Shown piece by piece: positions 1 through 64,000 of a stretch of 64,000 nt of DNA (position 1 is its first letter; each line of letters opens with the position of its first letter). Under the pieces are notes generated by a model. It did no database searches and was not told where the DNA came from. It saw only the letters and a list, made by a program, of their open reading frames with translations. The stretch covers positions 3,658,001 through 3,722,000 of the forward strand of contig NC_016472.1 in NCBI RefSeq assembly GCF_000226095.1. The letters are read 5' to 3'. The position numbers and the translations under genes are program-made. Source of the DNA: Thermothelomyces thermophilus ATCC 42464 (taxonomy: Eukaryota > Ascomycota > Sordariomycetes > Sordariales > Chaetomiaceae).

Positions 1-938
1 TGCGGTCCTTGAGCTCCTCAATCTCGGGCCAAGAATATTCGGTCTCGACGGCGATGGCCAGGACCTTCTTGTAGGCGTTGACAACCGAGTGAATGACGGA
101 CGGGAGGGTCGGGAAGTTGAGGGCCAGCGAGATGGCGGCAACAGTGTTGATGGCCGACGAGAAAGACTTCAGAAGCTGCTCCTCGCCGACGTCGAGAACG
201 CTCGCGGGGAAGGTGTTGCCGTGGTCGTAGACCTGGGCGATGCCCATGCCGTAGGTGAAGGGAGAGATGTTGAGCATGTTGAGCAGGGTAGCCTCGGAGG
301 GGCCGACCTTGGCACCGGCCTCGACGAGCTTGAGGTCGCTCGTGATTTCAATGGTACCACGGGCGATCTTAGTCGGGACGCCGAGGGCCTGGAAGAAGGA
401 AGTCTTGCCGGGTTCCATGCCGGTGTTGCCAGCAGGCACCCACACGTCGACCGGGGCAATAGCGCCGGCACGGGCGGGGGCGGCGACCTTGTTGGCCAGG
501 ATCTTGTCACGGACCTCCTTAAGGTCACCGTTGGTGAAGACGAAGCCGATGTTGCCCTTGACGAACGGCAGCAGGCGCTCGTACTCGGGGGCGTCGGCGA
601 TGAAGGTCTTGAGCGCACGGCGGACCTGTTACATGATGCAACGGTCAGAATCGTGCGAACGACCGAGGCGGCAAAACCGGGGAGCATAAGGGGGCAAAAA
701 AAAAAAAAAAAAGAAAAGAAAAAGAAGAAAAAGAAGATAGCGTGAGGGCCCAGAATCTGCTTACCATGGTGTTCTTGCCCATCAGGACAACGCCAGTACC
801 ACGGAGGGCCTGGCGAATCTCGTGCATCTGCTGCGACGAGACATTGTCGACCGAGACGATGAAGATGGAGTGGTACTCCTCCAACAAGCCCTTCAGCTTG
901 TCGAAGTAGCCGGCCTTGTTTCCTGATTTGCCCCCCAT
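1..938 (-). CDS. rpp0: 60S acidic ribosomal protein P0 (partial, 3' end outside window)
   Basis: P0 is the base of the ribosomal stalk; it binds 28S rRNA and the P1/P2 dimers and helps recruit elongation factors. Exons read as 765-938 and 1-625 on the minus strand, joined across a 139-nt intron (626-764) that contains a long A/T homopolymer. The protein starts [20 protein letters not shown] and continues through [14 protein letters not shown] across the splice. It then runs through the L10-type RNA-binding fold and domain II (for example [50 protein letters not shown]). About 266 residues are visible of a usual ~313, so the acidic C-terminal stalk tail lies beyond the left edge. The identification is firm; only the truncation limits it. 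A telobox-like site lies upstream. Confidence 0.95.
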
Positions 939-1101
939 ATCTTCTTTTGTTTATGAAGGCAGGATGTTTAAGGGCGATGGTTTTGTAATTGAGGAAACAA
1001 GAGTTGAGAGGTCGCGAGGTTGCTTGCAAAAGTTTCCTGAAGCAGAATGGAGGTTCGGAATTTCACACAATTGCCCTGCGGCTGCTGTGGGGGTTGTCGC
1101 G

Positions 1102-1111
1102 TAGGGTTAGG
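1102..1111 (-). promoter_or_regulatory. telobox-like element upstream of rpp0
   Basis: TAGGGTTAGG on the plus strand (CCTAACCCTA read toward rpp0) lies about 165 bp upstream of the rpp0 start codon. Telomere-repeat-like boxes bound by Tbf1-type Myb proteins are a known element of ribosomal-protein promoters in several fungi. Its use here is inferred from position and sequence only. Confidence 0.4.
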
Positions 1112-1531
1112 TGGGTCGACCAATAAGGGGTGCGAGTGCGGATTACTATGCAGGCCCACTCCTCGCGTGGAGCTCAGAGGCCAGCTTTAGAAGATGTGGC
1201 TCAGTCAAGCCTGCCGTCGTCAGACATCCGCCGTACTAGTAAGTTACCGAAGTGTTTGACGTTGAGAAAGAACGGCCCTGAGAACCGTGCAAGGAACGTG
1301 AAGGGAAGACAGCTGGAAAACTACATGCCGAATCTTAAGATGCGTGGAAATCAATTTATTCTAGATCTTAATATCATCAAGTTCTCCCTTCTCCCAGCCA
1401 TACCCGTTGCCTTGAGAGAGACAGCCACATGTGGCTTGATTACAACAAATTTCTTACCATAGTACAAGTCGAGCACAACTACTGCCGCATTCACTCAGTC
1501 GCTCAGTTGAAACATTGAGCGCAAGTCGGGG

Positions 1532-1589
1532 GTATGTTCACTTCCTTGCCTCGTGGTTTACTAAAGAACTCTCAACTAACTTCCTACAG
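1532..1589 (+). other. 5'UTR intron of trm82
   Basis: A 58-nt intron starting GTATGT, with a CTAAC branch point shortly before a CCTACAG acceptor, sits upstream of the trm82 reading frame. All three core splice signals match the fungal consensus well, so the transcript probably starts upstream of about 1530. Confidence 0.6.
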
Positions 1590-1598
1590 TGTGCACTG

Positions 1599-1751
1599 AT
1601 GAGAAAACCACACCTCAGCCCTAAGTTCCGGTTTCGCAGTTCTCTCGTTGCATCATCACCTAATCCGTCTTCTCAGGATCCGTCTTCTCAGGATCCGTCT
1701 TCTCAGGATCCGTCTTCTCAGAATCCGTCTTCTGAGGCCCAGCATCCATGA
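1599..1751 (+). CDS. upstream ORF (50 codons) overlapping the trm82 start
   Basis: An ATG ten bases after the predicted 5'UTR acceptor opens a 50-codon frame. It starts MRKPHLSPKFRF and then encodes four SSQDP/SSQNP repeats from the 15-bp tandem repeat. Its TGA stop (1749-1751) overlaps the trm82 ATG (1748-1750) in an ATGA arrangement, the geometry expected for termination-reinitiation control. The peptide is low-complexity and resembles no family I know. Whether it is translated is inference. It is not an N-terminal extension of Trm82, because it is in another frame and the Trm82 frame has a stop just upstream of its ATG. Confidence 0.45.
   Translation: MRKPHLSPKFRFRSSLVASSPNPSSQDPSSQDPSSQDPSSQNPSSEAQHP
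1663..1737 (+). repeat. 15-bp tandem repeat, five copies
   Basis: The unit ATCCGTCTTCTCAGG is repeated at 1663, 1678, 1693, 1708 and 1723. The first three copies are identical; the last two carry one change each. It ends 10 bp before the trm82 start codon and lies in the transcribed leader. Confidence 0.95.
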
Positions 1752-3507
1752 TGATCCTCCCCTTTCACCTCGTCAAGGTTTGCGGTGGCGTCATCTTCGC
1801 CGCACAGGGGTGCGACATCCACTCCTTCAACTCAGACTTCAAGCACATCTCAACATGGAAGTACCCGGTCCAAAACCCCAATGAGTCGAGCGGCGCGTCA
1901 AAAGATGCTCCTCAAGACTCACCGGCGCCAGAGGAGCCGCCTACCAAGCGGAGGAAAGTCGAGTCTGGGGCTGGTTCGGAAGCATCCGTTAAGGACCTTG
2001 ACCAGGGTGCCGGTTCGGAGAACGGGCGGCCGAAGAGCAAGAAGGCTGCCCAGTACGACGTTCCTGCCAACGAGCGACCCTTCGTGCAGGGACTTTACGC
2101 CACCGCGGATGGCCGACACCTCATAGCCATCACGGGCTCCGACAAGACCATCTGGGTCTTTGAGCACGACGGTGCAGGAAATCTGAAGCAGCGCAGCCAG
2201 CGGCAAGTCGCCCCTTGGTCCGTCCACACAATCTTTCATGGCTCGCCGCTAACAACTTCTCCCAGAGCGATGCCCAAACGCCCCTGCTCTCTCACTCTCA
2301 CCCGGGACAACCGCACCATCCTCTCCGCCGACAAGTTCGGCGACGTCTACGCCCTCCCCTTGGTCCCATCACCCACCGCCACCCCTTCACCTGCCCCTGC
2401 CACCCAACCCCCCTCCCGGTGCAGCACCCCCTCCACCCCAGCAGCCGCTTACAAGCCGCAGGCGACGGAGCTCACCGTGCACACCAAACGCAACCTAAAG
2501 GCTCTCGAGAACCAAAAGATCTCCCTCGACCGCAAGGCCAGGCAGCAGGAACAGGAGCAGCAAGCCCCGCAGCGGCCACAGTTCGAGCACACCCTCCTGC
2601 TCGGCCACGTCTCCATGCTTACGGCCATCTGCGTCGGCGTCGCCGCTGCCTCCACCACTACCACCACCACCAATACCACTTCTGGCGCTTCTTCTGCGGG
2701 GCAGGACGAGGCAAGGGTGCGGGAGTACATCATCACGGCCGACCGGGACGAGCACATCCGCGTCTCGCGCGGCATTCCGCAGGCGCACGTCATCGAGGGA
2801 TACTGCCTAGGCCACGAGGACTTCGTGAGCCGTTTGTGCGTGGCGCCTGGAGGCAAGGAGGACATCCTGATCTCCGGGGGCGGGGACGATTACCTGTTCG
2901 TCTGGGACTGGGCGAGATGCCGGTTACTTGGCAAGGCTGGCGTGCTAGAGCATGTGAAGGGTGTCGTCGCAGGCGAGGAGGGGGCGAACAAGGTCGCCGT
3001 GACGCGGGTGTTTGCGTGCCGGTGGGAGGGCGGGGTCGGCGTTTTTGTTATCGTTGAGCGGTAAGCGTTTTTCTTTTCTCTCTCCCTCTCTCTCTTCGAC
3101 GGCGGTCTCCCTCAGCCCCCCCGCAGAACGGCGACTTGCCGGGTTGACAAGGGTTCTTCTGACATATCTTCTGCAGCGTTCCCGCCCTCTTCCGCTACGG
3201 ACTCCTTGGGGACAATACCCTAGTACACCGCGAGACCATTCCGCTACCAGGTAACCCGCTCGACGTAGACGCTTTTGATATTGGGGGCGCCTCGCCGCGC
3301 CTTCTTGTTGCGCTCCACCCAAAGACCTCTACCGAGGTTGGCAGCAGCTCATCGCTGGTTGCGCTGGACAAGGAAGAGGCGGGCTGGCGGCAGACCCCCC
3401 TGGTCGACAGCCTAGCTACTGGCAGTAGCAGCGACATCAGTGAAACCGAGTTACAGAAGATTCTATATTCAACTGAGAGTCTTCGTAAGCTCTCGGACTT
3501 TGATTGA
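1748..3507 (+). CDS. trm82: tRNA (guanine-N7)-methyltransferase non-catalytic subunit Trm82 (WD repeat)
   Basis: Trm82 is the WD-repeat scaffold that stabilises the Trm8 methyltransferase making m7G46 in tRNA variable loops, in the nucleus. Exons are 1748-3060 and 3177-3507 (547 aa, intron 116 nt). The N terminus MMILPFHLVKVCGGVIFAAQ and FVQGLYATADGRHLIAITGS match the family. A basic, low-complexity insert (about residues 40-95) carries a PTKRRKV nuclear-localisation-like stretch. WD blades follow, including EYIITADRDEHIRVSR, HVIEGYCLGHEDFVSRLCV and DILISGGGDDYLFVWDW. A long Pro/Thr/Ser-rich insertion splits the first blades, making it longer than yeast Trm82 (444 aa). An in-frame stop just before the ATG fixes the start. 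The tail after the intron carries the usual weakly conserved last blade. Confidence 0.9.
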
Positions 3508-4377
3508 GCGCTTAGGTTACTGAACAAAACGAGAATCGTCCTGACCGTGAACCCCACCCCGTGGTGACGGCGATAGAGGCGCCTAAAGTGTAACGTCGTT
3601 TTCCCGGCTCAGAAACAATAGCCCAGGGAAAAAGAGTAACTGGACGATAATGGAAACGAAATCCGTGAGGCCATGGCATCTACTGCTGCGGCATGATATT
3701 CCTTCGCCCTTTCTAAGTGGCGCTGTATGTCTTATCTCATGCATGAACTGACAACTGTTGGAGGTGACCTGTCTAATGCAATCGCAAGATTCATCTTGGC
3801 CTACCATCACGAAATAATTCCTCGAGGGGGGGGACGGGTCAGACGAGATCTGTCGGCCTGATTCACCGCCAGACTAAATCGACGCAATCGAAGATTCCCG
3901 AGACACCCAAGCACAAGAACAAGCGACTTCCATAATGCCCGGTCCATTCGCTCAAAAAGAAAAACAGGAGAGATCCAGGCAGCAGAGCGAGCCGCCGGCC
4001 CAGGAAAGCCAAAAAATGCCTCTATCCTCTCGAAAACGCCGCCTTGCCAAGAGTGTTTGCGAGGTGCCAAATAAACATGATAAAATGAGCCCTGAAGAAA
4101 CCCTTCATGCATGCCAGAGAAAGACACTCTATGCTTTCCCCTTTGGTTCGTTTCCTGGGGTATTTTCCGTATCCCTCTCCACCCTCCATCCCCTCTCCCC
4201 TGCCCACCGCTTCGCACCTCGTATCTCATTAATCCATGGACCCGCCACACGCATCTCGATTAAAGCAGAGATGTCGCAACAAGCGTGTCATGTTCGTTGA
4301 TTGCCCGTCAATCTCTGAAGAATGACGCGCACACAATATACCATATGCATTTGCGCCTGGTGTTCAGTTTACATCGT
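3508..4377. other. intergenic, convergent trm82 / ydj1 3' ends
   Basis: 870 bp between two converging genes, holding both 3'UTRs. Short open frames here look random; I see no gene, repeat or structured RNA. Confidence 0.6.
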
Positions 4378-5831
4378 TTACTGAGATGTGCACTGCACAC
4401 GCTCGCCACCCTGGTGCTCGTGCTCTTGATCTTCGTCCTCCTCCATGGCGCCGTTGAAGCCTCTTGCGGAGGCATCAACATCTTCCAGATCGGCAGGCTC
4501 TGTCATGGCCTCGGCCGGAGGTGTGTTGACGAAATCGGGAGACGGGAGGAACTTCCGGAGGGCCTCAAATGCAACCGGGTCGTTGGTCCAGTTCTTCTCG
4601 GGGAACTTGACAGAGAACTGGATGTACATGTTGCCGAAGGTGTGATGGCGCGGGGCCGGCATACCTTGCCCGCGGATCATCTTCACGGTGCCTGCGATGA
4701 AAAGTTAGCCACGAAATCAGGGACCCGAGAAAAAAAAAGGCGCCAGTCGCAAACTTACCAGGAGCAATCGCCTCGCCGGGGAGAATTTCGACGCTCAACC
4801 ACCGATCATCGAGGTGCTCGATAAAAATGGTACCGCCAGCCAGTGCAGTGACCAGATCGATCTCTGCCTGGTAGATGAGGTCGTCATCCCTGCGGGTGAA
4901 GCGAGGATGGGGCTTCTGTTCGATTTGGAAGACAACGTCACCAGCCAGGATGCCAGGTGCTTGGTCGCCCTCGCCGCGAAACTCGACCTTGGTCCCGCTT
5001 CGGACACCACGGTCGACATGGACGTGGAGGACCTTACGGTCGACCACCGTCTTCTTGCCGAAGCACTGCTTGCAACGATCCTTGTCCCTGACAATCTCAC
5101 CCTCGCCGTTGCAGTCCGGGCACACTGTCTGGAAGCGCTGAATCATGGGGCCCATCTGCCGCATCATCGTCTTCATACCGTGGCCGTCGCATCCGCTGCA
5201 CTTCCGGACAGCACCTTCCTTGCCGCCGCGGCCCTCGCACTTGGGGCAGATGATGGAGCGCTGAAGGGCCAGCTTGGAAACCTTGCCGCGGTAAATATCC
5301 TCAAGCGAGACGTGGTGAACGTGGTGGATCGTCTTGGCCTTTGCAGGGCCGCGCGGGTGGTTCATCCCGCCGAACATGCCGCCAAAACCACCCCCAAGGC
5401 CACTGCCGCCGAAGAACTGGGCGAAGAGGTCCTCAGCAGCCATGCCGCCGCCACCGCCAGCACCGCCTTCCAGACCTGCTTCGCCATATTGATCATATAT
5501 CTGCCGTTTCTGCGGGTCGCTCAAGATCTCGTACGCATGGCTTATTTCCTTGAATTTTTGCTCAGCAGCTGGGTTGTTGTGGTTCTTGTCTGGTACAGGT
5601 TAATACGGGCACCGACCCAGGCACAGAACAATAAAGGAATCGACAGTGGCAGAGACATACCAGGGTGGAACTTGAGGGCGCCTGTCTTGTATGCCTTCTT
5701 CAACTCCTGTTCTGTGGCATTTGGCGAAACCTGGTGCGGCGCGTTAGCAAATCAGCTCAGTCAAGGAGCATGAACGGCAATGGTGGTGCACATACGCCAA
5801 GGACGTCGTAGAGTTTCGTCTCCCTAACCAT
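4378..5831 (-). CDS. ydj1: type I DnaJ/Hsp40 co-chaperone, Ydj1/Mas5 orthologue with CaaX box
   Basis: Cytosolic Hsp40 that hands clients to Hsp70 and stimulates its ATPase. Exons on the minus strand are 5796-5831, 5661-5730, 4759-5589 and 4378-4691 (416 aa; yeast Ydj1 is 409). The J domain (1-70) starts [13 protein letters not shown], and its HPD motif is split by the second intron. A Gly/Phe-rich linker with [10 protein letters not shown] follows. Four zinc-binding repeats follow: [24 protein letters not shown] and CKQCFGKK. The two C-terminal client-binding barrels include [18 protein letters not shown]. The protein ends VQCTSQ, a CaaX farnesylation box like the CASQ of yeast Ydj1, so part of the pool should be membrane-anchored on ER or mitochondria. 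An acidic [10 protein letters not shown] stretch precedes the box. A heat-shock element lies about 450 bp upstream. Confidence 0.96.
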
Positions 5832-6277
5832 CTTGTCGGTTTACCCTGTAAGAGGGCTGTGCGGTTTTGATTCGTTTTCGCGAGGCTGCCGTGATCGGTC
5901 GGGACCTGACGCGGAGCCGGGGAGGGGGGGATAATTGTTGGGGAAACCGAAGAGTCGGAACCTTGAAGTCTTTGGAATTAGATGAGGGTTAGTGATACGA
6001 TTCCGGAAATGAAACAAAAAAAGCAACAGAAAAAAAAAGAACGCGAAGTTCCGCGAAAAAAAAAAAGTAGGCTGCCCGAGAGGCCTAGTAGTGGGGGTTG
6101 AAAGGTAATCTCGGGCGTTGGCGCAGGAGAAAGGTCTGGAGGATTCTGCCGGGTCTCGGGGGAAAAGAAAGGCAGGCAAGAGGCGGCGACCTACCAAGAA
6201 CTGGAACCGCACTTTCTAATCACCGCAAAGCCTCGGTATTCTTCGTCAGGAGATCAGCTGGAAATCGAACCTATCGA

Positions 6278-6297
6278 GTTCTTGAATTTTCGGGAAG
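6278..6297. promoter_or_regulatory. heat-shock element (four perfect units) upstream of ydj1
   Basis: Four alternating subsites sit in exact 5-bp register: TTC 6279-6281, GAA 6284-6286, TTC 6289-6291 and GAA 6294-6296. Hsf1 trimers bind three or more such nGAAn units. The site is about 450 bp upstream of the ydj1 ATG, and yeast YDJ1 is a known Hsf1 target, so heat induction is the expected role. Confidence 0.8.
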
Positions 6298-6810
6298 ACG
6301 ATTGTCCAGCAGGGGGGCACAGGCGAGCGGCAACCAAGAATTTCTGGCCTGCTTATAAAAGTGCATTTGCGCAGAGGGAGGCTGAAATTCTTGGGTTTCC
6401 AACCGAACTCGCCGCCTTCCTTCGCGGACCATTCAGCCCCTCCCGATGGAAATCCATCGAAGACTCTGGAGTGTGGCTTGTGGTAATAACAGGGTACCAG
6501 ATTTGTGCGCTATGTGCACACCGGTTTCCGGGTAATTCGCTAGCCCGGCCTTCAAACGCCAAGCCAGGCAGATACACATGGAATTCAGATCTCTTAAGGC
6601 GTGCCCCACTACACTAGCTGTGGCTTGCGGTTCGGTGGAGCCAGTTTCAGGAGCTGCGCACAGGTTCGGGCTTGGCTTCTAAATTAGCTGCAGAATCCGT
6701 CATTCTGAGCGTGCAAAACGGGTACACTCCGGATTGCGGAGGGACATTAACTGCCTGATAAACTTTGCGTTCTGGAACCCTCATTTCGCGTGGACGCCAC
6801 TACAATGTAA

Positions 6811-6824
6811 GGTACCTAGGTACC
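6811..6824. repeat. perfect 14-bp palindrome GGTACCTAGGTACC
   Basis: A self-complementary 14-mer in AT-richer intergenic DNA. Related GTACC-core palindromes recur at about 14355, 15865 and 35296 in other intergenic stretches. Confidence 0.6.
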
Positions 6825-7829
6825 AACGTACAGTATACAACCTCTACTTGTACTCCTTCAGCGTCGGATCAAATTCCCAGGCTTCCTCAACCTGGGAAAT
6901 TTTCATCAAGCAAACAGTTGCGGATGCGCAAACGATGATAGCGATGCATCAAATGTTCCCGCTTACGGGCCCATTCGACTCGGTGAATCCTCATCATCCT
7001 CAGCGTCAGTTCTTGGGATAACGCGCACAGTGCTTGTGAAACCTTTGTATGCCTGAGACGTGTTTATCTATACACTATTTGGAGCGAGGTACTTATCAAT
7101 GGGACTAATATAATACTGTGTAGTGATGAGATTGTTGGATACATAAGTTACTTTGTTCTTTTCTTAGAGCACATTTGCCCTGTTACTCCTTTCCACTTTA
7201 GCGACACAGGTCAGTCGGAACTCTGTCGGCCTATCTATCGGCAGTATGCTGTGACCACCGAGCAATACCAACATATCGCGTACCCTCAGTGATTTATTTC
7301 TCAACCCGTGTTGCTCGCCATGCCAAGTACGGACGTATACAGTCTCAGTACCACCCACGTATGATCGCCTTGGATTCCCACCTTTGGGTCGGGTCAATCA
7401 AACGTTAACAAATCCTTCATTCAGTAATGATGCCGGAAGTCTTGTGCTTCCACCTATGGCAGCAATGAACAAGAGGACAGGGGAGAGGGAACCCGAAAAT
7501 CAATTAAGCCAAACAACAGTTCTACACGCTTTTTCCATGCCTTGGCCCTCTAAGTCACACCCCTAGTGATGAAAGCCGATGAGGAAAACGGAACGAAAAT
7601 ACAGTTACTATACAATAGTACCCTAATTTATCCTGGCAACATGGCAGATAGTTGAAAAGGGGGACATTTGGGATCCCATCGGCTGGAACAGACATCGATT
7701 GTCCTTAAATCCATAAATTCCAGGGCATTTACCTGGGAAAAAAATAATATAATGACCATGACCAGGATCCCTTCAACGCAGTATGCTAGTAATCAACTTC
7801 CGTCCCACCGTTGTTGTTTTCGCTCATCT

Positions 7830-10800
7830 TCAGGAAAGCAGGTTCCTCAATGACGGGCTTGCACTCGCTCCACTAGCAGGCCTATTCTCCCTGTGCTGGC
7901 TGTGCTGGCTATGCTGACTGTGCTGGCTGTGCTGTTGCTGTTGCTGCTGCTGAGGCGGAGGATGCTGTGATGTGGGATGTTGCGGCGGATGCGGCTGCAT
8001 ACCAGACTCATGATGCGCCATTGAAGAAGGCCCGTCTCTCATCGGCGGAGGGGGACCGGGCGGCGGAGGACTCCCATGATGGTGATGTTGCGGGGGTGGG
8101 CCGTGGGAATGATGACTCTGATGATGGCTACCCCATTGTCTGAGATAGTTCGGTGGGTGTGGGGCCTCGGCGCCGGCGGAGTGTGCCATCCCAACTGGCG
8201 GGATCGGGTTCAAGGGCGGTATGTGGTGCGGGCGTAAATCCGGCGGAGGGTGGCTGTGATGGGGGTGATACGGCCCCGGCGGCCCGTTGGGCGGGGGTGG
8301 AGGCGGGCCGTTAGAGCGCCGTGGAGACGGAGGGTGCTGAACGCCGTTAACGAATGGCGGCTGTGCCATGTGCCCGTGGCCGTTCGGCGGCGACTGTGCT
8401 GTAGAGTGAGGGATGCTAATCGGCGGCGGCCGGAGATGATTAGGCGGCGCGAGGGGAGGCATGGAAGAAGGCGGTGGGGACGGACCGCCGTTGACTTCGC
8501 GAGACGGGTGGAGCGGCGGCGGACCATGGCCAGTCGTTGACCGGTGCCAGTCGTAAGTGCGAGGGGATGCGTAAGCCGCAGGAGGTTGGACCGGTGGTCC
8601 CCGAGGCGCTATGGCCGGGGGGAGCGCCGGGGGCGCTACAGGCTGGGTCTGCACGGGAGGTCCAACAGGGTGAGCCATAGGCCCGGGTGCTGGAGCCTGA
8701 AGGATGGGGGCCTGCACCGCCGAAGAAGGCCCAGGGGCCGGAGGCCAGCCATATGGTCCTCGATTCGAATGTCTTTGTTCGTCAATCCTAGGTGGCAGGA
8801 TTGCCGAGGCTGCTTGCGAAGCCTGCCGAGCCGGTTCAGGGGGAGGAGTCGGCTCCCGAGCGGGTACTGAGCGAATCGTTGGCTGCCGGCCCGCCTTCTT
8901 GCACTTGTGACATTGGAAGCTGCGCTGCTCAACAAACTTTTGCGCTTCGGAACCAATGCTGCCGCGATAACCGTTCGTGAGCTCTCTTTCCTGCGTCTGG
9001 TCGATAGGGTGCCATCTAGGGCTGACGTCGATGCCACACGTCAGGCAAATCTTGCCGCCGGGCTGGAGAGAACTCGGCGCGTCCTCGTGATCACCATGAG
9101 CTGTCGCTAGAAGCGATGCCCGCCGATTATGTTGAGTTGTGGTGGATGAAGGTGAGGTCGACATCTTGGACGCAACCGTGATCTGGTTCGCCTTCCTCGC
9201 GCAGCCCGTCAAGGTGAGATCGGCTTGTTTGAAGTTTTGCACAAAGAGTTGCAAAGCGTTGGTTCCGTCCTCCGCCACCACCTCGTTCATTCGATAGACC
9301 GTGGTTTTGGTCGGCTGATGGTCCTTGCACCAAACGCCAGCGGACATCGCACCACTGTTCCCATTGATGGTGACGATCCGAGACTGGTCCCGCCGAGAGC
9401 CCTTGACCGGTGTCAGCTCGAAGCCGAGGATGTAACCGGCCTGGCGAGCGCATTCGACGTGGACGGGCGTGTGGCAGTGGCGGCACTCCACGCACGCGCC
9501 GTCGGTCTTCTTGCAGACCTCGCACACTTCCGCGTACGAAGCCCGCGGAATCAGTGGGATACCCTCGCTGGGACTGAGTGCCTTTGCGTTGCCAAACTTG
9601 ACTTCGGGCGTAAACACGGCGCAGGTGACGTGCACCCAGTTGTTGTCGGCTGTCCGCTTGAGCGGTTCGCGGGGGTTGACAGGACGATTCATCTCTTCCT
9701 GCTTCTTTCGGTAGTAGTCGGCCGCTCGCTGGGCATTTTCACGCTCCATCCGCTCCCGCTCCCGTTCCTTCTCCGTCTTCTTCTTGTGAGAGTTGGATAT
9801 CTTGGGTTGCTCCACAAAATCGTGCGGCGTGAACTCGATGGGGCAGAGGACGCATTTGTAGTGCTAACAGATCCGTAATCAGCGAACCATCACAACTATC
9901 TCTCGGCATGGAGGGGCACTCACAATTGACAGTTGGGGATTCTTGTCGTTCAGACACATGTCGCAGGTCCACTTCCCGGGAGCTCGGTTATCGATTACGC
10001 CGTAGCAATTGCGGTGCACTGTCAGGCGACACTCTCTGCACGCCAGGTGCTGATCACCCATGGGCTCCATCTCGCCGCAAATGGCACACGGTAGCGTCTT
10101 CGGCTTGGGCATCTCGGGGGCAGGCGGTGGCGCCGGGGCTTGCGACGCCTGTTTCTCGGCCTTCTCCTTCTCCTTCTTCTTGGACGTTGGGCCGCCGGCT
10201 ACGCTGCCCGATTCGGACGGAGTCTTCTCCGATTCCTTGTCGACCAAGCTATTCTTCAACTTCTTCCGCGGTGGCTCCGTGGCGGCGGCCTGGCCGTTCA
10301 GGGATGGTGCCGGGGTCGCCGTCGCGTCTTCTTCCGGTGTCGGACTCCGAGTGTTGCTGACCATCTTGTCGATCGCGACCAACTCCCTATACAGATCCTC
10401 GTCGACCCTGCGCCTCCAACCACGACCACCCGTCTGCGCAACCTTCTTGGCCAGCTCGTCAACGTCCTCCCACTGGATGGCATACCGCCGCCACAGCTCG
10501 GCGCATCGCCTGCAGAGCGCCTGGATGAACTGCTCTTTCTTTTCCTTGTTGGAGTTCTTGCCTCCGTTCTCCGTCACGGGGGTCACGGCGGCAACCGGAG
10601 CGCGCCGCCACTTGCGAGACTTCTTGGTGCCGCAGAACTTGCACACGAAGGATTTCTTCTTTTCCCTCGCCTTTTCTGTGTCAAAGGCCGAATCGTCTTG
10701 GGCGTCAGCGACATCGTCGGCCAGCTTGTTGGCCGCCGCCTCGGCCTTTTTGGCGTCCTTCTTCCCCTTCCTTCCAGAATAATTGCCCCAAACCTGCTGC

Positions 10801-13447
10801 CCGCGTTCTGTCTTCTTCCAGGTGTAATAGTAGCGAGTTATGGTTGCAGCACTCAGGGTCTTGACGTGCTTCTTGACGCTGTGCAACTCGGACCCGTACT
10901 TGGCTACGGCCTCCTCGAACTTCTTTTGCTCTGCGGGCGTCAGTTCGGGCTCCCCGAAGTCGGCCTTTGGAACTTTGGTGAGCTCCTCGAGGGCCTTCTT
11001 CGCGTCAAAGCCGTGGCGGAACAGGAGATCTCTTGCGACGTCCTGGAGGTTGGTGGAGTGCGGCGGCAGCCCGAGCGAGACTGCCATTGACCTGGCCGTG
11101 TTCATGTAGTCGTCGAGCTCCTCGCTGGACATGTCCACGCCGCAGTCCTGGGGCGGCTTGAAAAGGAGCGTCGACGTATCGTCGCCGCCCCGCTCAATGT
11201 ATCCAGGAGGTTCGTCCTGGATCCACTTGGGTCGTTTTTCCTTTTCGATGCGCTCGGCTTCGAGCGCAGCCTGCTGTTCTTTTGTGAGCTTGCCGTTGCC
11301 CTTGCCCGACTTCTTGAACTCGAGCGGCTTGACATATTGCACCGGACGACCATACCAAGGGGGCACGACGGCTTGGTGGCGCAGGCCTAGCCGGGTACTC
11401 GCCCGGGGGAAGATACGGTCGTCCAGATCAAGGGCGTCTTCCACCTTGCAGTGCATGCCAAAGTACCGGTAAGGCCATAGGCTGGCATGGTAGATCTGCT
11501 CGGCGGTCGGCGGTGGGTGCGGGTTCTCCTCGGCCGGGCTGGTGCGGCTAGTGCGACCCGTCTCGGCACCGTCAGCGCCGTCGGCGCCGTCGGCCCCGCC
11601 CATGTCCTCGTCCTCATCGTCGAAGCCCTCGTCGTCCTCGCCATCGTTGAGGCGAGAATCCGATATGTTGGGCGTGTGGCGGGCCTCTAGCTTGCGCTCC
11701 TGAGCCCGGCTGCATGCGGCGCACGACCAGGCAAAGCCACGGCTCGGCTTTTTCAGCAGGGGTGGCTTGACGCAGTTCATGTGGTACGTGTTTTGGCACA
11801 CGGCACAGTCCACCGAATCAGTGCTGTCAGGAAGTGGGTGTGTCAGCATCCGGCTCCACTTTGAGCTAGGGACCCGCTTCGCTCGCTCCCGTCTCTCCTC
11901 AAATTTCCTCATTGGGTCCCGCTGGTCCCCCCGTTGGGTCCCGCGCCACCCCGCCAAATCACAGGGCTCGGCTGGGTTATTGGTTGGTTGGTTGGGGGTC
12001 TGTCTAGGTCACTTACTTCGCGCAGTAGTTGGTGCATCGCTTGCACGTCTTGACCGCACTGGTCAGCTCCTTGCCCCGGCCCTGCTCCGTCAGGACGTAT
12101 TTCCATCGCTCGTCTAACACCTTCTTGACGTGCTCCGGGACGTTGATGACCTGCCGCGTCGGGATCACCTCGTAGTTCTTTTGGATGTACCGGTCATAGA
12201 GCTTCTCGTACCAGAAGCAGTCGGGCGTCTGCTTGTAGGCAGCCATGTCTTCAATCTCGGCCTTGTGCCGGATCTGACACTTCCCGCGCAGCGCCGTCAG
12301 GGGGCTGATGTCGGAATGCATCGTGGCGAAAACAAGGCGAGTGTCTTGCACCTTGCGCCCGATGTCCTTGGGCCGGTAGTACCAATTAATGCGCAGCGCG
12401 TCAATGGGCTGCGTTGGGTCATTTTTGATGTGCATGAACTCCATGATGCGACCGAGGTAATAGGGCTCACCAGGCGGCTCACACACCAGGTATACATGAT
12501 CTGCATTGCTGTGTCAAAACTCTTCCGAGACGACATAAGGCGAGAAGGAAGGTTGGGGGGGGGGGGAAGAAACACTCACCATTCACCTCGAGTACCGTGC
12601 CGTCGTCTGCAATCATTTTCCCATCTTTCGGGCGGGCCTTGCAGTTTTCAAAGGTGAGCATGTTCGTCTCGCCGTAGCGTGTAAAGCTTGGTTTTCCGTC
12701 TCCGCTGCCTTGCCCGGTAGTTCCGAGGCGCTTTTGCAGGGCTGATGAGGATAAGGCGCCGTTCGACCCTGACGGCGTTTGGCTGCCGCTGGCCGTTGAC
12801 GCTGTGTCGCCAGCCTTGCGCTTCTTTCCCTTTGAGGTGCCGTTTGCCGCGCTGGAGGTGCCATTACCAGTCGTCGTCGTCGTCGACGACGATGATGACG
12901 GTGCCGTTGCTGACGACTGGTTGTGATTTGAATGCTGGTCTTTGGTGCCGTTTTGTTGCTTGCCGTCGTCCGGATGTGGCTTTTTTGAGGATCCATTGCC
13001 GGAGCGTGGGGCCGTCTGTGACGAATTGGCGGGCGTCGACGTTGACGATGCACCTTGCTGCTTACTGCCGGATTTTTTGGAGTCGTCATCTTTCCGCTGC
13101 GGATATGCATCGAAAATGTCCAGGTCAAGATCCTTGTCCTCGGCATAATTTGGGCGAGCCGCGCCGGTGCGGTTCCGCGACCGCGTGCCGTAGGGCGAGG
13201 GCTGCGAGCCGGCCGCCGACTGTTTCTCCATGGCCGGTGCTGGTGGCGGCTGTGGAGATTCAGAGTTGGAGGTTGAATTTGGTGTCGGGTCAGAGATGCG
13301 CGGCAGGGTAGATGACGGGACGGCACCCGAGCTATTAGACTGCCTGGCCGAGCTTGGTGACCCTGCGCCGTCCTTGACAGACGAGGTGCGACTGCCCGAA
13401 CCTGCCTGGTCTTCGGACTGGGCCGATGATTGGGATTTTTGAGCCAT
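7830..13447 (-). CDS. snt2: Snt2-type chromatin protein: BAH, PHD, SANT-like, GATA-like and extended PHD domains
   Basis: Snt2 is the chromatin-reading scaffold of the yeast Snt2C/Rpd3 deacetylase complex (Lid2 complex in fission yeast), linked to stress transcription. Exons are 12580-13447, 12017-12500, 9924-11823 and 7830-9863 (1761 aa). In order: a Ser/Gln-rich disordered N terminus; a BAH domain across exons 1-2 (HVYLVCEPPGEPYYLGRIME); a first PHD finger spanning the second intron (CKRCTNYCA then CAVCQNTYHMNCV); and an ELM2/SANT-like region (TPAEQKKFEEAVAKYGSELH). Then a GATA-like zinc finger (CKFCGTKKSRKW to CRRCAELW), a second PHD (CAICGEMEP to CDMC), an extended PHD (CVLCPIEF, then WVHVTCAVF and CEVCKKTDGACVEC), and a further Cys4 finger (CLTCGIDVSPRW to CHKC). 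The tail is Pro/His/Gln-rich with QHS repeats. Domain order matches fungal Snt2; it is larger than yeast (1403 aa) because of the tails. Confidence 0.92.
7885..7950 (-). repeat. coding micro-repeat (Gln/His/Ser) in snt2 tail
   Basis: CTGTGCTGG-type 9-bp repeats followed by CTG triplets encode a poly-Gln run and QHS repeats near the snt2 C terminus. They keep the frame open and are probably length-polymorphic. Confidence 0.75.
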
Positions 13448-14322
13448 GATGGGCCAAGAATGGGTGTAAAAAAAATGCCAGACGCCAGACTCGGACCAGG
13501 TTTGCTGCTAGTCAGCGAGGGATGAAGGTGAGATGGCGGGCCTGGTCCTCGCTGATGATGAAGAGTGGGAAGATGGCGCAGGCGCCAGGTCGCGTGGAGG
13601 AACAGAGGTCACGAAAGAGGAGGATGTGACGCGAGTGGGCCAGGCGATGATGGTCCATAAGACGAAACGGAGGCGGGTCCGACGCCCCCGTGAAAAAAAG
13701 GAAGCGGTCTCAGCAGACTCCGCGCGGAGGAGTGGCTCTCGGCGAGGAGGACGCTAGCTGTGGGGGTGGATTAAAAAACCTGCGGGAGGTCGAGACGAGT
13801 TGTGGGAGGAGAAAGGTAGGAAGGCCCGCGGGCAAGGCGGATTTAGAAAGATGGTGGTGATGGCGGCTAGCGGAAAAGATATAAACGTGGACCGCGCGGA
13901 AGACGAGTAAACGAGCCAAAAGGGGGACGGGCGCGATGAGCGGGCGTAACGGTGAGAGAAACCCGGGCGCGTGGCCTGGATGTCAGGGCCCTAAAAGTCG
14001 GGATGGGCGTGGGCAAACACAGCAGCTGCCGGGTTGCATGTGGTTGGGAGATTGGGGCCACCCGAGATTCCGCAAAGTGAGGGAAAAGAGGGAAGAGTGA
14101 CGGGCAGCAGAGATATGTGGGCAGAAAAGCTAAAGTAAGGTAATAATGGGGACGAGCGAGGAAACGTCAAATGGCAAGGAAGGCAAGGCGAGCTCCAGCA
14201 AGGCCAAGGTACATCTCGCGGTACATAATGTACAACAAGTCTTGCCCTCTGGGTCCCGGCATCTCGCTGCAAAGGGCGAGGCAGCGCCTTTTGCGAATTG
14301 CGGACGTGTGCCGGGGCCAAAT

Positions 14323-14340
14323 CCCCCCCCCCCCCCCCCC
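14323..14340. repeat. 18-base C homopolymer
   Basis: An uninterrupted run of C in the snt2-HELQ gap; likely variable in length and error-prone in assembly. Confidence 0.9.
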
Positions 14341-15939
14341 AAACCATTGCTACCTACCTAGGTATGTTCCATTTCCATTCGAGCCTGCCATTCTTCGAAG
14401 CACAGCGCGCTCCGGGCGAGTGGGCCGCCTCCTACACTGTGGGGCCACGAAGCACTGTGTCGATATCGATGGCTGCAGGGATTTGCATTCCCGCATCGAC
14501 CAGATTTCAACGTCTGCGAACCGCCGAGCCACCACTCCGGGAGTTGCTGCTTCTGCATGCGCTCCTTTGGCGCCAAATAAACAACCCACTCCGGTCGCGT
14601 TTACTTTTCTCTTCTGCCGGGAAACGATCCGGATGTAGCCCCAGCGATGCCTCGTCCAGCAGCGGGCGCGGAATGAGGTGTTTGGCTGGCGAGCGAGTGG
14701 GCGAGCGATGGGCCTTTCCGTGCAGGCCAGCTCTCGGGAGAGAGGGCATGAGTGTGGGGAAAGTAGGTGCAGAAGCTTGGGTGCTGCGGAGAGAAACATG
14801 CAGCAAAAACCCGGGTCATGACAAGGCCTTCTTTGAGCTGGCCAGGCAATTGGGGATCTTGAAGAGGCCTCTACTAAGATGTCGGCAGGCCACGGTTTGC
14901 TACATCTGCGCGAGTCGCTAAAGGTTCGCGAGAAGAAACGCCGGTTGGGAGTTTGGGAAGTAAAGCCGCAGCGATCATTTAAGGACGTTGTCCGCAGTCT
15001 TCGGGACACTGCGGAGTACACCGCGTCCGTTGGTCGTTTACCTGATGAGCAAGGGGAACAGCACACTTGCAGGAGGGCGTAGACGGCAACGGCACCCAAA
15101 AATCGTTTCAGTTACCGCGAAACAACCCGGGCGATTCGTTGAGCTCCTCCTAACTTACCTGCAGTGGTGTATGGATTACGGAATAATGCAAGGCAAAAAA
15201 GGCATGAACGGGCGAGCGATCGCCCCTGCTTCCTCTCTCATCACGCTGAGCTGCAACAGAACTCCATAAAACACATCAACCCCGGTAAGCCTATTTTCCT
15301 TTTGTACGGCAGACAGCGTTTCGCTTTGCGGTTGAATGGAGCTCTCTTTGTCCGGCGGTCAATACCATCGCGGGCTGGTACAGACAAGAAGAGAGGGCAC
15401 CACGTGGACAGCTCAACGTTCTGAGAGTACCCCCATATCCCTGTCACACTGTGCTTTCTCAGTCAGACTTGGTTCAGCGAAAGTAGCATGACGGCCATGA
15501 TGTGGGATTCAGACAATGGTTGGAGGGCTACCCTGCAACCGAAAAGAACGCTTAGGCTCCGGCCCAGGCCCGGCGACCCCTTCCCGGGTTTGCATCGTCG
15601 GCTCCGCTGTGCCCCTGACATCAGCCCTCACGGTTGTCCATCTTGTTTCTGCTTCGCCTCTTGATGAAGTCTTCACCATGTCGATGAAATGTCTGTATAT
15701 TCTTCGGTTTTACACATACGTTGACGGCGCCCATTTTGGAGTGCCCTAACGGTTGGAAAGGTCTAGTTCGTAAATTGCGACGATGTCGAGAGGGGTGGCT
15801 TGGAGTTGGGTCATGTCGCCGACGTCTTGGCGCAACCCACCGCTGTCCGCTGTCAGGCTCGTATGTACCAAGGTACTTACTGTAGCTTGTACAGTACCTC
15901 CGTATGTGCCGTATATGTATGTACATCCGTACACACATT

Positions 15940-15950
15940 GTACGGATTAC
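15940..15950 (+). repeat. dispersed intergenic 11-mer GTACGGATTAC, copy 1
   Basis: An exact copy of a motif found five times in intergenic DNA of this window; surrounded by GTAC/CATA-rich sequence. Confidence 0.6.
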
Positions 15951-16195
15951 GAAATACAATACATCCAGTGCCTACAAGCAGAGAGACGGATGCCTGTGGC
16001 ACAATGACTCCCTGGAGAAGAAATGTGCCTAACGGTCATCTCGATCCGGTGGAGAGTCGTTCGTGTCGGGTGCAGGGGGCATCAATTGCTATTTCGTTCA
16101 CTTTACTGCCACCTTCATGATAGAGTGGCGCACCCTTGGAGACCCTGATCGAGACAACGACCGCGACGACTCGGCAAGCTGCAAGCCCCAGGCTA

Positions 16196-16227
16196 TTTTT
16201 TTTTTTTTTGGGGGGGGGGGGGGGGGG
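16196..16227. repeat. T14 followed by G18 homopolymer tract
   Basis: Fourteen T then eighteen G. The G run alone could form a G-quadruplex on the plus strand. No gene context. Confidence 0.9.
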
Positions 16228-17168
16228 AAGGTTGGGAACGCGGGTTGCGAGGAGCTGAAGGCGACTTCTGTTTCCGCCTGTCGAGGGTTGGGCGGAGGGA
16301 TCGCTTTCAACTCCATCCAGCCCGGGACAGCTCCACAACACCTGGTGTAATCTTGTGGTGGCAGGCCGACCTGGGTTCACCGGCGCGGCAGAAGGTGCAC
16401 TCCTGGTGTGCTGCTGTACAATGTAGGCATGTGCATACACAAGTACGTATATCCATACCTACACGACATATGATGCTCCCGGTGGTTAATCGCCAAGTTA
16501 TTTCCCACGGGGGCAGCCAGAAACATTTCGAGCTGCGTCTCACTGACCAAACCGCGGGGATGTCCTGCATTATGTGGCTTGGCGCAACTGGGGTGACTTG
16601 GGAGAGGCGTATGTGTCTTTTTTTTTTTTTTTCAGCCCTTCAATCCAGCGTTGGTGCTCGGCCACTTCTCATCCGGCCAAAAAGATGGCCCCGCGCATAC
16701 CGAATCGGTGCACGGCAGACTGCTGCTGGCTTGATCGCGCCGAGCGGGACACTAAGGCCTCGTTCGATGCACCATCCCTCCCTCGTCGAGTCAGCGCCTG
16801 AAATCGAGGCGAATGCCGCGGTCGAAGGGGTGCGATGATAAGACAAATGTTCTGCTTTTGAAGAAGTGACATCGATAAGCTTCCGGCGCTTGTGCGTTGC
16901 GGCGCTTTCCGCGAATGGGACGGTGTTGCAGTGGGCCGCCGCAGCCTGCGCTGAACAAGATGGAGAAAAGCGATGACACTGGGATGAGCAGACATGGGAT
17001 GGATGGGATTGGTTCTTCATGGGTTGCGACAGTGCGGCATATCGGCTGGCGCACTGTCGCTTCAGATGCCAGATGTGGCGCGGGCGGGCAATTACCACGA
17101 GTAGTTAGGAGCGCTCTTTGGGCTTGCTTTTGGAGCCGAGATCGCCGCTTTGGGAATCCCATTATTAG

Positions 17169-17474
17169 CTCAAGACGCAAAAACGCACTTCGAGTTCAGA
17201 GCCTGCGCCGAGCAAGAGCATCAGAACCGGCGCACTGGCTGATGAGACTGCGAAACTGGCCAACTTGGGCTCGCCGCCATCGTCTACTCCCGAGGCCGAC
17301 TCTGAGTTGGTCGCTGCCATCCACGCAGAGGCCGAGATGCGGTTTTCGTCATGGGACTGCACAACGGGCGACAGCGGAGCCACCGGGGTGGGGGCCGTTC
17401 AAATGACATCTAGCCCGCGACATTTTCGTGTCGCCACAGGACGGTCTCATACAAGGTTGTTGTACGAATATTGA
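17169..17474 (+). other. open frame with protein-like composition, possible exon or gene relic
   Basis: A 101-codon frame between stops with no early ATG. It reads TQKRTSSSEPAPSK, then ADETAKLANLG and PEADSELVAAIHAEAEM, a composition more like real protein than the neighbouring frames, which are rich in Arg and Trp. An AG just before it (17168) could be an acceptor, but no upstream exon with an ATG is convincing. I recognise no family. It may be an exon of an unannotated gene, a decayed gene, or chance. Confidence 0.15.
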
Positions 17475-19005
17475 GCCCTTTGGTGGCTTGATACTGAGAA
17501 TACCAGCGATCGGCTTCTCACCACGGAGCCGTCAGAAACGAACCCTTGATGTTGTTGTCCCATCGGCCCTCAGAGCATGGTCAGTTGGTGGTCATGGGGG
17601 GTTGTTTGAGGTTAGTGTGTGCTCGGGCCGGGGCGGTGGCCGTCGGGCTCACGGTGCCATCATCCTCTGCAGGTGTGGAGACTTCTAGGCCGCGTTCTGT
17701 ACGACGCACACAACGTTAGCATTACCACAAAACAGAATGCTCGCGCTAGGCACAGCCCAATCGCTGTTTTACCTGTTATAGCGGCATTTGTGCTAGAGAA
17801 GAACAAACGTGAAGATCGAAATGGAAGAGGGAGCCAAAGACATCGCTCGGCAGGTTAGAAGGGCCGAGAGTTCTGAATAAGGACGTCTCAACCATTCTCG
17901 ACTGAATCTGAGCCTTGACCTCAAAACTCGGCCATGCTTGGTCAGGAACTAGCAAACAGCCCAAGTCTGGCCCAGGACCATTTCGATTTCGTACTGGAAG
18001 CGGGCAAGTAGCAAGCGGCAAGCAACAGTTTCGAAGCAAGCAAAGAATTGTCCAGCCGTACCAGTGCCCGGTAGAAGCATACTTTCCTGGAACGCTCGAC
18101 GTGTCGGGCTTGCCCACCTCGTTGCCTGCTTTGCCGATGATCACCACACCCCGTCCGCTTCTGTTTCAGATCGGCTGATTGTCTTTCATCTCGACTGATG
18201 ATGATGGGTCGTGAAGCGAGGCCGCTGGGATGGAGCGCAACAGAGAAATCGACGAATTGTTTCACTTGAGGTTGACCGGGAAGTGTTGTAGGGTTTACTT
18301 GGTCGATAGGCACTGGAGCCGGCCTGGGGTCTAGTAGCGCTGGTATCTTCAATGCATTATTAGTGTATGTGCGCAATACAAGGGAGTTGGCAGATGAGCA
18401 AGAGCCTGGGAGCTTGGCGGGCGAGGCGGGAGGGGCATCTGGATGGAAGGTTGTCGTTTCTAGCGGCTGTGACCAAGCTCGGCTTGTGTGGGGACCAAAA
18501 AAGTGGAGCCTCCCATGCTGCATGCCAAATCCATCCGAGTCGATGTTCAGGGACCATGAGCCAAGAGCAAGGGCTGGAACGACCCGCTAGCCCCACAATG
18601 ACTGTGGGTGCAGCCCCTGCGCTTTTCCCGAGCTGCTGGGTTTCTGGCTCTTTGACGGGAGTTAACGCGCCACTGGTCCAAGCCAAAAAGGCAACGTCAG
18701 ACGCGACTTCGCGATTTCGAGTCGCGCCCGCCAGGCAATCATACCGGGCGTGAGCTCAACAGCAATCCAGATCTCTGCTTCTTGCAAGAGTCAGTTTCCG
18801 GCGTTTTGAAGTCGGGAGATGCCTCCAATTGCGTTTTTAGACAGTCTGAGGCAGCAAGCCCTCTCTCTCTCTCTTTTTTTCCCGCACGGTCCTGGGCTCG
18901 CAGCGATTGCAGCCTCCGCGTTGCTCCCGTACTAGAATACCGCATGCGTTGCAAGGTTCTTACTGTGGTAAATCCTTATTAGCACTTCTCCTGTTGCACT
19001 ACATC

Positions 19006-22000
19006 ATGGCAGACAAACCCAGGCTGCTTGGCAGCTGGCACACATCAGCAGTACAATTTGGCCCAGAGAATCCACAGAGATATCCGACAACTCCCGTCGC
19101 TGGCCAGAAGCGCGGCTATGCTGCTTTCTCGTCCCAACAAGATGCCGACCGCAATGGCACGGGATTGCAAAGAAGAGCCGTTTTGCCGCGGCCGCACTCC
19201 ACTATTCGCTCCGATTCGGACAGCAACGGCGCGGTTGAGCGGCCGCAGCTGGTTGCGAGTGCCATCGAGTATCCAGACGGCTCTGTAACCAAGAATGATG
19301 GGCCCTCGGAGTACTCGCAGAGACAGATGTTTGCTGCTACGCCAACTTCTACCGTTGACCCTCTGCTCTCATTATCGCACCCCGCCTACGGACTGCCCGA
19401 GCAGCTTGTCGCAAACTTTGCTGCGCTAGGCATCAAGGCAATATATCCGTGGCAGAGGCAATGCCTCTGCGGTCCGGGCCTCCTAGAAGGGGAGAAGAAT
19501 CTAGTCTACAGTGCTCCTACGGGCGGCGGCAAGTCGCTGGTCGCTGATGTTCTCATGCTGAGGCGGGTCCTCGAGGACCGCGCGGCCAAAGCCATCGTGG
19601 TCCTGCCGTACGTCGCCCTTGTTCAGGAGAAGGTCCGTTGGCTCCGCAGCATCGTCAGCGGCATCCCGCGCGCGGACGCCGCCAACCTAGACATGCCAGA
19701 TGACAGTCATGGATTCTGGGCCCCTAGGGCCGACAAGGACACCATCCGAGTGGTCGGTTTCTTTGGCGGGAGTAAGATCAGGGCGTCCTGGGCGGACTTT
19801 GATATCGCAGTCTGCACTATAGAAAAGGTGAGTTGGCGACGTACAGCCCCGGGGGGCTGGCTGGCCGACTCTGATTTCGGGTTATTGCGTAGGCAAATTC
19901 TCTCGTCAATACGGCCATTGAAGACTGTTCCATCTCCAGCCTGCGAGCCGTTGTCCTGGACGAGTGCCACATGATTGACGACGACTACCGGGGCTATCTT
20001 ATAGAGCTCATGACGACCAAACTCCTTTGTCTTGGTCAGCCACTTCAGATCATTGGCATGAGCGCGACACTCACGGTATGCAGAAGCTCTTTTCCTCTTT
20101 CTTTTGCTTTCTTCCGCTTTCTTTTCCACGGTCCACCAAGGAGGTGGTAATCTCTAATCGGACATCAGAATATTGAGCTCCTGAAACGGTGGCTTCAGGG
20201 CCATTCTTACGAGACTCGCTATCGACCTGTGCCGATCGAAGAGCATCTGGTGTGCGACGGGAAGATATACGGATCGGAAACCACGGCCGCTTTACTGAAA
20301 GCATCTGCGGCCCAACCGGACACGGGAAGCCAATGCGGCCTGCCGGGACTGCAGCCGATGAGGCTAATCAAGCCTTCAGACCACAAAGAGCTCGCGGACC
20401 CCGTCCGGAATGCCGTCGTTGCCCTCGCAAACGAGACCGTCAGGGCCGGTTACGGAGTTCTCGTCTTTGCGAGCAGCCGTGCTGGCTGCGAATCGGACGC
20501 TCTTCTGATAAGCCGCGTCCTGCCGACATTTGCAGAAGCGGACCCCTTGATTCAGGAAAAGAGGCTGGATTTACTCGGAGACTTGCGCAGCCTAAGCACG
20601 GGGCTTGATCCGAAGCTGGAACAAACCATTCCCTTTGGCGTCGCCTTCCACCGTAGGAACCCCCCACACGCCCAGCTACAGCACTGTACTGACTGTTTTT
20701 AGACGTAGGCTTCTCCGACACTTGTGGCGGATGTTGATGCTGACATTCCAAGGCTGGCCTCACGACCGAAGAACGAGAACTGATCGCGAACGCCTACGAT
20801 CAAGGGGTGCTCAAAGTATGCGTGGCAACCTGCTCCCTTGCGGCGGGTATCAACTGTGAGTCGGAGTCTGCTGTCTCCTCCGGGTTGCCCACTGACGTCC
20901 GCAGTGCCAGCGAGGCGGGTGATTCTCCACGGCGCCCGCATGGGTCGTGATCTAGTCGGTCCTGCTATGCTGTAAGCGCCGTGACACTTGAACAAAAAAC
21001 GAACATGAACAGGAAAGAAAAAAATTACGAGAGACTGACGTGGGTAGTCGGCAAATGCGCGGACGAGCCGGGAGGAAAGGTAAGGACGAAGTAGGTGAAA
21101 CATACTTGTGCTGCCGAAGAAGCGACCTGGACGCCGTGGTAGACCTTATGCACGCGGAGCTCCCGCAAGTATCGAGCTGCCTCATATCCGACAAGCGCCG
21201 CATCCAAAGGTGAGTGCTTTACCTGGCGGTGTGCGAAGGCGGGTTTCCGTTGGCTAATAGTCGGTCAGGGCCTTGCTAGAGATCATCGCGATCGGACTAG
21301 CAACAAGTCGGGAATCCCTCGACGATTATGTCAGTCGGACATTGCTCGCATACTCCACAGAGCCGCGCTCGATCCAAGAGCACGTCGAGGCGAGCATAGC
21401 CGAGCTCCAGGAGATGCAGTTCGTCACGGTCGACGAGTACGGCAGCTTCGAGGCTACTCGGTTGGGCAAGGCCATCGTTGCCTCTTCGCTTGACCCCGAA
21501 GACGGCATATTTATTCACGACGAGCTGAAGAGAGCATTGCAGGCATTCGTCATGGATGGGGATATGCATGTCCTCTACCACTTCACCCCTGTCCATGACC
21601 TCGGCGGCGTCATGGTCAATTGGAAGGCCTTCTGGAATGAGATCCAGCAACTGGATGATAGCGGTCTCAGGGTCATGCACCTTTTGGGACTTAAGCCTGT
21701 CGTGGTCGACAACATGTGGGTGGCTGCTTTTTTTTTTTTTTCCTCGGGATAGTTCGCAAACGGGACGTAGCTGAGACACGAGGCAGGCTCCGCGGAGGCA
21801 TTCTGAGAGAGAGCACTGCCGAAGAGAAAGAGATGGCACGACGCTACCGCCGGTTCTACCTCGCGCTGCAGCTGCGAGATCTCTGCAACGAGATGCCCAT
21901 CCATCGGGTCGCCGAAAAGTACGATATGCCACGCGGGTCTATCCAGAACCTGGCGCAGACTTGCCAGGGATTTGCCGCCGGGATGATCAAGTTCTGCGAG

Positions 22001-22575
22001 ATGATGGGCTGGGGGTGGGTTGTTTTTTCTCTTGCTATCACTTGGAGCTTGCTGAGATCCCCTCCCCGCTAACGATGTCCAAGGGCCATGGCCGCTGCCC
22101 TCGACCACTTCTCGGAGAGGCTGAACGCTGGCGCAAGGGCCGACCTCCTAGCACTTTCGAAAATCACGTTTGTGAAGAGCAGAACCGCGTAAGGCCGATC
22201 GATAAAGGGGGGCGCAAAGCTGGGATGGTGAATGAGCGCGGGCTAACTTTTTTTTTCCTTTGCCAGACGGATATTCTGGGACAACGGATTCAAGACGATC
22301 GCCGCGGTTGCGAATGCGCATCCGGAGGAGCTCCTCCCGGTCCTGATGCAAGCGCAGCCCAACAAGGTGAAGCTGGGGGCCAAGGACGAGCAGAAGTTCA
22401 AGGACAAGCTGCTGGCCAAAGCGAAGATTATCGCCGACTCTGCTAACCGGCTATGGGGTAAACTCTCCCACACACCCTTTCCTTTCTGTGGTTTCTTTTT
22501 TTTTTTTTTTTTTTTCGCATTCCCGGATTTACTGACCTTTCTGTAGAGATGGAGTTGGAATATGATTACGAGTAG
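19006..22575 (+). CDS. HELQ/POLQ-type superfamily 2 DNA helicase
   Basis: Ski2-like 3'-5' DNA helicase of the HELQ/Pol-theta-helicase group, which acts at stalled forks and in crosslink repair. Exons: 19006-19827, 19893-20075, 20169-20652, 20703-20704, 20753-20855, 20905-20971, 21048-21209, 21269-21715, 21787-22014, 22084-22188, 22267-22457 and 22547-22575 (940 aa). Walker A is SAPTGGGKS (about 169-177), motif II DECH (297-300), motif III MSATLT, then RPVPIEEHLV. The HHAGLT motif, LAAGINLPARRVI and QMRGRAGRKG (motif VI) follow. After the helicase core come winged-helix and helical domains and a C-terminal helix-hairpin-helix-like segment (AQTCQGFAAGMIKFCEMMGWG, WDNGFKTIAAVANAHPEEL). No polymerase domain follows, so HELQ rather than full POLQ. 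The 2-nt fourth exon is needed to keep the frame and restore the second His of HHAG. The ninth exon start is chosen for frame (71-nt intron before it). Confidence 0.9.
20653..20752 (+). other. two back-to-back introns separated by a 2-nt exon
   Basis: Intron A 20653-20702 (50 nt) begins GTAGGA and ends CTGACTGTTTTTAG. Intron B 20705-20752 (48 nt) begins GTAGGC and ends CTGACATTCCAAG. Between them lies AC (20703-20704). Every usable donor upstream leaves phase 1 and the only usable acceptor downstream needs phase 0, so a single intron breaks the frame. The AC restores it as CAC, the second His of the family-invariant HHAG motif. Confidence 0.65.
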
Positions 22576-24006
22576 GCGTGAGAGTTTCCGACATCGCGCA
22601 AGGTGCCGGCTTCGCAACTACCAATTGGCGCTCTTGGGAAGCGCGAGGGCCTTGGCATGAATCCTTAGCTCTTGGTTTTCGTGACAGCATGCTATTGTCG
22701 ATTACGTGCTGTCCGTACGTACAAACACTGACGAGTGTTGTCGCTGAGCCGAGAAATTGAGCTCGGCGAACTCTCAATGGGGATCTTGTTTTTATCGATG
22801 CAAACCAACAGGGGCGTCCTGGGCGCCGTCCCGGAGATTGGGGGGTCAAATTCTGGCCCGTTGCTACAATTTCCGACTTGGGTCAATCAATGCGCAGAGG
22901 CGCAGATGCGTCATGCATACAAGGTGAGCAAGCAAGCTCTTTCGGCCACTGCGGGGAGATGCTGTACATACATGGGCCGCGGCTGCCTTCTTCCCAGCCA
23001 GTCTCCGCTGGCACATTCCCCTTTCAGCGCAGCATACAACGAGCTGCACCAGCATCTCAGCACTGTCGCTTCTCGTTGGCTCAATTCGGGTGTTTGTACA
23101 TACGTACAGTCTGTACCTCTGTATATACCTACATTACATACATCGTGCAATGGGTACAAGTCATTCGTAGTGTAGCAATACGGTTCGTCCTCAAAAAGGT
23201 TGCAGCTATGGGAATGGTCTCCCCGCTCCGGAAGCGAGTGAGGACGGACCTGACCTCTTGTCTACCTCCCCTGGGGGCTTGGCATAGTCATTGGTGCTGC
23301 CTTCTGATGTATGTGTGTGTCTGCTCTGTGGAAGGAGTGTGACAGCCCATCTGCCTTCGCCTCATTGAGCCAGCTGGACGACATTACAGCCTCACCACAC
23401 TGCCCGCCATCGTTGGTAGGCTAGGGCCCTCCCCCCCTTCTCTTGTTGCAGCATCATGGAGAAAAGGCAACTCCCGTCCCTACCCCGAATCAACCACACC
23501 ACCAGCATGGTCGTTTGGTAGGGGAGGGGAAGGAAGAGAGGGAAAGGGGCGGGGGGGGGGGGGGGGGGGTTTGGTGGGAGAGGGAGAGGAGAGGGGGTTG
23601 GGGTTTCGTTCAGATGTCTCGGGCTTAGTTCTGGTTGCTGCCACAAAGCGGCCTGTCTCTTAAATGTACTATGTAGACTATGTAGGTTTATTGCCGAGGC
23701 CAAGTCTTTCGTGTCGTGTCTTGCCGCCTTGCAAGAAATTCCCGGTCACATTTTTCTTGCTTTCTTTTTCCTCTTTCTAATTTTCTTTCCTACTACTCTT
23801 CTGTTGTGTTTGGCCTAGTCTTGAGTCTTTTGTTCGCTTCGCCTCTGACTTGCCAGCCCACTGCGACTTTGTGGCTTTGTTTCGTTTCCCCCGGTTTGAC
23901 ATATTGGCTGCCCTTTTGCAGCCCAACGACGGCGCCACTCACAAAACAGAGAGAGTGGGTTCCTGACTTACATTGTATGTACCTGCATCGCATAACACAA
24001 GGAACC
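22576..24006. other. intergenic between HELQ gene and small hypothetical gene
   Basis: 1.4 kb with GTAC-rich patches (22.71-22.73 and 23.09-23.15 kb), a 19-base G run (23551-23569) and a C/T-rich stretch near 23.72-23.90 kb that could be a promoter for the downstream frame. No gene seen. Confidence 0.5.
23551..23569. repeat. 19-base G homopolymer
   Basis: An uninterrupted G run inside a G/A-rich stretch (about 23515-23600); potential G-quadruplex. Confidence 0.9.
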
Positions 24007-24388
24007 ATGTCTGCGGCGCCCAGTGCTAGCTCTGATACTACTGGCCCTGCCGCTGTCCCTGGCCGCAATGCGAACACCGGCAGCAGCAGGGACGATATCA
24101 GTCTTGACCTGCTGCGGAATGCGAGTACGTCCCGTACGCTTGACGATGTCATGAGGGAACCATCCCGATCTGTTCCCGACGTCGTGGTGCTGGACTCCCT
24201 ACCTGAACCAACCAGACACAGGGATAGCCTTGACCTCAAGGAGGATCTGTGGCTGTCCAACGTCGACGGGTGAGTTGCATCTCTCTCTGCATCGGTCCCG
24301 CTCCATCGTCGCATCTTCCGGCGTGACCTACGGGGCGGGCATGGAGCGGCCAACTCGACCGTTTAGTCGCTTGGCATCATCGTCGTAG
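24007..24388 (+). CDS. small hypothetical protein (94 aa model)
   Basis: An ATG frame at 24007-24269 encodes MSAAPSASSDTTGPAAVPG, then DDISLDLLRNASTSRTLDDV and SVPDVVVLDSLPEPTRHRDS, ending at a good GTGAGT donor in phase 2. The nearest phase-compatible acceptor (24365-24366) adds seven residues and a stop at 24386-24388. The composition is that of a soluble, partly disordered protein; I recognise no domain. The second exon is weakly supported: the true 3' part may lie further on, where another frame (24591-24809, including GIDIYEGAVVIFPGGVV) also looks protein-like. A C/T-rich leader precedes the ATG. Confidence 0.35.
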
Positions 24389-25047
24389 TCTGTGTCCCCG
24401 GACACCGCGAGACCTTCTACGTAGGTGTATTATCGATCCGGTTTATGCCATTACGTGCCTCCGACTCGCTAACGGTCACCAAGGTGCACAAGAATGTCCT
24501 CAAGTGCGAGTACTTTGAGCCCCCTATCCCCTCCCCCCCACCCCCAGCAGTCCGACGCCTTTGTGAGGGCGAACCATAGACTGCCCAACGTTGCAATGCA
24601 GCCGGGCCCGCCAGTGGGCTGGCATTGATATATATGAAGGCGCCGTGGTGATATTCCCCGGGGGAGTTGTCTCCTGCACGCGCCGGATGGATGATATTGT
24701 CGATATTAACAGGGATGGGTTAATGTCCAGCTGGGGCTTAATTCTTTCGCCCATTTTCTTTTTTCAAAGTAGGGAGTCGGGACCGAATTTGGAATGCGAG
24801 AAAGACTGATGCCATGAAGAGAGTTTTTAAGTGCAAAGTACTGCGTTGACCCTTCTTCGTCTCGAGTCTCTACCTGACTTGGTTCATACTTTCTTTGATT
24901 TTTGACCGGACAAAGGCCGTCAAATCGTTGTATCCTGTGTGTTCCGCCCTAGATTTCAATCCGCGTCAAGACCAACAACTGTAGAGGTGGTGCTTCTACA
25001 TGACCTCAGGGAGATCTCTTAGATCCTGACGCGTAAGTCGAACTGGC
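24389..25047. other. intergenic or 3' part of the hypothetical gene
   Basis: 659 bp. Apart from the protein-like frame at 24591-24809 there is nothing recognisable; the right end is the 3'UTR of the convergent prolyl aminopeptidase gene. Confidence 0.4.
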
Positions 25048-26540
25048 TCAGTCGATATTATCATCCCTCAGCTTGAACAGGGCGGCAAACACCTCCTCCG
25101 ACTTGGACCTGACCGCATCGTGATACCATCCGTTGGTCTCGTGGACCTTGATCCCCTTCACCAATGCCGCGGTCTCTCGGGCCAGCTCAAAGTCGACGTA
25201 CATGTCGTCCACGTAAGAGATGGCGTACACGGGCACCTGATTCCGGCGCAGCTGATCCTCGTCATACAAGTCTTCGTCCCACTCCTCCGTCTTGGCCAAG
25301 ATGTCAGCCGCGGTAGCCATGCGCGCCAGCTCCGGCCCGGTCGTACCCTCAAAGTAAAAAGGGTAAACCATCTCGCCCGAAAAGTACAAAGGCTCGTGGG
25401 ACGGGGTAGATTTGAGGAAGTTTGCGGGATCGGCGAGCCAGGAGAAAGGTTGGAGCTCCCGTCCTATGCGGTCGGCAGCCCAATTTGAGGGTGGGGAGCC
25501 CCTTTGCTTGGTGTTGTAGATGGCCTCGTGGAGGATGGCATAGATGGGGTTGTTGTCGTAGGGGATATGGGACTCGAAGGCGGCCAGCGAGGCTCGCGTG
25601 AAGAAGCCGAATTGTTCGATGTCGGCGCCGAGGCGGAGCACAAGCGAGTGGATATCATCCAGACCGCCGTGGCTTCCAAAGGCGAGGCCCAGTGTGAGGA
25701 AAAGTTGGACGGTCAGTTTACCGCCCGATGGGAGGGGGATCCCGCCTCTGTCCTGGATGTACTCGGCAAGACGGCGGACCGTGACCATATCCTCGGAGTA
25801 CTTGCGGTAGTAGGCCGCGTTGCGCTCCATGAGCTTCCTGTAGGTGGCGCGGTAGACGTCGTCGGCGGTGCGCTTTACCGGGGCGAGGCCGCCGGTCATA
25901 AAGACCTCTCGGAGGCCCCGAGGGTACTTGGAGAGGTAGGTCAAGGCGACAAAACCGCCGAAGGACTGGCCGAAAAGGGACCACGCCTTGCGTTCCTCGT
26001 CAAAATCCTGCGTCAGACACAGCCGCACGGCCTCGAGATCGCGCACAATGCTGTTGGCGCGAAACAGCTTCAGGTACTCGGCTTGCTGCGGGGGATCGCC
26101 CTGTGCGAGGACGGAGTCGGCATTGATTGGGGTGCTGAGCCCGGTGCCGCGGTAGTCGAGGTACAGGACCTGATAGCCACGGCTGAGGGCCACCTGGGTC
26201 AAGGGCATGTTCTGCGGCTCGCGATTGCCAAAACCTGGGCCACCCTGGAGGTAGACGATATAGGGCAGCTTCTCCTTGCTGGCGAGGTCCGAAGCGGAGA
26301 GGGGCACGATGGGCCGCTCATGTTTCCTGACGCTCCGGCCGAACAGCGTCAGGGTGCCAGCATCGGGCCGGGCATGGTTCTTGGGCACCTCGAAAAAAAG
26401 TTCGGTGACGTGCAATTGACCTGACCCGTTGTGAGCGGACGAGACTCAATCGAGGATGCACACATGACATCCCGAAGGTTCCTACCAGGGAGAACATGGG
26501 ACCTGCTTCTCAGCAGCCTGGCAGCCTGAACAGTAGCCAT
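25048..26540 (-). CDS. prolyl aminopeptidase (proline iminopeptidase, peptidase family S33)
   Basis: Alpha/beta-hydrolase that removes N-terminal proline from peptides. Exons are 26486-26540 and 25048-26420 (475 aa; 65-nt intron). The short first exon encodes MATVQAARLLRSRSHVLPG and joins to QLHVTELFFEVPKNHARP, the usual N-terminal strand. The oxyanion motif is YLQGGPGFG. The nucleophile elbow GQSFGGF holds the catalytic Ser. The DYRGTGLS stretch follows the family pattern. The catalytic Asp is in the C-terminal VPVYAISYVDDMYVD region and the His in NGWYHDAVRS. No signal peptide is seen, so it is probably cytosolic. The ATG lies in exon 1; the exon 2 frame alone has no ATG at its start, which supports the splice. 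It converges with the preceding hypothetical gene. Confidence 0.92.
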
Positions 26541-27359
26541 GATCCGGTCGAAGCAGGGGATATGGGGATATGGGGATACGGGTGTTGAAAGCCTAGCAGC
26601 ACGAGCAGCCTAAAGCGGAGGAGAGGGGGGGGGGGGGTTGCACAAGGAATCGGACGGCGATAGAAGCCTGAACCGCGTTGCAAGTCAAGCTTCTTGTGTA
26701 GAGGCGGATAGCGCGGCCGGATTGCAGCACGAAATTTGCAATGAGAATGGCCCAAGAGTGTATGTGGAAAGAAATTTGGGGAAGTGTTTAAGCCCCTCGG
26801 ATGACTTGTCCTACCGTTGGGTGCAAATGATCAAACTGGAAAGAAGGGCGACTTTGCACTCTTGACCTGAAGCAAGTCATAAGGCTACCAGGCATGTAGT
26901 GTATGTGCGCAGTATGTTCTGTATGTATGTACATACACACGTACGTATACCCTTCCGTTCAAAGTTGTGCTTGGAGCTTCGAAATAATCCGTGTACAACA
27001 TGTACACCGCATATAAACTATATCCTAGTAGTATCTTCCGGTCATTATAGCAAACGGGGCCGACCCCAAGGCTCCGGCGGGGAGCCGCACCCTCCCCCGT
27101 CATCCCGCTACCTCCATCCCCATCCAGCGTAGTGTACGGACCGAGGCCTCGGGGCCCCGGAACGGTCGAACGTTGTGCCTGGTTGCCCTCGGCTTCTTCA
27201 GGCAACCCCACTTAGTGGAGCACAGCGCCTCTCCAAAACTCGGAAGAGCCTGCAGGCGCGAAGCTCTCTTTTGATCCTTTCTCGCATCTTCTGATGCAAC
27301 CAACTACACAGTACTGTATAAGCCCCGGAGCTGACAAATGCCCTGTCAGCCCATGTGAC
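26541..27359. other. intergenic, divergent promoter region
   Basis: About 0.8 kb between divergently transcribed genes. It contains a G run near 26625 and a GTAC/CATA-rich patch (26.89-27.01 kb). An in-frame upstream ATG at 27294 could extend the next protein by 22 residues. Confidence 0.5.
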
Positions 27360-28983
27360 ATGGGCAGCGTCCAGCTCCTACAGACTCTGACCGAGTCGTT
27401 CATCGCGCTCTCCGACGAGGTCCAGTCGCTGATCGATCGCAAGACCATTTTAGAACACAAGTTGCGCTACGCACACGAACAGGTAAGCACGCTTAGGAGA
27501 TTGAATGGATCCCTGATTCCTTTTCCGCCCAATATCGCTTTTTGTGATGATTTCCTTTTAGCTCTAGATCTGGAGCTGTCCTCCTCAAGGATGCACAGCA
27601 TATGGAGACAAAACACGCATTTTCTGATTTTGGCCAATCCACGCTCTCCGGCCCATGGCTTTTGCTTCCCCCACCTCGAACAATCCGGCTAACTCTAAAG
27701 CTCGATAGTATCAGTGCCTTGCCGACAAGTATGCACCGGCCGTGCCCGAGGTCGCCGAAATCCTAGCACAGATACAGCTTCCCCCAGATCTTAATCCGCA
27801 TCCCGCAGCTGCAACCGCCGCGGTGCCCTTACCGAGGCGCGGCCAGGCCGGTAACAATCAACATCAGATCGCACTGCTCATCAGGGAGGGTCGCAAAGCC
27901 GCCCAGGAGCTGGTGGCCGGCATAGTCGGTGCGAACGCCAGCAGGGAGGGGTCAACTTCCCTGGGGATGGAGGGCTTAGCGTCTGTGTCCACGGTCCTCG
28001 AGAAGGACTTCACTGTCGAAGGCAAAAAGGGCGCCCTAGCCTGCCCATTCTCAGCCAAGCCGGATCAAAATGGTGGCCTTCGTTCTGGCGCTCAGCGGGT
28101 CGACGGCTCTCAGGATCCAGCCGGCGCAGCCGACCCAACGCCGCATAAATCTTCTGATCCCATTTGCGCTGCCATGCTCGAAGATAGCACCAAACCCTCC
28201 CTTTCTGCTCCCTCCAAGTGCCCCATTCGTTTCCTAGACAAGCACTCGCCCGAGGAGATTGCCCGCTATGTTGAAACGCACAAGCATGCGATCCCTCGGA
28301 GCCATGAGGTCTGCGTCAGGCGGTACCAGAGGAACGAGGAACAGGTCAAGAAGCTCGATGCCAAGTACGGGAACCTTGTGAACATGGTCAAGGATCTCAG
28401 CCAGCTGCACCGCCCGTTGATGCCGCCGTCGCAGGACGACCTGAAGGAAGCCGACAGAGCTTCAAACAAGAGAGTAGAAGACTGGGCCCAAACCGTCGTG
28501 GCCGGCAACCCGGAGCCAGAGGACGGACCCGAGCCCCCCGTAGACGAAGAGCGCGAGGCCCGCTTTGACCGCCCCTTGCGGGATGTGCGGGTCGGAGAAT
28601 CGCCCAGCCGGCCATGGGGGATATCGGTACCCTTGGAGGCAGGTCTTCGGCAGCGCGAGCCGTCTCCGAAACCCGTGGAAGACGTTGCTCAAGCGGATAA
28701 GGAGGCCTCGGGCCCTCCAAAGTGCCCATTTGATCATACCAAGATGTTTACGGGAGCCGCCAGGCGAGAGGACACTGCGGAGCAGCCCTCCCCCACAACG
28801 AAGCCGGACGCGCCGCCGCCGAGCACGCCTCAGCCCACGTTCGTCAACCTTCCCGAGGCGCCGGCAGCGAACAGGGACAGGGCGGACCGGCCGCAGGTCG
28901 TTTTCAACATTTCCGGGCCTGTCTTCATTGGGTACCCCATGGAGCAGGCCATTGAGTTTATGAAGCAGTTTCAGGGTCGTTGA
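27360..28983 (+). CDS. conserved fungal protein of unknown function with coiled coil and Cys-Pro motifs
   Basis: Exons 27360-27483 and 27709-28983. The N terminus MGSVQLLQTLTESFIALSDE runs into a coiled-coil-like segment that continues across the intron (LRYAHEQ then YQCLADKYAP). Three Cys-Pro motifs are spaced along the protein: ACPFSAK, KCPIRFLDKH and KCPFDHTKMF. Around the second is its best-ordered block, SPEEIARYVETHKHAIPRSH, then VCVRRYQRNEEQVKKLDAKY. A long disordered, Pro/Glu-rich part follows. The C terminus has NISGPVFIGYPMEQAIEFMK, which looks conserved. I do not recognise a named domain. Cys-Pro pairs recall heme-regulatory motifs; CPxxxxxH could also be a metal ligand pair. Both are inference. 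The ATG at 27360 is preferred over 27294 on composition. Confidence 0.75.
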
Positions 28984-29041
28984 AAGGGTCACGAGCTGGG
29001 GTGGCATCGCCTACATGGTTTATTGTCTTCCTTTTCTTTTC

Positions 29042-29068
29042 TTTTTTTTTTTTTTTTTTTTTTTTTTT
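29042..29068. repeat. 27-base T homopolymer
   Basis: Follows the stop codon of the preceding gene by about 60 bp, in its 3'UTR; length uncertain in assembly. Confidence 0.9.
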
Positions 29069-29367
29069 GGGTTTCATGGCATGGCGAGCAAGGCGTTATG
29101 GGGGAAGGGGAAATATTGAAGATACCACTTAGCTGTTGGAAGGAATTTCTATCATTCACGGTTACCGAATGAAGGTTGAATTGGGAAAAGAAACAGTGTC
29201 TTTAACATCGTCCCAAGATTGGCAAGGATTGTTATATTGCGTTCCCAGAGAGACCGTCTATTTCTCCATATGCCCCAACCCTGCTCAACGCCTGCCCATC
29301 CAAACGCCGCCGTATGCAGCAACCAAGCACGGACACACACGCACTACACCGCGCATAGCCCCTCGAA

Positions 29368-30851
29368 CTATTTCTTTGCGCCGTTTGTACCTCCGTTAGC
29401 ATGACCGTTTGCCCCTATGCCGGTGCCTGCCGGCTCGTCGTCCCAGCTATCACGGTACCCGTCGCCGCCCGCCGTGTCCCATAGCGAGATGTCATCGTCA
29501 TCCATGAGGACGGCGGCATCCAGCTCGTCCGGGTCAACCATCCGCCCGTTCTCCAGGTCGTCGCCGGCGACGACTCCCTGCTCTAAGTCGCCGCTGGCAC
29601 CATCGAGGAGCGGATCACCGTTCTCCGCCTCGGCCTCGCGCGCCAGCTCGGCCGCGCGCGCCATGGTCCGCCGGTAGATGAAGACGCCGACGGCGAACCC
29701 GATCAGGCCGAAGACGAGCATGCTGATGTAGTTGACGGCGCGGTCACCCCAGCTCATCTTATCGCCCGACTCGGCCAGCAGGGCAAGCCGCGAGCCGATG
29801 AAGACGTGCACGAGCAACTTTGGCCTGGAGGGTTTATAATCTTTTTGTCAGCATCACGCCACGCACTCTACAAGGAATAATTTGGGGAGGGAAGAAAAAA
29901 AAAAAGGGGATGTTAAGGAAAGAGGTTTGAGAGAGAGAGAAAGAGGGGAGAAAAAAAGAAAGAAAAAAAAACGTACGTTGCTGCTGCTGTAGCAAGCGTG
30001 AACCTGCCGAGATCGATGCTCCCGACGGTGGCCAGGAAGCCGTTGCTCAGGCTGTAGGGGAGGGGGCAGAGGCGGATCATGACGAGGACGGCGAGGCCGT
30101 CGTGGCGGAGGGTCTGGGCGAGGGCGACGAAGCGGCGGTCGCGGCCGACGAGGCGGTGGACGCGGGCGCGCAGGGGCCCGCGGGCGACGGCGAGGAAGGC
30201 GGCGGCGGAGCCGGCGACGGTGGCGGTCGCGGCGACGGGCCAGCCCAGCGGGAAGCCGTAGACGAACCCGGCCAGGGTGACGCAGGTCGAGTAGCCCACC
30301 AGCGGCGGGAACGCCGTCGCCGCCGTCGCCAGCCACACCGGCAGCCACCCCCACCCGCCGGCCGCCGCGCGCCACGCCTGCGCGGCCGTGCCGAGCGCCG
30401 ACAGGATCGCGTGCCCGTAGGCCAGGAACAGCACGGCCGTCGCCAGCGCGGCCGCCCCCGCCACCGCCAGGAGGATCCGCTGGTAGAGCGGGAGCGAGCG
30501 GTAGAAGCGGACGTAGTGGGCGTAGAGGCTCGACAGGGCGGCTAGGGCGGTGGCGAGGAACGGGGCAGCCTCCTCCTGTTTCTGCCGCGCGGCGGCGGTG
30601 GAGATGCTGCCGATGCTGCCGGTCGCCCGATGGGAGGAGAGCCGGCGGGCGCCGGCGGGTGTCGGGTGCGGGAGTGGGGCCCAGGCGGGCCGGGTGTCTT
30701 GGTCTGGGCGGGCGGCGCCGTCGTAGTCGTCATCGGCCTCGTCATTGTCGGAGGAGGGGCGGGTGGTGATGATGGTCGGCGGAGAGGCGAATGGCCTCGG
30801 AGACTGATGATCGGAGAACAAGTCATCCTCCAAAGGAGAAGGGCCAGGCAT
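29368..30851 (-). CDS. tvp38: TVP38/TMEM64 (VTT domain) membrane protein
   Basis: Golgi/endosomal multi-pass membrane protein of the TVP38/TMEM64 (DedA-like VTT) family; relatives act in lipid scrambling and vesicle trafficking. Exons are 29977-30851 and 29368-29824 (443 aa; intron 152 nt with A/T-rich tracts). A disordered N terminus of about 120 residues is followed by a first membrane span (ILLAVAGAAALATAVLFLAY). Then come the VTT core, with STCVTLAGFVYGFPLGWP and GSAAAFLAVARG, the substrate-pore-like motif RLCPLPYSLSNGFLATVG, and after the splice PKLLVHVFIGSRLALLAESG. A last span is MLVFGLIGFAVGVFIYRR. The C-terminal tail is acidic and ends in a Gly/Asn-rich stretch. The ATG at 30851 is chosen although the frame stays open upstream. 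Confidence 0.9.
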
Positions 30852-32100
30852 CGCGGTGACTTTTTGTGGTTTGGGTTGTGTTAAGTAAGGGGGTGGTAGG
30901 TCGTCCCGGAGAACCGGGAATGGCGGAAGAAGAAGGGTGGGAAGCTTGGTGCGATGAGCTAACCTGCTGCTTGCTACCTGCGCATAACGGCCGCGTCCAC
31001 TGAATGAATGTTCCGTATCGGGTATGTGGATATGCACATACGCTGTCACGCCGTCGCCGAGATTCGCATTGGGTCCCTTTCCTTGCTGTATTGTTCTTGG
31101 AGACCGCAAGATGTCAGCGAAGAAGTACAGAGAGAGAAAGAGAGAGAGCGTCGTAAAAAAAAGAGGGTCGGCCGTGAAGTCCCATGTCGGGCTTGCCGGG
31201 GTGTTGCTGTTACAGCAGATCGGTCCAGACTTGGCGGAGCTCTGTTGGCTCCAAAGCTCAGGCCAACCAACCAGTCTAGGGTGCGGCACAGAGACCATGG
31301 GGGTACGTAAGCAGTACACCATTGGCTTCACAAGCTAGGAATTGACAAGACGCAAGGTGATTCATCTCGCCATAGTAAGGTATGTAAGAAATTTTAAGAC
31401 CGTTTTCATCGAAAAGACCAAAAGACCAGGTTCCTCCAATGTTACCTGACTGAAGAAAACTGAACTGTCAGGCATACGCAAGACCGTACAGATTATAGAG
31501 TAGAGGGCGGGACCAGAGTTGGTGCTGCCTACAGTAATCCGTACTAGCAGTAACTAGCTCTCAGCATGTCTACCGTGTAAAGTCCGATCGTGGCTGCCTT
31601 TATTTAGCAGCCTAACAGCCATCGATTGGGTTACACGGCACTCGACGGCTTCACTTGCATGGGTCTTTTCTTGTTCTTTCTCGTCGCTGCTCCTTACCAT
31701 ATCCTCCAGATGTATCATTGATTCCCAGCTCTGTCCTCTGTCGGTACTCCATACCGCCTGGGAATCATTCATTGTCGATCTTCCGGTAGATCCTAAAACG
31801 TCATTGCCAAGTACGGGGCCCACATTACCGGCACTCGCTCCGAATCATGGTCAATCATGGTCTCGGATCGGTGCCTGGCACCCTGACGCGGTAACTCCGT
31901 TCAGTAGTGTACACATGCGTACATGGGTATGTACATGTACACTACGGAGTACGAGTACACGACACTGCATTGAGAGGTCAAATTTCGACTTGACGTACTC
32001 CACTTCTCTCATAGTTGAAGTTACCTTGACTTCTCTCAGAGACGATTCCTCCGAGGAGGAAGCAAGCAACGACCAAAAAGCCCGCCATCTTCCCTGCATG
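30852..32100. other. intergenic upstream of tvp38
   Basis: 1.25 kb with no recognisable gene. It holds one exact GTACGGATTAC motif (31534-31544, reverse), a TACGGAGTAC (31943-31952) and a GTAC-rich patch at 31.91-31.96 kb. Confidence 0.5.
31534..31544 (-). repeat. dispersed intergenic 11-mer GTACGGATTAC, copy 2
   Basis: An exact copy in reverse orientation (GTAATCCGTAC on the plus strand). Confidence 0.6.
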
Positions 32101-34423
32101 TCACCTGCTCTTCCCCCCCGACGGCCCCTTGGGCGGCTCCTTACCCACCGACGTGTCCCTAACCAGCAGCTTAACCTTGCCCTCGCCGATTTCGACACCC
32201 TGGGACAGGATATCCACCTCCTCTTTGCTCTCTTCCTTCCTCGTCAGTGTCTTGCCGTCTTGCGACAGCGAGCGGTCCCAGCTGCGCGCGTCGATACCCA
32301 GGATGCCCCCCGTGCTGTTGCGGTCGCCGGGCACCGAGAACTCGCGGTACGCGTACCGCCACTCGTTGAGGAAGTTCCGGACCGCCTTGCCGACCTTGTC
32401 TTTACCGTTCTTGCTGTGGTGACCCGTGCCCGTGATGGCGTAGATCGGCCTGCTCTCGTTCACGTTCTCCATCAGGATGCCCTCGAGGTACTCGACCGCC
32501 TCCTCGGGGTGCAGCCCGTGGAGGTCCACGTAGATCTCCGGGCAGCTGGCCCTGTCCTTGTTGCGATCTTCGTACAGTTGCTGCGCCGCCTCGCGGTGCG
32601 CTTTCCGCATCAGGTCGTTCTCGCTCTGCCCCCGCAGGCTGAGCGCCTTGGCAGCCCGCGCGTCGTTGCGATTCCACGCTTGTGCAGCACTGATTTCCCA
32701 GGTCAGTCAGCGTCCAGTCGACACACCCACAAACCACAGACAGGCGAAGCAACGGACCTTTGGAGGAACTTGTTGCGGAGGCCACCGTGCTTGATGGCCT
32801 CCTGCCGTGCCTTGAGATATGCCTTGTTGGCCCTCTCGCCCGTCTCCAGCCAGGGGATATGCTTCGGGGTCGGGATCGCCTGCGCTGCCGCGCTGTTCTC
32901 CCCGTTACGGACGTTGGCTGAGCTGCCGTTACGCGGAGCCCTGCGGTTCGGCGTGGCCGGTGCTGGCGACGGCGACATCTTCACAATATCCGCCAGCGTG
33001 CTGGGCCCCGAATTCTCTTTCGACCCGTGACCATGTCCGCCCCTCTTGCCGTGATGCTTCTTGCCCTGTTTGGCGACAGCTGCGCCGAGAGACGGAAACG
33101 CATCCGCGTCATCTGGCGACGGGGCGGACTGTGTATTGTCTTTCTGTTGATGCCGACTTCCCGGCCGAGACCGGGGACGGTCGGGGTAGGTATGATGCGT
33201 CTTGAATCCCGGTGGAGGAGTGACCCCCAGTGTGGGGTAGTTGGCCGTAGTCGCAAAGAGTTGCTCTGGCGTGCCTGGTTGCAGCGCTGGAAAGTTGCTG
33301 TAGTCCTGTAGATTAACGGTTGCATGTTGCGCTGGCGGTGTGCCGGCGCCATCGATATGCAGGCGGTTGACGAGGTGTGCCGGATCGTGCGAGAAAATAC
33401 AGGTATTGCCGGCGAGGCAGTTGCCCGCAACCCAATACCTAATATCCCTTTGTCAGTGTTTCTGTCCGCCCCAGATGCTTTTCTCCCAACTCACTTGCAG
33501 ATGTGACTGCTCAGGTCGTGGCTGAACCGGCAATCGGCACGCAGGCACTGGCCTGTGGAAAGGTAGAATTTGCAGATGACACCCGACTTCTGTTGTTCCG
33601 CCGGGGTACCCGGGCGTCCATCGGAATTCATTGCTTTCCCGATAACCACTCGGTTTTCTTCAGCCTTTGCAGCTGACGCAAGATTGTCCTGAACCTGATT
33701 CTCCATGATGGCCGCAACAGTAGCACCCAGGTCGTAGCCATGCATGGCGAGAGAAGCGCTAATCTCCTCATCCGACTTGGACTGCCCGAGGATTGACCGC
33801 AGCATATCGTAAGGTGTCATGTCTGTCTGCTGCTGCTGGGTGGAAACAAATTCAGGCGCGCTGACGTTCAGACCATTGGAACCACCAACCGAAGACGTAA
33901 CGCTGACTGCATCGTCGCTCACTAGCCAGTCCACGTTGTCCGACTGATACTCGCCAAACACCTCCTGTGACGGCGTGTCGTCCTGGGCAAACTGGTAGGC
34001 GTTCAGGCTCGGGCTGTGAGGCACGGGAGCAGCAAACGTCAGCCTCGGAGACGGTCGCGGAGATCCAAACGGGGACGCAGTCGACGACTTTGTCCGATTC
34101 AGTGGTGTATGCAGGAAGCCTGGCGGGGCAAGTGGGCTAACACCCAGCCGCGGCGAACTCGAGAGCGGGGTCCCAGAACCGCGCCAGGATGCCGGTGACG
34201 GGCGTCGCAGGATACTCTGCCGTATTGGTGGCGGCGACGTCGCGCTCCTCCCTCCTTCTCGGTATCTCCATAATGCATCTAATACGGCATTCTCCAGGGC
34301 CTGCCCGGTCAGGTTTGTCTTTTCTTTGAGGAGCTCTTCGAGTTTGTCCGTCTTGTCTTCGTCTTCGATAGAAGAGTCCTGGAGAACGGGCAAGCAAATC
34401 TCGTATGTCTCGTCGGAGACCAT
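32101..34423 (-). CDS. CCCH zinc-finger and SMR-domain protein, putative RNA endonuclease
   Basis: Exons 33495-34423, 32758-33438 and 32101-32689 (732 aa). In order: an acidic N-terminal helical region (SSIEDEDKTDKLEELLKEK); a Ser/Pro-rich linker; a CUE/UBA-like helical segment (about 215-255: MTPYDMLRSILGQSKSDEEI, then LAMHGYDLGATVAAIMENQ); two CCCH fingers, CKFYLSTGQCLRADCRFSH and, across the first splice, CKYWVAGNCLAGNTCIFSH. A basic His/Gly-rich linker follows, then a Smr-N-like segment (ARAAKALSLRGQSENDLMRK) and a C-terminal SMR domain with VDLHGLHPEEAVEYL and ITGTGHHSKNGKDKVGKAV. The DLH and GTG elements are those of active SMR nucleases. Cue2/NONU-1-type SMR proteins cut mRNA at collided ribosomes in no-go decay. 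The CUE-like plus SMR pairing suggests that role here, by inference. Confidence 0.88.
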
Positions 34424-35855
34424 GGTTTCGATTGATGGAAAGTGCGAAGGGCGGGCTGGGAGGTTCGGGAGATGCGCCGGTTCGCTCGGTTACGGTACGG
34501 TCTAAGGGGGAAGTCGGCTGCGTGATGGACCAAGATGTTTATGATCAATGGTGGATCGGAAATAGGATCAAAAACAAAAACGAGGCACAGTGAATCGATA
34601 TAGCGAGTGGGATGGAGAGCGTGAGGCGGTGGAAGCAGTGCTAAGTCCCGCCTGCAGCTTGTTGGGCGTCGAGCGGAGTCGGTGAGCTGTCCGCCGAGCT
34701 CCGGCGTGGTGACTTCGGGACAAGAATGCTTCACCGCAGGATCAAGAGCGCGGTACGATACGAGGACCGAGGAACGTAGGGATCGCGGCAGCAGTGGCTG
34801 TCTCGTCGCATATTGTCATCGAGGGGTGCCCGGGGAGTATCGTTTCCAGGGGAAGTTGCAGCTGGGGGCAGGGGCAGAGGAACGGAAGCGGTAGATACGC
34901 GACGTGGGGGTGTATATTGGGAAAGCGGTAATCGCAAGGGGGGAAATAGCGGAAAGAGTGTTTCCCCGCGAGAGCAGGTAAGAGAAACCAGACTGGCAGA
35001 CAGCAGACTTGATGGGATTGTTCAACGCGAGATGGGTGTCAGAGCGCCCAGGCAGTCCGCGTCGGGTGTTCAGCTGAGTCCGGAGCGGAGCCGAGCGGCG
35101 GGGACAGCATAAAGTGGACAGCTGCCGAGACGACTGGCGCTGAGGTGAGAGACGACTGGTCGGGCGGCGGGGGCCCCTTCCAAGTTGGGAGCAACGTGGG
35201 GTTTAGGCACCTGGAAGGAGGCTTTGCACGGATTACCATTTACCTTAGTACATACATACGGAGTAATCCGTACTCGATACATCTCGCTACATGCGTACCT
35301 TTAGGTACTTGCCTGATGTACTGGGTCCCAACCACCTCACCATCCTTCCTTACCTTCCCTAACTGCACACTACTAGGTACATAACATACCTTGCACACTG
35401 TACGCAGGTATGTATGTCAATGTTTTCCCAGGTCCTCCGTGATTCAAGACACCCATGAGCCACCCAGCACATGCTCACTCCACCAGACAGCGTACGAAAG
35501 CCCAGACACTCCGCTGGCCCAACTGGCTTCGGGGCGAGCTCAGAGTGTGGCATGGATACTGATGAGCCCAATGCCACCCTGAGCTAGGCGAGCTGAATGC
35601 ACGGCCGTGTCTGATTGGAGCAATTCCCCGAGCCGTGACAGCCTACACTAACAACACACTTACAAGCACATCACTAGGTCAAGCACCTAACTCATCCGTA
35701 TACGATTGGACAACGGACCTTATAGATGTTGAATTGGTGCAAAGTACAGCCTTAGCGCCTGGTGCACTCGTGCGGAGAAAGGCAACTTTCGATCTATAGC
35801 CAGGGATGTGCGTTGTGAACATGTTGCATTCGAGACTACTGGGTATCCAACAGGT
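34424..35855. other. intergenic
   Basis: 1.4 kb. The proximal part is the promoter and 5'UTR of the SMR gene. At 35.23-35.41 kb lies a GTAC-rich patch with the inverted repeat TACGGAGTAATCCGTA (35257-35272), which contains an exact GTAATCCGTAC. No gene seen. Confidence 0.5.
35263..35273 (-). repeat. dispersed intergenic 11-mer GTACGGATTAC, copy 3
   Basis: An exact copy in reverse orientation, embedded in a 16-bp inverted repeat (35257-35272). Confidence 0.6.
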
Positions 35856-37654
35856 TCAGGGGATCTCATCATCCTCGTCCCCAAATCCGAACCCGAAGCT
35901 GAAGCCAGTGTTCTTCTTCTGAGGCTGATCCCCAGAACTGTCAACGTCACCAACTACGGTTTCCCACCGTCTCTTCCTCTCAGCCAGTTGCTTGAAACCC
36001 TCCTCGAGCAAGTCGGGTTGTTCTTCCCTTAAGCGGCTCACGAAGAGACCGTACGGATCCGAGATTCTCTTCTCAAACCCGGATACCTGATCTGCCTTGT
36101 CCCTAAGGAAGGACAGAACACCGCCCAGGTGAGACCGTGGCACAAAGTTCTGTGTTAGGGCAATCCCGTCCTCCAGGTTCACCACGAGATGCCACCAGCC
36201 GCTCGGGACATGCAGAATCTCGCCCGCTCTGCAAATCCCTTCTCTGCACTCGGGGAGCCGCCTTGCTTCTGCGTGGAACTCGAGCAGCCATTCCGCGATG
36301 CTGAGCGGGCTAGTGACCTCGCTGCTGTCCTTGGATACGAACACGCCGGGCACGGTCGCCGAGGGAGGAAACATGATCCAGTACTTAGCGCCCTGTATCA
36401 CAGCATTCCAGGCACTCGTCGCATTGGGATCCTTGTGAAAAGTAGATCCGCTGCGCTTTGGACCGATGATGAGCCAGCGGTGCGCTGGCCGTTCGGCTCC
36501 CAAATGCTCGAACAGGTCAGGCCCGAAACATTGGGGCTTCCAATATGCCGCCCCGTTCTCCTTGCCGACTTTCAGCGACATCTTCTCGGCAAACTTCCGA
36601 TCGAAGAGATAGAGAGGGCTCTCGTCTTGGGTGTTCCGCATGTACTGGTAGTAGGTCGCAAACGTCCAATCCACCGCTTCCGCTCGGAACACAACCTCCG
36701 CATACTGAGAGAGGAGACCCTCCAGAGTCCACGACTTGGTGACTGGCCAAGGCTGGATACAATCGGTGAGGATAAACGGCTTCTTGCTCCACTTCTCTGC
36801 AAACTCCTCATACGACATGTTCTGAAGGCGATCAATCTGGTTGGCGGCTGGGATGTTCCGGGTGTACTGAAGCAAAGAGATATGGCTGCAGACAAACGGG
36901 CGGTGTAACACATCAGAGAAGACGTTGCTACAGTCTACCCGAGCTGTTTGTTCCGGCGACAAGCCGAGAACTGTTGCTCTCCAGGACCCTCGCCACTCGA
37001 AGGAGGTTTTCTTGCCGAGATCTGACCTGGAGCATCGTCAACAGATGTTCCGGGACCGGCAACGTCATCGTAAGCCACTTGGCCAATATATACTTCCGGC
37101 GTCGCAACTCGTCCACCTCAAGCTTTTGCAAGCAAGAGGCATAGGCACGATGTGGGTGGTGGCAAGCTCCGGGGCCGACCCCAGCATGCTCACAGGGAGC
37201 AACACAGCATGGCACACAGTCCACCGCTGCTTTGTGCTTCTGCGATATCTACCTCGCATGTCATTCTAAGATCGCAAGGAACCACTTACTCCAGGAAGAC
37301 CGACTTCCAGACATCGTCAGCCATGCAGCAGGCGAAGAGATACTTGCATGCATAGCCTAACATTCTTAATGTCCTCGCATCCATATACTCCAAGAGCTGC
37401 ATAAGCACTTCATCGGGTAGAGCCTGAAGCGCTCCTATAGACATCCTAGCATCCGCGCCGGCAGAGAAGTACTTGTTGCCCAAGGGTTTGATGCCGAGGG
37501 GGTGTGGTGGAATGGACGAGTCGATGGTGGAATCATCTTCACTGCTGTTGCCGCCCCTGCCAGTCACCGAGTGGCTCGACAGTTGGTTCCCTTTGCCGTC
37601 CTCCTCAAGAGCGCAGTTCTGATTTTGCCACTCGTTCGAGGACAGGAGCATCAT
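35856..37654 (-). CDS. F-box and JmjC-domain protein, putative Fe(II)/2-oxoglutarate oxygenase
   Basis: Exons 37290-37654 and 35856-37026 (511 aa from the ATG at 37654). After a low-complexity N terminus comes an F-box (ALQALPDEVLMQLLEYMDAR then YACKYLFACC), which could link it to an SCF ubiquitin ligase. Beyond the splice follow FEWRGSWRATVLGL and RPFVCSHISLLQY, then a cupin-type JmjC domain. Its iron ligands are visible as FHKDPNATSAWN (HxD) and the distal His in CRAGEILHVPSGWWH. The middle strand is AVIQGAKYWIMFPP. The domain pairing matches the JMJD6/PTDSR-like fungal F-box/JmjC group; the substrate is unknown. The 263-nt intron is long for this window, and its 3' part stays open in another frame (LEVDELRRRKYILAKWLTM), so a further exon or isoform is possible. 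The start is uncertain because the frame continues upstream without ATG. Confidence 0.85.
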
Positions 37655-38313
37655 GTGCGAATCTGTGCCAACCGTGGAGAAACGTTGTTTCGAGTGCGGT
37701 ATTGGAGAATCGGCTGGCTGTTGGAGAGGGGTAATGCGTCGTTGAGGATCTCGAAGAGTCAGAGAGGCATTGATGTGCAATCTGGCACCAGCAAGATTAC
37801 AGCCAAGCTGAACGAACAAGCTTTGAGAAGGCTTCCACCTCGGAAAACTTTCACTACTAGTCGATTACCGAGATGGAGTTTTTGCCCCCCTTGCACCACT
37901 GCCAGACGAGGAAAAAAAAATCAGGTCAATAATAAAGCAAGTTGCCCCACTAACCTTTGTTGGTTTGAAGCGGGGTTGCTGCCTGAGGCGGCGATAAATT
38001 CTGCTCCGCCAAAAGGAATTTTTATCGCTGTCCACCCAGCTCAAGCTCTTTCCTCTCTCGATCACCACAAGTCCAGAATCACCACGTTCAGATACCACGC
38101 CCTTTCATAGATTCACTTGTTCTCGGTTAGAATACTGGGAACTTTGAGTCTATTTTTTTTCTGGAAATTCTATTTCACCTGTGACCTCTGCAGCACTCGC
38201 GCCGAGTTGTCTGCGGATTTTTTTCTCACTACCCCACCAACGAACGCTTTCTGAATTTCTAGGTTCAAGCCGGGCTTGGATCTGGAAATTATCGCGAACT
38301 CTACATCGCAATC
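37655..38313. other. divergent promoter region, F-box/JmjC gene and eIF4A
   Basis: About 660 bp between head-to-head genes. The eIF4A side (38.10-38.30 kb) is pyrimidine-rich, as is usual for strongly expressed fungal genes, and probably holds the 5'UTR. Confidence 0.55.
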
Positions 38314-39845
38314 ATGGCTACCGACAAGGGTCTCGAGGATGTCCCCGAGGGTACGTTTGTTCTCGCTCTCTTCCGCAGGTCGCTTTACGACTCCCCCCGA
38401 GCAGTGCGCCGATATCCCCTGGGGTCACTGCGATGCTCGCTTAACACCCATGCACAACGGTGCCGAAAACTATGGGAATAGAGTCGCTAATTGTCGTCTC
38501 CCCCTACAGGACAGATCGAGTCTAACTACGATGAGACCGTCGACTCCTTCGATGAGATGAACCTGAGGCCGGAGCTTCTTCGCGGTAAGCGCTACCTCTG
38601 ACCTGCGCACCCCGGTGGCAATTGGGCAGCCACTAACGATACGAAAGGCATCTATGCGTACGGTTTCGAGCGCCCGTCTGCTATTCAGCAGCGCGCTATC
38701 ATGCCGGTCATCAAGGGTAAGGACGATCATCCTTGCGATCACAACGTCCAATTGGGCACTAACACTGCGATCAGGTCACGACGTCATTGCCCAGGCTCAG
38801 TCCGGCACCGGCAAGACCGCGACTTTCTCTATCTCGGTTCTGCAGAAGATCGACCCGAACCTGAAGCAATGCCAGGCGCTTATTCTCGCCCCAACTCGTG
38901 AACTGGCTCAGCAGATCCAGAAGGTCGTTGTTGCCATTGGCGACTTCATGAACATTGAGTGCCACGCCTGCATTGGCGGTACTAGTGTCCGCGAGGACAT
39001 GAAGGCCCTTCAGGACGGCCCTCAGGTCGTTGTCGGCACTCCTGGCCGTGTCCAAGACATGATCCAGCGTCGTTTCCTCAAGACGGACAACATCAAAATG
39101 TTTGTCCTGGACGAGGCCGACGAGATGCTCTCCGTATGTGAATTCTTGTTACCTCTCTATCACTCACAGATCAAGTGCTAACAGTTGCCAGCGTGGCTTT
39201 ACTGAGCAAATCTACGACATCTTCCAGCTGCTGCCGCAGTCTACCCAGGTCGTCCTGCTCTCCGCTACCATGCCCCAGGACGTCCTCGAGGTCACGACCA
39301 AGTTCATGCGCGACCCCGTCCGCATCCTTGTCAAGAAGGACGAGCTTACCCTCGAGGGTATCAAGCAGTTCTACATTGCCGTTGAGAAGGAGGACTGGAA
39401 GCTCGACACCCTGTCGGATCTCTATGAGACTGTGACCATCACGCAAGCCGTCATCTTCTGCAACACCCGCCGCAAGGTCGACTGGCTCACCGACAAGCTC
39501 ACCGCCCGCGACTTCACCGTCTCGGCCATGCACGGCGATATGGACCAGGCTCAGCGTGACCTGATCATGAAGGAGTTCCGCTCGGGCTCCTCCCGTGTCC
39601 TCATTGCCACCGACCTTCTGGCCCGTGGTATCGACGTCCAGCAGGTGTCGCTGGTCATCAACTACGACCTTCCCGCCAACCGGGAGAACTACATCCACCG
39701 CATTGGTCGTGGCGGTCGTTTCGGTCGTAAGGGTGTTGCCATCAACTTCGTTACCGCCGATGATGTGCGCATGATGCGCGAGATTGAGCAATTCTACAGC
39801 ACCCAGATCGAGGAGATGCCCATGAACGTGGCCGACCTGATTTAA
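38314..39845 (+). CDS. tif1: eukaryotic initiation factor 4A, DEAD-box RNA helicase
   Basis: The RNA helicase of the eIF4F cap-binding complex, which unwinds 5'UTRs for 43S scanning. Exons: 38314-38350, 38510-38584, 38648-38716, 38775-39133 and 39192-39845 (397 aa, the normal length). It begins [20 protein letters not shown], with the Q motif [13 protein letters not shown]. Then come AQSGTGKT (motif I), PTRELA (Ia), DEAD (II), SAT (III), [11 protein letters not shown] (IV), [10 protein letters not shown] (V) and [11 protein letters not shown] (VI), ending [11 protein letters not shown]. Short exons cluster at the 5' end, as is common for highly expressed fungal genes. Confidence 0.97.
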
Positions 39846-40478
39846 AACGACCTTCTCATCTGACACAATATACACTCCTTCTTCTTCGGGATACCTGAGG
39901 AAGGACACCGCTATTTCGGGTAGAAAGAAGAAGAGGTTGCCAGTTACAGGGTTTTCTCTTTTTTTTTTGCCCTTTTTTGTGGGGGGGTCGGCATCTGGTT
40001 GGCATCCACAAAAAGCTCTGATAGTTGATAAGGGGGTTTGGCGCCTGCACCTTAATTGGTGAACGGTGTGAGTGCGGTGGTGCCTCTCAAGGAAGGCTGG
40101 TCTGATTTTTTTTTAACGGCTTTTACCGGCTCTTCAGTGCCATATATACGCAGAGTTAGGGAGGTTACCAAAATGCGACGTAGACTGAAACCACGACTTC
40201 GTACGCGTATGATCCTGCATGCACCGTCGGCGGATTCTGGGGTTCTGGTTTGTAGGGTCCCCGCTGAGCCCATCCAAAGGTCACTGGTACATACATACTG
40301 TACAATGGTGGATGTGAGTGGGGCTTAAGTATCCCTGCTCTGCCCTTGTAGCGGGTAGTCAAAGTCTCGGCTCGCGAGGCAACTGACAAGGCTCAACCTT
40401 TCACGCTCCTCAGTTCGTCCCACAATCATCCAGAAGTCAACACCATCCTACAATTGCAAGTGCGAGGAGTATATCACA
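39846..40478. other. intergenic, tif1 3'UTR and yra1 promoter
   Basis: 633 bp between tandem genes, with T- and G-rich runs near 39.96 kb. Nothing else recognisable. Confidence 0.55.
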
Positions 40479-42262
40479 ATGGACCGCGCCCTCGATCGTA
40501 GTCTTGACGAGATCCTTGAGGAGCGCAAGCAGGTACGCGCGCAAGCTTTGTTCCTCTCCCGTACTGCGAAATGACCAATGACCCCCAACACTGTGGCACT
40601 TTTGGGCTGACAGGATGTTGTAGAACAACAGAAGTTCTCGCGGCGGCCGTCGCCGCGACAGATCCGATTACCCCAGAGATGGCGTCAGAAAGGTACGAGC
40701 AGGCTAATAGTCCGATGGAGAAAAAAACAAACATGTGCTCAGACTTGGCCGTCGGGGCAACCGACACCGATCAGGTTGATTGAACCCTTCTTTCTTCCTC
40801 CCACGTCCTCCCCCTCGATCACTTGCGGCACATGGTTCGAACGACGCAGCCATGCGCACACGTTCCCAGTGCGCGTGCGTGTGTCTGCTTCGCGTGCAAG
40901 CCCGATGCCTGCGCCCCCGGATCACTTTCGGATCGGACAGCTACTTTTGGGGGGGGAGGGGGAAGGTTAACAGCTCCAACTTGAAATCTTGCCGGCTAAC
41001 ATGCTCCCGATCGATTTTTCTTTTGACGGGACAGTCCTTCAGAGATGACGCACCGCGGAACCTTGATTCGTGCGTACTCCCGAATGGTGTCTTTGGGCCT
41101 GGAACAGCGGGCTGACGCGGTGTTAAAGCGAATGGGTCCACGACAAGTTTGAAGATTACGGTACGTTTTTGATTCCTAGCTGTGCTGTAGCAATTCTTCT
41201 TCTTTAGCCGCTAACACCCCAGTTCAGGGAGCCGCCGCTCTGCTCCCAGACGCAGATATTCTCCCGAGCCGACCAGGTAGGACGAGCTCGCGCCGCCGCC
41301 AAAACCCCTCCGAGACCTACCTCGACTCTGACTCTTCCGCAGCGAAACCAGGGGCACCAAGCTCAGGGTAGACAACCTTCACTACGAACTGACCCAAGAA
41401 GACCTCGAGGTACTTACCTTTAGCCCCTCTCACTTTTGCCATATCCCATCCGCATTTTTCCCCCCCTAACTCTTCGCTACACCAAGCCTAACCTGGCATC
41501 TCCCGTGATCAGGACCTCTTTTCCCGCATCGGCCCCCTCATCAGCCTCGAGATGAAGTACGACCGCGCCGGCCGCTCTGAGGGTACCGCCTTCGTGACGT
41601 ACGAGTCCCGCCGCGACGCCCTGCAGGCCATCCGGGAGTACGACGGCGCCAACGCCGCCGGCCAGCCCATCAGGCTGACCCTGCTGCCCGGCGGGCCGTC
41701 GGCCGGCGCCTCGAGGGGGGGAGGCCGGTCCGGCGGCAACCATCCGTTCGACTCGTCCGCCAACGCCGGCCGCCCGCTCGCCGAGCGCATTACGGTGCCC
41801 GGGCAGGGCAGGTCCCGCTCGCTCTCGCCACACCGGAGGGGGCCAGGTGGCGGCGGCGGCAGGGACTCGGATGAGGAGGCTGCGCGCAGGGGGGTGGATC
41901 GGTATCGGCCCCGCGGAGGCGGCGGATCCGGCAGGCTCAGTAGGTCTAGGAGTCCCATTGGTGGTCGGGGTGGAGGAGGCAGGCGGAGGGATGGTGGTGG
42001 TGGTGGTGGTGGTGGTGGAAGGAGGTCGGGTGCCCGGGGTAACCGTGGCGGCGGCGGTGACCGGAGCGGGCGGCCCAAGAAGACGCAGGAGGAGTTGGAT
42101 GCCGAGATGGAGGACTACTTCAACAGCGGTAGCGGTGGAGGCGGTGGCGCTGCGCGGCAGAGTGAGGGTGCTGCGGCGGGCGCTGCGGCGGGCATCAATG
42201 GGGCTGTTGCGCAGCAGCAGCAACAGCAGAACCTGGGCGAGGACATTGACATGATTGAGTGA
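40479..42262 (+). CDS. yra1: Yra1/ALYREF-family mRNA export adaptor
   Basis: Nuclear RNA-annealing protein that links spliced mRNP and TREX to the Mex67 export receptor. Exons: 40479-40532, 40624-40692, 41035-41069, 41129-41160, 41228-41276, 41343-41409 and 41513-42262 (351 aa). The N-terminal UAP56-binding-like motif is MDRALDRSLDEILEERKQ. It is followed by an Arg-rich segment and EWVHDKFEDY. The single RRM spans exons 6-7: TKLRVDNLHYELTQEDLEDL (RNP2) to GRSEGTAFVTYES (RNP1). The C-terminal half is RGG/Gly/Ser-Arg-rich, then KKTQEELDAEMEDYF, the conserved C-terminal UAP56-binding box, and a poly-Gln stretch. Intron 2 (342 nt) is far longer than the others. Yeast YRA1 also has an unusually long intron used in autoregulation, so similar control is possible. 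Confidence 0.9.
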
Positions 42263-42421
42263 GTGCGCAGACACTGTACATTACTTACTCGGAAATTGCC
42301 ACATGACGAGTTCGGGGGGGGGGAAAGGGAAAGCAAGTGCAATACAGCGAGATGTACTATACTTCGTGTGCGATCTGCTTCACAAGATGCAATCTCTATT
42401 CGTACACAAGTGGACTCTATA

Positions 42422-44931
42422 TTACAAACTTTGGGTTGACCCATTGGCTTTGCCCACCTGCTGGCGATTCTGGGATCGCGGTCTCGGGGTCGAAGTCCGC
42501 CGCGGCGACTTGTGGGCTGTAACCCTCTGCCCCGTCGAAGGTTTTGCTTGGGGGACGTGAGGCTTCCGTCCCGTCAAACGTCCTGCATGGGGGGCGCGAG
42601 GCTTTGAGGCCGCGGATGGCGGCGGCGATCGGTTCGCAGGTGAGAGCGGCACCCCCGCGTAGGGGCTCGCTTGAGATAGCAGGTAGGAGCGTGGCGTGTC
42701 CATCTTGGACACGATCCACTTGTTCTGTCCATCCTCCTCCTCCTTCCTCTCCTCCTTCTTCTCCTCCTTCTCCTTCTCCTTCTCCTTCTCCTCCTTCTTC
42801 TCTTCCTCTTTCTTCTCCTCCTCCTTCTTCTCCTCCTCTTTCTTTTCCTCCTCCTCCTCCTCCTTTTCCTTCTCCTCGTCCCGGGCCTGCTTCTCTTCTT
42901 CCCTGGCTTGGTCCCCCTTCGTCATCCGGCCCTCCTCCCTAGGCTGGTCCTCCTCCGCAGCCTGCGTCTTCCAGGCCTGAAGCTCCCGCAAGGCCTCCTT
43001 CTCCTCCCGGGCCCGTCTCTTCTCCTCGGCCTTGACCTCCTCCCAGGTCATCTCCTTTTCCTCCTGGGAGGCCAGCTGCAACCGCTCCCGGGCCAGCTTC
43101 TCCTCCTTGGCGAGCAGCGCCTGCTGGGCTTTCGATCTCCTGACGAGATAGACGCCCTCGGAAGAGACGCCGCCGAACAGATTGGGATAGGACCTGACGA
43201 TATCGAGCGGGGAAGCGCCGATGACGGCGCCGGGCGTGCCGAAGACGGTAGTTACGGACCTGGGCCTCTCCTCGGGGTCATAGCCGCGAGGTTCCGGGAT
43301 CAAGTATTGCTGCGGCTCGGGGTAGGCCGCTTCGACAAAGAACTGCACATACCAACCCGGAGGGGCGATGCCGCTGCCGCTGCCGCTGCCGCCGTCGACA
43401 GAACCGTCGTCATATTTACGGGAGAACGAGTCGATAAAGCTCTGCAAGTCTTGGTCCTCGTCGGTCAGGGGCTCGGTCTGGGGATCTAGGGACAAGAGGC
43501 CCTGCTTCGCGCCCCAGCCGCCGCCGCCGCTCACTATAAGTTTTCGGGCTGGTTAGATCGGGCAATGGTTTTTTTCCAAGTCCAACGTCGGTCGTTGTGT
43601 GGCTGGCGGCGTTACTCACCGACTTTGTGTAACCGACAGCCGCAGGCGAGGTGAATGTTCATCCGGTAGGCCGCGAGCTTGGCCAGGCTCCATTCCTGGT
43701 CAGGGCTGTAGTTGGCCAGCTGCAGCGGCTGTAAGATGTGGCGGCTGTGGGCGTACCCTGGGGGTATCGACAAGGCCCAGACATTGAAGGGGCCGCCTGG
43801 GGGGTGGTCGCCGTCCCGTAGCTTGCGGGGCGCCTTTAGAAGTAGAGGGATGATGCGCTCCAGCTCCTCCGAGGCCGGGACTGACTTGCCGTCGACCTCG
43901 AGCTTGGATAGGATGTTGCCCATGCTGTTGAGGACTTTGCGCGCAGGGGTCACCGGGACGACTCGGGCGGACACTAAGGATCCCGAACCCTCGGGGAAGC
44001 CCAGGTCGTCTGGAGGAAGTACGACGGTATGTTCCTTCAGGTGGACCTTTTGCATGAGAAGGGGAAGTTGGGAGCCGATCCGCATCTGGTTGGGAAACCA
44101 CCACTGGCTGGCAGCTATGGTATTCGGCCGGCCATTGGCAAAGAGGGTGTTGGCAAGGGGGACGTAGACTCTCTGGGGGCCGCCGACCGTCTTGGGCGGG
44201 GGCCGGAACTCGAGCGAGCCGGGCGGGGGATGCGATCCCCCGAGGTTGTTGCGGGGCGGCGAAGGGGCCGAGGGGGCGGCGGAGAGGGGAAAGAAGGGCA
44301 AGATGCGGCGGTTATTGCCGCGCAGGATGGAGATGCCCTCGGAGGAGGTGAAATGGTCGAGTCGGCGGTCGTAGCGCGGGACCTCGTCGACGGCGGCGGT
44401 CAGGACGGACACGTTGGCAGAACGGACGTCGGCCATGCCCGAAGCGGCGAGCAGGCGGGCGACAAAGGCGTCGTCATCCAGCCAAGACGCCAGCGACCTC
44501 GACGCCAGGACGACGGCGGCGTTCCGGTCGTTTGGCTGGACGGGACGCTGCGGATTTCGCTTCCCCAGACCCATCCAGTTCTGGACGTGGTCAATCGCGG
44601 CATCCTAGGTTCCCACCCCCGTTCGCTGTTAACATGGCTTCTTCAAAGAGGAAAAAAAAACAAAAAAAAAAAAAAAAAAGAGGAAGAGGGCGTCTCTACG
44701 CGCGTCTGTCTTTCCCTGGGTGTCGAACCAACCACTCACCTGGAGCTCGGCCGTGGTGCCGCGCGACGTGTCGAGGGCGACGGTCATGGCGGCGGCGAAC
44801 AGCTTCTTCGGAGTCTCTTTGGAGACGAGACTCTTTTGCGCGCCTCGGGCGACTGTGGCGCCAGGAGCGCCCCGGCCAACCCGCTTCGGCGGCACATTTT
44901 TAGCCCACAGCTGCCGAGTTGCTGCCAGCAT
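42422..44931 (-). CDS. unrecognised conserved fungal protein, probable mitochondrial leader, Glu/Lys-rich rod
   Basis: Exons 44740-44931, 43620-44604 and 42422-43533 (762 aa). The N terminus MLAATRQLWAKNVPPKRVGR is basic and lacks acidic residues, like a mitochondrial presequence. The folded-looking part (about 60-400) includes DAAIDHVQNWMGLGKRNPQR, DEVPRYDRRLDHFTSSEGIS, RVYVPLANTLFANGRPNTIA and PPGYAHSRHILQPLQLANYS. Then come GWYVQFFVEAAYP and a charged helix passing into an almost pure Glu/Lys stretch (from about 590), encoded by a polypurine tract. The C-terminal tail is basic and Pro/Ser-rich. I do not recognise the family. Mitochondrial location is inferred from the leader only. It converges with yra1 at only 159 bp. 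Confidence 0.75.
42718..42880 (-). repeat. polypurine (GAG/AAG) tract coding for Glu/Lys
   Basis: Imperfect CTC/CTT triplet repeats on the plus strand encode the Glu/Lys rod of the minus-strand gene. The long homopurine strand may form triplex DNA and is probably length-variable. Confidence 0.8.
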
Positions 44932-45837
44932 ATGTGTGAGAGCAGGCGTGTAATAGCATATAGTAGGTAAGAAGGAAAAAGTAGGCCAATTGGCGCGCTG
45001 TTCCGGATGGTATGTGCGCTAATGCTGAGGAATAACTAAACTTATCGTGTTTTCGTCTTGGCCCGTGCAGAATCCTTTTTTTGACAGTGCCGAATTGAAC
45101 ATTTAATCCGTACTTGCTCTGGTGGATACCATGACATCACTTGCCGCTTCGGCAGCAACCGCACCGAGACCACAAAGGAAATAAAGAGCCCATCCATAAG
45201 AAACAAAACGGACAGAAAACAAGACGACTCAAAAAAAAAAAAATACAAAATAAAAACACTGGCCACAAACTCGAGCCGCGGCAACCCCATCGCGGCCGAA
45301 GACGGTCCCCCCGTGCCCGAGGCGCTCAAGTCCGAAATCCGACAGCAAACCGGGGCGGCCGACGCGTCTGGCGGTGGCAGCGGCGGCTCGGCCGGGCTGC
45401 ATGCAGCGGGCAGGACGCCGACGCCGTCCCGTCGGGCGCCCGCGTCGAGACGGCGGCGGAGGTGGCCGCGCAGCCGGGCCGCACCGCCTAGGAGGCCGGT
45501 GCGTGCGTGTGATGATTGACAGTTGGTTCAATTGATTGATTAGATGGTGCGATTGCTTGGTTGATTGTCTGCTTGGTCGGTTGATCGTGGGTTAGTTATG
45601 TGTGTGGGTTGTAGCTCGGGATGAGGGACCCTGCCTGGCGATTTGGGCGTCGTTTGGCAGCACATGTATTTCGCACATAGATTTACGACTTCATTTGTTG
45701 GTATCGTATTGCCACCCATATCCTTACAGGAGAGAGTAAAAAAAAAAAAAAAAAAGCCTAAGATGCATTCCAACCACCATATCGGGCCTCCACCACATGT
45801 TCTGTTCTCTCGCTATTGGCAGCAACCCCGGGATCGT
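44932..45837. other. intergenic
   Basis: 0.9 kb, containing a TAATCCGTAC partial motif (45104-45113) and A-runs near 45.23 and 45.74 kb. The right part is the 3'UTR of the F-box gene. No gene seen. Confidence 0.5.
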
Positions 45838-48800
45838 TCACATAACAACACACTTCCCCTTCTTGGCTCTGCTTCCCGGCCCGCTGCCACTAGCGCCGCC
45901 ACCCGTCCCCGGTCTGCCCCTTCCGCCCATCCCGAACGCGTCCCGGACGCTGTAAGCGTCGGCCGTGACGTCCGTCCAGGCGGCGCTGCTGGCAGCGTCG
46001 AAGTCCGCCTCTCCCGTCCTGCCGCCGCCTCCTCGCTTCGTGCTCTTGCTCCTCGTCGACTGCCCGCTCCACCCCCGCCGCTTCGCGTCCGCCACGTTCT
46101 TAGCCGCCGACCGCCCCGCCCTGCTCCGCCTCCGTCTCAGGCTCGGCAGCCGTCGGGAGAGCCTCCCCGTCGAAGTTGTCGATCCTGGAGCCGGGGGCAC
46201 TGGGGGGACTGGGGGGACTGGGGGTACCGAGTTGGATCCGGGAGGCGGGAGGGGTCCGCCATACATGGTGCTGATGTGGGGTGGTTGTGATGGTGGTGGT
46301 TGTTGCTGCTGTTGGTCCTGCGGGCGGAGGATCGAAGCCTGGGTCTGCGGTCGCGGGTGACGAGGGATGGGAGCGAGGATTGGCGTCTCGGCGCGGCTTT
46401 GGGAGGGTTGCCGTTCCGGCGGGTCGAAGGCGCCCGAGATTCCCTTGGGCGTGCTAATGATCAGAGGCATGTCCCCGACGGGAGGCGTGCTGACTGTGCC
46501 GACATCGTCTAGCGGCCGCCTGGGCTGCGGTTCGTGAATGGTGGCGCGGGCATGAAACTGTGCGGTGGGCGACTGTGGCCGTGGTCGCGGGAAGGAGTAG
46601 TGCTGCTGCTGGGAGACGGGGCGGTGGTACGAGGTGCGGCGGCTAGTGTTGGGGTTCGGCTCGCCCTGCGGGGGAGGGAGAGCCTGGGAGAAGGCCTCGC
46701 CGGCGTTCATGTTGACGGGCGGCGCTGAGTAGGGATATCCAGTCGGGGCGGCGTTGGTGTTTATTGGCATCGGTTGGATCGGCCAGGTCCTCGAGACCGA
46801 GATACGCCGTACCAAGGGATCCGCGGCCGGCGGCTCATCTGAGGGAGGAACAAGGCTGCTGCTGGCCTGCGTCGCAGCCTGCACCGCCGCCTGGACATCA
46901 AGAGTCGCCGGATAGCCGCCCTCTGGGGAGACGGAAGCCGTCTGCGTACCAGTTGTGGTTGCAGTGGCTCCACCATCTGCTGTCTGGGGTGAGGCAGGTG
47001 ACACCATGCTCGTTTGAGCAGGTTGCTCAGGGTTACTTTGGTCACGCGAGACCTCTTGTCGCACCGGCGCCAGCGCAGGCGAGTCGGGTGGGGAGACGTC
47101 GTAGATATTCTCGCCTTCGAGATAGCGCGAGCTCCGTGACGCCGGCCGTGCAGCATCTTCGTTGGCTGACGGGCCGCCCAGACTCCCGCTGCGCTGCCGA
47201 GATTGAGCATGCGGAAGGGGGGCAGCAGGGGGCAACGGTGAACCGGCTACACCCGGGGGAAGAGATGGAACAGGAGGGACAGGCGGGACCGGCGGGACCG
47301 GCGGGACCGGGGGAATGCCCGAGAGCGACGGAAGCGGTGGGACGGGTGGAACGGGTGACGAGAACCGGTTGGCCGATGTTGCTGTGTGAGCTCGACGGTG
47401 CTGATGATGATGTATCGACGCCGACGAGTTGCGCAGGGCTTTCCTGTCTGGCCTCGGTTCTGCATCCTGCCCGGCCGGCTGCGTAATTGGGCCGACCAGG
47501 GGGAGAATGGCGGAATGGCGGAGGAAGGAAGGCAGATCGCACGGATCCTCCTTCTGATAGGGGGGCGGCGGCGGGACCCAGTTGTCGGCATCGCTCTCGT
47601 GGGGATGCTCGGCCCGCCCGTCGGCTCTGCGATAAACAATGTGGCCGGCAGCGGCTGCTGACGGATGGAGCCGGCGAGTGTTGGCGGCCGCGGTGGCGGC
47701 ACGGCGCAGCGTCGTCCCGGACCGGGGGCTTGCATGGGAGTATGGCGCGTCCAGCGCTTCCTGCTCTTCGATCGACTGCGTCTCGGCATCGTCGCTCGTC
47801 TCCGTTTGCTGCGTCGCCCTGGTGGGGGGAACGCCGATCCGACGCGGTACAAGAGGGTCATCGTCGCCCGCCCCCGACTGGCTGGAGGTCTGGGTAGGTA
47901 GCGGAGGGGGGCGGGAGGTAGTTGTCGTGCTGCGCAGGACGGCGGCGCCATGGTTTCGCCTGTTCTGGGCCACCGTCCGTCTCCGGACAATAGCAACCTC
48001 GGTGGCCATGTCGCGGTGCTCTTCCTCTAGCACTTCCGGCTCCTCCGTAGTGCCGACCTCGATAACGCACTCCCTGGTGGTGCCGTTGCTGACGGCATAG
48101 TCAAAGTCCATGATAGTGATGCGGCCACCGTCGACGAAGTCGACCGCCTCCTCCTCCGTCAGGCCCATGTTGGGCGCTAGTACACCGCGAGCGGCTACGA
48201 CCAAGCGCTCCTTCATGCTGGAGTCGGAAAAATCGGCCACGAACTTGACCGTGTTGACGCCCTCCAGCTCACCGACCTTGTAGCCGGCGACGAAGGTGTT
48301 GCGAAGCTTGTCGCAAAGAATCTGCCACTGCGGTACCCTCACCGAATCGTTCTCCTGCATCCTGGCGCTGGAGCGGATGGACGGGCCGCGGGAGAGCCCG
48401 CTCCCGTTGGAGCCGTTGTCGGCACCGGCACTCGCGGCCTCGGGCACCGCGGCGAGATCCTCGGGCACGCCATAGAGCCAAACGTCCTTGCCTTGGAAGC
48501 CGGCCGAGACGAGATCGCCGTGGTAGGAAGCCGCGGGAAGTGTGCAGGGGAGCAGGCGAGCTTGAGAGTTGGGACTGGGCACCGGCCCGGTAAAGTAGGT
48601 CGTGCCATTGCGCAGGTCATCGATGCGCACGGCTCGGAATGTCTCGAAGCTCCTGTCGTAAGTGAAGGTCCAGGCGGCGTCTTCGTAGGTGCCGTTCTGT
48701 ATCAGGACGGCATGGCTGCAGTCGCGGCTGGTGTTGGGAAAGAGGATCGAGGTCGTCCAGAGCGCACTGATATTGTTGTCATCGGACATGTGGCTGGCAG

Positions 48801-49832
48801 GATCGTAATAAGGGGCGGTGAGGATGACCGTGTTGGGCTGGCACGATTGCACCGTCGTGCCAAGGATTTGCGTCCCGTCGAAGGAGAAGGTCAAGGCGTC
48901 GACCGAGTCGCACTTGACGGCTCTCCTGTCGGTAGCCAGGGCCCCCGGATTGATGGACGAGACCTCGATGCCGCCTTCGTAGGCGGCGGCCAGGACGGAG
49001 CCGCAGGGAGAGAGCGCGATGGCGCGGGGGTTGTGGTCCAGGATCATAGAGTGTGTCCGCTTTGGCGGCTTCTCGTTGAGATCGTATATGTCCACCTCCA
49101 TCTCGGTCAGCAGGACGGCCAGCTTGGTGCCTTCGTCGTTGATGCACGTCGCGGCGGGGCGGCGCAGGATCTTGAACTCCCTCTTGACGACGATCTCGGG
49201 AGCGCGGAGGTCGAGGACGTGTATCCTGGACGAGTTATAGGCAAGCAGATGGTGCCCTCTCGGCGAGGGGCTGAACTGAATGTCTTCGCCGCTCGGGGAC
49301 GACGAGGAGCTGATCGAGTTCGAGATGATCTTGATGATGGTGCGGCTGGGACGAAGGTACGCCTCGAACAGGTTGCGTTTGACTTCCCTCGCAAATAGCC
49401 GGCGGAGCTTGGGCAAGTCGTCGTCGCTGGTGGCCTTGGGCGGGCCATTATGGCTCATGGAGTACGACGGGCATCTGGCGAGGTGGTAGGCGTATAGGTG
49501 GGCTTGCTGCGCGACACTCCTCCATTTCGAGTTGAGCAGGGCCAGCGACGCGAAGCCATTGGGGTCGGTAGCCCGGAGGATTCTATGACATCGGGTAAGT
49601 ACAAGAGCGGACAAGACAAGAGCAAGCCTGGGCGGCGACGACGAAAGACATATAATAGAAGCGGCGCATACTGTTCGATGATTTCATCCGGGAGGCGCTC
49701 GAAGGCGGGCGGATCGGTGGGCTTGAGGCCGTCGTCGTCGTCATCGTCGTCGTTGGGTATGACGATGGGCTTCTTCTCAATCGATGACCGCCTGCCCTCG
49801 CCGGCGTCGGTAACCACGTCGCTGTCTGCCAT
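45838..49832 (-). CDS. F-box / beta-propeller protein with Pro-rich tail and C-terminal CaaX box
   Basis: Exons 49672-49832 and 45838-49582 (1301 aa). An acidic N terminus (poly-Asp) leads to an F-box that spans the intron: AFERLPDEIIEQ then ILRATDPNGFASLALLNSKW. A WD40-like propeller follows (about 130-560), with FSPSPRGHHLLAYNSSRIHV, GTKLAVLLTEMEVDIYDL, NPRAIALSPCGSVLAAAYEG and DALTFSFDGTQILGTTVQS. The second half is disordered, rich in Pro, Ser, Arg and Gln, with repeated PPVP units at two places. The last residues are KKGKCVVM: a polybasic stretch and a CVVM prenylation box (Met favours farnesyl). Such a protein could tether an SCF-type ubiquitin ligase to a membrane; that is inference. 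I know no characterised homologue with this exact layout. Confidence 0.85.
47268..47325 (-). repeat. 9-bp coding repeat giving PPV units
   Basis: GGCGGGACC repeats on the plus strand encode consecutive PPV units in the F-box protein. A second set (46190-46230, GGGGGGACT units) encodes another PPV run near the C terminus. Both resemble SH3/profilin-binding proline repeats. Confidence 0.75.
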
Positions 49833-50502
49833 GTTTAACGACTAAGCCCGGACCCGGGTGCAAATCACGGCAGCCGATTTCTCAAGCCTGAGAGGGGGGG
49901 TCATGGGCCGGCGATGTGGCTCGCCATCGGATAAAGTTGTGTGTGGTGTTACGAGGGTGGAAGATGAGCGCGCAGGAACACACAGCGAAACAGCAGGATA
50001 GAAGCCCCCCCTCCTCGACGGCGGTTTTGGCGCAGGCTGTTGGTGCTGCGGTTGGCGCTCCCAGTCGAAGAGAGAATGCGACCGTAACACGGCACGACGG
50101 CAGAGCGGCAGATGGTACACGCAGCGCCACAGAAACCGGGCGGTAAGGTGCGCGTTTGTATCTGCAACGCCGCCCTAAACTGCAAACACAAAACTGGTTT
50201 AAGTTTTCTGGGGGGGCGCAGCGAGGGGTCACAGCGAGGGGTCACAATGGAGGTGGTGTCGGCGGCAGCAGCAACCAAGCGGGCAATGCTTCTTGGTTTG
50301 GAAAGTCCATTACGGCCTCAGGTGCGCCAAGGGTTTTTGATCGTAAGCCACCAAGCACCAACCGGACAAGCTTTGCGCAGTGTACGGAATTCACTACGGA
50401 ATACACTATTTACAATCCTTGCGAACGAATGCATGCGCGGCAACATCGAACAGGCGATCTCAGCAGGGCAAAACCTCCGCTCCTTGATGCGGGTGATTAC
50501 GA

Positions 50503-50513
50503 GTACGGATTAC
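50503..50513 (+). repeat. dispersed intergenic 11-mer GTACGGATTAC, copy 4
   Basis: An exact copy, followed about 1 kb later by copy 5 in the same intergenic region. Confidence 0.6.
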
Positions 50514-51549
50514 ACAGGCGGTGTATAACTGACTATTGGGTTAGTGTAAAAGCTGAATGATCCCCGTCTGTCCCCGCCCGAGGATGTTTTCTGGAATGCA
50601 AATCGATCGGCCGAGGCTCGCTCACCCCGAGTTTCCAGCAAAAGTCGGGCAGGGAAAAGCCACCACCAACATGGGGGCTTTGGGATGTCCGCGGGTTCCC
50701 GTCCCCACACCCAGGATGAAGTGAGCGGCTGCCCTGTTTCTGTTGCCTCGCCGGGACACTGCAAGTAGCTGCACCCGCTGTCAACATAGCCGGGTAATCA
50801 GCTAACCACTAAGGCGACACTTCCGCTGGGGAGGCGATTGTTTCATTGCAGTAATGGCTCACAGAACAAACAGCTAGTGCTCCAAGATACCTACCTTACC
50901 GCCCCAACATACTCCGTCTCTTATAACGGAGTCCAAGTCCCTGCAACCCACTCTCGCCGGCAGTAACGTGGTTCAGATTGACAAGTGGTCCGACGAGTGA
51001 GCCCTTGGGAACAAAAATAGCACAGGATCCACTGCCCCTCACTGTTACCCGCGGTTGTGCTCAATGCTGGCTGGGCAGCATGCTAGTAGTGGATGGGGGC
51101 AGGGCGTGTAACAATGGATTGCTTATTAACAACAACGGAATTCTACTCTAATGTGCAACGGAGTACACCCCGAGAAGGTCCGCTACCGAATACGACTGGG
51201 CAACGGCCACAGAAAGCGTGGCAGAGTCCTGTCCGCATCGGTTGAAACACACCATATGCGGTACGGTTCTTGAACGATTACTTTCTTTGGCTTTGCCAAA
51301 CAGAAAAGACCTTTTTTTTTTTTGGCCCCTGGATACAAGCGGACTCTGACGGAGCGACATTTGACGCTGACTGAGAGCCGCAATGGCCAGTTTAAGCAAA
51401 TGGAGCCGAATGCAACGGTGCTCAAACAGTGATCACTTGGGGGGAAGGGTCCCGCGCCAACGCTCGGAAAGGCAGCCGAGGCGCTACGAAATATGGCTGC
51501 CTGCCCAACTTCCGTATTCTATGTTTACACTGCTGCGACTCTGGACTGC

Positions 51550-51560
51550 GTACGGATTAC
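51550..51560 (+). repeat. dispersed intergenic 11-mer GTACGGATTAC, copy 5
   Basis: An exact copy about 500 bp upstream of the apn1 start; a related GTACGGAGTAA lies 168 bp further on. Confidence 0.6.
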
Positions 51561-52050
51561 TTTTAGTGAACCGGACTGATCTGATAGCGCACTGCGGGGG
51601 GCCAAAACGATTATTATTGACGAGGCGAGACGAACGGGATGGAATTCAGAAGGCACACTCTCTGCGTTCGTATCCCGCAGGCGATCAATGAGGTCATCTC
51701 AGAGCTCAAGAAGCCTAGTACGGAGTAATAGTAATGGAAGATGAGCGTATCACCCTCTCTGGTCGTCTACTGTGTAGCAGGCACAACTCCTCGCAAAATC
51801 CTCTGCACAATTGCAGTCTCAGAGTTGTGCTGTGCCGCTCGGCAAGAAGCCGGCTCGACTCTGGCTAGCTATGTACCTTACCAGCCCGTTAAATTAGGGG
51901 CGCTCGGATTGCACGTGATTTCGCGGCGCGTCTCGCCGCGCCTTGCCTTCCGAAGTCGAAGTCTGGCCAGAGCGATTGTGCGTGAATCAATCAGGTTGAT
52001 CCGTGCTATTCACATCCCCCGACGACGAGGCCAATTGCTTCGGGGACGCC

Positions 52051-53571
52051 ATGGCCAGACGCCCATCGACCCGACAATCGATTCGAAAGGCGGCACAATC
52101 AAAGGCTGCAGCGACCGAGTCCGAGACTCGTGCGGGACAAGAGGTCGTTTCCGCGACTTCGGTCGAGGTCAACGGCACAGTAGTGACGACGACGAGGACG
52201 AAGACGACGACATCCGCCGCCGATGCCAAGGTCGATGTGAAGGTCGATGTGATCAAGACGAAGGCCTCGAAGCGCAAGACCGCTGCCGCCGAGCCGGATC
52301 TCGACGGCGAGGATATCGAAAACACCAGCCCGGCCGAGGACGCAAACAGCCGCGAAAGCCAAGAAACAAAAAAGAAGCCGGCGGCCAAAAAGCGCAAAAC
52401 GGCCAACACCACCACCGCCAACACCGCCAAGGAGGAGGCCGAGGGCATCACCATGCCGCTGGCACCCCGAACGGCCGTCGCGTCGCTGAAGCGGGCCATG
52501 TACATCGGCGCCCACGTGTCCGGGGCCGGGGGCGTCCACAACTCGATCCAGAACGCCGTCCACATCGGCGCCAATGCGTTCGCGCTCTTCCTCAAGTCCC
52601 AGCGCAAGTGGGTGAACCCGCCCCTGGCCGACGAGGCCAAGACCCAGTTCCGCGCCCTGCTCGGCGAACACGGCTACGACGCCGGCAAGCACATCCTCCC
52701 GCACGGGCCCTACCTCGTCAACCTCGCGCAGCCCGACGAGGCCAAGGCGGCCCAGGCGTACGGCAGCTTCCTCGACGACCTGCAGCGGTGCGAGGCCCTG
52801 GGCATCGCCCTCTACAACTTCCACCCGGGCTCGACGGGGGGGGAGCCGATGGCGTCGGCGTGCGCCCGCATCGCCGCGCAGCTGAACCGGGCGCACGCGG
52901 CCACCTCGTCCGTCGTCACGCTGCTCGAGAACATGTGCGGCAGCGGCAACGTGGTCGGCTCGCGCTTCGAGGACCTGCGCGACATCATCGCCCTCGTCGA
53001 CGACAAGTCGCGCGTCGGCGTCTGCATCGACACCTGCCACGCCTTCGCCGCCGGCTACGACCTGCGCACCCCGGACGCCTTCGCCCGCACCATGGCCGAG
53101 TTCGACTCGGTCGTCGGCCTCCGCTACCTGCGCGCCCTCCACCTCAACGACAGCAAGGCCCCCTTCGGCTCCCACCGCGACCTGCACGCCAACATCGGCA
53201 CCGGCTTCCTCGGCCTGCGCGCCTTCCACAACATCATGAACCACGAGCTGCTGCAGGGCCTGCCCATGGTGCTCGAGACGCCCATCGAAGAGAAGGGGCC
53301 CGACGGCAAGACGGTGGAGAACAAGCAGATCTGGGCCGACGAGATCAAGCTCCTCGAGAGCCTGATCGGCATGGACGTCGAGAGCGCCGAGTTCAGGGAC
53401 AAGGAGGCCGAGCTCCAGGCGAGGGGAGCCTCCGAGAGGCAGAAGATTCAAGACCAGGTCGACAAGAAGGCCGAGAAGGACGCCAGGAAGGGTGCCAAAA
53501 GGGGCCCAAAGGCGAAAGGCAAGGGCAAGGGTAACAAGAAGGACGAGGACTCGTACACCGAGAGCGACTAG
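52051..53571 (+). CDS. apn1: AP endonuclease Apn1 (endonuclease IV family)
   Basis: Zn-dependent AP endonuclease and 3'-phosphodiesterase of base excision repair, nuclear and mitochondrial. Single exon, 506 aa from the ATG at 52051; an in-frame stop at 51997-51999 leaves no earlier ATG. A basic, disordered N terminus of about 150 residues (MARRPSTRQSIRKAAQSKA, KKPAAKKRKTAN) probably holds nuclear and mitochondrial targeting signals. The TIM-barrel follows from MYIGAHVSGAGGVHNSI. Metal and catalytic residues are visible in HGPYLVNLA, NFHPGST, LLENMCGSG, GVCIDTCHAFAAGYD, LHLNDSKAPFGSHRDLHANI and MVLETP. A long Lys/Glu-rich C-terminal tail (EFRDKEAELQAR onward) resembles the yeast Apn1 tail that directs nuclear import. 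Third-position GC is extreme, which keeps other frames open; those are shadows. Confidence 0.96.
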   Translation: MARRPSTRQSIRKAAQSKAAATESETRAGQEVVSATSVEVNGTVVTTTRTKTTTSAADAKVDVKVDVIKTKASKRKTAAAEPDLDGEDIENTSPAEDANSRESQETKKKPAAKKRKTANTTTANTAKEEAEGITMPLAPRTAVASLKRAMYIGAHVSGAGGVHNSIQNAVHIGANAFALFLKSQRKWVNPPLADEAKTQFRALLGEHGYDAGKHILPHGPYLVNLAQPDEAKAAQAYGSFLDDLQRCEALGIALYNFHPGSTGGEPMASACARIAAQLNRAHAATSSVVTLLENMCGSGNVVGSRFEDLRDIIALVDDKSRVGVCIDTCHAFAAGYDLRTPDAFARTMAEFDSVVGLRYLRALHLNDSKAPFGSHRDLHANIGTGFLGLRAFHNIMNHELLQGLPMVLETPIEEKGPDGKTVENKQIWADEIKLLESLIGMDVESAEFRDKEAELQARGASERQKIQDQVDKKAEKDARKGAKRGPKAKGKGKGNKKDEDSYTESD

Positions 53572-53970
53572 ACACCCGGGGGGGGTCCCTTCTTTTTTAT
53601 CCTTCCTGTTGTTTTTTTTTTTCCAAAATATTCCTGGTGATGGGATATCTTTTGTAATGTAATGAACGAAAGGGCTTGCCCGAATCCAAATTGCGCATAG
53701 GGAAGAGGAAAAAAAAAGCCGGGTACTTGCATAGCTGGTATGTACCAGTATTATAATTCCAAGGAGGATACAAGGAAGAAAATCAATCCAACCGTTAATG
53801 ATACCCCGAACTATATATCCCGCCTTAAACGCCTCATGTTCGTAACGTCCTCACAAAGGATATCATAAAAAGGAATAGCAAAAGTGGTAAAAGTGGAGTC
53901 GACAAGAGGAGACATGACAAACGAAACATAAAGAAAAAAAAAGAGAAAAAAAAAAAAACACTCGGTATAT
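53572..53970. other. convergent 3' ends, apn1 and bub1
   Basis: 399 bp, AT-rich with A runs; holds both 3'UTRs and nothing else visible. Confidence 0.6.
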
Positions 53971-56900
53971 CTACTTCCGCCCCTTAGCCCAAGCCTCCAC
54001 CTTGCCCATCAGCCCCTTCAGCCCGATGCCCCTCTCGCAGTTGGCCTCCAACCAGGCCTCCATCTTCTCCCTCACGGCCCTCATCCCCCTCAGGACGGGC
54101 ATCTTGCCCCCTTCCTCCCTCTCGGCGAAGGCGGCCGGGTTCAGCAGCAGGTCGAAGCACTCGGCCCAGATCTCGGTCTGCCAGTACCGCTTCAGGTTCT
54201 CGCGGATGCGGTACCGCCTGCCGCCGGCGCCCGAGGTCGCCAGCCCGCCGGCGTCGCACCGCACCGTCTCGATGTACTTGCCGAACAGCAGCACGTGCAG
54301 CGTCCCCGCGAGGCCGTGGTAGTCGATCTGCCACGTCCAGGTCCGGCCCTCGCGCATCTCGGCGCAGTCCTGTGCCGTCGTCTTCCAGTCCGCCACGAAG
54401 CGCACGTCGGGCGCGAACGCGCGCATGTCGATGCCCCGGCCAAAGTCGATGAGCGTGATGCCCCGCGACGCCCAGCCGCCGGCGCCCGAGCGGTGCCATT
54501 GCGAAGAGAGCTGCTGCTGCTGCGCTTGCTGATCGTGGGAGTGGCTGCCGCCACCGGTCAGGTGGTCGAGACGCAGCAGGCAGTTGTCGGCCTTGATGTC
54601 GCCGTGCATGATCTGTTTCAAGTGCAGCGCCTCGACGGTGCGAAGGAGCTCGATCGAGAAGAACATGGCCAGCTGCTCGTCCATGACGCCCGACGCTTCG
54701 CCGCGGAAGAGGTTGACCACGTCGAGGAGGGTGCCGTGCGGGTAGTAGGGCAGGAAGAGGAATCCCTCGTCTTGATATAGGTGCATCTCGAGGGCCGGAG
54801 ACAGAGAGGCAGTTGCGCGGTGTTGGGGCCCCAGGCGGGAGTGAGCGAGCCGCATCATGTAGAACTCCCACGGTGTCGGCGGGTCTTCCATCTTGAGTGC
54901 TTCCCGTTCGTGGCGGCGGTTGTGTGTGCTGGCAAAGGCGCCACGGCCCATCATCGCAACGGGCCGATTCTCGTCCCCATCGTTTGCACCGTCGAGGGAG
55001 CTGCTGTCCGGGTAAGAGTTCTCGACGAGATACACGGGGGCGAACGCGCCCGCGCCGAGCTCCCTCCTGATTGTGTACTGGGACTTGACCTCGGGGAACT
55101 CGAGGACGACCGCAGTACCCAAGTTGCCCGTCTTGTCGGTGCTGTTCCTGCTCCCCTTGCCAGCGGCCTTGGCAAACTTGCGAATCTCAGCCCCTCGCTC
55201 ACATCTCTCATCTCGGTGGTCGTAGAAGCCGCTGTAAGAGCTGAGGGGAGGGTGGATGTTTGCTAGAATCTCGGCCCGAATGCTCTCATCGACGGGGTTG
55301 CACTGGGTCTCCTTGATGATAGGACCCTTGGGAGCTAGCGCTTTGGGGGCAAATGGTTTCCCCGCAGGTGCTGGCTTTGCTTTTGGGAGAAGGGGTTGGG
55401 GAACTTTATCCTTGGGGCTTTCGTTTTCCACAACCTCTCGCAGGGGGCTGCTGAGCGGCTCCAGATCGAAGTTCCCGTCCCCGTCTTCATCCTCAACCTC
55501 ATTCTCGTCCTCGTCCTCGTCTATCATCTCTTCGCCTCGTCTCCTAGACGGCGTTTTGCCATATCTGCTATGATCGGATGTCATGTCCAGGGAGGTTTCG
55601 GTCCTCTCCGTAATCGGGGTCATGAACGGGAGGCGATTGTTAGCCACCTCGGCCGGATCCCTGTATGGCCGCCGTGTGGGCACGTAGTCTTCAGGAGGTA
55701 TCGGCACGAACATGGTTCTCGTTCTAGGAGGTTCTATGCCCTCGTTGTCGTTTCCTTCATCTTGCTGCCCGTGGGTCAGATCCGAGGTCAGGGTCTCATC
55801 TCGTTCCTCAGCATCTCCCTGGATGTCGGGGATGTGTTTGTGCATCGAGAAGTCAGACCAGTCGCTGGCGACGCTCTTTCCGTCCGAGTTCTCGTCATCA
55901 ATATCATCCCTCGCCTCGTCTTCCACATCATCCGCTTCGCTCGTTGGGACATTGGTTGTGGTAACTGTGCTCTCGGCACCGCTGGTGTAATCATCGGACT
56001 CAAAGCCACGCTCTTCATCGCTGGCCCCCAGTCCTTGAACCGCCGGCTTGATTGGAGCGTTGAAGATATCATAGATGTCATCAGTTGCTGCCTTGGTATG
56101 CAGTGTCATTGTTGGTTCAGCCGTGGACCGTCTCTTCTTCTTGATCTTTGGCCCAGAAGGCGAATCCAGCTTCGCTTTGACTACAGGAAAAGGTTAGAGA
56201 AGAGGAAGCATTTGCAAGCTCCCACGAGGGTTCAAACGTACTGATTTGCGTCTCGTTCACCTCGATCACCTTCTTCTTCCTCGGCTTCGACTCCTTCGGG
56301 TAGATAGGGGCGCCGTTCTCATCGAGTCGGAGAACGTCATGATGCACTGCCAGTTTCTGTGAGACGCTGTCTGCTAAGGCACTCACGGCTGCTGCCGAAT
56401 TCTCGTCCGAAACGCGAGGGGCCTCCTCGTCTTCCCATTCGTGGCCGAGCCACCCACGATTCGCAGCCCACACCTCCTCAAAACTAAGCTCAGTACCCGG
56501 CTCGTCGGGAGTTGGATACACGGCTCGCAAATCAACAAACACACGTTCTCTCTTGCCGGTTGTGGGATTCACTGTCACTTGAACCTCGTGATGATGGATT
56601 GGGATATGTGATTGCGCAAGCTGCTTGGAGAGCGACTGAGTACATGACAGGCCAGAGCACCCATACATTAGTCCTATATTGATCAACATCTTGTTGTGAC
56701 CGGGAAAAAGACAGGAATGTGGCTTACCGGATCCCTGAAAACAGCCATCTTTGTGCTGCTCTTCTTGCCACCTGCCTTCAATGTCTCACCGGCCCAAGGC
56801 CTGGGCTCCATCGTGTTCTCCTTCTTGCGGTCAGCAAGAGATCCAATACTATCCCACCCCTTGGATCCGGCGCCGCGTGATGACAGCGCTGAGGCTTTCG

Positions 56901-57720
56901 GCTCGGCATCGGCATCGGAAAAGATGGTCATCTTCGACCGCGCCGGTTTAGACGACGGGCCGCCGAGCCCCGCCGGTTGCCTGGGGGCCTGGGGGTCACG
57001 AGGTGCGGCGGCGGCGGCAGAAAAGGGGTCGACCTTGGCCGCAAGTGCTGGTCGAGCTACCGGCAGGGCTGGGGAGGACGGGCCGTCGTTGGCGTCCGCC
57101 CGTTGCGCCCTCCGCTTCTCGAACTCGCCAAACTTGCGCAACAGCCGCGCTGCGGGCCGAGCCTCGCGCTCTATGCCCAGCTTGTAGACCTCCTCTGCCT
57201 GTGCCCATCTGCCGGCGCCCTCGAGCCAGGCAGCGTATTCTTCGTAGAAAAGGGCAAGTCCTTCGCCGATCGAGTGTCTCGAGAGGAAGACGAAAACCTC
57301 GCGCGGCGCGTCGGAGAAGAGATTGATGTAGTGTAGCCACAACCTGAGATATCGCGGGTCGTTCTTGTATTGAGCCGAGCCCACAAACGCCTTGGTTGCG
57401 CGCTCGAGAAGAGTGTGCAGCTGGGACTGCGGGGTGGCCTGGGCCGAGGGGTACGCGTCGAACGTCCAACGGACGTAGCGGTCGTAGATGTCGAGAGGAT
57501 CGTCCGACTCGGAGATGGCGGCAAGCTCCTCCTCAAACTCGGCGCGGATGCGGTCATTAACATCCTTGGTATCTAACGGCGACGGCGTCGACTGGGGTTG
57601 AAGCGGGGACCGGGAAAACAGCTCGGCAAGCTTCTTGGCTGACCGGCCGCTCGGGAGCGCCTGGATGTTTTCTTTGTGCTCCTCAATTATGTCAAAGTTG
57701 ACGGGGTCGTTGGGTGCCAT
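53971..57720 (-). CDS. bub1: spindle checkpoint kinase Bub1, MadBub architecture
   Basis: Kinetochore kinase and scaffold of the spindle assembly checkpoint. Exons 56728-57720, 56242-56635 and 53971-56180 (1198 aa). Features in order: KEN box 1 (HKENIQ, 16-18); a Bub1/Mad3 TPR domain (about 50-215, with YLRLWLHYINLFSDAPREVF); KEN box 2 (KKENTM, 300-302); a GLEBS Bub3-binding motif (TELSFEEVWAANRGWL, about 379-394); acidic linker; and a Cdk/Mps1-site-like segment LPFMTPITERTE near 650. The C-terminal kinase has GAGAFAPVY (838), Lys 892 (EALKMED), HGDIKADN (988-995) and DFG (1041-1043), all key residues present. Two KEN boxes plus an intact kinase in one protein mean it probably does both the Mad3/BubR1 and Bub1 jobs. 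The second splice is fixed by continuity into TVNPTTGKRERVFVDL. Confidence 0.95.
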
Positions 57721-58440
57721 CTTGGTGGTAGCGGCCGTCCTGCGACGGCAGAGACAATGAGGGGTCCCGGTCGCTTTTTTGAAGACTTAGTTTTGGACTT
57801 GGACAAGGAAGTCGAAATGCGCAAGGCAGCAAGGTAAACAGGTCCGAAAGAGGGGCAAAGAGAAATGAGTGTCGTTCTTGGATCGTTGACCTACCTGACT
57901 CGGGAAAACGGGGATGTCTTAGAGAAAGTGGACGCGCTGCGGGTTGGGTAATTTTGAGGGGTCGCGGGTCGCGACGAATCAGACACCCACTTTCCTGTTT
58001 CTGTTGGCTGGCTGAACCAAATATTTATCTCGTCGCCGTAGCAACCATCTACAGCTGCCCGCCATCTGGCAACAGACGATAAGTTGACCCTCTCAACTTA
58101 CTCAAGTGTCCTGCGTACAAGTGAGCGCCATGAGAGCCTCAATTTCCATTGAAGAGACTCGTGCGTTGCGCGAGTTGGGTCACTTGTAGTTCGGTTCGAA
58201 CCTTCGGTTCTCCCAACCCACCATCCTCTCTGCCGGATCTCCGGCCCTGCATAAATTCACCCGAGGCATCCTTGATACGGACATGACGACTGGCACGTAG
58301 ACAAGATTGGCTTGGTATTTTCTTCATTCTTTCTACATCATCATAGCCTCCATTTTCATGAATCGTACGTGAAGGTCAGTTTCATCAGTGGTAACGCTTT
58401 TGCCAGCCAACCGCCAAACCTGCCATTTGGCTTTCCCACT
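57721..58440. other. intergenic, bub1 promoter and enolase 3' flank
   Basis: 720 bp. GC-rich near bub1 and AT-richer toward the enolase stop. No element I can name with confidence. Confidence 0.5.
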
Positions 58441-60243
<1,803 letters not shown>

Positions 60244-61805
60244 AGGTTGAGCTTGGTTGGCAGTTCTCTCGGTGTGGTGGGATGATGAGTTGCTGAGAGA
60301 AAAAAAGGAGAGGTTAGGTAGGAAGTCGATCGGTGCTCGGAGAAGCTTGATGAGCGTAGGTTGACCTCAGGCTCGGGGAGGGGCAGGATTTGTTTTGGTG
60401 GGGTGATAAGGCGCTGCAGGGGGCGACAAGATTGTTAAGTGGTTGTTAGGACGCGCAGGCTTTCTACTGTAATTTCCTTAACAGTTTGGTGATGAGAACC
60501 GATCAAATGCTCCCGTCTCCATCCCTGCCCTAACTTTCCGTCCCGATACTATTGGCATGCAGCCCGAAACGACGGCCTCTTCCGTTGGGGACCTGCACGA
60601 CATTGAAACCTGGAACTCAGTCTTGCCCAGCCAATTCTGGTGAGTGCGGGGGTCAGTGGCCGCTTGTAAATCCGTTGTCGGAGCTCTCCCTACCTAACCT
60701 TGGAAGCAGAGGCGGGGCGGCTACAGGTAAGAAAGTCGGACCGACCTTCTCGCGAAAGCTCCCCTCTCCTGACGACGACTGTCTTAAACACTCTGTATAT
60801 AGGTATAACATGGTACGTTTAGATGGTAACTTCTTTGATCCAGAATTGCGAGCTTGCAATGCGTGAAAGCCGGCGTACACTTGGCTACCTTCCAACCTGC
60901 CCCTCCTCTTACTACCTCATTACACAACACTACCCCGCTGCGGGTTCCAAAAGTGGGTCTCAAGCTTGGATCTGTCCCCACAGAGAGCACCAGATGGTTC
61001 TGCGACCAACTTAGTTTGACGGTTGCGTTGAAAGTTCTCTTCGGGTGTTTCTGACGGCCAGGTCGAGTTTCAACAAAATACAGGCTCCCGTCCCTCGTCC
61101 GTGGAGCTTTATTTTAAGCTTTAGTTCCTAATTGTCCTTCTGCAGCCCGAGCTTGTCCAGGCCAGCGACGAAGAACGGTTGCCCCTTCCCAGTTCACGGG
61201 CAGTATGCCGTTTCAATTGTCTCGATGATGGTCTTTCTTGGACGACTAGCTACCCAGGTAAGGCAAATACAGTATGTACAACACCAATGTCAGCGGTTCG
61301 TGCAATGTTCGAAACCGTTGGCTACCCACCGCCAAGGTGTGAGAACGTAATGAATGTGCGTAATGATACATGGGCGGTTCTGCCGCGGTAACACAATGTC
61401 CACAGGACTCAAACCAGCTTCCGGAAGCGATCTGGTTCCTGGCCCAAACACACCAGGCCCAGGGGGTACAAACATACAACTTGGTCATCGATACTTCTCA
61501 TTCTCCATACTATGTAGTCCCTTATTTCTTTTTCTGGAAGCTCAAAATACAGGTTTTCGTTAAGTGGTTCTCCATCGTCCTGACCGCCTGCCAAAAGCAG
61601 TAAGCCAGAGCCGGCCACCCGAAGCAAAGACAGGGGCCTGTGCGGCATTCGTCGGCGCAGGGTCTCAAGGCAAGCCATTCGAGTTTCCAATTCGCATGCA
61701 AAAAATGCTTCAATCTGACGAGAGCTGTACGTAGTGTACGATAGGGTCCACTGTACATCTAAGTTACCGTCGCTCCTTTATAAGTCCATCATTCCTTCAT
61801 CCATA
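60244..61805. other. intergenic, divergent enolase / aminopeptidase promoters
   Basis: About 1.6 kb. Short frames only (up to 104 codons), none recognisable; no motif copy of the 11-mer. Confidence 0.5.
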
Positions 61806-64000
61806 ATGTTTCGTTCATCCGTTTCTGCGCGTCCTTTATGCCGTGGAGTGCAGCAGAGACCAGTTGCGCGAGCAGGAGCATTGCTGCAGTTCCGCGCCCA
61901 TCAGGCGTCAAGAAGGTTTACATCACGGTACGTCCTCGCATACGCAAGGACCCGCACCTACGAGGGGCGGGGAGCTAATCGATCGTCACCCCGCAGTTAC
62001 TCCGTCTTGATTCGCCTACCCTCATCCTCAGCAACAGCCAGTCCCTTAAACCGTCATCGACCGCTCTCTCAACCCCAAACGCTCCGTCTCCGTAGCCTGC
62101 CTGTCCGTTACTGCTCTTACCGCCGCCACAACATGTGCCGAACACACGCTGCGGCCGAAATGGCAGGTGGGGTGAACGTGCAGGCCAGGGAACTGCTCCC
62201 CACCAACGTCATCCCCCGGCACTACAATATCACGTTGGAGCCCGATTTCAAGAAGCTGACCTTTGACGGCACCGTCGTCATCGACCTCGACGTCGTCGAG
62301 GACTCCAAGTCCATCTCGCTGCACACACTCGAGCTCGACATCCATGACGCAAAGATCACCTCGGGCGGGCAGACAGTCAGGTCGGTCGCGTCCTCCCGCC
62401 GTCCCGTCCTCCTTCCTCCTCCACGCCTGCTTACTCGGTGCACAGCTCGTCCCCTACCGTGTCGTACAATGAAGACACCCAGGTCAGCACGTTTGAGTTC
62501 GGCAATGCCGTCACCAAGGGAAGCAAGGCGCAGCTCGAGATCAAGTTCACCGGCCAGCTCAACGACAAGATGGCCGGTTTCTACCGGTCGACCTACAAGA
62601 ACCCCGACGGCAGCGAGGGCATCATGGCCGTCACTCAGATGGAGCCCACCGACGCCCGCCGATCGTTCCCCTGCTTCGACGAGCCCTCTCTGAAGGCCGA
62701 GTTCACCGTCACTCTCGTTGCCGACAAAAAGTTGACTTGCCTGAGCAACATGGACGTCGCGTATGAGAAGGAGGTCAAGTCCGAGCAGACGGGTGGCATC
62801 AAGAAGGCCGTCACCTTCAACAAGTCTCCGCTCATGTCCACATATCTGGTGGCTTTCGTCGTCGGCGAGCTGAACTACATCGAGACCAACGAGTTCCGGG
62901 TACCGGTCCGCGTTTACGCCCCGCCCGGCCAAGACATTGAGCACGGCCGGTTCTCGCTGAACCTGGCCGCAAAGACGCTCGCGTTCTACGAGAAGGTCTT
63001 CGGTATCGAGTTCCCGCTTCCCAAGATGGACCAGATTGCCATCCCCGATTTCGCCCAGGGCGCGATGGAGAACTGGGGCCTCGTCACCTACCGTGTGGTA
63101 GACTTGCTGCTGGATGAGAAGGCCAGCGGTGCGGCGACGAAGGAGCGGGTAGCCGAAGTGGTGCAGCACGAGCTGGCGCACCAGTGGTTCGGCAACCTGG
63201 TCACGATGGACTGGTGGGACGGCTTGTGGCTTAACGAAGGGTTCGCCACCTGGGCGTCGTGGTACTCGTGCAACATCTTCTACCCGGAGTGGAAGGTTTG
63301 GGAGTCGTATGTGGTCGACAACCTCCAGCGTGCCCTCTCCCTGGATTCGCTCCGGAGCAGCCACCCGATCGAGGTTCCTGTCAAGAGGGCCGACGAGATC
63401 AACCAGATCTTCGATGCCATCTCGTACTCCAAGGGTTCCTGCGTCCTGCGCATGATCTCCACCTACCTCGGCGAGGAAACGTTCCTGGAGGGCGTCAGGC
63501 GGTACCTCAAGAAGCACGCGTACGGCAACACCCAGACCGGGGATCTGTGGGCGTCTCTCGCCGAAGCCAGCGGCAAGAAGGTGGAGGAGGTGATGCAGGT
63601 CTGGACCAAGAATATCGGTTTCCCCGTGGTGACGGTGACGGAGAAGGACGACAAGACCATTCACCTGAAGCAGAACCGGTTCCTCCGCACCGGCGACACC
63701 AAGCCCGAGGAGGATCAGGTCATCTACCCTGTCTTCCTTGGGTTGCGCACCAAGGATGGCATCGACGAGTCGCAAACTCTGACCAAGCGGGAGGATACCT
63801 TCACAGTGCCGAGCACCGACTTCTTCAAGCTCAACGCGAACCACACCGGTCTGTACCGCACTGCCTACTCGCCGGAACGGCTCAAGAAGCTGGGCGATGC
63901 CGCGAAGGAGGGACTGCTCAGTGTTGAGGATAGAGCCGGCATGATCGCTGATGCTGGCGCGCTCGCCACCTCTGGCTACCAGCGCACCTCGGGCGTCTTG
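61806..64000 (+). CDS. M1-family zinc aminopeptidase (Ape2/Aap1 type), partial at 3' end
   Basis: Puromycin-sensitive/alanine-arginine aminopeptidase of family M1. Exons 61806-61927, 61997-62380 and 62446 onward; the right edge cuts the protein in its C-terminal helical domain. The first ATG gives an Arg/Ser-rich, acid-free leader (MFRSSVSARPLCRGVQQRPV) typical of mitochondrial import. A second in-frame ATG at about 62133 (MCRTHAAAEMAGG) matches cytosolic starts in the family. The core begins LLPTNVIPRHYNITLEPDFK. Substrate motif GAMENWGL, zinc site HELAHQW with distal Glu in NEGFATW, and the catalytic Tyr region SYSKGSCVLRM are all present. The first intron (69 nt) is a multiple of three without stops, so retaining it would still give an open frame. 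Confidence 0.93.

Follow-up and report, generated by a model that had tools for sequence, protein, structure and literature searches.

A candidate two-nucleotide exon between two minimal introns in a fungal POLQ-type helicase gene of Thermothelomyces thermophilus

In the window, i.e., the whole 64,000-nt stretch of Thermothelomyces thermophilus DNA analysed here, a gene for a POLQ-type (HelQ-like) helicase is encoded on the forward strand. When its 11 introns are spliced and the dinucleotide AC is included, the coding sequence is open over 2,823 nt and specifies 940 amino acids plus the stop codon. The helicase gene is otherwise intact, and its sole frame break is situated between the GVAFH and AGLTTEER peptides. 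The gene, the junction and the neighbouring elements are arranged as follows (coordinates of the window):

19006..22575, + strand: POLQ-type (HelQ-like) helicase gene, from start to stop codon, 12 exons when AC is counted
20169..20652, + strand: exon 3, ending in GVAFH plus the first base of the second His codon, phase 1
20653-20702, + strand: intron A, 50 nt, GTAGGA donor, CTGAC branch point, TTTTTAG acceptor
20703-20704, + strand: candidate two-nucleotide exon AC, completing the second His codon of HHAG
20705-20752, + strand: intron B, 48 nt, GTAGGC donor, CTGAC branch point, TTCCAAG acceptor
20753..20855, + strand: exon after intron B, beginning AGLTTEERELI, phase 0
20856..20904, + strand: intron 3, 49 nt, CTGAC branch point, a neighbour in the size class of introns A and B
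21716-21786, + strand: intron 6, acceptor set by the frame only, the least secure of the modelled introns

Seven Pfam families, none of them a polymerase, were recognised in the helicase protein; they include DEAD, Helicase_C, HTH_61, POLQ_helical and DUF7898. A search of solved structures returned 67 matches, of which the top six are helicase chains of polymerase theta (POLQ), the best scoring 430.6 bits; archaeal Hel308 structures reached at most 202.9 bits in this comparison set, which contains no eukaryotic HELQ. A POLQ-helicase-like gene without a polymerase domain has been described in many Pezizomycotina and named HelQ in Hypoxylon, whose HelQ cDNA is given as GenBank MW530496 (PMC8469720). 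The present protein agrees with this definition of a fungal HelQ, combining a POLQ-type helicase core, as indicated by Pfam and by the polymerase theta match, with the lack of a polymerase domain. Considering the top structure matches together with the published family description, the designation HELQ-type in the earlier note, imprecise as it stood, should be taken to mean fungal HelQ, which is a helicase of the POLQ type.

The nine introns of the model other than A and B are based on the reading frame, on motifs and on matches to domains. For intron 6, an alternative acceptor at 21770 was rejected because it gives stops, and the one at 21786 preserves the frame. Poly-T runs occur inside introns 6 and 9, and a run of 19 G is located downstream of the gene at 23551-23569 (+), a place in which assembly length errors would be likely.

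At the junction, exon 3 ends with TTC CAC C at position 20652 and the continuation from 20753 reads GCT GGC CTC (AGL), while intron A, AC and intron B together occupy the 100 nt in between. Intron A has the sequence GTAGGA...ACTGACTGTTTTTAG and intron B the sequence GTAGGC...GCTGACATTCCAAG. AC is flanked by a canonical acceptor on its 5' side and a canonical donor on its 3' side (TTTTTAG-AC-GTAGGC), with a usable intron on each side. Inclusion of AC gives CAC C-AC GCT, which is read as H-H-A, i.e., HHAG. The letters are as the earlier note had described them, with two minimal introns, GTAGG donors, CTGAC branch points and AC in between; its claim that AC restores the frame and writes the second His of HHAG is borne out by the open 2,823-nt coding sequence and by the uniqueness of the FHHAG solution. 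The reading frame needs AC, as all four alternative outcomes stop early: in the translated spliced coding sequence, the first stop appears at codon 546 when AC is skipped, at codon 513 when intron A or both introns are retained, and at codon 508 when intron B is retained.

To cover the splice solutions near the site, single and tandem introns with GT or GC donors and AG acceptors were enumerated together with nested GT-AG introns, each intron being at least 38 nt long. The enumeration yielded 11 in-frame open solutions, and the AC-containing tandem pair is the only one that preserves the motif, writing FHHAG. Three of the other ten do without a GC donor; all three use the GT at 20640 and thereby lose VAFHH. 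The remaining seven require at least one GC donor, and the closest to the motif among them, a single GC-donor intron at 20670-20752, is in frame and reads VAFH-RRNPP-HAG. No single intron at the site gives FHHAG, whatever its terminal dinucleotides, and a single non-canonical intron was rejected on this ground. The assertion that the upstream frame ends in phase 1 at every usable GT requires a correction, since the GT at 20640 is in phase 0; it is, however, a very poor donor, and its use removes VAFHH.

For comparison, 13 introns of the window were taken as controls, nine of them from the helicase gene and four from an eIF4A-like gene:

38341-39845, + strand: eIF4A-like gene with four well-defined introns of 58, 58, 63 and 159 nt, its frame unbroken between 38341 and the stop

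As the eIF4A-like gene carries no frame error over its four introns, no general assembly trouble is seen in the window. The control introns are 49-159 nt long, which places intron A one nucleotide above and intron B one nucleotide below the shortest control. A CTRAY branch point is located at a distance of 9-20, counted from the branch-point A to the intron end, in 12 of the 13 controls, the exception being intron 6 of the helicase gene, which has none; the corresponding distance of the CTGAC element is 10 in intron A and 9 in intron B. The GTAGG donor occurs in 0 of 13 control introns. Donor pairing was scored against the U1 consensus, and donor A forms 4 and donor B 5 of 9 possible pairs, compared with 5-7 in the controls and 2 for the GT at 20640. 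Introns A and B resemble the controls in length and branch points, whereas their GTAGG donors are weaker than those of the controls.

The stretch across the junction aligns without gaps to polymerase theta in the solved-structure match, and polymerase theta has HHAG at this place. No relative was found when genome contigs were scanned with the whole protein, nor in two scans of viral contigs; a second scan of genome contigs, with a query taken downstream of the motif, returned relatives that are all prokaryotic. The second query starts 10 residues past the motif, and the motif therefore did not select the relatives, of which the best 80 of 431 were considered. In these best 80 of 431, the motif is HHAG in 29, HNAS in 25, HNAG in 24 and HNAA in 2; the first His is present in 80/80, and the second position is occupied by His in 29 and by Asn in 51. 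The ten-residue motif segment contains no gap in 79/79 fully aligned loci of this set; the 80th locus, L014, was set aside, its alignment beginning one residue inside the segment. AC would thus encode part of a conserved position, which lies within HHAG in polymerase theta, is His or Asn in the relatives, and is ungapped in the 79 fully aligned loci. The second His had been called invariant in Ski2-like helicases, and the 51 Asn residues contradict this; since Asn is tolerated at the second position, the exact His is less constrained than was claimed.

The frequency of such an arrangement was estimated from 200,000 dinucleotide-shuffled versions of the 100-nt stretch, in which the first five and the last two bases were fixed; as the criteria were set after the site had been seen, these counts, like those from the window given below, are guides and not strict probabilities. 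With motifs ignored, some open 2-nt exon between two introns of at least 44 nt was obtained in 4,997 shuffles. An additional branch point for the first intron was present in 689, an additional GTRNG donor for the second intron in 76, and all these steps together with the His codon in 9 of the 200,000. When exon lengths of 2, 5, ... 20 nt were admitted and the minimum intron length was 40 nt, 6,483, 889 and 89 of 50,000 shuffles passed the first three steps. Of the 100-mers on both strands of the window that start with GT, 6,961 in all and each given AG as its last two bases, 245, 12, 3 and 1 passed the successive steps, and the single 100-mer passing every step is the AC site itself.

Based on the frame logic, the splice motifs and the uniqueness of the motif-preserving solution, we consider it highly probable (roughly 85%) that the dinucleotide AC at 20703-20704 represents a real exon of the fungal POLQ-type helicase gene. 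A different history is conceivable, in which the true or ancestral sequence has CAC CAC followed by one ordinary phase-0 intron of about 100 nt, and two bases of the exon were lost, either through an assembly error or through a real small deletion, so that the gene would be misread or recently broken. The direct 100-nt intron, in which donor A is joined to acceptor B, would suit this history, with its branch point at 9 and a length within the control range of 49-159 nt, and the break sits at a repeated CAC-like context. On the other hand, the internal branch point, the TAG acceptor, the in-frame AC and the second donor would all become a coincidence (9 of 200,000 shuffles, or 689 when only the branch point is added), no homopolymer lies at the spot and the remaining gene is intact, which makes a loss of two bases unlikely. 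An error of one base, previously regarded as the main alternative, does not suffice: a single-base change can mend the frame but yields H-AG or another residue, and HHAG would require two missing bases. Other frame-keeping splices are still less probable, and we give them very little weight. The GT at 20640 (113-nt intron, product without VAFHH) and the GC at 20670 (83-nt intron, product with VAFH-RRNPP-HAG) both leave the frame open; yet the former makes only 2 of 9 U1 pairs and the latter lies in a context, GCCCAG, that is poor as judged by eye, and the 20640 product loses, and the 20670 product interrupts, a stretch that is gap-free relative to polymerase theta and to 79/79 fully aligned relatives among the best 80 of 431.

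AC could also be a regulated cassette, with inclusion leading to the helicase and skipping through the 100-nt intron leading to an early-stop transcript that is degraded, the two together acting as an expression switch. Such a switch would be consistent with the early stops of all four incomplete outcomes and with the weak donor A, and parallels are reported in Hypoxylon stwintrons, in which splicing occasionally joins the distal sites and shifts the frame (PMC9024468), and in a regulated micro-exon of Trichoderma Xlr2 (PMC11121469). However, four folds of the region show no structure beyond shuffles (z of +1.27, +0.64, +0.26 and +0.48), and stwintron splicing is overwhelmingly consecutive according to PMC9024468; we regard a cassette as improbable. 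In a true stwintron, a splice element of one intron would itself be interrupted by the second intron, excision would proceed from the inside out and nothing would be retained between the two. The tandem geometry of two minimal introns recalls this class, as does the [D1,2] stwintron reported for the same gene of Hypoxylaceae (PMC8469720, PMC9024468), but both nested readings found depend on the 20640 donor and lose VAFHH, and a stwintron of the [D1,2] type begins with GGU (PMC8469720) while the base before GT is C here. No donor, branch point or acceptor at the site is interrupted without loss of the motif, and an inside-out order is not forced. We give a stwintron next to no probability; the comparison with stwintrons made earlier holds as an analogy, although the pair of A and B is itself no stwintron. 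Recursive splicing with a zero-length exon does not describe the site either, as AC separates AG from GT. No donor-type stwintrons were found in the other nine helicase introns, and the first eIF4A intron (159 nt) holds three donor-type stwintron candidates, none with an internal branch point.

If AC is a two-nucleotide exon that is regularly used and present in the mRNA, introns A and B would be recognised by the spliceosome through intron definition. In Pezizomycotina, splice sites are reported to be paired across the intron (PMC6616335, PMC5639578), and a 2-nt exon would therefore present no recognition problem as such. The two introns would be excised in two separate and consecutive reactions, because 2 nt is presumably too small for two spliceosomes to act at once. 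The sequence does not force the order, the donor, branch point and acceptor being contiguous within each intron. We lean towards intron A going first, since acceptor A is TAG with 8/11 pyrimidines, compared with AAG and 7/11 for acceptor B, and since the removal of A puts CAC beside donor B and raises its U1 pairs from 5 to 6 of 9. In some transcripts donor A is probably joined directly to acceptor B, which would result in a frameshift and an early stop. An RNA structure that orders the splicing was rejected on the z-scores of the four folds (+0.26 to +1.27). The possibility that A and B are recent copies of each other was rejected as well, as 1,211 of 5,000 motif-keeping shuffles reach their alignment score; the bodies of the two introns are unlike beyond the motifs, and thus no recent duplication is visible.

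Ultra-short exons are already known, and one-nucleotide exons reportedly occur in mitochondrial genes of Ophiostoma and Ceratocystis. A 2-nt exon is rare, with precedents in the one-nucleotide exons of Fusarium CYP621A and Arabidopsis APC11, and AC would be the second nuclear fungal exon shorter than 3 nt found in our literature search. The CYP621A exon, which lies in the PKG motif, was found by the kind of phase reasoning applied here and is supported by 18 SRA reads; it is presented as the first for a fungal gene, exons of 2-5 bp being known in Arabidopsis, Drosophila and humans (PMC12940212). Both cases concern a nuclear fungal gene with a phase mismatch in a conserved motif and an ultra-short exon between short introns with canonical AG and GT; the Fusarium exon, in contrast, is 1 nt long and has at least 20 Fusarium orthologues and RNA reads behind it, whereas AC is 2 nt long and is proposed for one locus from its sequence. 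The one-nucleotide exon of APC11 is supported by RNA, and a version in which it was replaced by TT was spliced in Arabidopsis protoplasts and mis-spliced in rice protoplasts (PMC4674806). In APC11, as at the AC site, the exon is far below the size suited to exon definition and the frame depends on it, and the spliced TT version has the same length as AC; however, APC11 is a plant gene with a branch point 44 nt upstream in an annotated intron of 422 nt, whereas introns A and B are near the minimum. VPS55 is described as a further plant case (PMC8831610).

The [D1,2] stwintron of HelQ in Hypoxylaceae (PMC8469720, PMC9024468) shares several features with the site: it is reported in the same kind of POLQ-helicase-like gene, consists of two U2 introns removed in consecutive reactions, and shifts the frame when spliced between distal sites, which is infrequent in Hypoxylon stwintrons (PMC9024468). 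It differs in being nested, in having a forced order and in keeping nothing between the introns. The stwintrons sensu lato of Lipomyces likewise combine twin introns with closely spaced donors, but they are nested, removed from the inside out and without an exon between them; such twin introns were proposed to arise by new splice sites in or beside an older intron (PMC7138796). The type of a stwintron can change through local mutation at one position (PMC9024468). No mention of HelQ, POLQ, helicases or small exons was found in PMC12403724. Tentatively, and with considerable doubt, we suggest that the pair of A and B with AC and the Hypoxylaceae HelQ stwintron may represent the same site in alternative twin-intron states, which would differ by an inner intron displaced by about 3 nt. 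Stwintrons are rare, with 117 of the [D1,2] type in one genome (PMC8469720, PMC9024468), and to find one in a gene of this kind is therefore suggestive, an argument tempered by the many introns of the gene.

If this relation holds, micro-exons and stwintrons would be interconvertible, and the loss of A or B would shift the intron by 2 nt, from phase 1 to phase 0 or back, making the AC site a visible intermediate of intron sliding in a conserved motif. Since the stwintron was reported in the same kind of gene of another fungal family, a testable route between stwintron, micro-exon and small intron shift can be proposed, which bears on an unsettled matter in the evolution of introns. A two-base exon that occurs naturally between minimal introns would also show the limits of intron definition in fungi, and would point to a class of genes in which automatic annotation will go wrong.

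Further open frames and domain matches lie elsewhere in the window. An open frame of 1,281 codons at 45841-49683 (-) contains a DUF7165 domain (709 bits) and has no solved-structure match at E 0.001. In the region 53974-57786 (-), a protein kinase match at 53974-56193, below the Pfam cut-off, and a Mad3/BUB1 match at 56686-57786 lie on the same strand and possibly belong to one BUB1-like gene with introns. An M1 aminopeptidase gene occupies 61719-64000 (+) as two overlapping open frames and is cut by the end of the window.
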